Origin: Lichina pygmaea
Lineage: Eukaryota; Ascomycota; Lichinomycetes; Lichinales; Lichinaceae
Reading direction: 5' to 3'
NCBI GenBank assembly: GCA_963422465.1
Contig: OY730173.1
Span: 248,001-312,000, forward strand
DNA: 64,000 bases
Shown: in pieces, positions 1-64,000 of the stretch
Numbering within the stretch: position 1 is the first letter of the stretch
Layout: every line of letters begins with the position of its first letter
Position numbers and translations under genes: made by a program
The notes under the pieces: generated by a model
What the model was told of the DNA's origin: nothing
The model's database searches: none
What the model saw: only the letters and a program-made list of their open reading frames with translations

Positions 1-139
1 TCTTCTCTTTTTTTCTCTTTTTCTTCCTTCCTTGTCTTTTGTCTTGTACATCAATCCAAGTCTCAAGTCTCAAGCCAAGTCAGGTCAAGGTTACTGAATC
101 AGTTAGGCTTGAGTTCTGCTCTGCTATTGCCTTGTCACA
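1..139 (+). repeat. Gypsy-B copy 1 5' LTR, 3' part
   Basis: Matches 36756-36894 almost base for base, including the pyrimidine-rich TCTTCCTTCCTTG run and the ending CCTTGTCACA. The rest of the LTR lies before the window. The sequence after the LTR does not begin with TGG, so no canonical tRNA primer site is apparent. Confidence 0.85.
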
Positions 140-1031
140 CTACAAAAGACCTACCCAACCATAACACACTTCACCAAGCCATGTTCATGTTCTTGTCATG
201 TCTCAACAACCAGACCAAGCCCATGCCAGTTGCTGGAAATAACAAGTTCCTTCACAACATGTTTGCAGAGTTCATGTGAATTCAAGCTACTAACACTACT
301 CCCAAGTCCAAGTCCGAACACACTGCTGACCCAGAGATCTTCAGTGGCGATGGTGGAAACACGGAAATCACGTATGAGAAGCTTGAGAGCTTCATTATGT
401 CACTATCACTCAAGATGACACTCAACACTGACCAGTACCCCACAGAAACATCACAGATTACGTACGTCTTTTCACGCACGACTGGCACTGCGCAGTCCTA
501 CATCTCAGCTAAGATCACAGCTGGCCAGTACATTGACTGGCACAACATTGTCCAAGATCTCCGGAACACCTTCTCTGACCCAGACCCAGAGTTCCTAGCT
601 CAGAGGAAGCTTATCGCCTTGTGTCAGGCCAACCACTCCTTTGCCGAGTTCTTCACAGAGTTCAATCAGTATGCTCCACGCACAAGCTTCAACAACAAGG
701 TCTTGAAGTGCCATCTTTGATGTGCTGTCTCTGAAGAGCTTGCCAAGCAGCTTGTCAGCATCAACCTCAAGGACATCAGCTATCAGAAGCTTGTTGAGGA
801 ATGCCAGCTGCAGGACAACCAGTTGTGTGCCACTTCTGCCAACTCTTGCTGTCCACGTCAAGCACCTCCCACCCAAGTCTCAGTTCCACAGTCAGGAGCT
901 TCAGTCCTGTGTCCAGGGTTTATCAAGCCAGCCTTCACGCCACAGCCACCAAGTCCTACCATGGATCTCAGCCACTCTAAGCTGACACCAGAAGAGCAAG
1001 AACATCGCTGAAGCAAAGGCCTCTGCTTCTA
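140..1031 (+). pseudogene. Gypsy-B gag fossil, 5' part
   Basis: Overlapping plus-strand open stretches between about 230 and 985 read as retrotransposon capsid, for example around 520-700 where a W-H-N-I-V-Q-D-L type stretch and a Q-A-N-H-S-F-A-E-F-F stretch resemble the Ty3/Gypsy gag region. The CCHC knuckle of this gag falls on the far side of the Gypsy-A insertion, at about 20196-20240 (YCGNQGH). The fossil has several breaks. A start near 198 fits the leader but is not secure. Confidence 0.65.
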
Positions 1032-1634
1032 TGTTGTGGTCTGTACTGTGCCGTCCTAAGCAAGTATAGGATTAAGGGTGAGATGCGGAAGGCAGGTTGG
1101 TTCTCGCAGGAGAGGAGTGTCAAGAAGTGCGAAGGGGTTTGGTGGAACATGGTGGTGGTGACACCTGATCAATGGCTTTGTACAAAAGGATTGTATTAAA
1201 GTAGATCTAGTTGTCTGGATCACAACATGAGTTGAAGATGATTGTTCCATAGGGAACTATCACCAGACTATATAGTGCTGGTCTGTCAAGACAATCAAGA
1301 TTGTCTTGACAGTCTTGACATCAAGACAGGTGAGATTGTCTTGACAGTCCCACCATGTTATGCATCCTGCGTCAAGACAGGTGAGATTGTCTTGACACTT
1401 CATGTACACTGTGTCAAGACGGGTGAGATTGTCTTGATGCTTCCTGCACCCTGCATCAAGACTGGTGAGATTATCTTGATGCTTCATGCATGCAGCGTCA
1501 AGCCACCTGTGTTTGTCTCAACAGTCACGTGACCCTTTGTCAGTTTGGTCACTTGACTTTCCATAGTGTCCTCTTGCCTGGCCCACGGCCTGGTTGCTTA
1601 TAAATAAGTGGCTCCTATCCCAGGGATTGTAACA
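1032..1634 (-). repeat. Gypsy-A copy 1 3' LTR
   Basis: TG...CA ended on the plus strand (TGTTGTGGTC ... GATTGTAACA). Contains, left to right, an R/U5-like part, a palindromic ACTATATAGT near 1267-1276, an array of 40-odd bp repeats at about 1325-1500 and a TATAAATA at 1599-1606 facing the opposite strand. Confidence 0.9.
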
Positions 1635-1678
1635 CTACCCTCCTCTCCTTTATTCATTGTCTTGATGAATTCTTGAGT

Positions 1679-1993
1679 ATGTCTGCAAAATCACATGCCT
1701 CTGCTTACCGAAGACAACTGGCAGCCCAGATCTGTGATCATAACTTTGTGTTGCTTGCTCTGTGTGACTTCTGTGTTTTGAACCACAAGCTCTGTTTCCA
1801 AATATCTGACAACAATGATAAGTTGAAGTGCGCTGAATGCACTTGTAGTGGGAAGTCCTGTGTGTCACTTTCTTGGGAGTTGTTGAACATAACCCAAGAT
1901 AATCTTCGCAAGGATGTGGCTGCTGAAGAGGCAACACGCGACACACTCTTCGAACAGCTTGCTGCAGTGCAAGTTTGTCTGTCTTGGAAGTGA
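1679..1993 (+). pseudogene. Antisense Zn2Cys6-like ORF of Gypsy-A copy 1
   Basis: An open frame of about 105 residues opposite in sense to its host element, between the end of pol and the 3' LTR. It begins MSAKSHASAYRRQ and is collinear with the first two thirds of the 166-residue copy at 4693-5193. The cysteine series with spacings 2, 6, 11, 2 and 6 is kept. A TATAAATA lies about 80 bp upstream inside the LTR. It is shorter than the inner copy and treated as a decayed version. Confidence 0.6.
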
Positions 1994-2120
1994 AAGGTGT
2001 TGGAAGGTGCTGAGGTCTGTGCGAGGAAGAAGCTTCAGTGTCTGGTGAAAGAGATGGAGTCGGAGGGCGAGGATTTGACTTGATCAGTTATTGACACATC
2101 CCTCCTGCAGGCTGAGCTGT

Positions 2121-4048
2121 TCAGTCCTGCTTCTGCTGATACTGTCGCAGAAGAAGCTGGCAGTTCGCAAGGTTTTTGAGTGGTTCCCAGGTGTTTTCTG
2201 AGTCTGGGTATCCTTTCCACTTGACAAGGTATTGCTGACTTTTCCTAGCCAGGATCTGTTCAACTTTGAACTCTTGTTCTTCCTCTGGTTGATAATAAAA
2301 TATTTCCTGCAAGGGTGTGCTCTGGTCAGCTGGTTCAATCATTGATATATGAAAGTTTGGATGGACTCTGGCATCCCTTGGTAGTTGTATCTTGACATTG
2401 ACTGGTCCTGTTTTCTCTTTGACTGAAAATAGTCTGACCTTGATATTGTCAAGTTTCTTCATCTTTGGCTTTTTTGTTTTCTAATTTTTTGTGAGGAGGT
2501 AGACTTTATCCCCCTTCTTCAGCTGAGGTGCCATTTTCAATTTTTTGTCTATTTGGTGTTGCATCTTTTCTGAGGTCTCTTGAAGGTAGTGCCTTATCAT
2601 TGTGTGTGTTTGTTATAGAAGCTTGTCATACTGGAGTGCTTTCTCTGTGTTTGGTGAAGCTCTGCTTGGTATTCTGATGTTTGTGTGTCACCCAAAATTG
2701 GCAAAGAATAGTGATTCCTTTGTTGAGTCTGATCTGTGCTGGTTAATTGCCAGCTGTGCCACTGGTAATAGCTGTACCAAATTACTGTGGGTCTGGTTGA
2801 TGTAATGCTGTAAATAAGTCTCCAGGACTTGGTTTGCTTGCTCTGTCTGGCTGTCAGTTCATGGGTGATAGGCTGTAGACATTTTGGGTTTTGTTCCCAT
2901 GGCTGCACTGATTGTTTTCCAGTAGTTGGATGTGAAGAGTTTGTCTCTGTTGGTAATGACCGTGATTAGAACTCTGTGGTCCCTGACTAATCTGTCCAGT
3001 AGGAGGTGTCCCAACTGCTCTGCTGTGTAGGTTTCCTTGAATAGTACCACTATTAGGTATTTTGTGAATCTGTCCACAATCACCATAATTAAGTTGTAGG
3101 TGATTCCAGTGACTGGGTCTTTGGACTTGGGTAGCTTTGTGATGAAGTCCATTGACATGTCTTCCTAAGAGTCTTTTGGTATTGTGTTTGGGTGTCCTTC
3201 TCTGTATAGCTTATGTCTTCCATGTTTGTTTTTCTGGCACAGTAGACATTTGCTGATATAGCTTATGACATGTTGTCAGAGATTGATGATGTTGTTCCCT
3301 GCCTGTTAGATAAGGTCTGTGGTTTTGGTGATTCCTGGGTGACTATGTGCTGGATTATCATGGTAGTTCCTTATTAGTTCTTCAGTGTCTTCTGCTGTGA
3401 GCTTGTTGATCTGTGGTTGAGGCACCAGGTTTCCTTGCTAGTCCTGCTGTAAGATTGTTCCTTGGTGTTCATCATCTTCCATGTGGTCTATTTGTCAGCT
3501 TAGTGCGTCTGCTCTCCTATTATCTCATCCGGGAGTGTACAAGATCTTGAACTTGTGTTACCCTAGAAGTTCAGTCCATCTGACTTGTTGTCTGTTCAGC
3601 TTCTTGGTTGTTGTGAACATTGTCAGATTCTTGTGGTCTGTGAGAATGGTGAGTTCAGAACTGCTTTCCGTGTACACTCTCCAGTGTTCAAGTGCGTTGA
3701 CAACTGCCAGTAGCTCTTTGTTGTGGATATCATAGTTTTGTTCCACTTGTGACATTTTGTGTGAGTAGTAGGCAACTGGGTGCCACTTGCTGTCTGCCTG
3801 TTAGTATAGACATGCTCCCACCACTTGGTCTGAAGTGTCTGTTTTGATTTGTGTTGGCTGGCCTGTCTTGAAGTTAAGAAGAACTGGTTCCTTGGCACAA
3901 GTGTCCTTGAGCTGTTGGAATGCTTTTTGTTATCTCTCTGTCCACCAGTACTCCATGTCCTTCTTTGTGAGTTCTGTCAGTGGTGTTGCTGTCTGTGAGT
4001 AGTTCTTGATGAACTGTCAGTTGAAGTTGGCAAATCTTAGGAAGGCTT
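2121..4048 (-). pseudogene. Gypsy-A copy 1 pol fossil, 3' part (RNase H, integrase, chromodomain)
   Basis: Read on the minus strand, about 4040-3558 is RNase H (the LTDHKNLT stretch near 3640), 3420-2600 is integrase (DFITKLPKSKDP near 3140, AYHP near 2865) and 2462-2170 is the chromodomain ([17 protein letters not shown] near 2200). The 5' side of pol continues beyond the inner Gypsy-A at 10596. Many breaks; a fossil. Confidence 0.85.
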
Positions 4049-4283
4049 TGTTGCGGTCCGTACTGTACCGTCCTATCCGAGTATAGGATTAGGGCGAGAG
4101 GTGGAAGGCGGGTTGGTTCTCGCAGGAGAGGAGTGTCAAGGAGCGCGAAGGGGTTTGGTGGAACGTGGTGGTGGTGACACCTGATCAACGGCTTCGTACA
4201 AAAGGATTGTATTGAAGTAGATCTAGTTGTCTGGATCACAACATGAGTTGAAGACGATCATTCCATAAGGAAACTATCACCGG

Positions 4284-4293
4284 ACTATATAGT
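4284..4293 (-). promoter_or_regulatory. Sense TATA box of the Gypsy-A LTR
   Basis: ACTATATAGT, a perfect palindrome, at the border between the repeat array and the R/U5-like part. The same motif is at the same place in all Gypsy-A LTRs, including subtypes with unrelated repeats (24019-24027, 35941-35950, 42939-42948). Assigned as the sense promoter by its place; no transcript evidence. Confidence 0.5.
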
Positions 4294-4344
4294 GCTGGCC
4301 TGTCAAGACAATCAAGATTGTCTTGACAGTCTCGACGTCGAGAC

Positions 4345-4535
4345 AGGTGAGATTGTCTTGACAGTCCCACCATGTTATGCACCCTGCGTCAAGACGGGTG
4401 AGATTGTCTCGATGCTTCATGCATCATGCGTCAAGACTGGTGAGATTGTCTTGATGCTTCATGCATCATGCGTCGAGACTGGTGAGATTGTCTCGATGCT
4501 TCATGCATCATGCGTCGAGACTCCCGTGTGTGTCT
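4345..4535. repeat. U3 tandem repeat array with dyad symmetry (A type)
   Basis: Units beginning GGTGAGATTGTCT start at about 4345, 4397, 4439 and 4481; the last three have an exact 42 bp period. Each unit can fold on itself: GTCTCGA and TCGAGAC arms flank a CATGCATCATG core. Equivalent arrays occur in the other A-type LTRs at about 1325-1500, 10265-10480, 19865-20070, 48680-48900 and 54610-54830. Confidence 0.85.
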
Positions 4536-4612
4536 CGACAGTCACGTGACCCCTTGTTGGTTGGTCACTTGACTTCCATGGTGTCCTCTTGCCTGGCCCG
4601 CAGCCTGATTGC

Positions 4613-4620
4613 CTATAAAT
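4613..4620 (+). promoter_or_regulatory. Antisense TATA box of the Gypsy-A LTR
   Basis: CTATAAAT about 35 bp from the LTR edge, facing out of the element's 3' LTR towards the opposite-strand gene whose ATG is at 4693, about 75 bp on. In the other LTR subtypes the sequence differs but a TATA remains (GTATATAAAG type, read from 30217 to 30208 and at 43524-43533), which argues for function. Confidence 0.55.
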
Positions 4621-4692
4621 GAGTGGCTCCCATCCCTGGGTCGTAACACTACCCTCCTCTCCTTCATTCATCGTCCCGATGAATTCTTGAGT

Positions 4693-5193
4693 ATGTCTGC
4701 AAAATCACGTGCCTCTGCTTACCGAAACCAACTGGCAGCCCAGATCCGTGATCATAACTTTGTGTCGCTTGCTCCGTGTGACTTCTGTGTTTTGAACCAC
4801 AAGCCCTGCTTCCGAATGTCTGACGACAACGATAAGTTGAAGTGCGCTGAGTGCACTTGTCGGGGAAAGTCCTGTGTGTCACTTTCTTGGGAGTCGCTGA
4901 ACATGACTCGGGATAACCTTCGCGAGGATTTGGCTGTCGATGAGGCCAAGCGGGATGCTCTTGTCGAGCAGCTTGCTGAGCTGCAGGCTTGTGTGTCCCG
5001 AAAGCGAAAGGTTCTTGAGGGTGCTGAGGGTCGAGCAAAGAAGAAGCTCCAGTGCCTTGTTGCTGAAATGGAGGCGGATGGTGAAGATTTGTCGGCGACA
5101 GTCATTGACGTGTCCGCGCTGCAGGCCGAGCTGTTCAGTCCTGCTCCTGCCAGAACTACTGCAGGAGGAGCTGGCAGTTCGCAAGGTTCCTGA
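4693..5193 (+). CDS. Antisense Zn2Cys6-like coiled-coil protein of Gypsy-A
   Basis: A 166-residue protein encoded opposite to gag-pol, between the pol end and the 3' LTR. ATG at 4693 is chosen because the alignable protein starts there in other copies (MSAKS-ASAYR); the frame is open further upstream but runs into the LTR and its TATA. Cysteines at residues 29, 32, 39, 51, 54 and 61 give C-x2-C-x6-C-x11-C-x2-C-x6-C, the spacing of fungal Zn2Cys6 clusters. The usual basic run between the second and third cysteine is weak here. Residues 70-125 are rich in E, K, L and A and look like a coiled coil, as in dimeric Zn2Cys6 factors; the tail is S/A/G-rich. The last ~40 bp overlap the end of pol tail to tail. 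Function unknown; a regulator of the element is inference. Confidence 0.75.
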   Translation: MSAKSRASAYRNQLAAQIRDHNFVSLAPCDFCVLNHKPCFRMSDDNDKLKCAECTCRGKSCVSLSWESLNMTRDNLREDLAVDEAKRDALVEQLAELQACVSRKRKVLEGAEGRAKKKLQCLVAEMEADGEDLSATVIDVSALQAELFSPAPARTTAGGAGSSQGS

Positions 5194-8100
5194 GTGGCTC
5201 CCAGGTATTTTCCGAGTCTGGGTAGTCTTTCCACTTGACAAGGTATCGCTGACCTTTTCTCTTCAGGATCTGTTCAGCCTTGAATTCCTGTTCTTCCTCT
5301 GGTTGGTAATGAAATGTTTCCTGCAAGGGTGTGCTCTGGTCGGCTAATTCAATCATTGAGATGTGAAAGTTTGGGTGTACCCGAGCGTCTCTCGGTAGTC
5401 GCAGTCTGACGTTGACTGGTCCGGTTCTTTCTTCGATTGAAAATAGTCCGACCTTAACATGGTCCAGTTTCTTTGTTCTTGGTTTCTTCGTTTTCCAATT
5501 TCTTGTGAGGAGGTAGACTTTATCCCCCTTCTTTAGCTGAGGTGCCATTTTCGATTTCTTGTCCATTTGGTGTTGCATTCTTTCTGAGGTCTCTTGAAGG
5601 TAGTGCCTTATCATCGTGTGTGTTTGTCGTAGGAGCTTGTCGTGTTGGAGTGCTTTCTCCGCGTTTGGTGAAGCTCTGCTTGGCATCCTGATGTTCGCAT
5701 GTCATCCAAAATTGGCAAAAAATAGTGATTCCTTTGTTGAGTCTGATCTGTGCTGGTTGATTGCCAGCTGTGCCACCGGTAATAACTGTGCCCAATTGCT
5801 GTGGGTCTTGTTGATGTAATGCCGTAAGTAAGTCTCCAGGACTTGGTTCACTCGCTCCGTCTGGCCGTCAGTTCGTGGGTGATAGGCTGTAGACATTTTG
5901 GGTTTTGTTCCCATGGCTGCACTGATTGTCTTCCAGTAGTTGGATGTGAAGAGTTTGTCTCTGTCTGTAATGATCGTGATCAGAACTCCGTGGTCTCTGA
6001 CCAATCTGTCCAGTAAAAGGTGTCCCAACTGTTCTGCTGTGTGGGTTTCCTTGAATAGTACCACTATTAGATATTTTGTGAATCTGTCCACTATCACCAT
6101 AATCGAGTCGTAGGTGATTCCTGTGACTGGGTCTTTGGACTTGGGTAGCTTTGTGATGAAGTCTATTGACACATCTTCCCACGGGCCTCTCGGTATCGTG
6201 TTCGGGTGTCCTTCTCCATATGGCTTGTGTCTTCCATGCTTGTTTTTCTGGCATAGTAGACATTTGTTGATGTAGCTTGTGACGTGTTGTCGGAGATTGA
6301 TGACATTGTTCCCTGCCCGTTGGATCAGGTCTGTGGTTTTGGTGATTCCTGGGTGACCATGTGCTGGATTATCGTGGTAGTTCCTTATTAGTTCTTCAGT
6401 GTCTTCTGCCGTGAGCTTGTTGATCTGCGGTTGAGGTACCAGGTTTCCTTGCTGGTCCTGCTGTAAGATTGTTCCTTGGCGTTCATCATCTTCCATGTGG
6501 TCTTTTCGTCAGCTTAGTGCGTCTGCTCTCCCATTGTCTTGTCCAGGGGTGTACAAGATCTTGAACTTGTGTTGCCCTAGGAGTTCAGCCCATCTGACTT
6601 GCCGTCTGTTCAGCTTCTTGGTTGTCGTGAACGTTGTCAGATTCTTGTGGTCTGTGAGAATGGTGAGTTCAGAACTGCTTTCCGCGTACACTCTCCAGTG
6701 TTTGAGTGTGTTGACGACTGCCAGTAGCTCTTTGTCGTGGATATCATAGTTTCGTTCCGCTTGTGACATTTTGCGTGAGTAGTAGGCAACTGGGTGCCAC
6801 TTGCCGTCTGCCTGTTGGCATAGACATGCTCCCACTGCCTGATCTGAAGCGTCTGTCTCGATTCACGTCGGTTGGCCTGTCTTGAAGTTGAGGAGAACTG
6901 GTTCCTTGGCGCAAGTGTCCTTGAGCTGTTGGAATGCTTTTTGTTATCTCTCTGTCCACCGGTACTCCACGTCCTTCTTCGTGAGTTCTGTCAGTGGTGT
7001 TGCCATCTGTGAGTAGTTCTTGATGAACTGTCAGTTGAAGTTGGCAAATCCCAGGAAGGCTTGTACTTCCTTAACTGATGTCGGTGTTGGCCATTGCTGA
7101 ATCACTTTGATTTTCTCAGGGTCAATCTTGATCCCTTCAATCCCTATGATGTATCCGAGGAATTCAACTTCTGGTTTGTTGAACTCGCATTTCTTTGGGT
7201 TAAGCTTGAGCCCTGCCTTTTGTAGGCATCGTAGAACATCCTTCACATGTTTGGTATGTTCCTGTTGCGTGTTCGAGTAGACAAGAATGTCATCCAGGTA
7301 GGTGATAGCTGTTTGGTCCAGGTGTGCTCTGATGACGTTGTTGATCAATGCTTGACATGTTGCTGGTGCGTTTGTGAGTCCGAATGGCATAACCAGATAC
7401 TCGTAGTGTCTGTATCGGGTTCTGAAGGCTGTCTTCCATTCTTCTCCTTTTTTCATGTGTATCAGGTTGTATGCTCCTTTCAAGTCCAGCTTGGTAAAGA
7501 TTGTAGCTTGGCTGATCCTGTCTCGCAATTCGTTCGCATTTGGCAGCGGATATTGATTCTTGATGGTAATGTTGTTGAGTTTCCTGTAATCCACACAAAG
7601 TTGAAGACTTCCGTCTTTCTTTGGTGCAAATAGTATCAGGTATCCTGCTGGCGATTGAGATTCTCGAATGAAACCCTTTTTCAGGTTTTCCTCCAGGTAC
7701 TCGTGAAGTACTTGGAGCTCTTTCTCTGATAACTGGTAAATTGGTCCAAATCCTGGCTCCGTCCCTGGTTGCAACTTGATCTCATGATCCCAAGGTTGGT
7801 GCTTAGGCAACACTGCTGTCGTTGTCTCTTCCTGAAAGAGGTTATCATACCCAGGTCAGTACTCTTCAGGGATCTCCAGAGGGTTAACAACTTCCTCTCT
7901 CTTCATCTCTGACTGTTTGGCCACCTGGTTCCGGGGTGTGCCTGTCGAGGCGGACCTCTTCTCTTGAGAGTTGTCCTTTCTGTCGGTGAGGTTCCACTGA
8001 GGACTCCTTCCCTCATCTGTCCACGCCTTCTGCGGCTGGTAACAGGTCCGAGCTGTGTTGTTAGTGCAGTTCCTAAACATGAGTACTCCTGTCTTCCAGT

Positions 8101-8434
8101 TAACAACTGGGTTATGCTTCTTTAGCCAAGGCATCCCCAAGTAGATATCCTGAGTGGCCAACTCGACGATATCAAGGTGGATCCTTTCAGTATGGTGTCT
8201 GGTAACCATTTCCATTGGCTGCGTCTTATGGCAGACTAGCTCTGTCTGTCCATTTGCCATCGCGAGCTGATAGGGCTGCTGCTTGCGTCTCCTTCCAGTG
8301 CTGAGGGTGTCGTAAAGTTGTCTTGAAATGTAGTTTCCACTGGCTCCAGAGTCAACAAGTGTGTATGTCCATACTGGCATGTTGGCGTGTAGTGACACAG
8401 GCAATCGCAGGTGCTTTGCGTTGCTAGGGGTCAT
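5156..8434 (-). pseudogene. Gypsy-A copy 2 pol fossil, nearly whole
   Basis: Minus-strand reading gives aspartic protease at 8434-7856 (VDSGASGNYIS near 8350), RT at 7813-7031 ([11 protein letters not shown] near 7500, YLDDILVYS near 7300), RNase H at 6835-6509 (LTDHKNLT near 6650), integrase at 6496-5702 (zinc-binding HPGITKTTDL and CLLCQ near 6360-6250, DFITKLPKSKDP near 6150, AYHPRTDGQTERVNQ near 5870) and a C-terminal part at 5686-5156 ending in a chromodomain ([17 protein letters not shown] near 5230). This domain order with a chromodomain marks the chromovirus branch of Ty3/Gypsy, whose chromodomain usually steers integration to heterochromatin. Roughly half a dozen breaks; otherwise whole. 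Confidence 0.9.
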
Positions 8435-8472
8435 GTTGTTGAGCTCCTGATGTCACCCCTTGACAAGGGAGT

Positions 8473-9972
8473 TCAGTCTTTTCCTGATTGAAGTGTCTTT
8501 CCACTGACTGGGCAATGGGTCCAGCCATTCCCATCAGTCCTGAGGAATCCGTTCATGAATTTGTCTTGCTGATGCTTGTCACATCCAGGCTTGAGGCAGT
8601 ACTGCCAATTGTCGACGTAGCAGTTGTAGTTGTTGCCTTGCTGTAGGAACATGAGGCGTTCGTGCCAATCATGTGTGTGCCCGGGGAATGCGGTGTGTTG
8701 GTGTTTGTCCCAAAGATGGATCTCACACGCATCCTTCTCGCAATTGACCCAATGCTTGTGGCAGGTGGCGTGGTAGGGTGAATGTCCTCCGTACCTTCGT
8801 AGTTGTTCGTGGTAGGTGCAGTAGTGCCTCATGCAAAACCTCCACTGTAGTTCACCATGCTGTAGATTTCGTGGGTCCATGCTGTAAGCATAGCTTCCTC
8901 GTGGTATTTCTTCTTTGATAGATGCGGGTTCATCTTGGTCCCCATCAGAGGTGGTTAAGGGCTCCTGTCCCTTGTCCTGACCTGTTAGTTCTGGTAGGTC
9001 CTTGCCTCCTGATGTTGCCAGTTGGTGGGCTGCTTCCAATATCTGATCGTAGTCGTCCCATTGTTCAAGGGATAGCTGAGCCTCTCCTGGTGGGTCCTCT
9101 GGCTTGATGACATTCCAGTCTCTGTCGAGCGTATTAAGTTGCTGTCGGTGCACCTTGTTCTTTGAACGACAGTCTTTCGCCATGTGGCCTAGCTTGCCAC
9201 AGGCATAGCACTTCAGTGCTTTCCCCTTTTTGTTGTTCCTTCCCTTCGTGAACCTTCCCTTGTGGTGGACTGCATCCAGTTCCATGGGTGCATAGCCATA
9301 TGGGTCATGTGGCGGTGCCTTGTTAGGCGGCTTGTAGTGGTTGCTCACATGCCATGCGGGGTGGCTGTATCCTCTGTCGTGGTGTTTCTCCATCGCTCGC
9401 TTGAATAGTTTGTCATCAATGTCGATTGCTTGTGCGATGAGTTCGTCCAGTGTGTCAACCGCTCGTCCGTCGAAGGTAATTTCATCCTTCATGTTTTCCT
9501 TGAGTCCACGTCGGTACATGACCATCAGGGTGTCGTCGTCCCAATCAGTCAGTACTGAGTATTGTTTGAACTGTGTGGTGTACTCTGCGGCTGAGCGTTG
9601 TTGCTTGATGTGCTGGATCATTCGTATAGCCACTTTGTCTTTGTTAGATAGTCCAAGGATCCTTTTGATCTTGTCCTTGAATTGCGTCCATTTCGTCATC
9701 CATTCCGATGTGCCGTCGTGGTCTCTGTTTCCTGAGAGGTGTTTGTTGACGTAGGGCTTGATCCATCGATAAGCATTGCCTCTCATGTAAGTGGTTGCAA
9801 AGAGTGGCCACTTTTCTTTAGGCAGCTTCGTCTCTGGTTGGAATTGAAAGTAGACTTGGAGTTGCATGAGCCAGTCGTCAACCTTGTTTCTTTCGCTGTA
9901 GAACAGGTCTGGCTTGGCGACACTAATCTTTCCATCTGGGAAGTTGGGGTTGGTTGCTCCTGAGGTACTCAT
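8473..9972 (-). CDS. Gypsy-A gag, 499 residues, open throughout
   Basis: Starts at an ATG only 18 nt inside the 5' LTR. The N-terminal half is capsid-like, with a Y-F-Q-F-Q-P-E stretch near residue 42 and a W-D-D-D-T-L-M stretch near residue 145. A CCHC knuckle CYACGKLGHMAKDC lies near residue 255. Unusually, about 200 further residues follow, with three copies of C-x4-C-x2-H (CMRHYCTYH, CEKDACEIH, CLKPGCDKH) in a His-rich setting. The protein would form the particle and bind RNA. Protease begins at 8434 after a short gap in another frame. The same gag layout is seen, broken, in the other three copies. Confidence 0.88.
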   Translation of the reverse strand: MSTSGATNPNFPDGKISVAKPDLFYSERNKVDDWLMQLQVYFQFQPETKLPKEKWPLFATTYMRGNAYRWIKPYVNKHLSGNRDHDGTSEWMTKWTQFKDKIKRILGLSNKDKVAIRMIQHIKQQRSAAEYTTQFKQYSVLTDWDDDTLMVMYRRGLKENMKDEITFDGRAVDTLDELIAQAIDIDDKLFKRAMEKHHDRGYSHPAWHVSNHYKPPNKAPPHDPYGYAPMELDAVHHKGRFTKGRNNKKGKALKCYACGKLGHMAKDCRSKNKVHRQQLNTLDRDWNVIKPEDPPGEAQLSLEQWDDYDQILEAAHQLATSGGKDLPELTGQDKGQEPLTTSDGDQDEPASIKEEIPRGSYAYSMDPRNLQHGELQWRFCMRHYCTYHEQLRRYGGHSPYHATCHKHWVNCEKDACEIHLWDKHQHTAFPGHTHDWHERLMFLQQGNNYNCYVDNWQYCLKPGCDKHQQDKFMNGFLRTDGNGWTHCPVSGKTLQSGKD

Positions 9973-9980
9973 CCTTGAGG

Positions 9981-9990
9981 GTCTTCAAAG
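9981..9990 (-). other. Putative self-priming primer site next to the 5' LTR
   Basis: The ten bases after the 5' LTR read CTTTGAAGAC on the minus strand, without the TGG that begins a tRNA primer site. TTGAAGAC is the reverse complement of GTCTTCAA, found roughly 35-40 nt after the sense TATA in the 3' LTR (about 4249-4256), where a transcript 5' end could lie. This resembles Tf1/sushi-type self-priming. The match is short, so tentative. Confidence 0.35.
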
Positions 9991-10590
9991 TGTTGCGGTC
10001 TGTACTGTACTGTCCTATCCGAGTATAGGATTAGGGCGAGAGGCGGAAGGCGGGTTGGTTCTCGCAGGAGAGGAGTGTCAAGGAGTGCGAAGGGGTTTGG
10101 TGGAACGTGGTGGTGGTGACACCTGATCAACGGCTTCGTACAAAAGGATTGTATTGAAGTAGATCTAGTTGTCTGGATCACAACATGAGTTGAAGATGAT
10201 CATTCCATAAGGGAACTATCACCGGACTATATAGTGCTGGCCTGTCGAGACAATCGAGATTGTCTCGACAGTCTCGACGTCAAGACAGGTGAGATTGTCT
10301 CGACAGTCCCACCATATTATGCACCCTGCGTCAAGACAGGTGAGATTGTCTCGATGCTTCATGCATCATGCGTCAAGACTGGTGAGATTGTCTCGATGCT
10401 TCATGCATCATGTGTCGAGACTGGTGAGATTGTCTCGATGCTTCATGCATCATGCGTCAAGACTCCCGTGTGTGTCTCGACAGTCACGTGACCCCTTGTT
10501 GGTTGGTCACTTGACTTCCATGGTGTCCTCTTGCCTGGCCCGCGGCCTGATTGCCTATAAATGAGTGGCTCCCATCCCTGGGTTGTAACA
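9991..10590 (-). repeat. Gypsy-A copy 2 5' LTR
   Basis: 600 bp, same layout as the 3' LTR, with ACTATATAGT at 10226-10235 and repeat units at about 10265-10480. Differences from 4049-4648 are nearly all C/T or G/A and mostly at CpG. Confidence 0.92.
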
Positions 10591-10595
10591 GGCTT

Positions 10596-11648
10596 GTACT
10601 TCCTTGACTGATGTTGGTGTTGGCTATTGCTGAATTACTTTAACTTTCTCAGAGTCAATCTTGATCTCTTTGATTCCTATGATGTATCTGAGGAATTCAA
10701 CTTCCAGTTTGTTAAACTTGTATTTCTTCAGGTTAAGCTTGAGCCCTGCCTCTTATAGGCATCGTAGAACATCCTTCACATGTTTGGTATGTTCCTGTTG
10801 TGTTTTTGAGTAGACAAGAATGTTGTCCAGGTAGACGATAGCTGTTTAGTCCAGGTGTGCTCTGATGATGTTGTTGATCAATACTTGACATGTTGCTGGT
10901 GTGTTTGTAAGTCTGAATAGCATAACCAGATACTTGTAGTGTCTGTATCAGGTTCTGAAAGCTGTCTTCCATTCTTCTCCTTTTTTCATGTGTATCAGGT
11001 TGTATGCTTCTTTCAAGTCCAGCTTGGTGAAGATTGTAGCTTGGCTGATCCTGTCTTGTAATTTGTTTGCATTTGGCAACAGATATCAGTTTTTGATAGT
11101 AATGTTGTTGAGTTTCCTGTAATCCACACAAAGTCGAAGACTTCTGTTTTTCTTTAGTGCAAATAGTATCAGGTATCCTGCTGGTGATTGAGATTCTTGA
11201 ATGAAACCCTTTTTCAGGTTTTCCTCCAGGTACTTGTGAAGTACTTGGAGCTCTTTCTCTGATAACTGGTAAATTAGTCCAAATTCTGGCTCTGTCCCTG
11301 GTTGCAACTTGATCTTATAATCCCAAGGTTGGTGCTTAGGCAACACTGCTGTTGTTGTCTCTTCCTGAAAGAGGTTATCATACCCAGGTCAGTACTCTTC
11401 AGAGATCTCCAGAGAGTTAACAACTTCCTCTCTCTTCATCTCTGACTGTTTGGCCACCTGGTTCTGGGGTGTGCCTGTCAAGGTGGACCTCTTCTCTTGA
11501 GAGTTGTCCTTTCTGTCAGTGAGGTTCCACTGAGGACTTCTTCCCTTATCTGTCCATGCCTTCTGCGGCTGGTAACAGGTCTGAGCTGTGTTGTTAGTGC
11601 AGTTCCTAAATGTGAGTACTTCTGTCCTCCAGTTAATAACTGGGTTGT
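10596..11648 (-). pseudogene. Gypsy-A copy 1 pol fossil, RT part
   Basis: Continues the copy 1 pol interrupted at 4048. The minus strand shows the RT start (LPKHQPWDYKIKLQPGTEPE near 11340) and a YLILFA stretch near 11180. Protease lies beyond the LINE-A stub. Several breaks. Confidence 0.8.
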
Positions 11649-12129
11649 CAAATCAGGACTGGAAGAATTAGTCTGGCAAGTTTTCTTTTCAGAGCTGGAG
11701 TTCCTGACTTCCCTACCCCACTATGTGTGTGTGGCCAAGCAGAAGAAACTGCAAAACATATCACCTCTTCATGCTCTCTTTATTCAAGACAAAGACAACA
11801 AGTCTTTTTTAATCCCCAAGACTTCACCACTATTATTTCAAACCCAGAGCTACTACAGAAGTTCTTGTACTGGTTTATGTCTTTAAAAAGACTAAACCAG
11901 TTTAATCTAGCTTTCAAACTCCACTATTCCCAATCCAATACCTAGATTCTCTTCTCTTACCAGAAACTTCAAGATTCCTTTTGTTACATTCCCTAGTCAC
12001 ACCCTGCCTTCAGTTTTTATCCCTTCAAAGGTTTTCTGAAGGAGTTCACTATTAGCTAGAAGATCTGCATGGCTGTAAAGCTACTACCAGTGTAAGAATC
12101 AAATAAAAATAAAAAAAAATAAAAATAAA
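11649..12129 (+). mobile_element. LINE-A stub, 5' truncated, with target-site duplication
   Basis: Carries the last ~80 codons of ORF2 (a CGQAEETAKHIT stretch near 11730-11770, then F-Y-W-F-M-S-L-K-R-L-N) but with a shifted frame, then the 3' UTR ending CAGTGTAAGAATCAAAT and an A-rich tail. Flanked by AATAACTGGGTTGT at 11635-11648 and 12130-12143. 5' truncation plus a 14 bp duplication is the usual target-primed outcome. Sequence is close to the copies at 24031 and 35200. Confidence 0.9.
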
Positions 12130-12298
12130 AATAACTGGGTTGTGCTTCTTTAGCCAAGGCATCCCTAAATAGATATCCTGAGTGGCCAACTCGACAATAT
12201 CAAGGTGGATCCTTTCAGCATAGTGTCCGGTAACTATTTCCATTGGCTGCGTCTCATGGCAGACTAGCTCTGTCTGTCTATTTGCCATCACGAGCTGG
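12130..12298 (-). pseudogene. Gypsy-A copy 1 protease fossil, part
   Basis: Minus strand reads like copy 2 protease (a LATQDIYLGMPWLKKHNP stretch near 12190). Broken by the LINE-A stub on one side and SINE-1 on the other. Confidence 0.75.
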
Positions 12299-12735
12299 TT
12301 TTTTTGATTTGATTTGATTCTTACACTGATTTGGCTGTTAAGCCATGCAGAACTTCTTGAAGGATTTTTGTCTCTGGTAGACTTGACTTGGGGACCTCAC
12401 GCATTTACTGTACACCCTGTGGTTTGTAGTGTATGTACTGTGGGAAAACCCCAAACCCTGTAGGGGAAATAGGAAAACCACAGTAATAAGGGTTTTGTGG
12501 ATCTTGACAGATATTGGGTGAGCTATTTCTTGGGGGTTTTCATACATCTTGCGAGGAGTACATCTTAGACAAGTTCTATGAATCTTGGGGTTTTTGTGGC
12601 AGAATGTGGGGTGGGTCAGATTTGAACTGACAACTAGTTTAGTCAGGTTCTCCAGGCCTGACACCACTAGTTCCAGGTCATGGGTGCCACGTAGTGGGAA
12701 ACTCTCACCAGCTTCCCACTACACTATGCCACCCC
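12299..12735 (-). mobile_element. SINE-1 copy 1, tRNA-like head, LINE-like tail
   Basis: Read on the minus strand: GGGGTGG acceptor-like start, A-box-like TAGTGTAGTGGG, a perfect T-arm with loop TTCAAAT near 12626, then CCACCCC, which pairs fully with the start. The body of about 260 bp is not recognised; the tail is TCTGCATGGCTTAACAGCC, AAATCAGTGTAAGAATC and a TCAAA-rich end, matching the LINE 3' ends. Flanked by ATCACGAGCTGG (12287-12298) and ATCACAAGCTGG (12736-12747). It splits the protease fossil. Second copy at 57230-57675. Confidence 0.85.
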
Positions 12736-14070
12736 ATCACAAGCTGGTAGGGCTGCTGCTTGTGTTTCTTTCCAGTGCTGAGAGTGTTGTAAAGTTGTCT
12801 TGAAATGTAGTTTCCACTGGCTCCAGAATCAACAAGTATGTATGTCTGTACTGGCGTGTTGGCGTGTAGTGACACAGGTAATCGCAGGTGCTTTGCGTTG
12901 CTAGGGGTCATGTGGTTGAGCTCCTGATGTCACCCCTTGACAAGGGAGTTTAGTCTTTTCCTGATTGAAGTGTTTTTCCACTGACTGGGCAATAGGTCCA
13001 GCTATTCCCATCAGTCCTGAGAAATCTGTTCATGAATTTGTCTTGCTGATGCTTGTCACATCCGGGTTTGAGGCAGTACTGCCAATTGTTGATGTAGCAG
13101 TTGTTGTTGTTGCCTTGCTGTAGGAACATGAGGTGTTCGTGCCTATAATGTGTGTACCCAAGGAATGCGGTGTGTTTGTGTTTGTCCCAAAGGTGGATCT
13201 TACACACATCCTTCTTGCAATTGACCCAATACTTATAGCAGATGACATGGTAGGGTGAATGTTCTCTGTACCTTTGTAGTTATTTGTGGTAGGTGCAGTA
13301 GTGTTTTGTGCAGAACCTTCACTGTAGTTCACCATGCTGTAAGTTTTGTGGGTCTATGCTGTAAGTATAGCTTCCTTGTGGTATTTCTTCTTTGATAGAT
13401 GTGGGTTCATCTCAGTCCCCATCAGAGGTGGTTAAGGGCTTCTGTCCCTTGTCCTGACCTGTCTGTTCTGGTAGGTTCTTGCCTCCTGATGTTGCCAGTT
13501 GGTGGGCTGCTTCAAGTGTTTGATCATAATCATCCTATTGTTTGAGGGATAGCTGGGCCTCTCCTGGTGGGTTCTCTGGCTTGATGATGTTCCAGTCTCT
13601 GTCAAGTGTATTAAGTTACTGTTGGTGTACTTTGTTCTTTGAACAACAGTCTTTCACCATGTGGCCTAGCTTGCCACAGGTATAGCACTTCAGTACTTTC
13701 CTCTTTTTGTTGTTTCTTCCCTTTGTGAACCTTCCTCTGTGGTGGACTGCATCCAATTCCATGGGTGCATAGCTATATGGATCATGTGGCAGTGCTTTGT
13801 TAGGTGGCTTGTAGTGGTTGCTCACATACTATGCAGAGCAGCTGTATCCTCTGTCATGGTGCTTCTCCATCACTCACTTGAATAACTTGTTGTTGATGTT
13901 GATTGCTTGTGCGATGAGCTTGTCCAGTGTGTTGACTGCTTGTCTATCAAAAGTGATCTTGTCCTTCATGTTTTCCTTGAGTCCACATCAGTACATGACT
14001 ATCAGGGTGTCATCATCCCAGTCAGTCAGTACTGAGTATTGCTTGAACTGTGTGGTATACTCTGCGGCTG
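12736..14070 (-). pseudogene. Gypsy-A copy 1 protease start and gag 3' part, fossil
   Basis: 12911-12736 is the protease start (LVDSGASGNYIS near 12830). 13207-12950 is the Cys/His-rich gag C terminus (YCLKPGCDKH near 13075) and 13825-13616 holds the CCHC knuckle (CYTCGKLGHMVKDC near 13690). Many breaks. The 5' part of gag continues at 19181. Confidence 0.82.
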
Positions 14071-15016
14071 GCCTGTGACAACTCAAACCTCCACGCAGTG
14101 CAGGCTGGGAACCTCAGGGCAGTGATGGCAGGCAGTCTCCCAAGCTGCTTGTAGTCACTGCACCAAGAGCTAATTGAGTCACTGGTCGAGCTGCCGGTGC
14201 CCGCGGAGTGATGGGCCACTGGAGGTGTCGCGCAGGCACCCTGGACACCCCCGTGAAGTGACATCAGCAGAACAGAGGACTTCGACCAAACTGATTATGA
14301 AAACCACCCGACAGATGTCTGCTGTGTACACTACAGCCTGAAGCCAGTCTTGCAACTGGTGGATGTGAAGTCTAGACACCTGACAGAGCACCTCTGGAGT
14401 AGATGAGAGAAGTTCCTATCACACACCCCCCTTCTAGCAGAGTCTCCAGCAGCTGATGCATCGAGGATCTTGTTCTAGAAGGGGAGTGATGTCTGTACCA
14501 CAGCATTGTTAATCGAACAGAGACTACGTGTTAAAGAAGGCAAGCAGGTGGCACAAAGAGTTTCCGCCACTCCAGTACCTAAGGGCTGTGTGATAGTCAA
14601 AGTGCTGGCTTGATGGTTTTGCCTAAGGTCTTGCCACAGATTCTATTCAGGCCACCTACAGACTGGGGCCAGGGTACTGGATGTCCAGTGGACCACCACG
14701 TACAACCGGGGCCCCACAGGCGACAGCGGGCAGACGGAGACTTCTCCCTACTTGGTTAGTGGGCTGGAAAGGCAGTCCTGCAGGTGCTGGCATAGCCTGC
14801 AGGGTCTGTAGAGCCTGCGAGGCATGGTCAGCCTCTGTACGAGAGATCTACAGAGGTAACACGAAACAGCGAGAGCTGCGGGGTGTGGCATATAATGGCA
14901 GTGACGGCAGTAGGGTCTGGGCCTACTACAAGACTGTCTATATAGCCTGAGAGGACAGAAGCACATGCCGGTCCGTACAGAGTGCAGGCTCAGGCTGCAA
15001 ATAACAGGCTCAAGAA
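14071..15016 (+). repeat. X sequence copy 1, first part
   Basis: Non-LINE sequence of about 946 bp, continued at 17076-17266 (about 1.13 kb in all). About 90 percent alike by eye to 39807-40917 and more distant from the minus-strand copy at 38412-39530. GC- and CpG-richer than the LINE parts. It holds two short tandem frames (14681-14950 and from 14965). No family is recognised; the arrangement recalls WEIRD, the 5' part of Magnaporthe MINE chimeras, but homology is not claimed. Confidence 0.8.
14681..14950 (+). CDS. X-encoded small ORF, unknown function
   Basis: 89 residues, starting MSSGPPRTTG and ending AYYKTVYIA. It has a basic N-terminal part, a W-L-V-G-W stretch and a C-R-V-C-R-A-C cysteine cluster near residues 47-53. 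The same frame is open at 40456-40686 (76 residues). In the third X copy it can be followed on the minus strand around 38880-38740 until a one-base length difference. The stop is followed after 14 bases by a second ATG frame (from 14965). No family recognised; it may be a real X product or chance. Confidence 0.4.
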   Translation: MSSGPPRTTGAPQATAGRRRLLPTWLVGWKGSPAGAGIACRVCRACEAWSASVREIYRGNTKQRELRGVAYNGSDGSRVWAYYKTVYIA

Positions 15017-16854
15017 CAGCAGGAGGAAAAGACAAGCTGCCAAATAGATTTCTGAAAGCTCTGGGTCCCAAGTTCTGCCAAGCTATAGCTGTTCTCACAT
15101 CAACATGCTGGAGACTGGAATACTTTCCAGAGAAATTCAAGAATGCAAAAACAGTCTGTCTAAGAAAACCTGGCAAGGGAATCTATAACCAAGCTAAAGC
15201 CTGGCGCCCTATAGCTCTGCTAAACACAACTGGCAAGCTGATGGAAGCTATTACAGCAGCCAGACTAAGCAAGGTAGCAGAAGAGGCTAAACTCTTGCCA
15301 GAAATCCAGATGGGGTTCAGGAAAGGCAGATCAACTGAATCAGCACTTTTCCTTCTAACTTCCCAAGTGGAAAAAGTCTGGAAAGAAGGCATGGTTGCAT
15401 CTCTACTTTCTCTGGACATCTCAGGAGCATATGACAGAGTTCTTCCAGAGATTCTTCAAAAGATTCTGGAGAGAAAAGGAATCCCTCTCTGGCTAACTTC
15501 TTGGATCTTCTCTTTCTGTACCAGACGTACCACCACCCTAGTTTTTGATGACTCTGAGTCCTCTTCTATTCCTATTCACTGTGGAGTTCCCCAAGGTTCC
15601 TCTTTGTCTCCTATTCTTTTTCTATTCTATATTTCTGAACTTCACGAGACTGTACATTCTCCTACTACTGGTGTTTCTGCTCTGGGATTTGCAGATGATA
15701 CAAATCTGCTTGCATTTGGACACTCTCTTAAAAGCAACCTTCTGAAGTTGAAGAATACACATCTTAAATGTCTATCTTGGGCTGCAAGACATGGAATGGT
15801 CTTCTCTCCTGAGAAATATGAAATACTTCATTTTTCCAGAAGAAGATCAGACAATCTGCAGCTCAAGCTTAGACTTGGGAATGTGATTTTAAAACCAAAA
15901 GAAGAAGTGCGAGTATTGGGAGTGTACCTGGATGCCAAACTCCACTGGCACAAACACCAGAGAATTATTCTTCAAAAAGCACAAAAAGCACTATCTTCTC
16001 TTTCTAGAACCTCTTACTCCACCTGGGGCTTTCCAGTTCTCACAGCACGCCTTGTGTACACTGCAATACTCAGATCTGTACTGAGCTATGCAGTGGGAAT
16101 TTGGTTCAACCCACTCAGAAAATCCTCTAATATTTCCTCTCTTATCATATTCCAAAACAAATGTCTGAGACTTATTGGGGGTGCTTTCAAAGCCACTCCT
16201 TCTTTTCTATTAGAGAGTGAGCTTTTTCTTTTACCTCTAGATCTCTATTTTAAATTTCGCACAGCTTGTTTTCTATCTTCTATCCAAACCTCCTCTCTGA
16301 AAGACTTTCTTGACAGTACCTTTTCTACTATTTCTTCCTATGCTTCTTCACTGAGGAAACCTTTAAAGAAATGCTCAACTATCTCTCCTAATTGGAAGTT
16401 CACTTGGTTAAGTCAAATAACTACTAACCAGGCTAGTTCAAAGAAAGAACTACAAATACTCTTTACTAAAGAGTGGGAAAACCAATGGGAGGAGAAGAAA
16501 AGAAAAGGCTATGCTGGATGGCAGGTGTTTTGCCAAAAACCTCACTACAACAACCTAAAGCTCTACAAAGAGCTACAGAAAGCTGAGGCAAGTCTACTAC
16601 TGCAAACCAGAACTGGGAGAATTGGTCTAGCAAGTTTTCTTTTCAGAGCTGGAGTCCCTGACTTTCCTACCCCCCTATGCATGTGTGGTCAAGCAGAAGA
16701 GACAGTAAAGCATATCACCTCTTCATGCTCTCTCTACTCAAGTCAAAGACAACATGCTCTCTTTAACCCCCAAGATTTCACTACTATTATTTCAAACCCA
16801 GAGCTTCTACAGAAGTTTCTGTACTGGTTTATGTCTTTGAAAAGACTAAACTAA
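14965..16854 (+). CDS. LINE-A ORF2 3' part (reverse transcriptase), in-frame with X start
   Basis: 629 residues; the first 17 come from X (MPVRTECRLRLQITGSR) and the rest is LINE-A ORF2 from just before RT to the normal stop. RT motifs are present: RKGRSTES near residue 118, LLSLDISGAYDRVLP near 148, GVPQGSSLSPILFLF near 207, GFADDTNLLAF near 240, with the C-terminal CMCGQAEETVKHIT near 570. No endonuclease domain, so it could not act alone. The open frame over its whole length shows a fairly young insertion. Confidence 0.85.
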   Translation: MPVRTECRLRLQITGSRTAGGKDKLPNRFLKALGPKFCQAIAVLTSTCWRLEYFPEKFKNAKTVCLRKPGKGIYNQAKAWRPIALLNTTGKLMEAITAARLSKVAEEAKLLPEIQMGFRKGRSTESALFLLTSQVEKVWKEGMVASLLSLDISGAYDRVLPEILQKILERKGIPLWLTSWIFSFCTRRTTTLVFDDSESSSIPIHCGVPQGSSLSPILFLFYISELHETVHSPTTGVSALGFADDTNLLAFGHSLKSNLLKLKNTHLKCLSWAARHGMVFSPEKYEILHFSRRRSDNLQLKLRLGNVILKPKEEVRVLGVYLDAKLHWHKHQRIILQKAQKALSSLSRTSYSTWGFPVLTARLVYTAILRSVLSYAVGIWFNPLRKSSNISSLIIFQNKCLRLIGGAFKATPSFLLESELFLLPLDLYFKFRTACFLSSIQTSSLKDFLDSTFSTISSYASSLRKPLKKCSTISPNWKFTWLSQITTNQASSKKELQILFTKEWENQWEEKKRKGYAGWQVFCQKPHYNNLKLYKELQKAEASLLLQTRTGRIGLASFLFRAGVPDFPTPLCMCGQAEETVKHITSSCSLYSSQRQHALFNPQDFTTIISNPELLQKFLYWFMSLKRLN

Positions 16855-17075
16855 TTTAATCTGGCTTTCAAACTTCACTATTCACACTCCAACATCTAGA
16901 AGCTTTTCCTACCAGACACTACAAGATTTCCTTTTGCTACACTTTCTAGTCACCTCCCTGTCTTCAGTTTTTATTCCTTTAAAGGTTTTCTGAAGAAGTT
17001 CACTATTAGCTGGAAGATCTGCATGGCTGTAAAGCTACAAACAGTGTAAGAATCAAATCAAATCAAAATCAAAAA
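15017..17075 (+). mobile_element. LINE-A, 5' truncated, inserted in X copy 1
   Basis: Begins within ORF2 at the AGGKDKLPN stretch just before the RT domain and runs to the 3' tail (CAGTGTAAGAATCAAATC and A-rich end). Flanked by AACAGGCTCAAGA at 15003-15015 and 17076-17088. It lies five insertions deep: LINE-A in X/LINE-B in Gypsy-A in Gypsy-B in X/LINE-A. Confidence 0.92.
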
Positions 17076-17266
17076 AACAGGCTCAAGAAGCAAACTGCAG
17101 TTGGAGCGTGGGCTCTGGGCTAGCAACCCGGCGCTCTGAAGCAGGACCTAGGGGTGAGTGTACACAGCAGAGCGCAAAAAGCCTCAGGACTGCGGGGAAG
17201 TGTGGCAGAGACCTGGCAAGGGATAGTGACTCTGCGCTATACCTCGGCATAGCTCAACTGTGGTCC
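17076..17266 (+). repeat. X sequence copy 1, last part
   Basis: Continues X after the LINE-A insertion, ending CAACTGTGGTCC where LINE-B begins. The same end is seen in X copy 2 (about 40917) and copy 3 (about 38412). Confidence 0.8.
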
Positions 17267-18952
17267 TATTGCTATGCCAAAGCTTGGAGGCCAATAGCAC
17301 TTCTCAACACAATTGGGAAGCTGATGGAAGCTCCGGCAGCCACAAAGCTAAGTGAACTGGCTGAGAAAGAAAACCTACTACCAGAAATCCAGATAGACTT
17401 CAGAAAAGGAAGATCAACTGAGTCTGCACTATTTCTACTCACTTCCCAAGTTGAAAAAGTCTGGAAGAAAGGAATGGTAGCAAGTCTTCTTTCTCTGGAT
17501 ACCTCAGAAGCTTATGATAGAGTTCTGCCAGAAATTCTCAAGAAAATTCTGGAGAGAAAAGGAATCCCCAGCTGGTTTGTTAACTGGATCTTTTCTTTCA
17601 CTACCCAAAGAAAAACCTCTCTTGTCTTTGATGATTCAGAGTCTTCTTTTTTTCCAGTACACTGTGGAGTCTCTCAAGGTTCACCTCTCTCTCCTATTTT
17701 ATTTCTTTTCTATATTTCAGATCTTCATAATATTGTTCATACACCAGAGAAAGGTGTATCAGCTCTGGGCTTTGCAGATGATACAAACCTTCTGGCATTT
17801 TCCCCTTCTCTTAAAAGCAATCTCCTGAAGCTAAAGTCTACTCACTCCAAGTGTTTAGACTGGGCAAGAAAACATGGAATGAAGTTTACACCTGAAAAGT
17901 ATGAACTTCTCCATTTTTCTAGAAGAAGAACAGATAATCTTCAGCTCAGTCTAAGACTTGGAGAAGTGGTACTACAGTCTAAGAAAGAAGTGTGTATTCT
18001 GGGACTACACTATGATTCCAAGCTTCTCTGGAAAAAACACCAGAAAATCATGTTACAGAAAGCTTCCAAGTTTTTCTCAGCACTTTCCAGAACTACTTTT
18101 TCTACATGGGGTCTACCTGTTCTCTCTGCTAGACTTGTCTACACTGCAATACTGAGATCACTTCTCAGCTATGCAGTAGGAGTCTGGTTCTATCCCCACA
18201 AAAAACTTTCTAATATTTCTTCTCTAAATCTTTTCCAGACTAAGTGTCTAAAAACTATAGGAGGTGTCTTCAAAGCTACTCCTACATTTCTTATTGAAGG
18301 AGAACTATTCCTACCACCTCTTGATCTTTATTTCAAATTCAGAACAGCAACTTTCCTACAATCTTTCTATTTTTCTAATACTTCTTCTAATCCTCTCTCC
18401 TCACTTCTCTATAAGCTCTTTTCCCAGATCACTGTTTTTGTTTCTACTCTGAGAACACCTCCAAAGTCTCTGTCTACTGTCACACCTAACTGGAAAGCAA
18501 GATGGCTAGAAGAACTAACCACTAACCAAGATTACTCTAAGAAACAATTTCAAGAAGTGTTTCAGAAAGAGTGGGAAGCCAGATGGCAGGCAAACAGACA
18601 GAAATGTTCTTCAGTCTGGGAGCTATTTTGCAGACTACCCCAAAAGAAAAATCTCAAAGTTTTCAAAGACTTGAGAAAAGCTGAAGCTAGTCTTTACTTG
18701 CAGATTCTATCAGCAAGGATAGGACTAGCCAGCTTTCTTTTCATAGCAAATGTTCCTGACTTCCAATCCCCTCTATATTCCTGTGGTTTTGGAGAAGAGA
18801 CTGCTCAACATATTACTTTCTCTTGTAACAAGTTTCTTACTCAAAGACAGCAAGCCACTTTTCTTTTCTACAATTTCTCTACTTTACTTCAAAAGCTTAA
18901 AGTGCTTAAAGAATTTCTTCTCTGGTTTATGTTTTTGAAAACACTAGACTAG
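17108..18952 (+). CDS. X-LINE-B fused ORF2 fragment (reverse transcriptase)
   Basis: 614 residues. The first 52 or so are X-encoded (ending ALYLGIAQLW) and join LINE-B ORF2 in frame at SYCYAKAWRP. RT motifs follow: RKGRSTES near residue 98, LSLDTSEAYDRV near 128, GVSQGSPLSP near 189, GFADDTNLL near 221; the C-terminal CGFGEETAQHITFSC is whole. Endonuclease and the front of RT are missing. Nothing shows the fused protein is made. Confidence 0.8.
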   Translation: MGSGLATRRSEAGPRGECTQQSAKSLRTAGKCGRDLARDSDSALYLGIAQLWSYCYAKAWRPIALLNTIGKLMEAPAATKLSELAEKENLLPEIQIDFRKGRSTESALFLLTSQVEKVWKKGMVASLLSLDTSEAYDRVLPEILKKILERKGIPSWFVNWIFSFTTQRKTSLVFDDSESSFFPVHCGVSQGSPLSPILFLFYISDLHNIVHTPEKGVSALGFADDTNLLAFSPSLKSNLLKLKSTHSKCLDWARKHGMKFTPEKYELLHFSRRRTDNLQLSLRLGEVVLQSKKEVCILGLHYDSKLLWKKHQKIMLQKASKFFSALSRTTFSTWGLPVLSARLVYTAILRSLLSYAVGVWFYPHKKLSNISSLNLFQTKCLKTIGGVFKATPTFLIEGELFLPPLDLYFKFRTATFLQSFYFSNTSSNPLSSLLYKLFSQITVFVSTLRTPPKSLSTVTPNWKARWLEELTTNQDYSKKQFQEVFQKEWEARWQANRQKCSSVWELFCRLPQKKNLKVFKDLRKAEASLYLQILSARIGLASFLFIANVPDFQSPLYSCGFGEETAQHITFSCNKFLTQRQQATFLFYNFSTLLQKLKVLKEFLLWFMFLKTLD

Positions 18953-19180
18953 TTTAACTTAGCACACCAACTCTTACCAGAAAACCTATCATCTCTGTGA
19001 TTTTATTTTCTCCAGACACTGCATATTCTTCCAGATAATTCCCTAGTCTTACCCAAGTCTCAGTTTTTATTCCTTCAAAAGTTTTCTGGGAAAAAACAAG
19101 CATGTATCTAGAAGTTCTGCATGGCTCACCAGCCAAATCAGAGTAAGAATAAAATAAAAATAAAAATAAAATAAAAAAAA

Positions 19181-19591
19181 ATACTCTGCGGCTGAGCATT
19201 GTTGCTTGATGTGCTGGATCATTCGTATAGCCACTTTGTCTTTGTTAGATAGTCCAAGGATTCTTTTGATCTTGTCCTTGAATTATGTCTATTTTGTTAT
19301 CTATTCTGATGTACTGTCATGATCTCTGTTTCCTGAGAGATGTTTGTTGATGTAAGGCTTAATCCATCAGTGGGCATTGCCTCTTATGTAAGTGGTTGCA
19401 AAGAGTGGCCACTTTTCTTTAGGCAGCCTTATCTCTGGTTGGAATTGAAAGTAGACTTGAAGTTGCATAAGCCAGTCATCAACCTTGTTCCTTTCACTGT
19501 AGAACAGGTCTGGCTTGGCAACACTAATCTTTCCATCTGGCAAGTTGGGGTTGGTTGCTCCTGAGGTACTTATCCTTAAGAGTCTTCAAAG
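19181..19591 (-). pseudogene. Gypsy-A copy 1 gag 5' part, fossil
   Basis: Minus-strand match to the first ~130 residues of copy 2 gag (ISVAKPDLFYSERNKVDDW equivalent near 19525-19470). Several breaks. Separated from the rest of gag by the X/LINE-B chimera. Confidence 0.8.
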
Positions 19592-20195
19592 TGTTGCAGT
19601 CTGTACTGTGCTATCCTAACCAAGTATAGGATTAAGGGTAAGATGTGGAAGGCGAGTTGGTTCTCGCAGGAGAGGAGTGTCAAGAAGCACAAAGAGGTTT
19701 GGTGGAATGTGGTGGTGGTGACACCTGATCAATAGCTTCATACAAAAGGATTGTATTGAAGTAGATCTAGTTGTCTGGATCACAACATGAGTTGAAGACA
19801 ATTGTTCTATAAGGGAACTATCACCAGACTATATAGTGCTGGCCTGTCAAGACAATCTCAATTGTCTTGACAGTCTTGACATCAAGACAGGTGAGATTAT
19901 CTTGACAGTCCCACCATGTTATGCATCCTGTGTTGAGATAGGTGAGATTGTCTCAACACTGCATGCATGCTGTGTCAAGACAGGTGAGATTGTCTTGATG
20001 CTTCCTGCACTCTGCATCAAGACTGGTGAGATTGTCTTGATGCTTCCTGCATGCTGCGTCAAGCCACCCATGTTTGTCTCAACAGTCACGTAACCCTTTG
20101 TCAGTTTGGTCACTTGACTTTCCATAGTGTCCTCTTGCCTGGCCTGCAGCCTGGTTGCTTATAAATAAGTGGCTCCCATCCCAGGGATCATAACA
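19592..20195 (-). repeat. Gypsy-A copy 1 5' LTR
   Basis: 604 bp, TGTTGCAGTC to GATCATAACA, with ACTATATAGT near 19828-19837, repeats at about 19865-20070 and TATAAATA near 20160. Confidence 0.9.
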
Positions 20196-23100
20196 TTCTA
20201 CTGTGGGAACCAAGGTCATGTCTCAACCTTCTGTCCAGTGAAAAGTATACCTGTTGTTGCCACCACCACAACCACCACCAAGTCTGCCACTGTTGAGACT
20301 ACTCCAGAGTCGGAAAACAAGTAGTCCTTGGTTATCGTCACACCCAAGGACATAAAAAGGATCTCCATGTTGGCTATCTGTCTCCAGAACAGCAATTGGA
20401 CAGCAAGTGCTTGTTTCTTCCTTGTATCCTAGATGGGAAATTCAAGTGTAATACTCTTATTGACTCTGGCTGTTCAGTATTTGGCTGTATTGGTGCTTCC
20501 TTTACGCAATCTCTTCACCAAGAACCTCTCCCCTACCCACGCACATTGTGATCATTCAATGGCAAGATGTCACAAACCACACATCTTGCCAAGACAATCA
20601 TGACCACGGCATATAGTGTGCACCAGGAAGAAGTCTCTCTCTTTGTGTCTCCTGGTCTTCACTATGATGTGATTCTGGGGATGCCATGGTTCCAGAAGCA
20701 CAGGCCACACATTGATTGGACAAACACCTTAATCATGTTCAAGTCAGATCACTGCTGATCCACATACCTCAAGTCAAACAATATCTATCCAATCTCTTTG
20801 AATCTTGAAGCCAAGATGTCTGCTGGAAAGTCTCAGGATCCCAAGCCTCTTTCTGCTATGCCAATCCCCATCAATGCTGCCGTATTTTCTCTCCTTGCTG
20901 CCAAGCCAGATCACCAGGTGTTCAGTGTTTCTCTGAGAGACATTGAGCAGGTGTTGAAGCCAAAGAAGTGTGTGGATCCTGCCACACTTCTCCCTGCTCA
21001 GTACCACAAGTTCCTGAACATCTTCAGCAAGAATAACACTGACAAGCTTCCTCCTCTACACCCAGGAGTTAACCACAAGATCAAGATGGAACCAGGAACC
21101 CAGGCACCCTCTGGACCTCTGTACAGTATAAGCAGAGAAGAACTCAAAGTTCTCAAGAAGTACCTGACAGAGAACCTGAACAAGAGCTTCATTCAAGTAT
21201 CTTCATCACCTGCTACTACACCAGTCCTCTTTGTCAAGAAGCCAGAAGGTGGATTATGTTTCTATGTAGACTACAGAGCACTCAACACCATCACCATCAA
21301 GAACTGTTATCCCCTACCACTGATCTGGGAGATGTTGGACCAGCTTTGCAAAGCTGTGTGGTACACCAAGCTTAACATTGTTAGTGCCTTCAACTGTATC
21401 TGGATGAAGGAAGGTGAAGAATAGAAGACTGTGTTCCGCACACACTCAGGCCTCTACAAATACCTTGTCATGCTCTTTGCTCTTGCCAATACTCCAAGCA
21501 CATTCCAGAACTACATCAATGATGTTTTGGGATCTGACATCCTTGACATCTTTAGCACTGCCTATGTAGATGACATCCTTGTCTACAGTCAGACACTCAA
21601 GGAACACCAGAAGCATGTCAAGCTTGTTCTCAGTCAACTACAAGATGTAAGCCTACAAGTTGATATCTCCAAGTGTGACTTTGAAGTCTATCAAGTCAAG
21701 TACCTTGGCCTTATTATTCAGTCTGCCACTGAAGACAGCTGACCCAGATCTGTGAGTATGGACCCAGCCAAGACTGATGCCATCAAGGAGTGGAAGTCTT
21801 CTGCCAGTCTCAAGGAAGTGCAGAGCTTTATTATCTTTGTAAACTTCTACCACCAGTTCATCAAAGACTTTGCCAAGCTTGCATCCCCACTCACAGCTCT
21901 GACCAAGAAGAATGTTGCCTTCAAGTGGGAAACCCCAGAGCAGCACTTGTTTGAAAGTATCAAGAAGGTGTTCAGTACTGCACCCATCCTACAGTACTTT
22001 GATCTGGAGAAGGAGTGTGTTGTTAAGACTGACACTTCTGACTACATCTCTAGTGCTGTCCTGTCACAGCCAGATCATGAAGGAGTTCTACACCCTGTTG
22101 CTTTCTTGTCACACCACCACCTGCCAGCAGAATGCAACTACAAGATCTACAACAAAGAGTTGCTGGCAATTGTCTGTGTCTTTGAAGAATAGTGAGCAGA
22201 CCTTGAAAGATCTCCAGAACCTGTCAAGGTGATCTCTGATCACAAGAACTTGGAGTACTTCATATTGTCAAAGTGCCTTTCCCACTGTCAAGCCTGTTGG
22301 AGTGAGTTCTTATCACACTTCAATTTCAAGATCAGCTACTGTCCAGGCAGTCAGTGCAAGGCTGACACCCTCACTCAATATTCCCAAGACCTTCTGTCAG
22401 ACAGTGATCCCTGTCAAGACTTCATAGAGCAAGTTGTCCTCAAGCCCAAGAATCTTGCACATTCAGAGGTTCAAGTCAAGCCCATCCAGATTCTGAGATG
22501 TTCAGAAGCTGCACCAGTTGACACTGAACCTGATGCTGCACTTTTTTCAGATGTTATCCAAGCTGCCTATAACAACCTTGCTGAAGGTGATCCAGTGGTA
22601 ACAGTGTCACAGATACTAAGGGATAGTGTCAGGCACAGTCAAGAAGTATCTCTCTCAGACTGCAGCTTGGAAAATAACTGTCTCTTCTACAAGAACTGAC
22701 TCTGGATCCCTGAGAACAATAAGCTACACCTACACCTGTTCCAAGAAGCCTATGACCAAGCAATGGCTGGCCACACTGGGATTGCCAAGACCCACAATCT
22801 CCTGTCTTGTTAGTACTATTGGCTAAAGATGGTGAACATTATACAGCAGTACATCAGAAATTGTCATGTCTGCTCTCAAGCAAAGCCTGCCTGTGATCAC
22901 CAAGGAGAGCTGCTGTCTTTTCCTGTGCCTCAGCAATGTTGGCAGGATCTGGCTATAGATTTCATTACTAACTTACCCAAGTCAAGAGATGCCTGCTTCC
23001 CTGGTGCCAAGCACATCTGGGTCATCACTGACTGTCTCACCAAAGAATATCACTTTGTGCCATGTGCTGAGATGACAACCTCACATCTTGTCTGGATGTT

Positions 23101-23711
23101 CATCCAGTTTGTTGTCTGTACCCATGGCTTGCCCAGGAGCATTGTCTCAGACAGAGAAGGTCAGTTTGTCAGCTTATTCTGGAAAGCACTCTGTGCCTAT
23201 CTTGATGTCATGCTACGACTATCCTCAGAACACTACCCAGAGACAGATGGTCAGACAGAACAAGAGAATTAGGAGCTTGAACACTACCTGAGATCCTATG
23301 TCAACTATCTCCAAGATGACTGGGTCCAATAGATTCCTCTGGCAGAGTTCACGCAGAACAACTCCCAGTCTGATTCCTCTGGCATGTCACTGTTCTTTGC
23401 CAACAAAGAGTTCTATCCACAGCTCAGCATCACACCTACAAGTGAAGCCTGCAACCAAGATGCTATGGAAATCTCTGGAGAAATAACATAGATTCTGGAA
23501 CAGTTGTAAGCTGAACTCCGACTATCCCAGAAAGCTCAAGCTCATGCTGCCAATTTGCATCAAGTCCTGTCACTATCCTATCAAAGTGGAGATCTTGTTT
23601 GGCTGAATACCAAGAACATCAGGAAACACCACCCATGCAAAAAGCTTGATGACAAGTGGATTAGACTATTCAAGATGTTGAAGACAGTCGGAAGCTGTGC
23701 CTGCTATCTGG
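20196..23711 (+). pseudogene. Gypsy-B copy 1 gag end and pol fossil
   Basis: Plus strand: gag CCHC knuckle (YCGNQGHVSTFC near 20200-20240), protease (LIDSGCSVFG near 20455; VILGMPWFQKHRPHIDW near 20670), RT (20798-21742; PLYSISREELKVLKKYL near 21120, YVDDILVYS near 21570), RNase H (about 21950-22380, ISDHKNLEYF near 22230), integrase (22700-23480; DFITNLPKSRD near 22960, ETDGQTEQEN near 23240) and the start of the C-terminal domain to 23711. Differs clearly from Gypsy-A. Many breaks; a fossil. The end of pol is at 36186. Confidence 0.85.
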
Positions 23712-23872
23712 TGTTACAACCCAGGAGGAACACAGTCTTTATATACTCACAGAAAGCAGCAGAGAGGATACTGGACAGAAGTACCAGGCAGCGTGACACG
23801 GGAACCAGTCACGTGACTGGCGAGACAAACCAGAGGGTGCTCGCCACAGCATGCGCATGCATATGCAGAAAC

Positions 23873-24010
23873 AAGTGAGCAAAGTGAGCAGAGCTCACCC
23901 AGCTCACCGCAGTGTGCATGAAAAGTGAGCAAAGTGAGCAGAGCTCACCCAGCTCACTGCAGCGTGCACGAACAAGTGAGCAAAGTGAGCAGAGCTCACT
24001 GTGCTCACAA
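23873..24010. repeat. U3 tandem repeats of GTGAGC type, about three units
   Basis: Units start AAGTGAGCAAAGTGAGCAGA at about 23873, 23923 and 23974, a 50-51 bp period. Each contains GTGAGC-AGA-GCTCAC, a dyad. The 3' LTR has more units (35657-35935), so array length differs between the LTRs of one element. Confidence 0.85.
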
Positions 24011-24030
24011 ACTGAGCACTATATAGTCCG

Positions 24031-24599
24031 GGAACCAGGCTGGCAGACTTTCTGTCAAAAGCCACACAAAAACAATCTGAAGCTCTACAAAGAGTTACAG
24101 AAAGCTGAGGCAAGTCTGCTACTGCAAATCAGGACTGGAAGAATTGGTCTGGCAAGTTTTCTTTTCAGAGCTGGAGCTCCTGACTTCCCTACCCCACTAT
24201 GTGTGTGTGGCCAAGCAGAAGAAACTGCAAAACATATCACCTCTTCATGCTCTCTTTATTCAAGACAAAGACAACAAGTCTCTTTTAATCCCCAAGACTT
24301 CACCACTATTATTTCAAACCCAGAGCTACTACAGAAGTTCTTGTACTGGTTTATGTCTTTGAAAAGACTAAACCAGTTTAATCTAGCTTTCAAACTCCAC
24401 TATTCCCAATCTAATACCTAGATTCTCTTCTCTTACCAGAAACTTCAAGATTCCTTTTGTTACATTCCCTAGTCACACCCTGCCTTCAGTTTTTATCCTT
24501 TCAAAGGTTTTCTGAAGAAGTTCACTATTAGCTAGAAGATCTGCATGGCTGTAAAGCTACTACCAGTGTAAGAATCAAATAAAAAAAAATAAAAAAAAA
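24031..24599 (+). mobile_element. LINE-A stub in the 5' LTR of Gypsy-A copy 3
   Basis: 5'-truncated LINE-A with the last ~125 codons of ORF2 (from GWQTFCQKPHKNN; CVCGQAEETAKHIT near 24210) and the A-rich tail. Duplication ATATAGTCC at 24021-24029 and 24600-24608. A few bases (GGGAA) at the 5' junction match neither LINE nor target. The insertion lies right at the LTR's TATA motif. Confidence 0.88.
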
Positions 24600-24841
24600 A
24601 TATAGTCCAGTGATAGTTCCCTTATAGAATGATTGTCTTCAACTCATGTTGTGATCCAGACAACTAGATCTACTTTAATACAATCCTTTTGTACGAAGCT
24701 GTTGATCAGGTGTCACCACCACCACGTTCCACCAAACCCCTTCACACTTCTTGACACTCCTCTCCTGGGAGAACCAACCCGCCTTCCACCTCTCACCCTA
24801 ATCCTATACTTGGATAGGACAGTACAGTACAGACTGCAACA

Positions 24842-27800
24842 CTTTGAAGACTCTCAAGGATGAGTATCTCAGAAGCAACCAACTCCAACTTCCTAAATAG
24901 AAAGATTAGTGTCACCAAGCCAGACCTGTTCTACAGTGAAAGAAACAAGGTTGACGACTGGCTTATGCAACTCCAAGTCTACTTTCAATTCCAACCAGAG
25001 ACAAAGCTGCCTCAGGAAAAGTAGCCTCTCTTTGCAACCACTTACATGAGAGGCAATGCTTATTGATGGATCAAGCCCTACGTCAACAAACATCTCTCAG
25101 GAAACAGAGACCACAACAGCACAACAGAATAGATAACAAAATGGATGTGATTCAAGGACAAGATCAAAAGGATTCTTGGACTATCTAACAAAGACAAAGT
25201 GACTATACAAATGATCCAGCACATCAAACAACAACACTCAGCCGCAGAGTACACCACACAGTTCAAACAATACTCAGTACTGACTGACTGGGACAACAAT
25301 GCTCTGATAGTCATGTACTGACATGGACTCAAGGAAAACATGAAGGATGAAATCACCTTTGATGGACAAGTGGTTGACACACTAGACAAACTCATCACAC
25401 AAGCAATCAACATTGATGACAAACTATTTGAGTGAGTGATGGAGAAACACCACGACAGAGGATACAGCCACTCTGCATGGCATGTGAGCAACCACTACAA
25501 GCTGCCTAACAAGGCACCACCACATAACCCATATAGCTATGCACCTATGGAACTGGATGCAGTCCACCACAAGGGAAGGTTCATGAAGGGAAGGAATAAC
25601 AAAAAGGGGAAAGCACTGAAGTGCTATGCCTGTGGCAAGCTAGACCACATGGTGAAAGACTGTTGTTCAAAGAACAAGGTGCACTGACAGTAACTTAATA
25701 CGCTTGATGGAGACTGGAATGTCATCAAGCCAGAGAACTCACCAGAAGAGGCTCAGCTATCTCTTGAACAATAGGATAACTACAATCAGATATTGCAAGC
25801 AGCCCACCAACTGGCAACATCAGGAGGCAAGGACCTACCAGAACAGACAGGTCAGGACAAAGGACAGGAGCCCTTAACCACCTCTGATAGGGACCAAGAC
25901 AAACCTGTGTCTATCAAAGAAGAAATACCACAAGGAAGCTATGCTTACAGCATAGACCCACGAAATCTACAGCACAGTGAACTACAGTGGAGGTTTTGCA
26001 CAAAGCACTACTGCACCTACCACAAACAACTATGAAGGTATGGAGGACATTCACCCTACCACACCACCTGCCACAAGCATTGGGTCAATTGCGAGAAGGA
26101 TGCGTGTGAGATCTATCTTTGGGACAAACACCAACACACCACATTCCCCAGGCACACACATGATTGGCACAAACACCTTATGTTTCTACAGCAAGGCAAC
26201 AACCACAACTGCTACATCAACAATTGGCAGTACTGCCTCAAGCCTGGATGTGACAAGCATCAGCAAGACAAATTCATGAACAGATTCCTCAGAACTGATG
26301 GGAATGGCTGGACCCATTGCTCAGTCAGTGGAAAGACACTTCAATCAGGAAAAGACTGAACTCCCTTGTCAAGGGGTGACATCAGGAGCTCAACAACATG
26401 ACCCCTAGCAATGCAAAGCACCTGTGATTGCCTGTGTCACTACACGCCAACACGCCAGTACAGACATACACACTTGTTGACTCTGGAGCTAGTGGAAACT
26501 ACATCTCAAGACAACTTTACAACACCCTCAGCACTGGAAGGAGACACAAGCAGTAGCCCTATCAGCTCACGATAGCAAATGAACAGACAGAGCTAGTCTG
26601 CCATGAGACACAGCCAATAGAAATAGTTACCGGACACTATGCTGAAAGGATCCACCTTGATATTGTCAAGTTGGCCACTCAGGATATCTATTTGGGGATG
26701 CCTTGACTAAAGAAGCACAACCCAGTTGTTAACTGGAGGACAGGAGTACTCACGTTTAGGAACTGCACTAACAACACAGCTCAGACCTGTTACCAGCCGC
26801 AGAAGGCATGGACAGATAAGGGAAGAAGTCCTCAGTGGAACCTCACCAACAGAAAGAACAACTCTCAAAAGAAGAGGTCTGCCTTGACAGGCACACCCCG
26901 GAACCAGGTGGCCAAACAGTCAGAGATGAAGAGAGAGGAAGTTGTTAACCCTCTGGAGATCCCTGAAGAGTACCAACCTGGGTATAATAACCTCTTTCAG
27001 GAAGAGACAATGACAGCAGTGTTGCCTAAGCACCAACCTTGGGATCATGAGATCAAGTTGCAGCCAGGGACAGAGCCAGGATTTGGACTAATTTACCAGT
27101 TATCAGAGAAAGAGCTCCAAGTACTTCGCGAGTACCTGGAGGAAAACCTGAAAAAGAGTTTTATTCGAGAATCTCAATCACCAGCAGAATACCTGATACT
27201 ATTTGCACCAAAGAAAGACAGAAGTCTTCAACTTTGTGTGGATTACAGGAAACTCAACAACATTACCATCAAGAACTGATATCTGTTGCCAAATGTGAAC
27301 AAATTGCGAGACAGGATCAGCCAAGCTACAATCTTTACCAAGCTGGACTTGAAAGAAGCATACAACCTGATACACATGAAAGAAGGAGAAGAATGGAAGA
27401 CAGTCTTCAGAACCTGATACAGACACTACAAGTATCTGGATATGCCATTCGGACTCACGAACGCACCAGCAACATGTCAAGCATTGATCAACAATGTCAT
27501 CAGAGCACACCTGGACCAAACAGCTATCACCTACCTGGACGACATTCTTGTCTACTCGAACACGTAACAGGAACATACCAAACATGTGAAGGATGTTCTA
27601 TGATGCCGACAAAAGGCAGGGCTCAAGCTCAACCCAAAGAAATGCAAGTTCAACAAACTGGAAGTTGAATTCCTCAGATACATCATAGAGATTGAAGGGA
27701 TCAAGATTGACCCTGAGAAAATCAAAGTGATTCAGTAATAGCCAACACTAACATCAGTTAAGGAAGTACAAGCTTTTCTAGAATTTGCCAACTTCAACTG

Positions 27801-29680
27801 ACAGTTTATTACAAACTACTCACAGATGGCAACACCACTGACAGAACTCACAAAGAAGGATGTGGAGTACTGGTGGACAGAGAGACAACAAAAAGTATTC
27901 CAACAGCTCAAGAACACTTACACCAAGGAACCAGTTCTCCTCAACTTCAAGACAGGCCAACCGACACAAATCAAGACAGACACTTCAGATCAGGTAGTGG
28001 GAGCATGTCTATGCTAACAGGCAGACAGCAAGTGGCACCCAGTTGCCTACTACTCACGAAAAATAACACAAGCAGAACAAAACTATGATATCCACAACAA
28101 AGAGCTACTGGCAGTCGTCAACGCACTCGAACACTGGAGAGTGTACATGGAAAGCAGTTCCAAACTCACTATTCTCACAGACCACAAGAATCTGACAATG
28201 TTCACAACAACCAAGAAGCTGAACAGATAGCAAGTCAGATAGGCTGAACTCCTAGGGCAACACAAGTTCAAGATCTTGTACACCCTTGGACAAGACAACA
28301 GGAGAGCAGACGCACTAAGCTGACAAAAAGACCACATGGAAGATGATGAACACCAAGGAACAATCTTACAGCAGGACCAGCAAGGAAACCTGGTGCCTCA
28401 ACCACAGATCAACAAGCTCACAGCAGAAGACACTGAAGAACCAATAAGGAACTACCATGATAATCCAGCACATGGTTACCCAGGAATCTCCAAGACTACA
28501 GACCTTATCCAACAGGCAGAGAACAATGTTATTAACCTCTGACAACATGTCACAAGCTACATCAGCAAGTGTCTACTATGCCAGAAAAACAAACATGGAA
28601 GATATAAGCTATACAGAGAAGGACACCCGAACATGATACCAAGAGGCCTATAGGAAGATGTGTCAATAGACTTCATCATGAAGCTACCCAAGTCCAAAGA
28701 CCCAGTCACAGGAATCACCTACAACTTGATTATGGTGATAGTGGACAGATTCACAAAATATCTAATAGCAGTACTATTCAAGAAGACCCACACAGCAGAA
28801 CAGTTGGGACACTTTTTACTGGACAGATTGGTCAGAGACCACAGAGTTCCAATCACAATCATTACAGACAGAGACAAACTCTTCACATCCAACTACTGCA
28901 AGACAATCAGTGCAGCCATGGGAACAAAGTCCAAAATATCTACAGCCTATCACCCACAAACTGAGGGCCAGACAGAGTGAGCAAACCAAGTCCTGGAGAC
29001 TTACTTACAGCATTACATCAACCAGACCTACAGCAATTGGGTACAGTTATTACCAGTGGCACAGCTGGCAATCAACCAGCACAGATCAGACTCAACAAAG
29101 AAATCACTATTTTTTGCTAATTTTGGACAACATGTGAACATCAGGATACCAAGCAGAACTTCACCAAACATGGAGAAAGCACTCCAACATGACAAGCTCC
29201 TACAACAAACACACACAATGATGAGGCACTACCTTCAAGAGACCTCAGAAAGAATGCAACATCAAATACACAAGAAATCAAAAATAGCACCTCAGCTAAA
29301 GAAGAGGGATAAAGTCTACCTCCTCACAAGAAATTGGAAAACAAAGAAACCAAAGACAAAGAAACTTGACAACATCAAGGTCAGACTATTTTCAGGCGAA
29401 GAAAAAACAGGACTAGTCAACATCAAGATACAACTACCAAGGGATGCCAGAGTCCATCCAAACTTTTATATATTGATGATTGAACCAGCTGACCAGAGCA
29501 CACCCTTGCAGGAAACATTCTATTATCAACCCGAAGAAGAACAAGAGTTTGAAGTTGAATACATCCTGGCTAGGAAAGGTCAGCAATACCTTGTCAGGTG
29601 GAAAGGATACCCAGACTTGGAAAATACCTGGGAACCACTCAAGAACCTCGCGAACTGTCAGCTTCTTCTGTGACAGTTTC
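24842..29680 (+). pseudogene. Gypsy-A copy 3 gag-pol fossil
   Basis: Plus strand: gag from about 24860 (CCHC CYACGKLDHMVKDC near 25625; C-x4-C-x2-H units near 26000-26260), protease near 26400-26900 (LVDSGASGNYIS equivalent near 26475), RT 26990-27780 (YLDDILVYS near 27535), RNase H about 27880-28320, integrase 28330-29130 (DFIMKLPKSKDP near 28670), C-terminal domain with chromodomain (YLVRWKGYPDLENTWEP near 29590). Many breaks throughout. Confidence 0.87.
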
Positions 29681-29824
29681 AGCAGGAGCAGGACTGAACA
29701 GCTCAGCCTGCAGGAGGGATGTGTCAATGACTGATCAAGTCAAATTCTCACCATCCGACTCCATCTCTTTCACCAAGCACTGAAGCTTCTGCCTTGCACA
29801 GACCTCAGCGCCCTCCAACACCTT

Positions 29825-30139
29825 TCACTTCCGAGACAGACAAGCCTGCACTGTGGCAAGTTGTTCAAAGAGTGTGTCGCATGTTGCCTTGTCAGCGGCC
29901 ACATCCTCACAGAGATTGTCCTGGGACATGTTCAGAGATTCCCAGGACACAGAGACACAAGACCTTCCGCGCTGAGTGCACACAGCACATTTCAACTTAT
30001 TGTTTTCTCCTGACATCTGGAAGCACAGACAACCACAGAGAACACAAAAGTCGCAGGGTGTACGTGAAACAAAACCCTGATTGCAGATTTGAGCAGCAAG
30101 CTGAGTTCGGCTAACAGTCGCACATGACTTTGGAGGCAT
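29825..30139 (-). pseudogene. Antisense Zn2Cys6-like ORF of Gypsy-A copy 3, diverged lineage
   Basis: 104 residues from an ATG at 30139, 44 bp inside the 3' LTR edge, facing back into the element. It keeps all six cysteines with the same spacings 2, 6, 11, 2, 6 as the copy at 4693-5193, though many other residues differ (MPPKSCATVS at the start). Over 53 codons around the cluster I count 17 synonymous and 16 replacement differences against the inner copy, far from the ratio of neutral drift. TATA at 30217-30208 on the minus strand. Shorter than the 166-residue copy. Confidence 0.65.
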
Positions 30140-30334
30140 GACCAGATTTCATCAAGATAATGAAAGATGGAGAGGAGGATAGTGTTACAACCCAGGAGGA
30201 ACACAGTCTTTATATACTCACAGAAAGCAGCAGACAGGATACTGGACAGAAGTACCAGGCAGCATGACACAGGAACCAGTCACGTGACTGGCGAGACAAA
30301 CCAGAGAGTGCTTGCCGCAGTATGCATATGCACA

Positions 30335-30834
30335 GATCAAAAACTCTTCCCAGAACCACGTTCTTCAAGGACCATCAATTTTGACAAACACCACAATTTG
30401 TCATATGTTCTGGAAAACAGCCGAGTTCCTCTCTGAAACCACCCAAACCTTAAGGTGAAAACCCATCACCTTTGAGAATCACACCTGTTTGTCAAAAGTT
30501 GTGATCTTGAATCCACGATCTTCTTCAACAACCAGCAATCTACCCACAACCAGAGAGAGAGTCTCAGGATAAGAGGAATGGTTAGAGTCTGACTGACTCT
30601 GGAGCTAGCAGAGTCTTTGGCTCAAGGAAAGTCTAGATAGGGGGTCTGGTCCCTAGTCTAGGTTAATACTTCTAGCTTTGCCCAGAGCTTAGTTGGAAAA
30701 AGCTGCCCAGGAAAGTCTAGTCTTGGGGATTGGTCCCAGGACTAGATTATTACTGCTGGGAAACCAGGTGACTCTTCTTTCTGGCAGTACTCTGCAGACA
30801 GGAAACACCCAACCAGTGCCAAACAATCTCTAAC
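30335..30834 (+). other. LINE-A 5' UTR
   Basis: About 500 bp without a long frame, matching 60682-61180 on the minus strand. Contains direct echoes of CAGGAAAGTCTAG and CTAGTCTAGG at 30640-30750. LINE-B has an alignable leader at 62634-63212. It should hold an internal promoter, but I recognise no motif. Confidence 0.6.
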
Positions 30835-32256
30835 ATAGCTCCCAAGAAGAAAAAACCCACCTTTTCAGAAAGTAACACCAGAGCTACACCAGCTATACTC
30901 TCCCAACCAGCTCCCAGTCTGGCTAGCACCCAGTCCAGGTCTCCTACCCCCCAACCAGCTCCCCAGAGTGACTACAAACTAGTAGACTCCTGGATCAAAA
31001 CTCAACCAGTCCCAGAATCTATTCTGAAAAGCTGGGAAAATATCAAAAAGAACTCCTTCCCTACAGAAGCCCAGTCTAGCTCCACTGGCCTCACCAACAG
31101 ATTCTTCCAGGAGCTGGAGAATATCAACAAGCGGCTGGACAAACAAGAAGCCAAGCCATCATATGCCCAGGCTGTCCAAAAATCTATTCCAGCACAAATC
31201 CCTCTACCTGCAAGAATTCTCAAAGAAGTTCTTGTACATCCTGGTATCCAGCCACCTGACATGGCTAATAGAACTCACATCCAGCTTTTCCAGGCTCTTC
31301 AAGACAGACTACCCAGCCCCTACAACAAGCAGGTCAGAGCAGTAAGGAAACTTCCTTCAGAGGATATCCTTATTAACACAGAAAGCCAAGAGACTAAAGT
31401 CTTCCTAGAGAAAAACCCTGCCTGGATATCAGCTATCTTCACAAAGGAAGCAACCATCCAGCCCAAGAGATTTCCAGTTCTGATCCATGGAGTCAGAACA
31501 GAAGATATCCAACCTGAAGACCTGGAGAAAACCCGCCAGATAATCCAGAACAGCAACCCATCTCTGAGCAAGCAAATCACCATCCTGAGAGCCTACTGGT
31601 CTAAGAAGGCTATAGCTCAAAAGAAGCCAGTTACCTCTCTCCACCTGGATCTGGCTACCCCTGAACAAGCCAATCTTTTGATTGAGAGTGGGCTAGTGCT
31701 GGGGCACAGGATGCATGAAGCAGAACATTTTCTGGCAGACACAGTTATTGCACAATGTTTCAAGTGCTTTGGCTATGGGCACCAAGCACACTTCTGCAAG
31801 AACAAAGCTGTGTGTGGTGCCTGTGGAGGCCAGCATGAAAGGAGAGCCTGCCAAGTTCCTGAACAGCTTCTCAAGCCAAAATGCTGCAACTGCAGAGGAG
31901 CTCACCCAGCCTGGGCCAGTGTCTGTCCAGTACGCCAGGAAGCAGCCAAGAAGGCAAGAGAAGCATGGAACACACGCCCAGGAAAATATGAGATCCCAAC
32001 AGCTACCTCTGTTCCAGCTCTACAACCCCCCCAGTTATGTCTTTCCCTCTCTCTCAGTCTCTACCAGGGGGGAAAAAATGTAAAACAGCTGAGCCAAGCA
32101 GAAGCTCAGAGAGACTCAGAGGTGCACTCCCAGAAGTGCAAATTCTTTCTTCAAGATCAGCCAACTCTGGAGGAAAGCTACCAGCTAACTTCTTCAAGAT
32201 CTTTGATGCTGAGATGTCTGCATGAAAGACACAAAGCTGACACTTCTCCAGTATAA
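30835..32256 (+). pseudogene. LINE-A ORF1 (nucleic-acid-binding protein), damaged copy
   Basis: Aligns along its length with the 463-residue ORF1 at 59290-60681. The start codon position reads ATA (30835-30837) where the other copy has ATG. A C-run at 32026-32032 is 7 long against 8 in the other copy, so the end is read in another frame, running to 32256 instead of stopping at 32225. CCHC knuckles are intact: CFKCFGYGHQAHFC near 31760, then CGACGGQHERRAC and CCNCRGAHPAW. In good copies ORF1 should coat LINE RNA. Confidence 0.85.
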
Positions 32257-35200
32257 TGTGCAAAAAAGCCAATTAGTCCAAGAGCTACTGCTAGCAACCT
32301 CAGCTCTCCAAGAGGTGGACATTATTGCACTTCAAGAGCCCTGGAAAAACCCTCACCTAGAAACAAGCACTTCAACTGTTTTCTCTTCCTTTCTTCCTCT
32401 CTACTGTTCAGAGATTGGCAGAACACTTTTTCTTATTAATAAAAATCTGAAACTCTCTTCTCTTCATCCTACCTTCTGGAATAAAGACTTTGTTTCTCTT
32501 GAAATCTACTTGGAAAACTCTTCTACTTCTCTTTGGGTACATAATCTCTACTTCACCCCATCAAGTCAAGAAAACTACACAGAGGCATCAGAAGCTCTTC
32601 TCTGTTTACTCCAAAATGCTTTACAAGAACAAGGACAACATATTCTTCTCACAGACTCAAATCTTCACCACCCAGACTGGTCAAAGAAAAGAAGACTGTA
32701 CTCTGAGACTGCAAACAAGTTTCAAGACCTAATGAAAGATTTAAATCTGGATTTAGCTATTGCACCTTTCACCCCTACCAGAGCAAGATCTCTTTCTGAA
32801 AAACCATGTTCTTCTATTGATCTGTCTTTTATTTCTTCTTCTCTTTCTAACTCTCTGATTTTCTCTAAAGTGGCTCTTCAGTTCTTTCATGGGTCTGACC
32901 ACAGACCTGTACTAACCTGCCTGGACCTGGATCCTCCAAGGAAAATCTGGAAACCAGAAAGAAACTGGAGAACACTGGACTCAAACCTTGCAAGAGTAGA
33001 GTGTGAGAAGCTACACCTGCCCTTCCACTTCCAAGTCAAATATAAAGTGGATGAGTACTTGGAGTATCTTGACAACTTTCTCCAAGAAATAGCAAGCAAA
33101 TCCACACAGCTCCAGAAGCAATCTGGCCACTCAGTTCTCTGGTGGAATCAAGAGATCCAAAACAAGGTTAAAGAGGAAAGAAGAGTAAGAAGAAAAGTAC
33201 ATAAAAGGCAAGCAAGTCAAGAGGAACTTGAGCAAGCAACTAAGCTCAAGAAAAAGGCAGTCAGAGATGGAAAACAGAACACTTTCAGACACCAAATCCA
33301 TGAGCTGGCCAGCTCTTCAAAGTTCTGGAAGCTTGCAAAGTGGGGAAAGTCCAAAGCCAACAAGACTCCTGATCTTCCTCTGGTTCCTGACCTGGAAACA
33401 CAAGAAGGAATAGCCAAAACCTTTGAGGAAAAGACTAAAGCCTTCTCACAACAGTTCTTTCCAAAAGCTCTAGTTCCAGAACCAGGCTCAGAAAGCTCCC
33501 AGACTATCTCTGAGATACAGCTCTCCCAGGAGGTAACATGTGAAGAAGTGGAGCAAATTCTGGCCAAGAAGAAACCTTTCACAGCAGGAGGGAGAGATAA
33601 GCTGCCAAATGGATTTCTGAGAGCTCTGGGGCCTAGGTTCTGCCAAGCTCTAGCTATTCTGACTTCAACATGCTGGAAACTGGAGTACTTCCCTGAAAGA
33701 TTTAAGAGTGCAAAAACAGTCTGCTTGAGGAAACCTGGCAAGGGAACCTACAATCAAGCTAAAGCCTGGCGCCCTATAGCTCTGCTAAACACAACAGGCA
33801 AGCTGATGGAAGCTATTGCTGCAGCCAGACTAAGCAAGATAGCAGAAGAAGCTGGACTATTGCCAGATATCCAGATGGGCTTTAGGAAAGGAAGATCCAC
33901 AGAAGCAGCACTTTTCCTTCTAACCTCCCAAGTGGAAAAAGTCTGGAAGGAAGGCATGGTTGCATCCCTACTCTCACTGGATATCTCAGGAGCCTATGAC
34001 AGAGTTCTCCCCAAGATACTACAGCAAATTCTGAAAAGAAAAGGAATACCTGCCTGGCTAGCTTCCTGGATCTACTCCTTCTGTGATAAGCGCTCTACCA
34101 CTCTTGTCTTTGATGATTCTGAGTCTTATTCTATTCCTATTCATTGTGGAGTTCCTCAAGGTTCTCCATTATCCCCTATTCTTTTTCTATTCTACATTTC
34201 TGAATTGCATGAGACTGTGCATACTCCCTCTTCTGGTGTATCTGCCCTGGGGTTTGCAGATGATACAAATCTGCTTGCTTTTGGTCACTCCTTGAAAAGT
34301 AATCTTCTGAAGTTAAAGAACACACACCACAAATGTCTATCCTGGGCTGCAAGACATGGAATAGTCTTCTCACCTGAGAAATATGAAATACTTCATTTTT
34401 CCAGAAGAAGATCAGACAATCTTCAGCTCAAGCTCAGACTGGGGAATGTGATTCTCAAACCAAAAGAAGAAGTGCGAGTACTTGGAGTGTACCTAGATGC
34501 AAAGCTCCACTGGCACAAACACCAGAGGATTATTCTTCAAAAAGCACAGAAAGCACTGTCTTCTCTTTCTAGAACTTCCTATTCTACTTGGGGCTTTCCA
34601 GTTCACACATCACGTCTGGTGTACACTGCTATACTGAGATCTCTACTGAGCTATGCAGTGGGGATCTGGTTTAACCCTCTAAGAAAATCCTCCAATATCT
34701 CTTCTCTTGTTTCATTTCAAAACAGATGCCTAAGACTTATTGGGGGTGCCTTCAAAGCCACTCCTTCTTTTCTATTAGAGAGTGAGCTTTTTCTTCTACC
34801 TCTAGACCTATACTTTAAATTTCGCACTGCCTGTTTTCTTTCTTCTATTCAAAACTCCCCTCTCAAATACTTTCTTGACAGTATCTTTTCCACTATTTCC
34901 AGCTATGCCTCTCTCTTGAAGAGACCTTTAAAGGAATCCTCAACTATCTCTCCTAAGTGGAAATTCACTTGGTTAAGTCAAATAACTACTAACCAGGCTA
35001 GTTCAAAGAAAGAACTACAAAAGCTCTTTACTAAAGAGTGGGAAGACCAATGGGAAGAGAAGAAAAGAAGAAGCTATCCAGGCTGGCAGACTTTCTGTCA
35101 AAAGCCACACAAAAACAATCTGAAGCTCTACAAAGAGTTACAGAAAGCTGAGGCAAGTCTGCTACTGCAAATCAGGACTGGAAGAATTGGTCTGGTAAGT

Positions 35201-35464
35201 TTTCTTTTCAGAGCTGGAGCTCCTGACTTCCCTACCCCACTATGTGTGTGTGGCCAAGCAGAAGAAACTGCAAAACATATCACCTCTTCATGCTCTCTTT
35301 ATTCAAGACAAAGACAACAAGTCTCTTTTAATCCCCAAGACTTCACCACTATTATTTCAAACCCAGAGCTACTACAGAAGTTCTTGTACTGGTTTATGTC
35401 TTTGAAAAGACTAAACCAGTTTAATCTAGCTTTCAAACTCCACTATTCCCAATCCAATACCTAG
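32222..35464 (+). CDS. LINE-A ORF2: endonuclease-reverse transcriptase, intact 1080 residues
   Basis: Carries out target-primed reverse transcription: nicks DNA and copies LINE RNA. Apurinic-type endonuclease at residues 1-235 (LLQYNVQKS near 9, ALQEPW near 36, DSNLHHPDW near 145, GSDHRPV near 224). RT about 440-760: DKLPNGFL near 457, RKGRSTEA near 557, SLDISGAYDRVLP near 585, GVPQGSPLSPILFLF near 643, GFADDTNLLAF near 675. The C terminus has CVCGQAEETAKHIT near 1007. I see no RNase H domain between RT and the C terminus. The ATG overlaps the expected ORF1 stop as ATGA. No stop in 1080 codons, so a recent copy. Confidence 0.95.
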   Translation: MKDTKLTLLQYNVQKSQLVQELLLATSALQEVDIIALQEPWKNPHLETSTSTVFSSFLPLYCSEIGRTLFLINKNLKLSSLHPTFWNKDFVSLEIYLENSSTSLWVHNLYFTPSSQENYTEASEALLCLLQNALQEQGQHILLTDSNLHHPDWSKKRRLYSETANKFQDLMKDLNLDLAIAPFTPTRARSLSEKPCSSIDLSFISSSLSNSLIFSKVALQFFHGSDHRPVLTCLDLDPPRKIWKPERNWRTLDSNLARVECEKLHLPFHFQVKYKVDEYLEYLDNFLQEIASKSTQLQKQSGHSVLWWNQEIQNKVKEERRVRRKVHKRQASQEELEQATKLKKKAVRDGKQNTFRHQIHELASSSKFWKLAKWGKSKANKTPDLPLVPDLETQEGIAKTFEEKTKAFSQQFFPKALVPEPGSESSQTISEIQLSQEVTCEEVEQILAKKKPFTAGGRDKLPNGFLRALGPRFCQALAILTSTCWKLEYFPERFKSAKTVCLRKPGKGTYNQAKAWRPIALLNTTGKLMEAIAAARLSKIAEEAGLLPDIQMGFRKGRSTEAALFLLTSQVEKVWKEGMVASLLSLDISGAYDRVLPKILQQILKRKGIPAWLASWIYSFCDKRSTTLVFDDSESYSIPIHCGVPQGSPLSPILFLFYISELHETVHTPSSGVSALGFADDTNLLAFGHSLKSNLLKLKNTHHKCLSWAARHGIVFSPEKYEILHFSRRRSDNLQLKLRLGNVILKPKEEVRVLGVYLDAKLHWHKHQRIILQKAQKALSSLSRTSYSTWGFPVHTSRLVYTAILRSLLSYAVGIWFNPLRKSSNISSLVSFQNRCLRLIGGAFKATPSFLLESELFLLPLDLYFKFRTACFLSSIQNSPLKYFLDSIFSTISSYASLLKRPLKESSTISPKWKFTWLSQITTNQASSKKELQKLFTKEWEDQWEEKKRRSYPGWQTFCQKPHKNNLKLYKELQKAEASLLLQIRTGRIGLVSFLFRAGAPDFPTPLCVCGQAEETAKHITSSCSLYSRQRQQVSFNPQDFTTIISNPELLQKFLYWFMSLKRLNQFNLAFKLHYSQSNT

Positions 35465-35643
35465 ATTCTCTTCTCTTACCAGAAACTTCAAGATTCCTTT
35501 TGTTACATTCCCTAGTCACACCCTGCCTTCAGTTTTTATCCCTTCAAAGGTTTTCTGAAGGAGTTCACTATTAGCTAGAAGATCTGCATGGCTGTAAAGC
35601 TACTACCAGTGTAAGAATGAAATAAAAAAAAATAAAAATAAAA
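35465..35643 (+). other. LINE-A 3' UTR and tail
   Basis: Includes CTGCATGGCTGTAAAGCTAC (35583-35602), where GGCT-GTAA-AGCT can fold, then CAGTGTAAGAAT and an AAATAAAA-type tail. The same block ends every LINE-A here and has a counterpart in LINE-B and SINE-1. Confidence 0.75.
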
Positions 35644-35656
35644 ATGCATATGCACA

Positions 35657-35935
35657 AACAAGTGAGCAAAGTGAGCAGAGCTCACCCAGCTCACCACAGC
35701 GTGCATGAAAAGTGAGCAAAGTGAGCAGAGCTCACCCAGCTCACTGCAGCGTGCATGAACAAGTGAGCAAAGTGAGCAGAGCTCACCCAGCTTGCCGCAG
35801 CGTGCATGAACAAGTGAGCAAAGTGAGCAGAACTCACCCAGCTCACCACAGTGTGCATGAACTGTGAGCAAAGTGAGCAGAGCTCACCGATCTCACCGAG
35901 TGAGCAAAGTGAGCAGAGCTCACTGTGCTCACGAA
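35657..35935. repeat. U3 tandem repeats of GTGAGC type, about five to six units
   Basis: Units of about 50 bp starting AAGTGAGCAAAGTGAGCAGA at about 35660, 35709, 35760, 35811 and 35864, then a shortened one. Each has GTGAGC/GCTCAC dyads. Confidence 0.85.
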
Positions 35936-36185
35936 CTGAGCACTATATAGTCTGGTGATAGTTCCCTTATGGAACAATCATCTTCAACTCATGTTGTGAT
36001 CCAGACAACTAGATCTACTTCAATACAATCCTTTTGTATGAAGCCATTGATCAGGTGTCACCACCACCATGTTCCACCAAACCCCTTCGCACTCTTGACA
36101 CTCCTCTCCTGCGAGAACCAACCCACCTTCCACCTCTCACCCTAATCCTATACTTGGATAGGACAGTACAGTACAGACCGCAACA

Positions 36186-36564
36186 TCTGAAGCTTCCACA
36201 CACTCTCAAGATCTACTCTGTCTTTCATGTTTCCCTTCTACGTCTGACACCTGCTAATCCTATCCCTGGCCAATCAAACAAACACCCTGGCTCTGTCATT
36301 GGTCAAGACACAGATGAAGAGTTCCAGGTTGAAGAAATCCTTGACTCCAAGCCAGCAACATCTTGACAGAAGTTCAAGTACCTGGTCAAATAGTCTGGAT
36401 AGCCAATTGAAGATGCCACTGAAGAGTCTATTGAGCATCTTGACAATACCAAAAACACCATCTACAACTTCTATAAGAAATACCCAAGGAAACCACAGCC
36501 ACAGAACTACGCCCACAAGTGGCCTGAGGCTCACAGGAGTTCACCATGTGAAGGAGAGGGGTAA
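36186..36564 (+). pseudogene. Gypsy-B copy 1 pol C-terminal end, fossil
   Basis: Follows the Gypsy-A 3' LTR and continues pol from 23711. KIYSVFHVSLLR near 36210 is the typical integrase C-terminal stretch; EEFQVEEILDSK near 36315 begins a chromodomain-like part. A purine-rich GAAGGAGAGGGG at 36551-36562 before the LTR could be the polypurine tract. Confidence 0.75.
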
Positions 36565-36894
36565 TGTCACAGTTCTGGCCCAGTTGCATATCTGGCACAA
36601 GTCACACACCTTGCCGGGAAGTTCTATCTGCACACACCTTGCTGGGAAGTTCTATCTGCACACACCTTGCCAGGAAGTTCCATCTGCACTGTTGCCTGTT
36701 TGCTCTGCTGTTGCCTGATCCCCTGCCTATAAGAACTTCTCCTGCTCCCCCAGCTTCTTCTCTTCTTTTCTTTTTTTCTTCCTTCCTTGTCTTTTGTCTT
36801 GTACATCAATCCAAGTCTCAAGTCTCAAGCCAAGTCAGGTCAAGGTTACCAAATCAGTTAGACTCAAGTTCTGCTCTGCCATTGCCTTGTCACA
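36565..36894 (+). repeat. Gypsy-B copy 1 3' LTR
   Basis: 330 bp, TGTCACAGTT to CTTGTCACA. Contains three short direct repeats of a CACACCTTGCCGGGAAGTTC-like unit near 36600-36680 and a TATAAGAAC near 36726. Its last 139 bases match the window start. Confidence 0.88.
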
Positions 36895-38411
36895 AGAATC
36901 ACATTCCCCAGTCTGAGCTTAAGCTGAAGATTGTCTGATCTTCTTCTGGAAAAATAAAGTATTTCATATTTCTCAGGAGAGAAGACTATTCCATGTCTTG
37001 CAGCCCATGATAGACATTTGAGGTGTGTGTTCTTTAACTTCAGAAGGTTGCTTTTTAGAGAGTGTCCAAATGCAAGCAGATTTGTATTATCTGCAAATCC
37101 CAGAGCAGAAACACTAGTGGAAGGAGAGTGTACAGTTTCATGAAGTTCAGAAATATAAAATAGAAACAGAATAGAAGATAAAGGGGAACCTTGAGGAACT
37201 CCACAGTGAATAGGAATAGCAGAAGACTCAGAGTTATCAAACACAAGAGTGGTAGAACAACTGGTGCAGAAAAAGAGAATCCAGGAAGATAGCCAGAGAG
37301 GAATTCCTTTTCTCTCTAGGATTTGTTGGAGGATCTTAGGTAGAACTCTGTCATAGGCTCCTGAGATATCCAGAGAAAGTAGAGATGCAACCATGCCTTC
37401 CTTCCAGACTTTTTCCACTTGGGAAGTTAGTAGGAAGAGTGCTGATTCAGTTGATCTTTCTTTCCTGAAGCCCATCTGGATTTCTGGCAAAAGTCTAGCT
37501 TCTTCTGCTACCTTGCTTAGTCTGGTTGCTGTAATAGCTTCCATCAGCTTGCCAGTTGTGTTTAGCAAAGCTATAGGGCACCAGGCTTTAGCTTGGTTAT
37601 AGTATCCTTTACCAGCTTTTCTTAGACAGACTGTCTTTGCATTCTTGAACCTCTCTGGAAAGTATTCCAGTCTCCAGTATGTTGATGTGAGAACAGCCAT
37701 AGCTTGGCAGAACTTGGAACCCAGAGCTTTCAGAAATCTATTTGGCAGCTGATCTTTTCCCCCTGCTGTGAAAGGTTTCTTTTTGTTCAGGATTTGTTCC
37801 ACTTCTTCAGCAGTAACTTCCTGAGAAAGCTGGATCTCTGGAGTACTCTGGGAGCTCTCTGTACTTGGTTCTGGAACAAGTGCCTTGGGGAAGAACTGGG
37901 CTGAGAATACTTTTGTCTTCTCCTCAAAGATTTTAGCTAGTCCTTCTTGAGTTTCCAAGTCTGGGACCAGGGGAAGATCAGGAGTCCTGTTGGCTTTTGT
38001 TTTTCCCCACTTTGCAAGCTTCCAGAATTTTGAAGAACTGGCTAGCTCATGGACTTGTTGTCTGAAGGTGGTCTGCTTTCCCTCTCTGACTGCTTTTTTC
38101 TTGTTCTTAGTTGCTTGCTCAAGGTCTTCTTGGGATGCCTGTCCTCTGAGAACTTGTCTTCTTACTCTTCTTTCCTCTCTAACCTTATTTTGGATGTCTT
38201 GGTTCCACCAGAGAACTGAGTAACCATATTACTTCTGGAGCTGTGTACATTTGCTTGCCACTTCTTGGAGAAAGTTGTCCAGGTACTCCAAGTACTTATC
38301 CACTTCATCTTTGTCTTGAAAGTGGGAAGGTAGCTGTAGCTTCTCACACTCTACTCTTGCAAGGTTTGAGTCCAGTGTCTTCCAGTTCCTTTCTGGCTTC
38401 CAGGTTTTCCT
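36895..38411 (-). pseudogene. LINE-A ORF2 middle part in X/LINE-A chimera 3
   Basis: Open from 37958 to 36895, about 355 residues covering RT (RKERSTES, LLSLDISGAYDRV, GVPQGSPLSSILF, GFADNTNLLAF), where the catalytic FADD reads FADN. Upstream, 38400-37960 codes the linker after the endonuclease, with frame changes. Cut at 36895 by the Gypsy-B LTR. Confidence 0.82.
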
Positions 38412-39530
38412 TGGCCACAGTCGTACTATGCCAGAACATAGTGTAGAGTTGGCACCCTCCCACAGGGTCTCTACCACACTTTCCCACAGTCCTGAGGTTT
38501 CTTGCACTCCGCTGTACGTGCTCACCTCTGGGATCCTGCTTCGGAGTGCTGGGTCACCAGCCCAGAGCCCACACTCCAACTGTAGTTTGCTCCCTGAGCT
38601 TGTTGTTTGCAGCCTAAGCCTGCACTCTGTACGAACCAGCATGCACATCTGTCCTCTCAGGCTATATAGACAGTCTTGTAGTAGGCCCAGGCCCTACCTC
38701 TGTCACTGCCATTATATGCCACACCTCGCAGTTGTTAACTGTTTTGGGTTACCTTCGCAGATCTCTTGTACAAAGGCTGACCATGCATCGCAGGCCTTAC
38801 AGACTCTGCAGGCTGTGCCAGCATCTGCAGGGCCACCTTTCCAGCCCACTAACCAAGTAGGGAGGAGTTCTCCTTGGTCCACTGTCGCCTGTGGGGCCCT
38901 GGTTACACCTGTTGGCCCACTGGATAACCTAGTCCCCTGGCTCCAGATTGTGGATTGTACAAAGAGACTTCATGGCAAGGCCTTAGGCAAAACTATCAAG
39001 CCAGCACTTTGGCTATCACACAGCCCTTAGGCACTGGAGTGGTGATGTCTTCTTGTACGACCACTCTCCTTCTTTAACAGGTGGTCTGTGTTTGATTAAC
39101 AACACCACAGTGCCAAGGCCACTCCCCCCCTAGCAGATCCTCACACGTTAACTGGAGACTCTGCTAGGAGAGTGATGTGACAAGAACTTCTCTCGACTAC
39201 TCCAGAGGTGCCCTATCAGATGCCTAGACTTCACATCCACCAGCTGTGGGGCTGGCTTCAGGCTGTAGCGTACACGGTAGTCGTCTGTCAGGTGGTTTTC
39301 ATCTCCCAACCTTGGTCGCAGTTCTCTGTTCTGCTGTAGCCGTTTCACAGAGGTGTCCAGGGTGTCTGCGTGACACCTCCAGTGGCCCATCACTCCGCAA
39401 CACCAGCAGCTTGACTGGTGACTTGATTAGCTCTCAGTGCAGCAACTACGAGCAGTCTGGGAAGCCACCCACCATCGACTGCCCCGAGGTTCCCAGCCTG
39501 CACTACGTGGAGGTTTGAGTTGTTGCAGGC
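38412..39530 (-). repeat. X sequence copy 3, diverged lineage
   Basis: About 1.12 kb; collinear with X copies 1 and 2 but with many substitutions beyond CpG transitions and several small length differences. Keeps CpG better than the surrounding LINE. Readable segments include a SLKPAPQLVDVKSRHL stretch near 39210-39260 and the C-R-V-C-K-A-C cluster of the small X ORF near 38800. The X end is in frame with LINE-A ORF2 (LCSGIVRLWP then RKTWKPE). Confidence 0.78.
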
Positions 39531-39561
39531 CACATAGAGACTATTCAGGGAAGAAGTTAAG
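39531..39561. other. Short unassigned strip between X and an LTR
   Basis: 31 bp matching nothing else I recognise in the window; possibly remaining target sequence of the X/LINE-A insertion. Confidence 0.4.
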
Positions 39562-39806
39562 TGTTGCAGTCTGTACTGTACTGTTCTACCCAAGTGTAGG
39601 ATTAGGGTGAGATGTGGAAGGCAGGTTGGTTCTCACAGAAGAGAAGTGTCAAGAAGTGTGAAAGAGTTTGGTGGAATATAGTGGTGATAACACCTGATCA
39701 GTGGCTTTGTACAAGACTGTAGTTTGTATTGAAGTATATCTAGTTGTCTGGATCACAACATGAGTTGAAGACAATCATTCTATAGGGAAACTATCACCTG
39801 ACTATA

Positions 39807-40917
39807 GTCTGTGACAACTCAAACCTCCATGTGGTGCAGGCTGGGAACCTCAGGGCAGTGATGGCAGACAGTCTCCCAAGCTGCTTGTAGTCACTGCACC
39901 AAGAGCTAATTGAGTCACCAGTCAAGCTGCTGGTGCCTGTGGAGTGATGAGCCACTGGAGGTGTCATGCAGGCACCCTGGACACCTCTGTGAAGTGACAT
40001 CAGCAGAACAGAGAACTTCAACCAAACTGGTTATGAAAACCACCTGACAGATGTCTACTGTGTACACTACAGCCTGAAGCCAGTCTTGCAACTGGTGGAT
40101 GTGAAGTCTAGACACCTGACAGAGCACCTCTGGAGTAGATGAGAGAAGTTCCTATCACACACCCTCTTTCTAGCAGAGTCTCCAGCAGCTGATGCATCAA
40201 GAATCTTGTTCTAGGAGAGGAGTGATGTCTGTACCACAGTGTTGTTAATTGAACAGGGACTACATGTTAAAGAAGGTGAGCAGGTGGCATGAAAAGTTTC
40301 CACCACTCCAGTACCTAAGAGCTGTGTGATAGTCAAAGTGCTGGCTTGATGGTTTTGCCTAAGGTCTTGCTATAGATTCTCTTCAGGCCACCTACAGACT
40401 GGGGCCAGAGCACTGGATCTCCAGTGGGCCACTATGTACAACTAGAGCCTCACAGGTGACAGTGGGCAGACAGAGACTTCTCCCTACTTGGTTAGTGGGC
40501 TGGAAAGGCAGTCCTGCAGGTGCTGGCATAGCCTGCAGGGTCTGTAGAGTCTGCAAGGCATGGTCAGCCTCTGTACAAGAGATCTACAGAGGTAACATGA
40601 AACAGCAAGAGCTGCAGAGTGTGGCATATAATAGCAGTGATAGCAGTAGAGTCTGGGCCTACTACAAGACTGTCTATATAGCCTGAGAGGACAGAAGCAC
40701 ATGCCAGTCTGTACAGAGTGCAGGCTCAGACTGCAAATAACAAGCTCAAGAAGCAAACTGCAGTTGGAGTGTGGGCTCCAGGCTGGCACTCTGAAGCAGG
40801 ACCTAGGGGTGAGTGTACACAGTGGAGTGCAAAAAGTCTCAGGACTGTGGGGAAGTGTGGCAGAGACTGCAAAAGATAGCGACTCTGCGCTATGTCTTGG
40901 CATAGCTCAACTGTGGC
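39807..40917 (+). repeat. X sequence copy 2
   Basis: About 1.11 kb, starts GTCTGTGACAACTC and ends CAACTGTGGCCC. Uninterrupted, so the best single copy of X for alignment. Contains the small ORF at 40456-40686 (MTVGRQRLLPTWLVGWKG start). Confidence 0.82.
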
Positions 40918-41762
40918 CCAGGTTCTGCCAAGCTCTAGCCACTCTGACCTCAACATACTGGAAACTGGAGTACTTTCCAGAAAAGTTCAAGAGTGCAAAA
41001 ACAGTCTGCTTAAGGAAACCTGGCAAAAGAACCTACAATCAAGCTAAAGTCTGGTGCTCTATAGCTCTGCTGAACACAACAGGTAAACTGATGGAAGCTA
41101 TTACTGCAGCCAGACTAAGCAAAGTAGTAGAAGAAGCTAGTCTATTGCCAGAAATCCAGATAGGCTTTAGGAAAGGAAGATCAACAGAGTCAGCACTTTT
41201 CCTCCTGACCTCCCAAGTGGAGAAAGTCTGGAAGGAAGGCATAGTTGCATCTCTTCTCTCTCTGGATATCTCAGGAGCCTATGACAGAGTTCTACCTGAG
41301 ATTCTACAGCAAATTCTAGAAAGAAAAAGTATCTCTTTCTGGCTAACTTCTTGGATCTACAGTTTCTGCACCAAGTGCTCTACCACTCTTGTTTTTGATG
41401 ACTCTGAGTCTTTCCCTATTTCTATTCACTGTGGAGTTTCCCAAGGTTCTTCTCTATCCTCTATTCTTTTTCTATTTTATATTTCTGAACTGCATGAAAC
41501 AGTGCATACTTCCTCTTCTGGTGTTTCTGCTCTGGGATTTGCAGATAATACAAATCTGCTTGCTTTTGGTCACTCTCTGAAAAGCAACCTTCTGAAGTTG
41601 AAGAACACACATCTTAAATATCTGTCCTGGGCTGCAAGACATGGAATAGTCTTCTCTCCTGAGAAATATAAAATACTTCATTTTTCCAGAAGAAGATCAG
41701 ACAATCTTCAGCTTCAGCTAAGACTAGGGAATGTGGTTCTAAGACTAAAAGAAGAAGTGTGA
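40701..41762 (+). pseudogene. X-LINE-A fused ORF2 fragment (RT), 353 residues
   Basis: X-encoded residues 1-73 (MPVCTECRLRLQ to LCLGIAQLWP) run in frame into LINE-A ORF2 (RFCQALATLTS). RT motifs to FADN (FADD changed) and the following domain are present, then a stop at 41760. ORF2 resumes at 41772-42338 and decays further towards 42700. Confidence 0.75.
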
Positions 41763-43038
41763 GTACTAGGAGTGTATCTGGATGCAAAGCTCCACTGGCA
41801 TAAACACCAGAGGATTATTCTTCAAAAAGCACAGAAAGCACTCTTCTCTCTCTCTAGAACTTCCTACTCAACTTGGGGCTTCCCAGTTCTCACATCACAT
41901 CTTGTGTACATTACTATACTCAGATCTCTTCTGAGCTATGCAGTGGGGATCTGGTTCAACCCTCTAAGAAAATCTTCTAATATCTCTTCTCTTGTTTTAT
42001 TTCAAAACAGATGTCTAAGACTTATTGGAGGTGCTTTCAAAGCCACTCCCTCTTTTCTATTAGAGAGTGAGCTTTTTCTTTTACCTCTAGATCTTTATTT
42101 CAAATTCTGCACAGCCTGTTTTCTCTCTTCCATCCAAACCTTCTCTCTGAAAACTCTTCTTGACAGTACCTTTTCTACTATTTCTTCCTATACTTCTTCA
42201 CTGAGGAAACCTTTAAAGAAATCATCAACTATCTCTTCAAATTGGAAATTCACTTGGTTAAGTCAAATAACCACTAACCAGGCTAGTTCAAAGAAAGAAC
42301 TACAAAAGCTTTTTACTAAAGAGTGGGAAAACCAATAGGAAGAGAAGAAAAGAAGAAGCTACCCAGGTTGGCAGACTTTCTGCCCAAAGCCAGACAAAGA
42401 TAATCTGGAGCTCTACAAAAAGCTACAGAAAGCTGAGGCAAGTCTACTACTACAAATCAGAACTGGGAGAATTAGTCTGGCAAGTTTTCTATTCAGAGCT
42501 GGAGTTTCTGATTTTGCTACCTTTTTATGTATGTGTGGCCAAGTAGAGGAAACTGCAAAACACATCACTTCTTTATATTCTCTCTATTCAAGACAAAGAC
42601 AACAAGCTTCTTTTAATCTCCAAGACTTCACCACTATTATTTCAAACCCAGAGCTTCAATAGAAGTTTCTGTACTAGTTTATGTTTTTGAAAAAACTAAA
42701 CTAGTTTAACCTGGCTTTCAAACTCTACTATTCCCAATCTAATACCTAGATCTTTTTTCTCCTACCAGACACTTCAAGATTTCTTTTGTTACATCTTCTA
42801 GTCACACCCTGCCTTCAGTTTTTATTTCTTTAAAGGTTTTCTGAAGAAGTTCACTACTAGCTAGAAGATCTGCATGGCTGTAAAGCTACTATCAGTGTAA
42901 GAATCAAATAAAAAATAAAATAAATAAAAATCACCTGACTATATAGTGCGCAGTTTTTGAGCTTGTCAAGCTGTGCTTGAAAATCTTGATGTATATACTG
43001 TGTCAGGCTTGTCAAGCTGTGCTCAAAATTCTTGATGT

Positions 43039-43297
43039 TCTTTTATTTTATTTTATTTTATTTTATTTTATTTTATTCTTACACTGATTTAGCTGTAGAG
43101 CCATGCAGAACTTCTAGGTACATGTTTGTTTCTCCAGAAAACCTTTGGAGGAATAAAACCTGGAGCTTGGGAGAGACTAGGGAAAATGTTGTGGAATATG
43201 CAGTAGCTAAGGAAATTTGTACATGTAGCTATTTGTTAAAACAAACAGTTGACTTGGTAGAGCTTAGAAAGAGAGTTGGTGGGCTAGGTTGAACTGG
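43039..43297 (-). mobile_element. LINE-B stub, 3' end only
   Basis: 259 bp with the LINE-B 3' UTR (minus strand: TTCTGCATGGCTCTACAGCT, then CAGTGTAAGAAT) and an ATTTT-rich tail at 43040-43077. Flanked by AAAATTCTTGATGT at 43025-43038 and 43298-43311. Lies in the U3 of the C-type LTR. Confidence 0.85.
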
Positions 43298-43569
43298 AAA
43301 ATTCTTGATGTATAAACATGCTGTGTTGAGCTTGTCAAGCTGTGCTCAAAAGTCTTGATGTATATGCATACTGTGTCAAGCTGGTCAAGCTGGGCTTGCC
43401 ATACTCAATGTATATATACACTATGTCAAGCAACCTCTGGTCAGTCTTGACAGTCATGTGACTTCTTCCTATATCATGCTGCTTTGGTACTTCCACTCAG
43501 TATCCTGTCTGTTACTCTCTGTGAGTATATAAAGACTGTGTTCCTTCTGGGTTATAACACTATCACACC

Positions 43570-45248
43570 GCATCCCTACTCTCACTGGATATCTCAGGAG
43601 TCTATGACAGAGTTCTCCCCAAGATACTACAGCAAATTCTGAAAAGAAAAGGAATACCTGCCTGGCTAGCTTTCTGGATCTACTCCTTCTGTGATAAGCG
43701 CTCTACCACTCTTGTCTTTGATGATTCTGAGTCTTGTTCAATTCCTATTCATTGTGGAGTTCCTCAAGGTTCTCCATTATCCTCTATTCTTTTTCTATTC
43801 TACATTTCTGAATTGCATGAGACTGTGCATACTCCCTCTTCTGGTGTATCTGCCCTGGGGTTTGCAGATGATACAAATCTGCTTGCTTTTAGTCACTCCT
43901 TGAAAAGTAACCTTCTGAAGTTAAAGAACACACACCTCAAATGTCTATCATGGGCTGCAAGACATGGAATAGTCTTCTCTTCTGAGAAATATGAAATACT
44001 TTATTTTTCCAGAAGAAGATCAGACAATCTTCAGCTCAAGCTCAGACTGGGGAATGTGATTCTCAAACCAAAAGAAGAAGTGCGAGTACTTGGAGTGTAC
44101 CTAGATGCAAAGCTCCACTGGCACAAACACCAGAGGATTATTCTTCAAAAAGCACAGAAAGCACTCTCTTCTCTTTCTAGAACTTCCTATTCTACTTGGG
44201 GCTTTCCAGTTCACACATCATGTCTGGTGTACACTGCTATACTGAGATCTCTACTGAGCTATGCAGTGGGGATCTGGTTTAACCCTCTAAGAAAATCCTC
44301 CAATATCTCTTCTCTTGTTTCATTTCAAAACAGATGCCTAAGACTTATTGGGGGTGCCTTCAAAGCCACTCCTTTTTTTCTATTAGAGAGTGAGCTTTTT
44401 CTTCTACCTCTAGACCTATACTTTAAATTTCGCACTGCCTGTTTTCTTTCTTCTATTCAAAACTCCCCTCTCAAATACTTTCTTGACAGTATCTTTTCCA
44501 CTATTTCCAGCTATGCCTCTCTCTTGAAGAAATCTTTAAAGGAATCCTCAACTATCTCTCCTAAGTGGAAATTCACTTGGTTAAGTCAAATAACTACTAA
44601 CCAGGCTAGTTCAAAGAAAGAACTACAAAAGCTCTTTACTAAAGAGTGGGAAGACTAATGGGAAGAGAAGAAAAGAAGAAGCTATCCAGGCTGGCAGACT
44701 TTCTGTCAAAAGCCACACAAAAACAATCTGAAGCTCTACAAAGAGTTACAGAAAGCTGAGGCAAGTCTGCTACTGCAAATCAGGACTGGAAGAATTGGTC
44801 TGGTAAGTTTTCTTTTCAGAGCTGGAGCTCCTGACTTCCCTACCCCACTATGTGTGTGTGGCCAAGCAGAAGAAACTGCAAAACATATCACCTCTTCATG
44901 CTCTCTTTATTCAAGACAAAGACAACAAGTCTCTTTTAATCCCCAAGACTTCACCACTATTATTTCAAACCCAGAGCTACTACAGAAGTTCTTGTACTGG
45001 TTTATGTCTTTGAAAAGACTAAACCAGTTTAATCTAGCTTTCAAACCCCACTATTCCCAATCTAATACCTAGATTCTCTTCTCTTACCAGAAACTTCAAG
45101 ATTCCTTTTGTTACATTCCCTAGTCACACCCTGCCTTCAGTTTTTATCTCTTCAAAGGTTTTCTGAAGAAGTTCACTATTAGCTAGAAGATCTGCATGGC
45201 TGTAAAGCTACCACCAGTGTAAGAATCAAATAAAATAAAATAAAAAAA
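43570..45248 (+). mobile_element. LINE-A, 5' truncated at RT motif A
   Basis: Starts at the ASLLSLDISGVYD equivalent and runs to the A-rich tail. Duplication AACACTATCACACC at 43556-43569 and 45249-45262. ORF2 is open at 43813-44658 and again from 44854, with a stop in between (near 44656) and another before 43813. Very close to the intact copy at 30335-35643, so young. Inserted at the edge of the C-type LTR. Confidence 0.9.
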
Positions 45249-45262
45249 AACACTATCACACC

Positions 45263-45445
45263 AGCTATCTCAGGAAATCTCCAAAGAAGATATTCACAAT
45301 ATTCTGAAAAAGAAAAAATCTTTTACAGCTTCTGGGAAAGACACTCTACCCAATGGATTTCTAAAGGTATTAGGAGACTCTTTCAATGAAAAGATAGCCA
45401 AAGTTCTGGAAGCCTGCTGGAAGCTAGAATATTTCCCTGACAGAT
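45263..45445 (+). mobile_element. LINE-B fragment, plus strand
   Basis: Encodes about 60 residues of LINE-B ORF2 just before RT (QLSQEISKEDIHNILKKKK to KLEYFPDRF). No 3' end: a minus-strand LINE-B tail follows directly at 45446. No matching duplication is seen. Confidence 0.8.
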
Positions 45446-45609
45446 TTTTTTATTTTATTTTATTCTTACTCTGATTTGGCTGGTGAGCCATGCAGAACTT
45501 CTAGATACATACTTTTTTTTCCAGAAAACCTTTGAAGGAATAAAAACTGAGACTTGGGTAAGACTAGGGAATTATCTGGAAGAATATGCAGTGTCTGGAG
45601 AAAATAAAA

Positions 45610-48561
45610 TCACAGAGATGATAGGTTTTCTGGTAAGAGTTGGTGTGCTAAGTTAAACTGGTCTAGTCTTTTCAAAGACATAAACCAGAGAAGAAATTCT
45701 TTAAGCACTTTAGGCTTTTGAAGTAAAGTAGAGAAATTGTAGGAAAGAAAAGTGGCTTGCTGTCTTTGAGTAAGAAACTTGTTACAAGAGAAAGTGATAT
45801 ATTGAGCAGTCTCTTCTCCAAAACCACAGGAACATAGAGGGGATTGGAAGTCTGGAACATTTGCTCTGAAAAGAAAGCTGGCTAGTCCTATCCTTGCTGA
45901 TAGAATCTGCAAGTTAAGACTAGCTTCAGCTTTTCTCAAGTCTTTGAAAACTTTGAGATTTTTCTGTTGGGGTAGTCTGCAAAATAGCTCCCAGACTGGA
46001 GAACACTTCTGTCTGTTTGCCTGCCATCTGGCTTCCCACTCTTTCTGAAACACTTCTTGAAATTGTTTCTTAGAGTAATCTTGGTTAGTGGTTAGTTCTT
46101 CTAGCCATCTTGCTTTCCAGTTAGGTGTGACAGTAGACAGAGACTTTGGAGGTGTTCTCAGAGTAGAAACAAAAACAGTGATCTGGGAAAAGAGCTTATA
46201 GAGAAGTGAGAAGAGAGGATTAGAAGAAGTATTAGAAAAATAGAAAGATTGTAGGAAAGTTGCTGTTCTGAATTTGAAATAAAGATCAAGAGATGGTAGG
46301 AATAGTTCTCCTTCAATAAGAAATGTAGGAGTAGCTTTGAAGACACCTCCTATAGTTTTTAGACACTTAGTCTGGAAAAGATTTAGAGAAGAAATATTAG
46401 AAGATTTTTTGTGGGGATAGAACCAGACTCCTACTGCATAGCTGAGAAGTGATCTCAGTATTGCAGTGTAGACAAGTCTAGCAGAGAGAACAGGTAGACC
46501 CCATGTAGAAAAAGTAGTTCTGGAAAGTGCTGAGAAAAACTTGGAAGCTTTCTGTAACATGATTTTCTGGTGTTTTTTCCAGAGAAGCTTGGAATCATAG
46601 TGTAGTCCCAGAATACACACTTCTTTCTTAGACTGTAGTACCACTTCTCCAAGTCTTAGACTGAGCTGAAGATTATCTGTTCTTCTTCTAGAAAAATGGA
46701 GAAGTTCATACTTTTCAGGTGTAAACTTCATTCCATGTTTTCTTGCCCAGTCTAAACACTTGGAGTGAGTAGACTTTAGCTTCAGGAGATTGCTTTTAAG
46801 AGAAGGGGAAAATGCCAGAAGGTTTGTATCATCTGCAAAGCCCAGAGCTGATACACCTTTCTCTGGTGTATGAACAATATTATGAAGATCTGAAATATAG
46901 AAAAGAAATAAAATAGGAGAGAGAGGTGAACCTTGAGAGACTCCACAGTGTACTGGAAACAAAGAAGACTCTGAATCATCAAAAACAAGAGAGGTTTTTC
47001 TTTGGGTAGTGAAAGAAAAGATCCAGTTAACAAACCAGCTGGGGATTCCTTTTCTCTCCAGGATTTTCTTGAGAATTTCTGGCAGAACTCTATCATAAGC
47101 TCCTGAGATATCCAGAGAAAGAAGACTCGCTACCATTCCTTCCTTCCAGACTTTTTCAACTTGGGAAGTGAGTAGAAATAGTGCAGACTCAGTTGATCTT
47201 CCTTTTCTGAAGCCCATCTGGATTTCTAGTAGCAGGTGTTCTTTCTCAGCCAGTTCACTTAGCTTTGTGGCTGCCAGAACTTCCATCAGCTTCCCAATTG
47301 TGTTGAGAAGTGCTATTGGCCTCCAAGCTTTGGTATAGCAATAGGATCCTTTGCTAGACTTTCTCAAGTATATTGGTCTGGCTGCTTTGTATCTGTCAGG
47401 GAAATGTTCTAGCTTCCAGCAGGCTTCCAGAACTTTGGCTATCTTTTCATTGAAAGAGTCTCCTAATACCTTTAGAAATCCATTGGGTAGAGTGTCTTTC
47501 CCAGGAGCTGTAAAAGGTTTTTTCTTTTTCAGAATATTGTGAATATCTTCTTTGGAGATTTCCTGAGATAGCTGGTGTTGTTGGTGGTTGGCTGGCTGGT
47601 CCTGGGATTCTGGTACTGGCTGGAGAGGTAGAGGGAAGAACTGGGTTTTGAATACTTCTACCTTTTCTGTGAAAGTTCTGGCAGTTTCTCCATCTTGCTT
47701 TGTGAGCTCTGGAACAATTGGAAGTTCTGGTAGTTTGCCAGCTTTTTCTTTACCCCACTTGGCTATTTTCCAGTGCTTTTGTGTTTCAGCCAGGTTCTGG
47801 AGTTGTTCTCTGAATATCTTTCTTTTAGTATTCTTGATCAGGTGTTTCTTTTCCTTTATTACCTTTTCAAGTTTGTAGACTGGTTCTTGGTTTTGGAAGA
47901 CTTTTCTTCTTAGTTTTCTTTCCTCTTTAATTTTCTTTTTAATCTTTTGGTTCCACCAGGGAACAGTGTACTTTGAGTCTCTCAGAGGTCTTGTTGTCTT
48001 GTCAGCCAGTTCTTGAAGAGCTTTGTCCAGGTTCTCCAGATAGTTGTCCACTTCCTCTCTGTTAAGTAGTGGTGGAATAGGAGGAAGATTCTTAGCTTCT
48101 TTCTTGACTTGGTCCAGATCTAGTGTTCTCCAGTTTCTTTGGTGGGTTCTGGCTTTCTTTGGTGTTTCCAGACTTAGGATTGTCTGAACTGGTCTTTGGT
48201 CTGAACCTGTGTGGAAGTCTAGGTTAATCTGGGAAGAAATAAAGGAATTAAGAAGTGATATAGAAATAAAAGATAAGTCAATAGCAGAGGAGGGAGGCTC
48301 TGCCAGTGTTCTTGCTCTTGTTGGTGTGAAAGGTGCTATTGCCAGCTCTAGTCCTTGATCATCTGTGAGTTCTTTGAACTTAGTAGCTAGTTCAGAGTAG
48401 AGTTGGGAGGATTTTGACCAGGATGGGTGGTGGAGGTTTGAGTCAGTCAGAAGAATATGTTCTTCTTCTTTCTCTAGTGCCTGGGCCAGTACATCCAGTA
48501 GAGCTTCTGCTGATACTCTGTAGTTTTCCTGGTTTGTAGGTGTGAAGTACAGGTTATGTAC
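45610..48561 (-). CDS. LINE-B ORF2, main part (endonuclease C-terminal part, RT, C terminus)
   Basis: About 980 residues, open from the Gypsy-A insertion (VHNLYFTPTNQENY) to the stop. Endonuclease motifs DSNLHHPSW and SAIDLSFIS are present, but the final SDHRPV motif of LINE-A reads SDQRPV here (about 48195), replacing the catalytic His by Gln. RT: DTLPNGFL, RKGRSTES, LSLDISGAYDRVLP, GVSQGSPLSPILFLF, GFADDTNLLAF, all whole. The C-terminal motif reads CSCGFGEETAQYIT, with Tyr for the His kept in the copy at 17108-18952. No RNase H domain seen. The start is beyond the Gypsy-A insertion at 55401. Confidence 0.9.
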   Translation of the reverse strand, partial: VHNLYFTPTNQENYRVSAEALLDVLAQALEKEEEHILLTDSNLHHPSWSKSSQLYSELATKFKELTDDQGLELAIAPFTPTRARTLAEPPSSAIDLSFISISLLNSFISSQINLDFHTGSDQRPVQTILSLETPKKARTHQRNWRTLDLDQVKKEAKNLPPIPPLLNREEVDNYLENLDKALQELADKTTRPLRDSKYTVPWWNQKIKKKIKEERKLRRKVFQNQEPVYKLEKVIKEKKHLIKNTKRKIFREQLQNLAETQKHWKIAKWGKEKAGKLPELPIVPELTKQDGETARTFTEKVEVFKTQFFPLPLQPVPESQDQPANHQQHQLSQEISKEDIHNILKKKKPFTAPGKDTLPNGFLKVLGDSFNEKIAKVLEACWKLEHFPDRYKAARPIYLRKSSKGSYCYTKAWRPIALLNTIGKLMEVLAATKLSELAEKEHLLLEIQMGFRKGRSTESALFLLTSQVEKVWKEGMVASLLSLDISGAYDRVLPEILKKILERKGIPSWFVNWIFSFTTQRKTSLVFDDSESSLFPVHCGVSQGSPLSPILFLFYISDLHNIVHTPEKGVSALGFADDTNLLAFSPSLKSNLLKLKSTHSKCLDWARKHGMKFTPEKYELLHFSRRRTDNLQLSLRLGEVVLQSKKEVCILGLHYDSKLLWKKHQKIMLQKASKFFSALSRTTFSTWGLPVLSARLVYTAILRSLLSYAVGVWFYPHKKSSNISSLNLFQTKCLKTIGGVFKATPTFLIEGELFLPSLDLYFKFRTATFLQSFYFSNTSSNPLFSLLYKLFSQITVFVSTLRTPPKSLSTVTPNWKARWLEELTTNQDYSKKQFQEVFQKEWEARWQANRQKCSPVWELFCRLPQQKNLKVFKDLRKAEASLNLQILSARIGLASFLFRANVPDFQSPLCSCGFGEETAQYITFSCNKFLTQRQQATFLSYNFSTLLQKPKVLKEFLLWFMSLKRLDQFNLAHQLLPENLSSL

Positions 48562-49168
48562 TGTTACAATCTCTGGGATGGGAGCCACTTATTTATAAGC
48601 AGTCAGGCCACAGGCCAGGCAAGAGGACACTATGGAAACATCAAGTGACCAAACCAACAAAGGGTTACATGACTGTTGAGACAAACACAGGTGGCTTGAC
48701 GCAGCATGCATGAAGCATCAAGACAATCTCACCAGTCTTGATGTAGAGTGCAGGAAGTATTGAGACAATCTCACCTGTCTTGACACAGCATGCATGACAT
48801 GTCAAGACAATCTCACCAGTCTTGATGTAGGGTGCATAACATAGTGGGACTGTCAAGACAATCTCACCAGTCTTGATGTTGAGACTGTTGAGACAATCTT
48901 GATTGTCTTGACAGACCAGTACTATATAGTCTGGTGATAGTTCCCCTATAGAACAATCATCTTCAACTTATATTGTGATCCAGACAACTAGATCTACTTC
49001 AATACAACACTCTTTTGTACAAAGCCATTGATCAGGTGTCACCACCACCATGTTCCACCAAACTCCTTCGCACTCCTTGACACTCCTCTCCTGTGAGAAC
49101 CAACCTGCCTTCCACATCTCACCCTTACTCCTATACTCAGTTAGGACAGCACAGTACAGACTGCAACA
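48562..49168 (+). repeat. Gypsy-A copy 4 5' LTR
   Basis: TGTTACAATC to ACTGCAACA. Reverse-facing TATA near 48590, dyad repeats 48680-48900, ACTATATAGT at 48922-48931. Confidence 0.9.
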
Positions 49169-50685
49169 CTTTGAAGACCCCCAAGGATAAGTACCTCAGG
49201 AGTAACCAACCCCAACTTCCCAGATGGAAAGATTAGTGTTCCCAAGCCAGACCTGTTCTACAGTGAAAGGAACAAGGTTGATGACTGGCTTATGCAACTT
49301 CAAGTCTACTTTCAATTCCAACCAGAAACAAGGCTGCCTAAAGAAAAGTGGCCACTCTTTACAACCACTTACATGAGAGGCAATACCCACTGAGGGATTA
49401 AGCCTTACGTCAACAAACACCTCTCAGGAAACAGAGATAATGACAGCACATCAGAATGGATAACAAAATAGACATGATTCAAGGACAAGATCAAAAGGAT
49501 CCTTGGACTATCTAACAAAGACAAAGTGGCTATACGAATGATCTGGCACATCAAGCAACAACACTCAGCCGCAGAGTATACCACACAGTTCAAACAATAC
49601 TCAGTACTGACTGACTGGGATAACAACACCCTGATGGTCATATACTGACGTGGACTCAAGGAAAACATGAAGGATGAAATCACCTTTGACAGACAAGTGG
49701 TTGACACACTGGACAAGCTTATCACACAAGCAATCAACATTGACAACAAGTTATTCAAGTGAGTGATAGAGAAGTGCCACGACAGAGGATACAGCCACCC
49801 CACATGGCATGTGAGTAACCACTACAAGCTGCCTAACAAGACACCACCACATGATCTATATAGCTACACACCCATGGAACTGGATGCAGTCCACCACAGG
49901 GGAAGGTTCACAAAGGGAAGAAACAATAAAAAGAGGAAAGCACTGAAGTGCTATGCCTGTGGCAAGCTAGGCCACATGGTGAAAGACTGTCATTCAAAGA
50001 ACAAGGTGCACTGACAGCAACTTAATACACTTGACAGAGACTGGAACATCATCAAGCCAGAGGACCCACCAGAAGAGGCCCAGCTATCCCTTGAACAATA
50101 GGATAATTATGATCAAACACTTGAAGCAGCCCACCAACTGGCAATATCAGGAGGCAAGAACCTACCAGAACAGACAGGTCAGGACAAGAGACAGGAGCTC
50201 TTAACCACCTCTGATAGGGACCAAGATGAACCTGTGTCTATCAAAGAAGAAATACCACAAGGAAGCTATGCTTACAGCATGGACCCACAAAACTTGCAGT
50301 ATGGTGAACTACAGTGGAGGTTCTGCACGAAACACTACTGCACCTACCACAAACAACTACAAAGGTACAGAGAACATTCACCCTACCACACCACCTGCCA
50401 CAAGTATTAGGTCAATTGCAAGAAGGATATGTGTGAGATCCACCTTTGGGACAAACACAAACACACTGTATTCCCCGGGCACACACATGATTGGTACAAA
50501 CACCTCATGTTCCTACAGCAAGGCAACAACAACAACTACTACATCAACAATTGGCAGTACTGCCTCAAACCCGGATGTGACAAGCATCAGCAAGACAAAT
50601 TCATGAACAGATTCCTCAGAACTGATGGGAATGGCTGGACCTATTGCCCAGTCAGTGGAAAAACACTTCAATCAGGAAAAGACTG
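49169..50685 (+). pseudogene. Gypsy-A copy 4 gag fossil
   Basis: Collinear with the 499-residue gag at 8473-9972. CCHC CYACGKLGHMVKDC near 49951; C-x4-C-x2-H units near 50310, 50430 and 50560 (CLKPGCDKH). Many breaks. Confidence 0.83.
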
Positions 50686-50724
50686 AACTCCCTTGTCAAG
50701 GGGTGACATCAGGAGCTCAACCAC

Positions 50725-53700
50725 ATGACCTCTAGCAACGCAAAGCACCTGCAATTGCCTGTGTCACTACACGCCAACATGCCAGTACAGACATATATGC
50801 TTGTTGATTCTGGAGCTAGTGGAAACTATATTTCAAGACAACTCTGCAACACCCTCAGCACTGGAAAGAAATACAAGCAGCAGCTGTACCAGCTCGCAAT
50901 AGTAAATAGACAGACAGAGCTAGTCTGCCATGAGACACAGCCAATGGAAATAGTTACCGGACACTATGCTGAAAGGATCCATCTTGATATCATCAAGTTG
51001 GCCACTCAGGATATCTATTTGGGGATGCCTTGGCTAAAGAAGCACAACCCAGTTATTAACTGGAGGATAGGAGTACTCACATTTAGGAACTGCACTAACA
51101 ACACAGCTCAGACCTGTTACCAGCCACAGAAGGTGTGGACAGATAAGGGAAGGAGTCCTCAGTGGAACCTCACTGACAGAAAGGACAACTCTCAAGAGAA
51201 GAGGTCTGCCTTGACAGGCACACCCTGGAACCAGGTGGTCAAACAGTCAGAGATAAAGAGAGAGGAAGTTGTTAACCCTCTGGAGATCTCTGAAGAGTAC
51301 TGACCTGAGTATGATAACCTCTTTCAGGAAGAGACAACAACAGCAGTGTTGCCTAAGCACCAACCTTGGGATCATGAGATCAAGTTGCAACCAGGGACAG
51401 AGCCAGAATTTCGACTAATTTACCAGTTATCAGAGAAAGAGCTCTAAGTACTTTGCGAGTACCTGGAGGAAAACCTGAAAAAGGGTTTCATTCAAGAATC
51501 TCAGTCACCAGCAGGATACCTGATACTATTTGCACTAAAGAAAGACAGAAGTTTTTGACTTTGTGTGCATTACAGGAAACTCAACAAGATTACCATCAAA
51601 AACTGATATCTGTTGCCAAATGTGAACGAATTGTGAGACAGGATCAGCCAAGCTACAATCTTCACCAAGCTGGACTTGAAAGGAGTATACAACCTGATAC
51701 ACATGAAAAAGGGAGAAGAATGGAAGACAGCTTTCAGAACCTGATACAGACACTACAAGTATCTGGTTATGCTATTCAGACTCACAAACACACCAGCAAC
51801 ATGTCAAGCATTGATCAACAACATCATCAGAGCACACCTGGACCAAACAGCTATCACCTACCTGGACAACATTCTTGTCTACTCGAAAACACAACAGGAA
51901 CATACCAAACATGTGAAGGATGTTCTACGATGTCTACAAGAGGTAGGGCTCAAGCTCAACCTGAAGAATTGTGAGTTTAACAAACTGGAAGTTGAATTCC
52001 TCAGATATATCATAGGAATCAAAGAGATCAAGATTGACTCTGAGAAAGTCAAAGTGATTTAGCAATAGCCAACACTGACATCAGTCAAGGAAGTACAAGC
52101 CTTTCTAGGATTTACCAACTTTAACTGACAGTTCATCAAGAACTACTCACAGATGGCAACACTACTGACAGAACTCACAAAGAAGGATGTGGAGTACCGG
52201 TGGACAGAGAGACAACAAAAAGTATTCCAACAGCTCAAGGACACTTGCACCAAGGAACCAGTTCTCCTCAACTTCAAGACAGGCCAGCCAATATGAATCA
52301 AAACAGACACTTCAGACCAAGCGGTGGGAGTATGTCTATGCCAACAGGCAGACAGCAAGTGGCACCCAGTTGCCTACTACTCACGCAAAATGTCACAAGC
52401 AGAACAAAACTATAATATCCATGACAAAGAGCTACTGGCAGTTGTCAACGTTCTCAAACACTGGAGAGTGTACATGGAAAGCAGTTCTGAACTCACTATT
52501 CTCACAGACCACAAGAATCTAACAACATTCACGACAACCAAGAAGCTGAACAGACAACAAGTCAGATGGGCTGAACTTCTAGGGCAACACAAGTTCAAGA
52601 TCTTGTACACCCCCGGACAAGACAACAGGAGAGTAGACACACTAAGCTGACAAAAAAACCACATGGAAGATGATGAACACCAAGGAACAATCTTACAGTA
52701 GGACCAGCAAGGAAACCTGGTGCCTCAACCACAGATCAATAAGCTCACAGCAGAAGATACTGAAGAACTAATAGGGAACTACTATGATAATCCAGCACAT
52801 AGTCACCCAGGAATCACCAAAACCACAGACCTTATCCAACAGGCAGGGAACAATATCATTAACCTCTGACAACATATCACAAGCTACATCAGTAAGTGTC
52901 TACTATGCCAGAAAAACAAACATGGAAGATATAAGCCATACAGAGAAGGACACCCGAACACAATACCAAGAGGCTCTTGGGAAGACATGTCAATAGACTT
53001 CATCACAAAGCTACCCAAGTCCAAAGATCCAGTCACCAGAATCACCTACAACTTAATTATGGTGATTGTGGACAGATTCACAAAATACCTAATAGCAGTA
53101 CTATTCAAGGAAACCCACACAGCAGAGCAGTTGGGATACCTCCTACTGGACAGATTGGTCAGGGACCACAGAGTTCCAATCATGGTCATTACTGACAGAG
53201 ACAAGCTCTTCACATCCAACTACTGGAAAACAATCAGTGCAGCCATAGGAACAAAACCCAAAATGTCTACAGCCTATCACCCATGAACTGACAGCCAGAC
53301 AGAGCAAGCAAACCAAGTCCTGGAGACTTATTTATCGCATTACATCAACCAGACCCACAGCAATTAGGTACAGCTATTACCAGTGGCACAGCTGGCAATT
53401 AACCAGCACAGATCAGACTCAACAAAGGAATCACTATTCTTTGCCAATTTTGGGTGACACACAAACATCAGAATGCCAAGCAGAGCTTCACCAAACACAG
53501 AGAAAGCACTCCAACATGACAAGCTCCTATGACAAACACACACAATGATGAGGCACTACCTTCAAGAGACCTCAGAAAAGATGCAACACCAAATAGACAA
53601 AAAAATTAAAAATGGCACCTCAGCTGAAGAAGGGGGATAAAGTCTACCTTCTCACAAAAAATTAGAAAGTCAAGAAACCAAGAACAAAGAAACTGGACTA

Positions 53701-53980
53701 TGTCAAGGTCAGACTATTTTCAGTCAAAGAAAGAACTGGACCAGTCAACATCAGACTGCAACTACTGAGAGATGCTTGGGTACACCCAAACTTTCACATC
53801 TCAATGATCAAGTTAGCTGACCAGAGCACACCCCTGCAGGAAACATTTCATTACCAACTAGAGGAAGAACAGGAATTTGAGGTTGAACATATCCTGAAGA
53901 GAAAAGGTCAGCGATACCTTGTCAAGTGGAAAAACTACCCAGACTTGGAAAATACCTGGGAACCACTCACAGTTCCAGCA
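50725..53980 (+). pseudogene. Gypsy-A copy 4 pol fossil
   Basis: Protease 50725-51303 (LVDSGASGNYIS near 50800), RT 51304-52120 (a YLDNILVYS stretch near 51860), RNase H 52324-52650, integrase 52665-53460 (DFITKLPKSKDP near 52995), chromodomain 53880-53970 (YLVKWKNYPDLENTWEP). Many breaks. Confidence 0.85.
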
Positions 53981-54120
53981 GAAGCAGGACTGAACAGCTC
54001 AGCCTGCAGCACAGACATGTCAATGACTGTCGCTGACAAGTCTTCACTATCTGCCTCCATTTCAGCAACAAGGCACTGGAGCTTCTTCTTTGCTTGACCC
54101 TCAGCACCTTCCAATACCTT

Positions 54121-54441
54121 TCACTTCCAAGACAGACAAACTTGCACTGCAGCAAGCTGTTTGAAGAGTACGTCACATGTTGCCTCTTCAGTGGCTATAT
54201 CCTCACAAAGATTATCTTGGGTCATATTCAGCAACTCCCAAGAAAGCAATACACAGGACTTCCCATGATGAGTGTATTCAGCACACTTCAACTTATTGTT
54301 GTTGTCAGACATTTGGAAACAAGGCTTGTGGTTCAAAACACAGAAGTCACACAGAGCAAGTGACACAAAGTTATGATCACAGATCTGGGCTGCCAGTTGT
54401 CTTCGGTAAGCAGAGGCATGTGATTTTGCAGACATACTCAA
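54121..54441 (-). pseudogene. Antisense Zn2Cys6-like ORF of Gypsy-A copy 4
   Basis: About 107 residues opposite to gag-pol, just inside the 3' LTR, starting MSMSAKSHASAYRR. Closely alike to the copy at 1679-1993. The cysteine cluster is recognisable though partly decayed. The LTR's reverse-facing TATA lies near 54505-54516. Confidence 0.55.
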
Positions 54442-54479
54442 GAATTCATCAGGATGATGAATAAAGAAGAGGAGGATAG

Positions 54480-55087
54480 TGTTACAATCCCTGGGATGGG
54501 AGCCACTTATTTATAAGCAGTCAGGCTACAGGCCAGGCAAGAGGACACTATGGAAACATCAAGTGACCAAACTGACAAAAGGGTCATGTGACTGTCAAGA
54601 CAAACACAGGTGGCTTGACACAGCATGCATGAAGCATCAAGGCAATCTCACCAGTCTTGATGTAGGGTGCAGGAAGCATCAAGACAATCTCACCTGTCTT
54701 GACACAGCATGCATGACATGTCAAGATAATCTCACCAGTCTTGACGCAGGGTGTATAACATGGTGGGACTGTCAAGACAATCTCACCAGTCTTGATGTCA
54801 AGACTGTCAAGACAATCTTGATTGTCTTGACAGGCCAGCACTATATAGTCTGGTGATAGTTCCCCTATGGAACAATCATCTTCAACTTATGTTGTGATCC
54901 AGACAACTAGATCTACTTCAATACAACACTCTTTTGTATGAAGCTATTGATCAGGTGTCACCACCACCACATTCCACCAAACCCCTTCGCACTCCTTGAC
55001 ACTCCTCTCCTGCGAGAACCAACCCACCTTCCACATCTCACCCTTAATCCTATACTCAGTTAGGATAGCACAGTACAGACCGCAACA
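54480..55087 (+). repeat. Gypsy-A copy 4 3' LTR
   Basis: TGTTACAATC to ACCGCAACA; dyad repeats at 54610-54830, ACTATATAGT near 54841-54850. Confidence 0.9.
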
Positions 55088-55401
55088 TGTACCCAGAACA
55101 CTTTTGCTTGCACTCTTATCTCCAGTGATGTTAAATTCTTGCTCCAGAACACAGGGGTTATAGCTGACCTCTGTATTCTTCTGTTGATTAGAACCAGAGT
55201 TCTCCCTAACACTTGGTCTTGAAGAGGGTAGAAGGCTGAGAAGACTGTTGAGGTACTTGTTTCCTGGTATGGATTTCTCTATAGTTCTTGAAGTGCAATC
55301 AGATCCACTTTCTGGAGTCTGGGGTTAGCTAGTAGAAGATCTTGACATGTCTGGCTTTTCTGCACATTATACTGGAGAAAGTTGAGAGTTGGTGTACTCA
55401 T
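55088..55401 (-). pseudogene. LINE-B ORF2 5' end (endonuclease start), separated
   Basis: Minus strand from an ATG at 55401: MSTPTLNFLQYNVQKSQ, then the LIALQE stretch, matching the LINE-A ORF2 start. An in-frame stop follows LIALQEL (near 55284). The rest of ORF2 lies at 48561-45610 beyond Gypsy-A. Before insertion the ORF1 stop and this ATG overlapped as TGATG. Confidence 0.8.
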
Positions 55402-55592
55402 CAAACCTCTGGGTTTTTTTTATTTTTATTTTTATTTGATTCTTACACTGGTAGTAGCTTTACAGCTATGCAGATCTTCTAGCTAATAGTGAACTCCTTC
55501 AGAAAACCTTTGAAGAGATAAAAACTGAAGGCAGGGTGTGACTAGGGAATGTAACAAAAGGAATCTTGAAGTTTCTGGTAAGAGAAGAGAAT

Positions 55593-57229
55593 CTAGGTAT
55601 TGGGTTGGGAATAGTGGAGTTTGAAAGCTAGATTAAACTGGTTTAGTCTTTTCAAAGACATAAACCAGTACAAGAACTTCTGTAGTAGCTCTGGGTTTGA
55701 AATAATAGTGGTGAAGTCTTGGGGATTAAAAGAGACTTGTTGTCTTTGTCTTGAATAAAGAGAGCATGAAGAGGTGATATGTTTTGCAGTTTCTTCTGCT
55801 TGGCCACACACACATAGTGGGGTAGGGAAGTCAGGAACTCCAGCTCTGAAAAGAAAACTTGCCAGACCAATTCTTCCAGTCCTGATTTGCAGTAGCAGAC
55901 TTGCCTCAGCTTTCTGTAACTCTTTGTAGAGCTTCAGATTGTTTTTGTGTGGCTTTTGACAGAAAGTCTGCCAGCCTGGATAGCTTCTTCTTTTCTTCTC
56001 TTCCCATTGGTCTTCCCACTCTTTAGTAAAGAGCTTTTGTAGTTCTTTCTTCGAACTAGCCTGGTTAGTAGTTATTTGACTTAACCAAGTGAATTTCCAC
56101 TTAGGAGAGATAGTTGAGGATTCCTTTAAAAGTTTCTTCAAGAGAGAGGTATAGCTGGAAATAGTGGAAAAGATACTGTCAAGAAAGTATTTGAGAGGGG
56201 AGTTTTGAATAGAAGAAAAAAAACAGGTAGTGTGAAATTTAAAGTAGAGGTCTAGAGGTAGAAGAAAAAGCTCACTCTCTAATAGAAAAGAAGGAGTGGC
56301 TTTGAAGGCACCCCCAATAAGTCTTAGGCATCTGTTTTGAAATGAAACAAGAGAAGAGATATTGGAGGATTTTCTTAGAGGGTTAAACCAGATCCCCACT
56401 GCATAGCTCAGTAGAGATCTCAGTATAGCAGTGTACACCAGACGTGATGTGTGAACTGGAAAGCCCCAAGTAGAATAGGAAGTTCTAGAAAGAGAAGACA
56501 GTGCTTTCTGTGCTTTTTGAAGAATAATCCTCTGGTGTTTGTGCCAGTGGAGCTTTGCATCTAGGTACACTCCAAGTACTCGCACTTCTTCTTTTGGTTT
56601 GAGAATCACATTCCCCAGTCTGAGCTTGAGCTGAAGATTGTCTGATCTTCTTCTGGAAAAATGAAGTATTTCATATTTCTCAGGTGAGAAGACTATTCCA
56701 TGTCTTGCAGCCCAGGATAGACATTTGTGGTGTGTTTTCTTTAACTTCAGAAGGTTACTTTTCAAGGAGTGACCAAAAGCAAGCAGATTTGTATCATCTG
56801 CAAACCCCAGGGCCGATACACCAGAAGAGAGAGTATGCACAGTCTCATACAATTCAGAAATGTAGAATAGAAAAAGAATAGGGGATAGTGGAGAACCTTG
56901 AGAAACTCCACAATGAATAGGAATAGAACAAGACTCAGAATCATCAAAGACAAGAGTGGTAGAGTGCTTATCACAGAAGGAGTAGATCCAGGAAGCTAGC
57001 CAGGCAGGTATTCCTTTTCTTTTCAGAATTTGCTGTAGTATCTTGGAGAGAACTCTGTCATAGGCTCTTGAGATATCCAGTGAGAGTAGGGATGCAACTA
57101 TGCCTTCCTTCCAGACTTTTTCCACTTGGGAGGTTAGAAGGAAAAGTGCTGCTTCTGTGGATCTTCCTTTCCTAAAGCCCATGTGGATATCTGGCAATAG
57201 TCCAGCTTCTTCTGCTATCTTGCTTAGTC
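55593..57229 (-). pseudogene. LINE-A copy 2 ORF2, 3' part
   Basis: Continuous frame from LSKIAEEAGLLPDIHMGF to the normal stop. RT motifs RKGRSTEA, SLDISRAYDRVL, GVSQGSPLSP, GFADDTNLLAF and the C-terminal CVCGQAEETAKHIT are kept. Separated from the 5' part only by SINE-1 and its 13 bp duplication. Confidence 0.9.
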
Positions 57230-57239
57230 GGGGGCGGCA

Positions 57240-57251
57240 TGGTGTAGTGGG
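57240..57251 (+). promoter_or_regulatory. SINE-1 RNA polymerase III A box
   Basis: TGGTGTAGTGGG fits the A-box consensus TRGYNNARNNGG at every position. Confidence 0.7.
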
Positions 57252-57337
57252 AAGCTGGTGAGAGTTTCCCACTACGTGGCACCCATGACCCGGAACTAGT
57301 GGTGTCAGGCCTGGAGAACCTGACTAAACTAGTCGTC

Positions 57338-57348
57338 AGTTCAAATCT
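57338..57348 (+). promoter_or_regulatory. SINE-1 RNA polymerase III B box
   Basis: AGTTCAAATCT carries the GTTCNANNC core and forms the T-loop of the tRNA-like head. The A-to-B distance of nearly 100 bp is at the long end for such promoters. Confidence 0.7.
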
Positions 57349-57688
57349 GACCCACCCCACATTCTGCCACAAAAACCCCCAAGATTCATAGAACTTGTCT
57401 AAGATGTACTCCTCACAAGATGTATGAAAACCCCCAAGAAATAGCTCACCCAATATCTGTCAAGATCCACAAAACCCTTATTACTGTGGTTTTCCTATTT
57501 CCCCTACGGGGTTTGGGGTTTTCCCACAGTATGTACACTACAAACCACAGGGTGTACAGTAAATACGTGAGATCCCCGAGTCAAGTCTACCAGAGACAAA
57601 AATCCTTCAAGAAGTTCTGCATGGCTTAACAGCCAAATCAGTGTAAGAATCAAATCAAAAAAAAAATCAAATCAAATCTTGCTTAGTC

Positions 57689-59293
57689 TGTCTGCAGCAA
57701 TAGCTTCCATCAGCTTGCCTGTTGTGTTTAGCAGAGCTATAGGGCGCCAGACTTTAGCTTGATTGTAGGTTCCCTTGCCAGGTTTCCTCAAGCAGACTGT
57801 TTTTGCACTCTTAAATCTTTCAGGGAAGTACTCCAGTTTCCAGCATGTTGAAGTCAGAATAGCTAGAGCTTGGCAGAACCTAGGCCCCAGAGCTCTCAGA
57901 AATCCATTTGGCAGCTTATCTCTCCCTCCTGCTGTGAAAGGTTTCTTCTTGGCCAGAATTTGCTCCACTTCTTCACATGTTACCTCCTGGGAGAGCTGTA
58001 TCTCAGAGATAGTCTGGGAGCTTTCTGAGCCTGGTTCTGGAACTAGAGCTTTTGGAAAGAACTGTTGTGAGAAGGCTTTAGTCTTTTCCTCAAAGGTTTT
58101 GGCTATTCCTTCTTGTGTTTCCAGGTCAGGAACCAGAGGAAGATCAGGAGTCTTGTTGGCTTTGGACTTTCCCCACTTTGCAAGCTTCCAGAACTTTGAA
58201 GAGCTGGCCAGCTCATGGATTTGGTGTCTGAAAGTGTTCTGTTTTCCATCTCTGACTGCCTTTTTCTTGAGCTTAGTTGCTTGCTCAAGTTCCTCTTGAC
58301 TTGCTTGCCTTTTATGTACTTTTCTTCTTACTCTTCTTTCCTCTTTAACCTTGTTTTGGATCTCTTGATTCCACCAGGGAACTGAGTGGCCAGATTGCTT
58401 CTGGAGCTGTGTGGATTTGCTTGCTATTTCTTGGAGAAAGTTGTCAAGATACTCCAAGTACTCATCCACTTTATATTTGACTTGGAAGTGGAAGGGCAGG
58501 TGTAGCTTCTCACACTCTACTCTTGCAAGGTTTGAGTCCAGTGTTCTCCAGTTTCTTTCTGGTTTCCAGATTTTCCTTGGAGGATCCAGGTCCAGGCAGG
58601 TTAGTACAGGTCTGTGGTCAGACCCATGAAAGAACTGAAGAGCCACTTTAGAGAAAATCAGAGAGTTAGAAAGAGAAGAAGAAATAAAAGACAGATCAAT
58701 AGAAGAACATGGTTTTTCAGAAAAAGATCTTGCTCTGGTAGGGGTGAAAGGTGCAATAGCTAAATCCAGATTTAAATCTTTCATTAGGTCTTGAAACTTG
58801 TTTGCAGTCTCAGAGTACAGTCTTCTTTTCTTTGACCAGTCTGGGTGGTGAAGATTTGAGTCTGTGAGAAGAATATGTTGTCCTTGTTCTTGTAAAGTAT
58901 TTTGGAGTAAACAGAGAAGAGCTTCTGATGCCTCTGTGTAGTTTTCTTGACTTGATGGGGTGAAGTAGAGATTATGTACCCAAAGAGAAGTAGAAGAGTT
59001 TTCCAAGTAGATTTCAAGAGAAATAAAGTCTTTACTCCAGAAAGTAGGATGAAGAGAAGAGAGTTTCAGGTTTTTATTAATAAGAAAAAATGTTCTACCA
59101 ATCTCTGAACAGTAGAGAGGAAGAAAGGAAGAGAAAACAGTTGAAGTGCTTGTTTCTAGGTGAGGGTTTTTCCAGGGCTCTTGAAGTGCAATAATGTCCA
59201 CCTCTTGGAGAGCTGAGGTTGCTAGCAGTAGCTCTTGGACTGATTGGCTTTTTGCACATTATACTGGAGAAGTGTCAGCTTTGTGTCTTTCAT
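57689..59293 (-). pseudogene. LINE-A copy 2 ORF2, 5' part (endonuclease)
   Basis: Starts at the ATG at 59293, which overlaps the ORF1 stop. An A-run near codon 14 has 5 A against 6 in copy 1, so the start is out of frame with the rest, which is open from 59201. Endonuclease motifs ALQEPW, DSNLHHPDW and GSDHRPV are kept. Ends in RT at RLSKI where SINE-1 inserted. Confidence 0.88.
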
Positions 59294-60681
59294 GCAGACA
59301 TCTCAGCATCAAAGATCTTGAAGGAGTTAGCTGGTAGCTTTCCTCCAGAGTTGGCTGATCTTGAAGAAAGAATTTGCACTTCTGGGAGTGCACTTCTGAG
59401 TCTCTCTGAGCTTCTGCTTGGCTCAGCTGTTTTACATTTTTTCCCCCCTGGTAGAGACTGAGAGAGAGGGAAAGACATAACTGGGGGGGGTTGTAGAGCT
59501 GGAACAGAGGTAGCTGTTGGGATCTCATATTTTCCTGGGTGTGTGTTCCATACTTCTCTTGCCTTCTTGGCTGCTTCCTGGTGTACTGGACAGACACTGG
59601 CCCAGGCTGGGTGAGCTTCTCTGCAGTTGCAGCATTTTGGCTTGAGAAGCTGTTCAGGAACTTGGCAGGCTCTCCTTTCATGCTGGCCTCCACAGGCACC
59701 ACACACAGCTTTGTTCTTGCAGAAGTGTGCTTGGTGCCTATAGCCAAAGCACTTGAAACATTGTGCAATGACTGTGTCTGCCAGGAAAGGTTCTGCTTCA
59801 TGCATCCTGTGCCCCAGCACTAGCCCACTCTCAATCAAAAGATTGGCTTGTTCAGGGGTAGCCAGATCCAGGTGGAGAGAGGTAACTGGCTTCTTTTGAG
59901 CTATAGCCTTCTTAGACCAGTAGGCTCTCAGGATGGTGATTTGCTTGCTCAGAGATGGGTTGCTGTTCTGGATTATCTGGCAGGTTTTCTCCAGGTCTTC
60001 AGGTTGGATATCTTCTGTTCCGACTCCATAGATCAGAACTGGAAATCTCTTGGGCTGGATGGTTGCTTCCTTTGTGAAGATAGCTGATACCCAGGCAGGG
60101 TTTTTCTCTAGGAAGACTTTAGTCTCTTGGCTTTCTGTGTTAATAAGGATATCCCCTGAAGGAAGTTTCCTTACTGCTCTGACCTGCTTGTTGTAGGGGC
60201 TGGGTAGTCTGTCTTGAAGAGTCTGGAAAAGCTGGATGTGAGTTCTATTAGCCATGTCAGGTGGCTGGATACCAGGATGTACAAGAACTTCTTTGAGAAT
60301 TCTTGCAGGTAGAGGGATTTGTGCTGGAATAGATTTTTGGACAGCCTGGGCATATGATAGCTTGGCTTCTTGTTTGTCCAGCTGCTTGTTGATATTCTCC
60401 AGCTCCTGGAAGATTCTGTTGGTGAGGCCAGTAGAGCTAGACTGGGCTTCTGTAGGGAAGGAGTTCTTTTTGATATTTTCCCAGCTTTTCAGAATAGATT
60501 CTGGGACTGGTTGAGTTTTGATCCAGGAGTCTACTAGTTTGTAGTCACTCTGGGGAGCTGGTTGGGGGGTAGGAGACCTGGACTGGGTGCTAGCCAGACT
60601 GGGAGCTGGTTGGGAAAGTATAGCTGGTGTAGCTCTGGTGTTACTTTCTGAAAAGGTGGGTTTTTTCTTCTTGGGAGCCAT
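59290..60681 (-). CDS. LINE-A ORF1, intact 463 residues
   Basis: Starts MAPKKKKPTFSES and ends IFDAEMSA with TGA at 59292-59290, overlapping the ORF2 ATG. Residues 1-60 are rich in P, S, Q and T. CCHC knuckles lie near residues 308-370: CFKCFGYRHQAHFC, CGACGGQHERRAC, CCNCREAHPAWASVC. The tail is Ser-rich. ORF1 proteins of this class bind LINE RNA and take it to the nucleus. The best ORF1 copy in the window. Confidence 0.92.
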   Translation of the reverse strand: MAPKKKKPTFSESNTRATPAILSQPAPSLASTQSRSPTPQPAPQSDYKLVDSWIKTQPVPESILKSWENIKKNSFPTEAQSSSTGLTNRIFQELENINKQLDKQEAKLSYAQAVQKSIPAQIPLPARILKEVLVHPGIQPPDMANRTHIQLFQTLQDRLPSPYNKQVRAVRKLPSGDILINTESQETKVFLEKNPAWVSAIFTKEATIQPKRFPVLIYGVGTEDIQPEDLEKTCQIIQNSNPSLSKQITILRAYWSKKAIAQKKPVTSLHLDLATPEQANLLIESGLVLGHRMHEAEPFLADTVIAQCFKCFGYRHQAHFCKNKAVCGACGGQHERRACQVPEQLLKPKCCNCREAHPAWASVCPVHQEAAKKAREVWNTHPGKYEIPTATSVPALQPPPVMSFPLSQSLPGGKKCKTAEPSRSSERLRSALPEVQILSSRSANSGGKLPANSFKIFDAEMSA

Positions 60682-61178
60682 GTTAGAGATTGTTTGGCAC
60701 TGGTTTGGTGTTTCCTGTCTGCAGAGTACTGCCAGAAAGAAGAGTCACCTGGTTTCCCAGCAGTAATAATCTAGTCCTGGGACCAATCCCCAAGACTAGA
60801 CTTTCCTGGGCAGCTTTTTCCAACTAAGCTCTGGGCAAAGCTAGAAGTATTAACCTAGACTAGGGACCAGACCCCCTATCTAGACTTTCCTTGAGCCAAA
60901 GACTCTGCTAGCTCCAGAGTCAGTCAGACTCTAACTATTCCTCTTATCCTAAGGCTCTCTCTCTCTGGTTGTGGGTAGATTGCTGGTTGTTGAAGAAGAA
61001 GATCATGGATTCAAGATCACAACTTTTGACAAACAGGTGTGATTCTCAAAGGTGATGGGTTTTCACCTTAAAGTTTGGGTGGTTTCAGAGAGGAACTCGG
61101 CTGTTTTCCAGAACATATGACAAATTGTGGTTTTTGTCAAAAATGATGGTCCTTGAAGAACGTGGTTCTGGGAAGAGT

Positions 61179-62633
61179 TTAAACCTCTGGGTTAGAATCT
61201 ACAAGTATCTCAAAAGAGTTTTGTTTTGGAAGATTAGTGGTAGTCTTCAGGTTTTGCAGAGAGGTTGCTTGAGAGCTAAGTCTTGCACTTGATCTAGTTC
61301 TCACCAGCTCTCCCTGTTTTCTTTTCTTCCCATTCTCTCTATCAGATAGATTAGGGCCACTTCCAGTATTGGTGGTCTGGCTTGGAGAGAAGATAAAAGT
61401 GGAAGAGATGTTTTCTGGAGTGGTGTATCTTCCAGGTCTGGTGAGCCAGAATTCTCTAGCTTTCTGTGTAGCTTCCTGCTTTTTAGGGCAGACTTTTTCC
61501 CAAGCAGAGTGCTTCCCTCCACAGTTAGCACATTTGGGAACTAGCTTTTCTTGAGGATTTGGGCAATCTCTTCTGGCATGTTTTCCTCCACATGCCAGGC
61601 ACTGTGCTTGAGCTTGGCAGGTTCTTGCCTGGTGTCCAAACTTTGAGCATTTGTAGTATTGGACCACTGATGTATCCAGAAGTGCTGGCTCTACTTCATG
61701 GATCATGTGGCCAAGTACAACTCCTCTGTTTATTAGTAGATTAGCTTGCTCAGGTGTTGCAAGATCTATGTGCAGAGATGTCACAGATTTCTTGAGAAGT
61801 TTGGACTTTCTGGTCCAGTAGGTTCTCAGGATTTTGACCTGGTTTTCCATACCAGAGTTTTGTCTGAAGATAGTCTTAGTTGTCTCTTCCAGATTATCTG
61901 AGTTAAAGTCCTTTGTTTGAACTCCATGAACCATGACTGGGAAGATTCTGGAAGAGATCTTAGCTTCTTCAGAGAACACTGCAGAGATCCAGTCTTTGTT
62001 CTGTTCTAGTTGGGTCTTGGCTGAGGGAGATTCTAGAGAGATGATAATATCACCAGAAGGGAGCTTTCTGACTGCTCTGATATCTTTCTGGCAAGATGTA
62101 GGGACTTTGTTCTTGATAGCCTGCACAAGCTGGGAGGGTGTTCTGTTTCCTGTCTGTGCTATTTGGACTCCAGGTCTGATAGTAATCTCACTGAAGATTC
62201 TCTGGGGAACTGGAATTTCCTGAACTGTAGCTTTCTGGACTGCTTGAGCATAGGAGAGATTAGATGCTGGTGTTTGCATATTTTTCTCAATTCTGTCCAG
62301 TCTCTGGAGAACTTTCTGGATCTCTTGTCCAGTGGTGGAAGGTGTAGCTATATGGCTTGCTAGCTGGGTGGTGATTTTCTTCCATGCTGTCTGTACCTTT
62401 GGAGGAGCTTTAGACTGGTTTAGCCAGACTTCAACAATCTGGAATACTGGCAGTGTGTTTTCTCCAGCTTGTTGGTCTGGTGTTGCCAGAGAGGTATCTT
62501 GTTGGCTTGGCTCTGGGGGAGTAGATAAAGAAGAAGAGCTGGATTGGATGTTGGGGGATCTGGGAGCCAGTATAGAGATTGGTACTCTAGAGTTGTGTTG
62601 GAGATGACTGGGTTTTTTCTTTTTTGAGGCCAT
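61179..62633 (-). CDS. LINE-B ORF1, 484 residues
   Basis: Starts MASKKKKPSHLQHNS, parallel to LINE-A MAPKKKKP, with a P/S/Q-rich region, then a middle domain shared with LINE-A (KKSVTSLHIDLATPEQANLL near residue 285). Knuckles: YYKCSKFGHQARTC, where the first Cys is Tyr, then CLACGGKHARRDC and CANCGGKHSAWEKVC. Ends ILVDSNPEV; the present stop comes from the junction with inserted LINE-A. Open throughout. Confidence 0.9.
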   Translation of the reverse strand: MASKKKKPSHLQHNSRVPISILAPRSPNIQSSSSSLSTPPEPSQQDTSLATPDQQAGENTLPVFQIVEVWLNQSKAPPKVQTAWKKITTQLASHIATPSTTGQEIQKVLQRLDRIEKNMQTPASNLSYAQAVQKATVQEIPVPQRIFSEITIRPGVQIAQTGNRTPSQLVQAIKNKVPTSCQKDIRAVRKLPSGDIIISLESPSAKTQLEQNKDWISAVFSEEAKISSRIFPVMVHGVQTKDFNSDNLEETTKTIFRQNSGMENQVKILRTYWTRKSKLLKKSVTSLHIDLATPEQANLLINRGVVLGHMIHEVEPALLDTSVVQYYKCSKFGHQARTCQAQAQCLACGGKHARRDCPNPQEKLVPKCANCGGKHSAWEKVCPKKQEATQKAREFWLTRPGRYTTPENISSTFIFSPSQTTNTGSGPNLSDRENGKKRKQGELVRTRSSARLSSQATSLQNLKTTTNLPKQNSFEILVDSNPEV

Positions 62634-63212
62634 AGCTCTGGGTTTCCAGTAGTGATACTTTCAGGGAGTTGAGAGAGTTGAGGGAAAGAGAAAAGTACCC
62701 TGACTTCCCAGCAGTAGTGATCTAGCCCTGAGTCCAGACCTCAGAGCTAGACTTTCCTGGGCAGCTTCTTCCTTCTAAGCTCTGGGTTAGGTCTGGGAGT
62801 ATTCACCTAGACTAGGGACCAGACCCTCTATCTAGACTTCCCTTGAATTCTTAGATTCTGCCAGCCAAGAGTAGAGCTCAAGTCATTCCACTTTTCCACT
62901 CTCTGTTTTCCTCTTGAACTGGGAGTACTTACTCAATCCTGGGACCACACCCCAAGACTGAGTGTTCCTAGGTAATTGGGGCCTGTCTCCAGTTGTCCAG
63001 CAAACCACTGGCCTCTCTCTCTTGTTATTGGTAGTCTGTTGCTTGTTGAAGTTAAAGATCGTAGAGTCTGGGATCACAACTTTTGACAAACAGGTTGAGT
63101 TTTCCAAAGTGATGGGTTTTCACCTTAAGGTTTTGGTGGTTTGAGGGTGGAACTCGGCTGGTTTCCAGGACGTCTGACAAAATGCGGTGATTGTCAGAAG
63201 TGATGGTCCTTG
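62634..63212 (-). other. LINE-B 5' UTR
   Basis: About 580 bp, alignable with the LINE-A leader (shared GACTAGATT/AGACTTTCC blocks near 62720-62850 and TTTTGACAAACAGG near 63080). No gene seen. The junction with Gypsy-B is at about 63212. Confidence 0.7.
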
Positions 63213-64000
63213 GAAGGTGATCCAGTGGCAACAGTGTCACAGATACTAAGGGATAGTGTCAGGCACAGTCAAGAAGTGTCTCTCTCAGACTGCAGCTTGG
63301 AAAATAACTGTCTCTTCTACAAGAACTGACTCTGGATCCCTGAGAACAATGAGCTATGCCTACACCTGTTCCAAGAAGCCTATGACCAAGCAATGGCTGG
63401 CCACACTGGGATTGCCAAGACCCACAATCTCCTGTCTTGTTGGTACTATTGGCCAAAGATGGTGAACATCATACAGCAGTACATCAGAAATTGTCATGTC
63501 TACTCTTGAGCAAAGCCTGCCCATGATCACCAAGGAGAGCTGCTGTCTCTTCCTGTACCTCAGCAATATTGGCAGGATCTGGCTATGGATTTCATTACTG
63601 ACTTGCCCAAGTCAAGAGATACCTGCTTCCTTGGTGCTAAGCATATCTGGGTTATCACTGACTGTCTCACCAAAGAACACCACTTTATGCCATGTGCTGA
63701 GATAACAACCTCACATCTTGTCTGGATGTTCATCCAGTTTGTTGTCTGTACCCATAGCTTGCCAAGGAGTATTGTCTCAGACAGAGGAGGTCAGTTTGTC
63801 AGCTCATTCTGGAAAGCACTCTGTACCCATCTTAACATCATGCTATGACTATCCTCAGAACACTACCCAGAGACAGATAGTCAGACAGAACAAGAGAATC
63901 AGGAGCTTGAACACTACCTGACATCCTTTGTCAACTATCTTCAAGATGACTAGGTCTAATAGCTTCCTCTGGCAGAGTTCACGCAGAACAACTTGTTACA
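63213..64000 (+). pseudogene. Gypsy-B copy 2 integrase fossil, right window edge
   Basis: Matches 22584-23370 of Gypsy-B copy 1. Plus strand: HTGIAKTHNLL zinc-binding region near 63400, MDFITDLPKSRDTC near 63585, GGQFVSSFWKAL near 63790. Starts abruptly at the LINE-B 5' end and continues beyond the window. Several breaks. Confidence 0.85.

What the first reader, a model, noticed from the sequence alone, without database searches (positions are those of the whole stretch)
4693..5193. Antisense Zn2Cys6-like gene inside a Ty3/Gypsy chromovirus
Each of the four Gypsy-A copies has, opposite to gag-pol and next to the 3' LTR, an ORF whose six cysteines have the C-x2-C-x6-C-x11-C-x2-C-x6-C spacing of fungal Zn2Cys6 transcription factors, followed by a coiled-coil-like region. 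Antisense ORFs in this place are known in plant Gypsy elements such as Grande and Retand, and HTLV has HBZ, but I know of no fungal chromovirus with a Zn2Cys6-type antisense gene. It may regulate the element or its host.
Basis: partly seen in the sequence, partly recalled or inferred. Interest (0 to 1): 0.88.

Follow-up and report, generated by a model that had tools for sequence, protein, structure and literature searches.

The report
Antisense zinc-cluster gene in fungal retrotransposon
A family of fungal jumping genes carries, on its opposite strand, a conserved gene for a small protein shaped like the fungal Gal4-type DNA-binding proteins, next to a promoter full of mirror-image repeats, so the element may carry its own genetic switch.

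Summary
The ORF at 4693-5193(+) is real. It lies antisense to gag-pol, between the chromodomain end and the 3' LTR of a complete Ty3/Gypsy chromovirus (4049-10590). It is a selected gene: between subfamilies A and C, dN/dS is 0.10 in this frame, and 79 of 132 differences fall at third codon positions. Capped lists show 150 type-A and 149 type-C places in this genome; named relatives occur in Dothideomycetes, Lecanoromycetes and Lichinomycetes. Six cysteines are kept in 102 of 108 relatives that span them. The predicted structure is Zn2Cys6-like (10 of 14 listed chains), with a 63-residue helix and an acidic tail. Gal4's DNA-contact lysines are not conserved, and the window protein has no Pfam Zn_clus match. 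The adjoining U3 carries an array of inverted repeats between two TATA-like boxes. U3 plus this gene form one block, about 53-82% identical between A and C, while gag-pol and R-U5 are 91-99% identical; no mismatched pair was seen among scorable copies. Best reading: an element-encoded zinc-cluster regulator of its own LTR (inferred; no RNA or binding data). Antisense genes in this place are known in fungi (brtn of Boty); new are the protein type and the exchanged U3-plus-gene block.

The parts
4693..5193 (+). Antisense ORF, 166 aa: N-terminal helix (6-21), six-Cys Zn2Cys6-like domain (29-61), SW motif (65-66), long helix 66-128, acidic tail
4777..4875 (+). Six-cysteine domain, residues 29-61
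   Evidence: sequence
4049..4648 (-). 3' LTR of the element (600 bp); reads TGTTGCGG...GTAACA on the + strand
   Evidence: 582 of 600 identical to the 5' LTR, all 18 differences transitions
9991..10590 (-). 5' LTR of the element (600 bp)
   Evidence: 5-bp target-site duplication GGCTT at 4044-4048 and 10591-10595
4302..4543 (.). U3 array: six inverted-repeat sites of the form TC(G/A)AGAC-N10-GTCT(C/T)GA; the last four start 42 bp apart
4614..4619 (+). TATAAA, candidate promoter box of the antisense gene, 79 bp before the ATG
   Evidence: at -79/-80 in most A copies and -75 in the C copies with a normal LTR; promoter role inferred
4285..4292 (-). CTATATAG (self-complementary), candidate TATA box for gag-pol transcription near the U3/R boundary
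   Evidence: role inferred
4543..4548 (.). CACGTG palindrome kept in most A copies, in the C copies and in the D LTR
4667..4683 (+). Inverted repeat TTCATCG-TCC-CGATGAA between LTR and start codon, overlapping a short upstream ATG frame (4679-4690)
   Evidence: 45 of 50 copies (some transitions allowed)
4649..4665 (-). Polypurine tract (pyrimidine-rich on +) next to the 3' LTR
   Evidence: sequence
5156..5701 (-). End of pol with chromodomain; its 3' end overlaps the antisense ORF tail-to-tail by 38 bp
   Evidence: (PF00385 E 2.7e-13; SH3_Tf2-1 3.9e-12)
5702..9984 (-). Rest of the gag-pol region in pieces (integrase, RNase H, reverse transcriptase, protease, gag with CCHC knuckle), frames interrupted
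   Evidence: domain names other than chromodomain/SH3 by inspection (recall)
1679..2176 (+). Second copy of the antisense ORF, mosaic (A-type start, C-type end), two stops
29642..30139 (-). Third copy, C type, two TGA stops
53938..54435 (-). Fourth copy, mosaic, one internal stop, one Cys lost

Best explanation
The ORF is a real, selected accessory gene of this chromovirus lineage (shown). It encodes a small Zn2Cys6-like protein with a long coiled-coil-like helix and an acidic tail (fold predicted, composition shown). It is most likely transcribed antisense from a promoter at the U3 end of the 3' LTR (TATA-like box kept; transcription inferred). It most likely binds as a dimer to the inverted-repeat array in U3 (inferred), which lies between this promoter and the presumed gag-pol promoter. 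Because U3 is present in both LTRs, the same sites would sit at the gag-pol promoter in the 5' LTR and at the regulator promoter in the 3' LTR, so the protein would regulate its own element and related copies in trans. U3 and this gene have been exchanged between lineages as one block (shown), which would give a new regulator-plus-operator pair at once (inferred). The sign is open; I lean slightly to activation because the tail is acidic in all 81 members measured.
Confidence: 0.5

Rival explanations
1. The protein has a Zn2Cys6 fold but acts on host genes or chromatin (for example integration choice or host silencing), not on the element's own LTR.
For: Some antisense accessory proteins of plant elements are nuclear and their function is unknown (PMC7264820, passages). 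The DNA-contact residues differ from Gal4. The ORF keeps its place beside pol in 24 of 27 matches, which by itself says nothing for U3 as the target.
Against: An inverted-repeat array lies in the adjoining U3 and differs between A and C together with the ORF.
Confidence: 0.2
2. The protein binds nucleic acid of the element's particle or its RNA (chaperone or nuclear export, as for CERV of Cer1), and the U3 repeats are ordinary enhancers bound by host factors.
For: U3 enhancer repeats are common in LTRs (general knowledge); an accessory protein of the LTR element Cer1 is required for nuclear export of its genomic RNA (PMC10309623, title in listing).
Against: A Zn2Cys6-like fold followed by a long helix is the layout of sequence-specific DNA-binding dimers (general knowledge); the gene is antisense, so its message is not the genomic RNA.
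Confidence: 0.12
3. The antisense RNA itself is the effector (double-stranded RNA and silencing of gag-pol), and the protein is secondary.
For: Proposed for antisense transcripts of plant elements (PMC7264820, passages).
Against: Purifying selection acts on the protein: omega 0.10 and six Cys kept over deep divergence.
Confidence: 0.1
4. Chance open frame or shadow of another coding frame.
For: A 173-aa frame (no start codon asked for) is open on the opposite strand in the window copy.
Against: In the A, C and D reference copies all five other frames contain stops, and only the antisense frame is stop-free, with omega 0.10-0.19. One opposite-strand frame also has a low omega (0.19-0.24), as expected for a mirror of a selected frame, but it has 2-4 stops per copy.
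Confidence: 0.01

Closest known systems
brtn, antisense gene of Boty elements of Botrytis cinerea and Sclerotinia (Zhao et al. 2011 Virology; paper not held, known from PMC7264820 section 5 and passages of PMC8365987, PMC4227169, PMC5987419)
   Same: Fungal chromodomain Ty3/Gypsy element with an extra antisense gene between pol and the 3' LTR.
   Different: No BRTN sequence could be had, so homology and the six-Cys fold were not compared; none of the passages read mentions a zinc cluster in BRTN. It may well be the same family.
TRP28 (PF04195) antisense ORFs of plant Retand elements (PMC11963269, abstract and passages)
   Same: Antisense ORF between pol and 3' LTR, predicted DNA binding, tandem repeats nearby in about half, suggested regulator.
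   Different: Different protein domain; no TRP28 match for the window protein; Retand is not a chromovirus; [quoted passage not shown]
Fungal Zn2Cys6 transcription factors (Gal4, Ppr1, Pho7)
   Same: Six-Cys spacing, predicted fold, then a long helix.
   Different: Basic residues in the second triad rather than at Gal4 K17/K18; encoded antisense in a retrotransposon; no large regulatory domain.
HBZ of HTLV-1 (recall)
   Same: Antisense gene started from the 3' LTR, a transcriptional regulator.
   Different: bZIP protein, no zinc cluster; not compared by sequence here.
Immunity region of temperate phages (recall; analogy only)
   Same: Repressor and operators exchanged together as one block.
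   Different: No relation; regulation not shown here.

Membership tests
Zn2Cys6 (Pfam Zn_clus PF00172) | C-x2-C-x6-C-x(5-12)-C-x2-C-x(6-8)-C (pattern recalled) | tested here: met
   102 of 108 spanning proteins match a loose form of it; of the 64 A3 members spanning both triads 60 have the 6-residue first loop and 4 parse with a longer one
Zn2Cys6 (Pfam Zn_clus PF00172) | Pfam gathering score | tested here: not met
   Window protein: no match at E<=10. 28 of 85 A3 members match at E<=1; of the 10 scanned singly P0157 reaches 21.4 against 21, in a half-profile match. Hence called Zn2Cys6-like, not filed as a member
Zn2Cys6 (Pfam Zn_clus PF00172) | Fold: two short helices after Cys pairs, then linker and coiled coil | tested here: met
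   (predicted model; 10 of 14 rows)
Zn2Cys6 (Pfam Zn_clus PF00172) | Basic DNA-contact residues in first triad | tested here: not met
   K/R at 14 of 64 and 3 of 64; varies in the family, not strictly defining
Zn2Cys6 (Pfam Zn_clus PF00172) | Binds two zinc ions and DNA | not testable with these tools
   needs protein
Ty3/Gypsy chromovirus | Chromodomain at the integrase C-terminus, LTRs, TSD | tested here: met
brtn-type antisense accessory gene | Antisense gene between pol and 3' LTR of a fungal chromovirus | tested here: met
   definition from PMC7264820 section 5
brtn-type antisense accessory gene | Sequence homology to BRTN | not testable with these tools
Retand/Grande aORF (TRP28) | PF04195 domain | tested here: not met
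   window protein, E<=10 (filters drop most matches above 0.1)

The most novel reading that the evidence does not exclude
A retrotransposon-encoded zinc-cluster regulator and its U3 operators form an exchangeable specificity cassette in Pezizomycotina chromoviruses: each element class controls only LTRs of its own class, and class changes by one template switch that replaces regulator and operators together.
Probability: 0.3. Interest if true: 0.9.

Novelty: new variant of a known kind. Interest (0 to 1): 0.72.

Why it matters
If true, a widespread group of fungal retrotransposons carries its own transcription factor, in a fold that fungi use for many of their regulators, with its target sites in the same promoter. 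That would make it directly testable whether LTR elements limit or activate themselves, would give a function to the antisense genes known since Grande and brtn, and would offer a source of new small zinc-cluster proteins for fungal genomes.

Tried and rejected
Chance or shadow frame: rejected. Zn_clus by Pfam alone: too weak for the window protein. A profile of the whole protein against PDB found only coiled coils and chance (6 hits, best E 0.14); the Cys region alone was needed. Antisense ORF in the other Gypsy families of the window: no further match at E<1. Relatives with DNA context in IMG/VR and in prokaryote genomes: none (20 and 11 pattern stretches, none confirmed). An apparent exception, the A ORF of L004 without an A U3, was first suspected as a mismatch; an A U3 lies 3.5 kb upstream on the same strand, so it reads as an insertion. 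The A-D comparison was void, because the alignment took the second copy in L032; one search replaces it for the ORF. Literature: no report of a zinc-cluster antisense gene in a retrotransposon in the listings (open-licence PMC only; 10 to 20 rows listed per search, 3, 8; Zhao 2011 not held). Papers: passages of PMC7264820 (plus its section 5), PMC11963269, PMC8365987, PMC4227169 and PMC5987419 were read; all others were seen in listings only.

Rows dropped: A3 holds 84 of 193 retrieved proteins plus the window ORF, chosen by me as full length or covering most of the family; worn close copies were left out, among them the six with Cys to Tyr. One search counts all 193 (one of them, P0036, is the window's own 1679 copy). 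Two of 50 copies (L033, L034; ORF start destroyed) were left out. The diagnostic sites were defined on 32 A and 8 C copies and exclude transitions. The regular expressions were written from the observed units, so they describe and do not test.

Full report
WHAT IS THERE. The window lies in an unnamed 32.5-Mb genome of 8 contigs (C5:248001-312000). A complete Ty3/Gypsy chromovirus spans 4049-10590: two 600-bp LTRs, 582 of 600 positions identical, all 18 differences transitions, and the 5-bp duplication GGCTT on both sides. Its gag-pol is on the minus strand and ends with a chromodomain (PF00385, E 2.7e-13). Between the pol stop (5156) and the LTR, on the plus strand, is a 166-aa ORF (4693-5193). 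Only 38 bp overlap pol. Four copies occur in the window, each next to and opposite the chromodomain; over the window and 20 fetched stretches 24 of 27 ORF matches are so placed, the exceptions being L034 (next to another element), L037 (no chromodomain found) and one copy at the edge of L035.

IT IS A GENE. In the same genome 150 type-A places and 149 type-C places were scored, both lists capped. Most stops seen there are TGA, which fits decay of CGA codons by RIP or CpG deamination (inference). Between less worn A and C copies the antisense frame has dN 0.18, dS 1.80 (near saturation), omega 0.10, and differences of 32/21/79 at codon positions 1/2/3; A-D gives 0.10, C-D 0.19; all other frames of these copies contain stops. 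pN is below pS in each of four segments of the ORF.

THE PROMOTER. Reading from the ATG outward, A copies have the inverted repeat TTCATCG-TCC-CGATGAA (45 of 50 copies of all types), the LTR edge at -45, TATAAA at -79/-80, CACGTG at about -150 in most, then an array of inverted repeats TCGAGAC-N10-GTCTCGA, six sites in the window copy, the last four 42 bp apart, then CTATATAG. The last box is at -408 in many A copies and at -366, -450, -491 or other values in the rest while the inner boxes stay fixed, so the array varies in length. C copies have the same layout with a different repeat, GTGAGC or GCGAGC-N12-GCTCAC. Perfect 7-bp inverted repeats exceeded all 500 shuffles in three of the four A and C U3s tested, 5 of 500 reached it in the fourth, and the D LTR showed no excess. 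This is a candidate divergent promoter with the repeats between its two TATA-like boxes; that these boxes work is inference.

A SWAPPED BLOCK. Along one A and one C element gag-pol and the R-U5 part of the LTR are 91-99% identical per 100 bp, like two A copies (90-100%). U3 (53-72%), the ORF (68-82%) and the chromodomain end (rising to 97% by +800) form one divergent block. One template switch during minus-strand synthesis would move U3 plus the 3' gene (established mechanism, recalled). In 48 aligned copies, 46 have U3 and ORF residues 1-71 of the same type, none mismatched, 2 not scorable; three mosaics (window 1679, window 54435, L038 second copy) switch type after +213, in the long helix. 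Over the genome, of the 40 best matches of each U3 type, 77 of 80 directly precede an ORF of their own type, none the other type. Because the pieces adjoin, this fits a matched regulator-operator pair but does not prove it. The residues between Cys 2 and 3 differ between types (VLNHKP in A, VLRGRP in C, VLRGQP in D).

HOW IT PROBABLY WORKS. See Best explanation. Shown: gene, selection, cysteines, layout, block exchange. Predicted: fold, helix. Inferred: transcription, dimer, zinc, binding to U3, regulation, its sign.

KNOWN OR NEW. [quoted passage not shown] A Monilinia transcript resembles BRTN (PMC5987419). Retand antisense ORFs carry TRP28, predicted to bind DNA (PMC11963269). In nine literature searches (open-licence PMC only) no listing reported a zinc-cluster antisense gene in a retrotransposon. 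Whether BRTN is a member of this family could not be tested.

Noticed in passing
L017 (ATG at 1498) and L032 (ATG at 1516), C7:1389267: The intact D-type ORF has an LTR in the opposite orientation right at the polypurine-tract border, i.e. a chromovirus 3' end next to an inverted LTR.
   Followed up: partly
L033 about 1426-1510, L034 about 1504-1560: The ORF start is replaced by an inverted LTR end at about codon 20-28: insertions into the antisense gene.
   Followed up: partly
window 4679-4690: A three-codon upstream frame (ATG AAT TCT TGA) precedes the antisense start codon in the window copy and overlaps the conserved inverted repeat.
   Followed up: no
window 1032-4048 and 10591 onward: The element is nested in another element of the same family, whose pol it interrupts at 4048.
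   Followed up: partly
own-genome copies: Most stops in the ORF are TGA, and all 18 LTR differences of the window element are transitions: RIP-like or CpG decay.
   Followed up: partly
window 4752-5273 (-): A 173-aa frame is open on the sense strand opposite the ORF in the window copy; every opposite-strand frame has stops in the A, C and D reference copies.
   Followed up: yes
L037 8867-9199 (+): Weak match to the antisense-protein profile (E 0.00096, 11.8 bits), away from the C-type copy in that locus.
   Followed up: no
relatives P0161, P0163, P0167, P0178: Metagenome relatives of similar architecture end in aromatic-acidic tails (FWQS, FWDS), reminiscent of activation domains.
   Followed up: no
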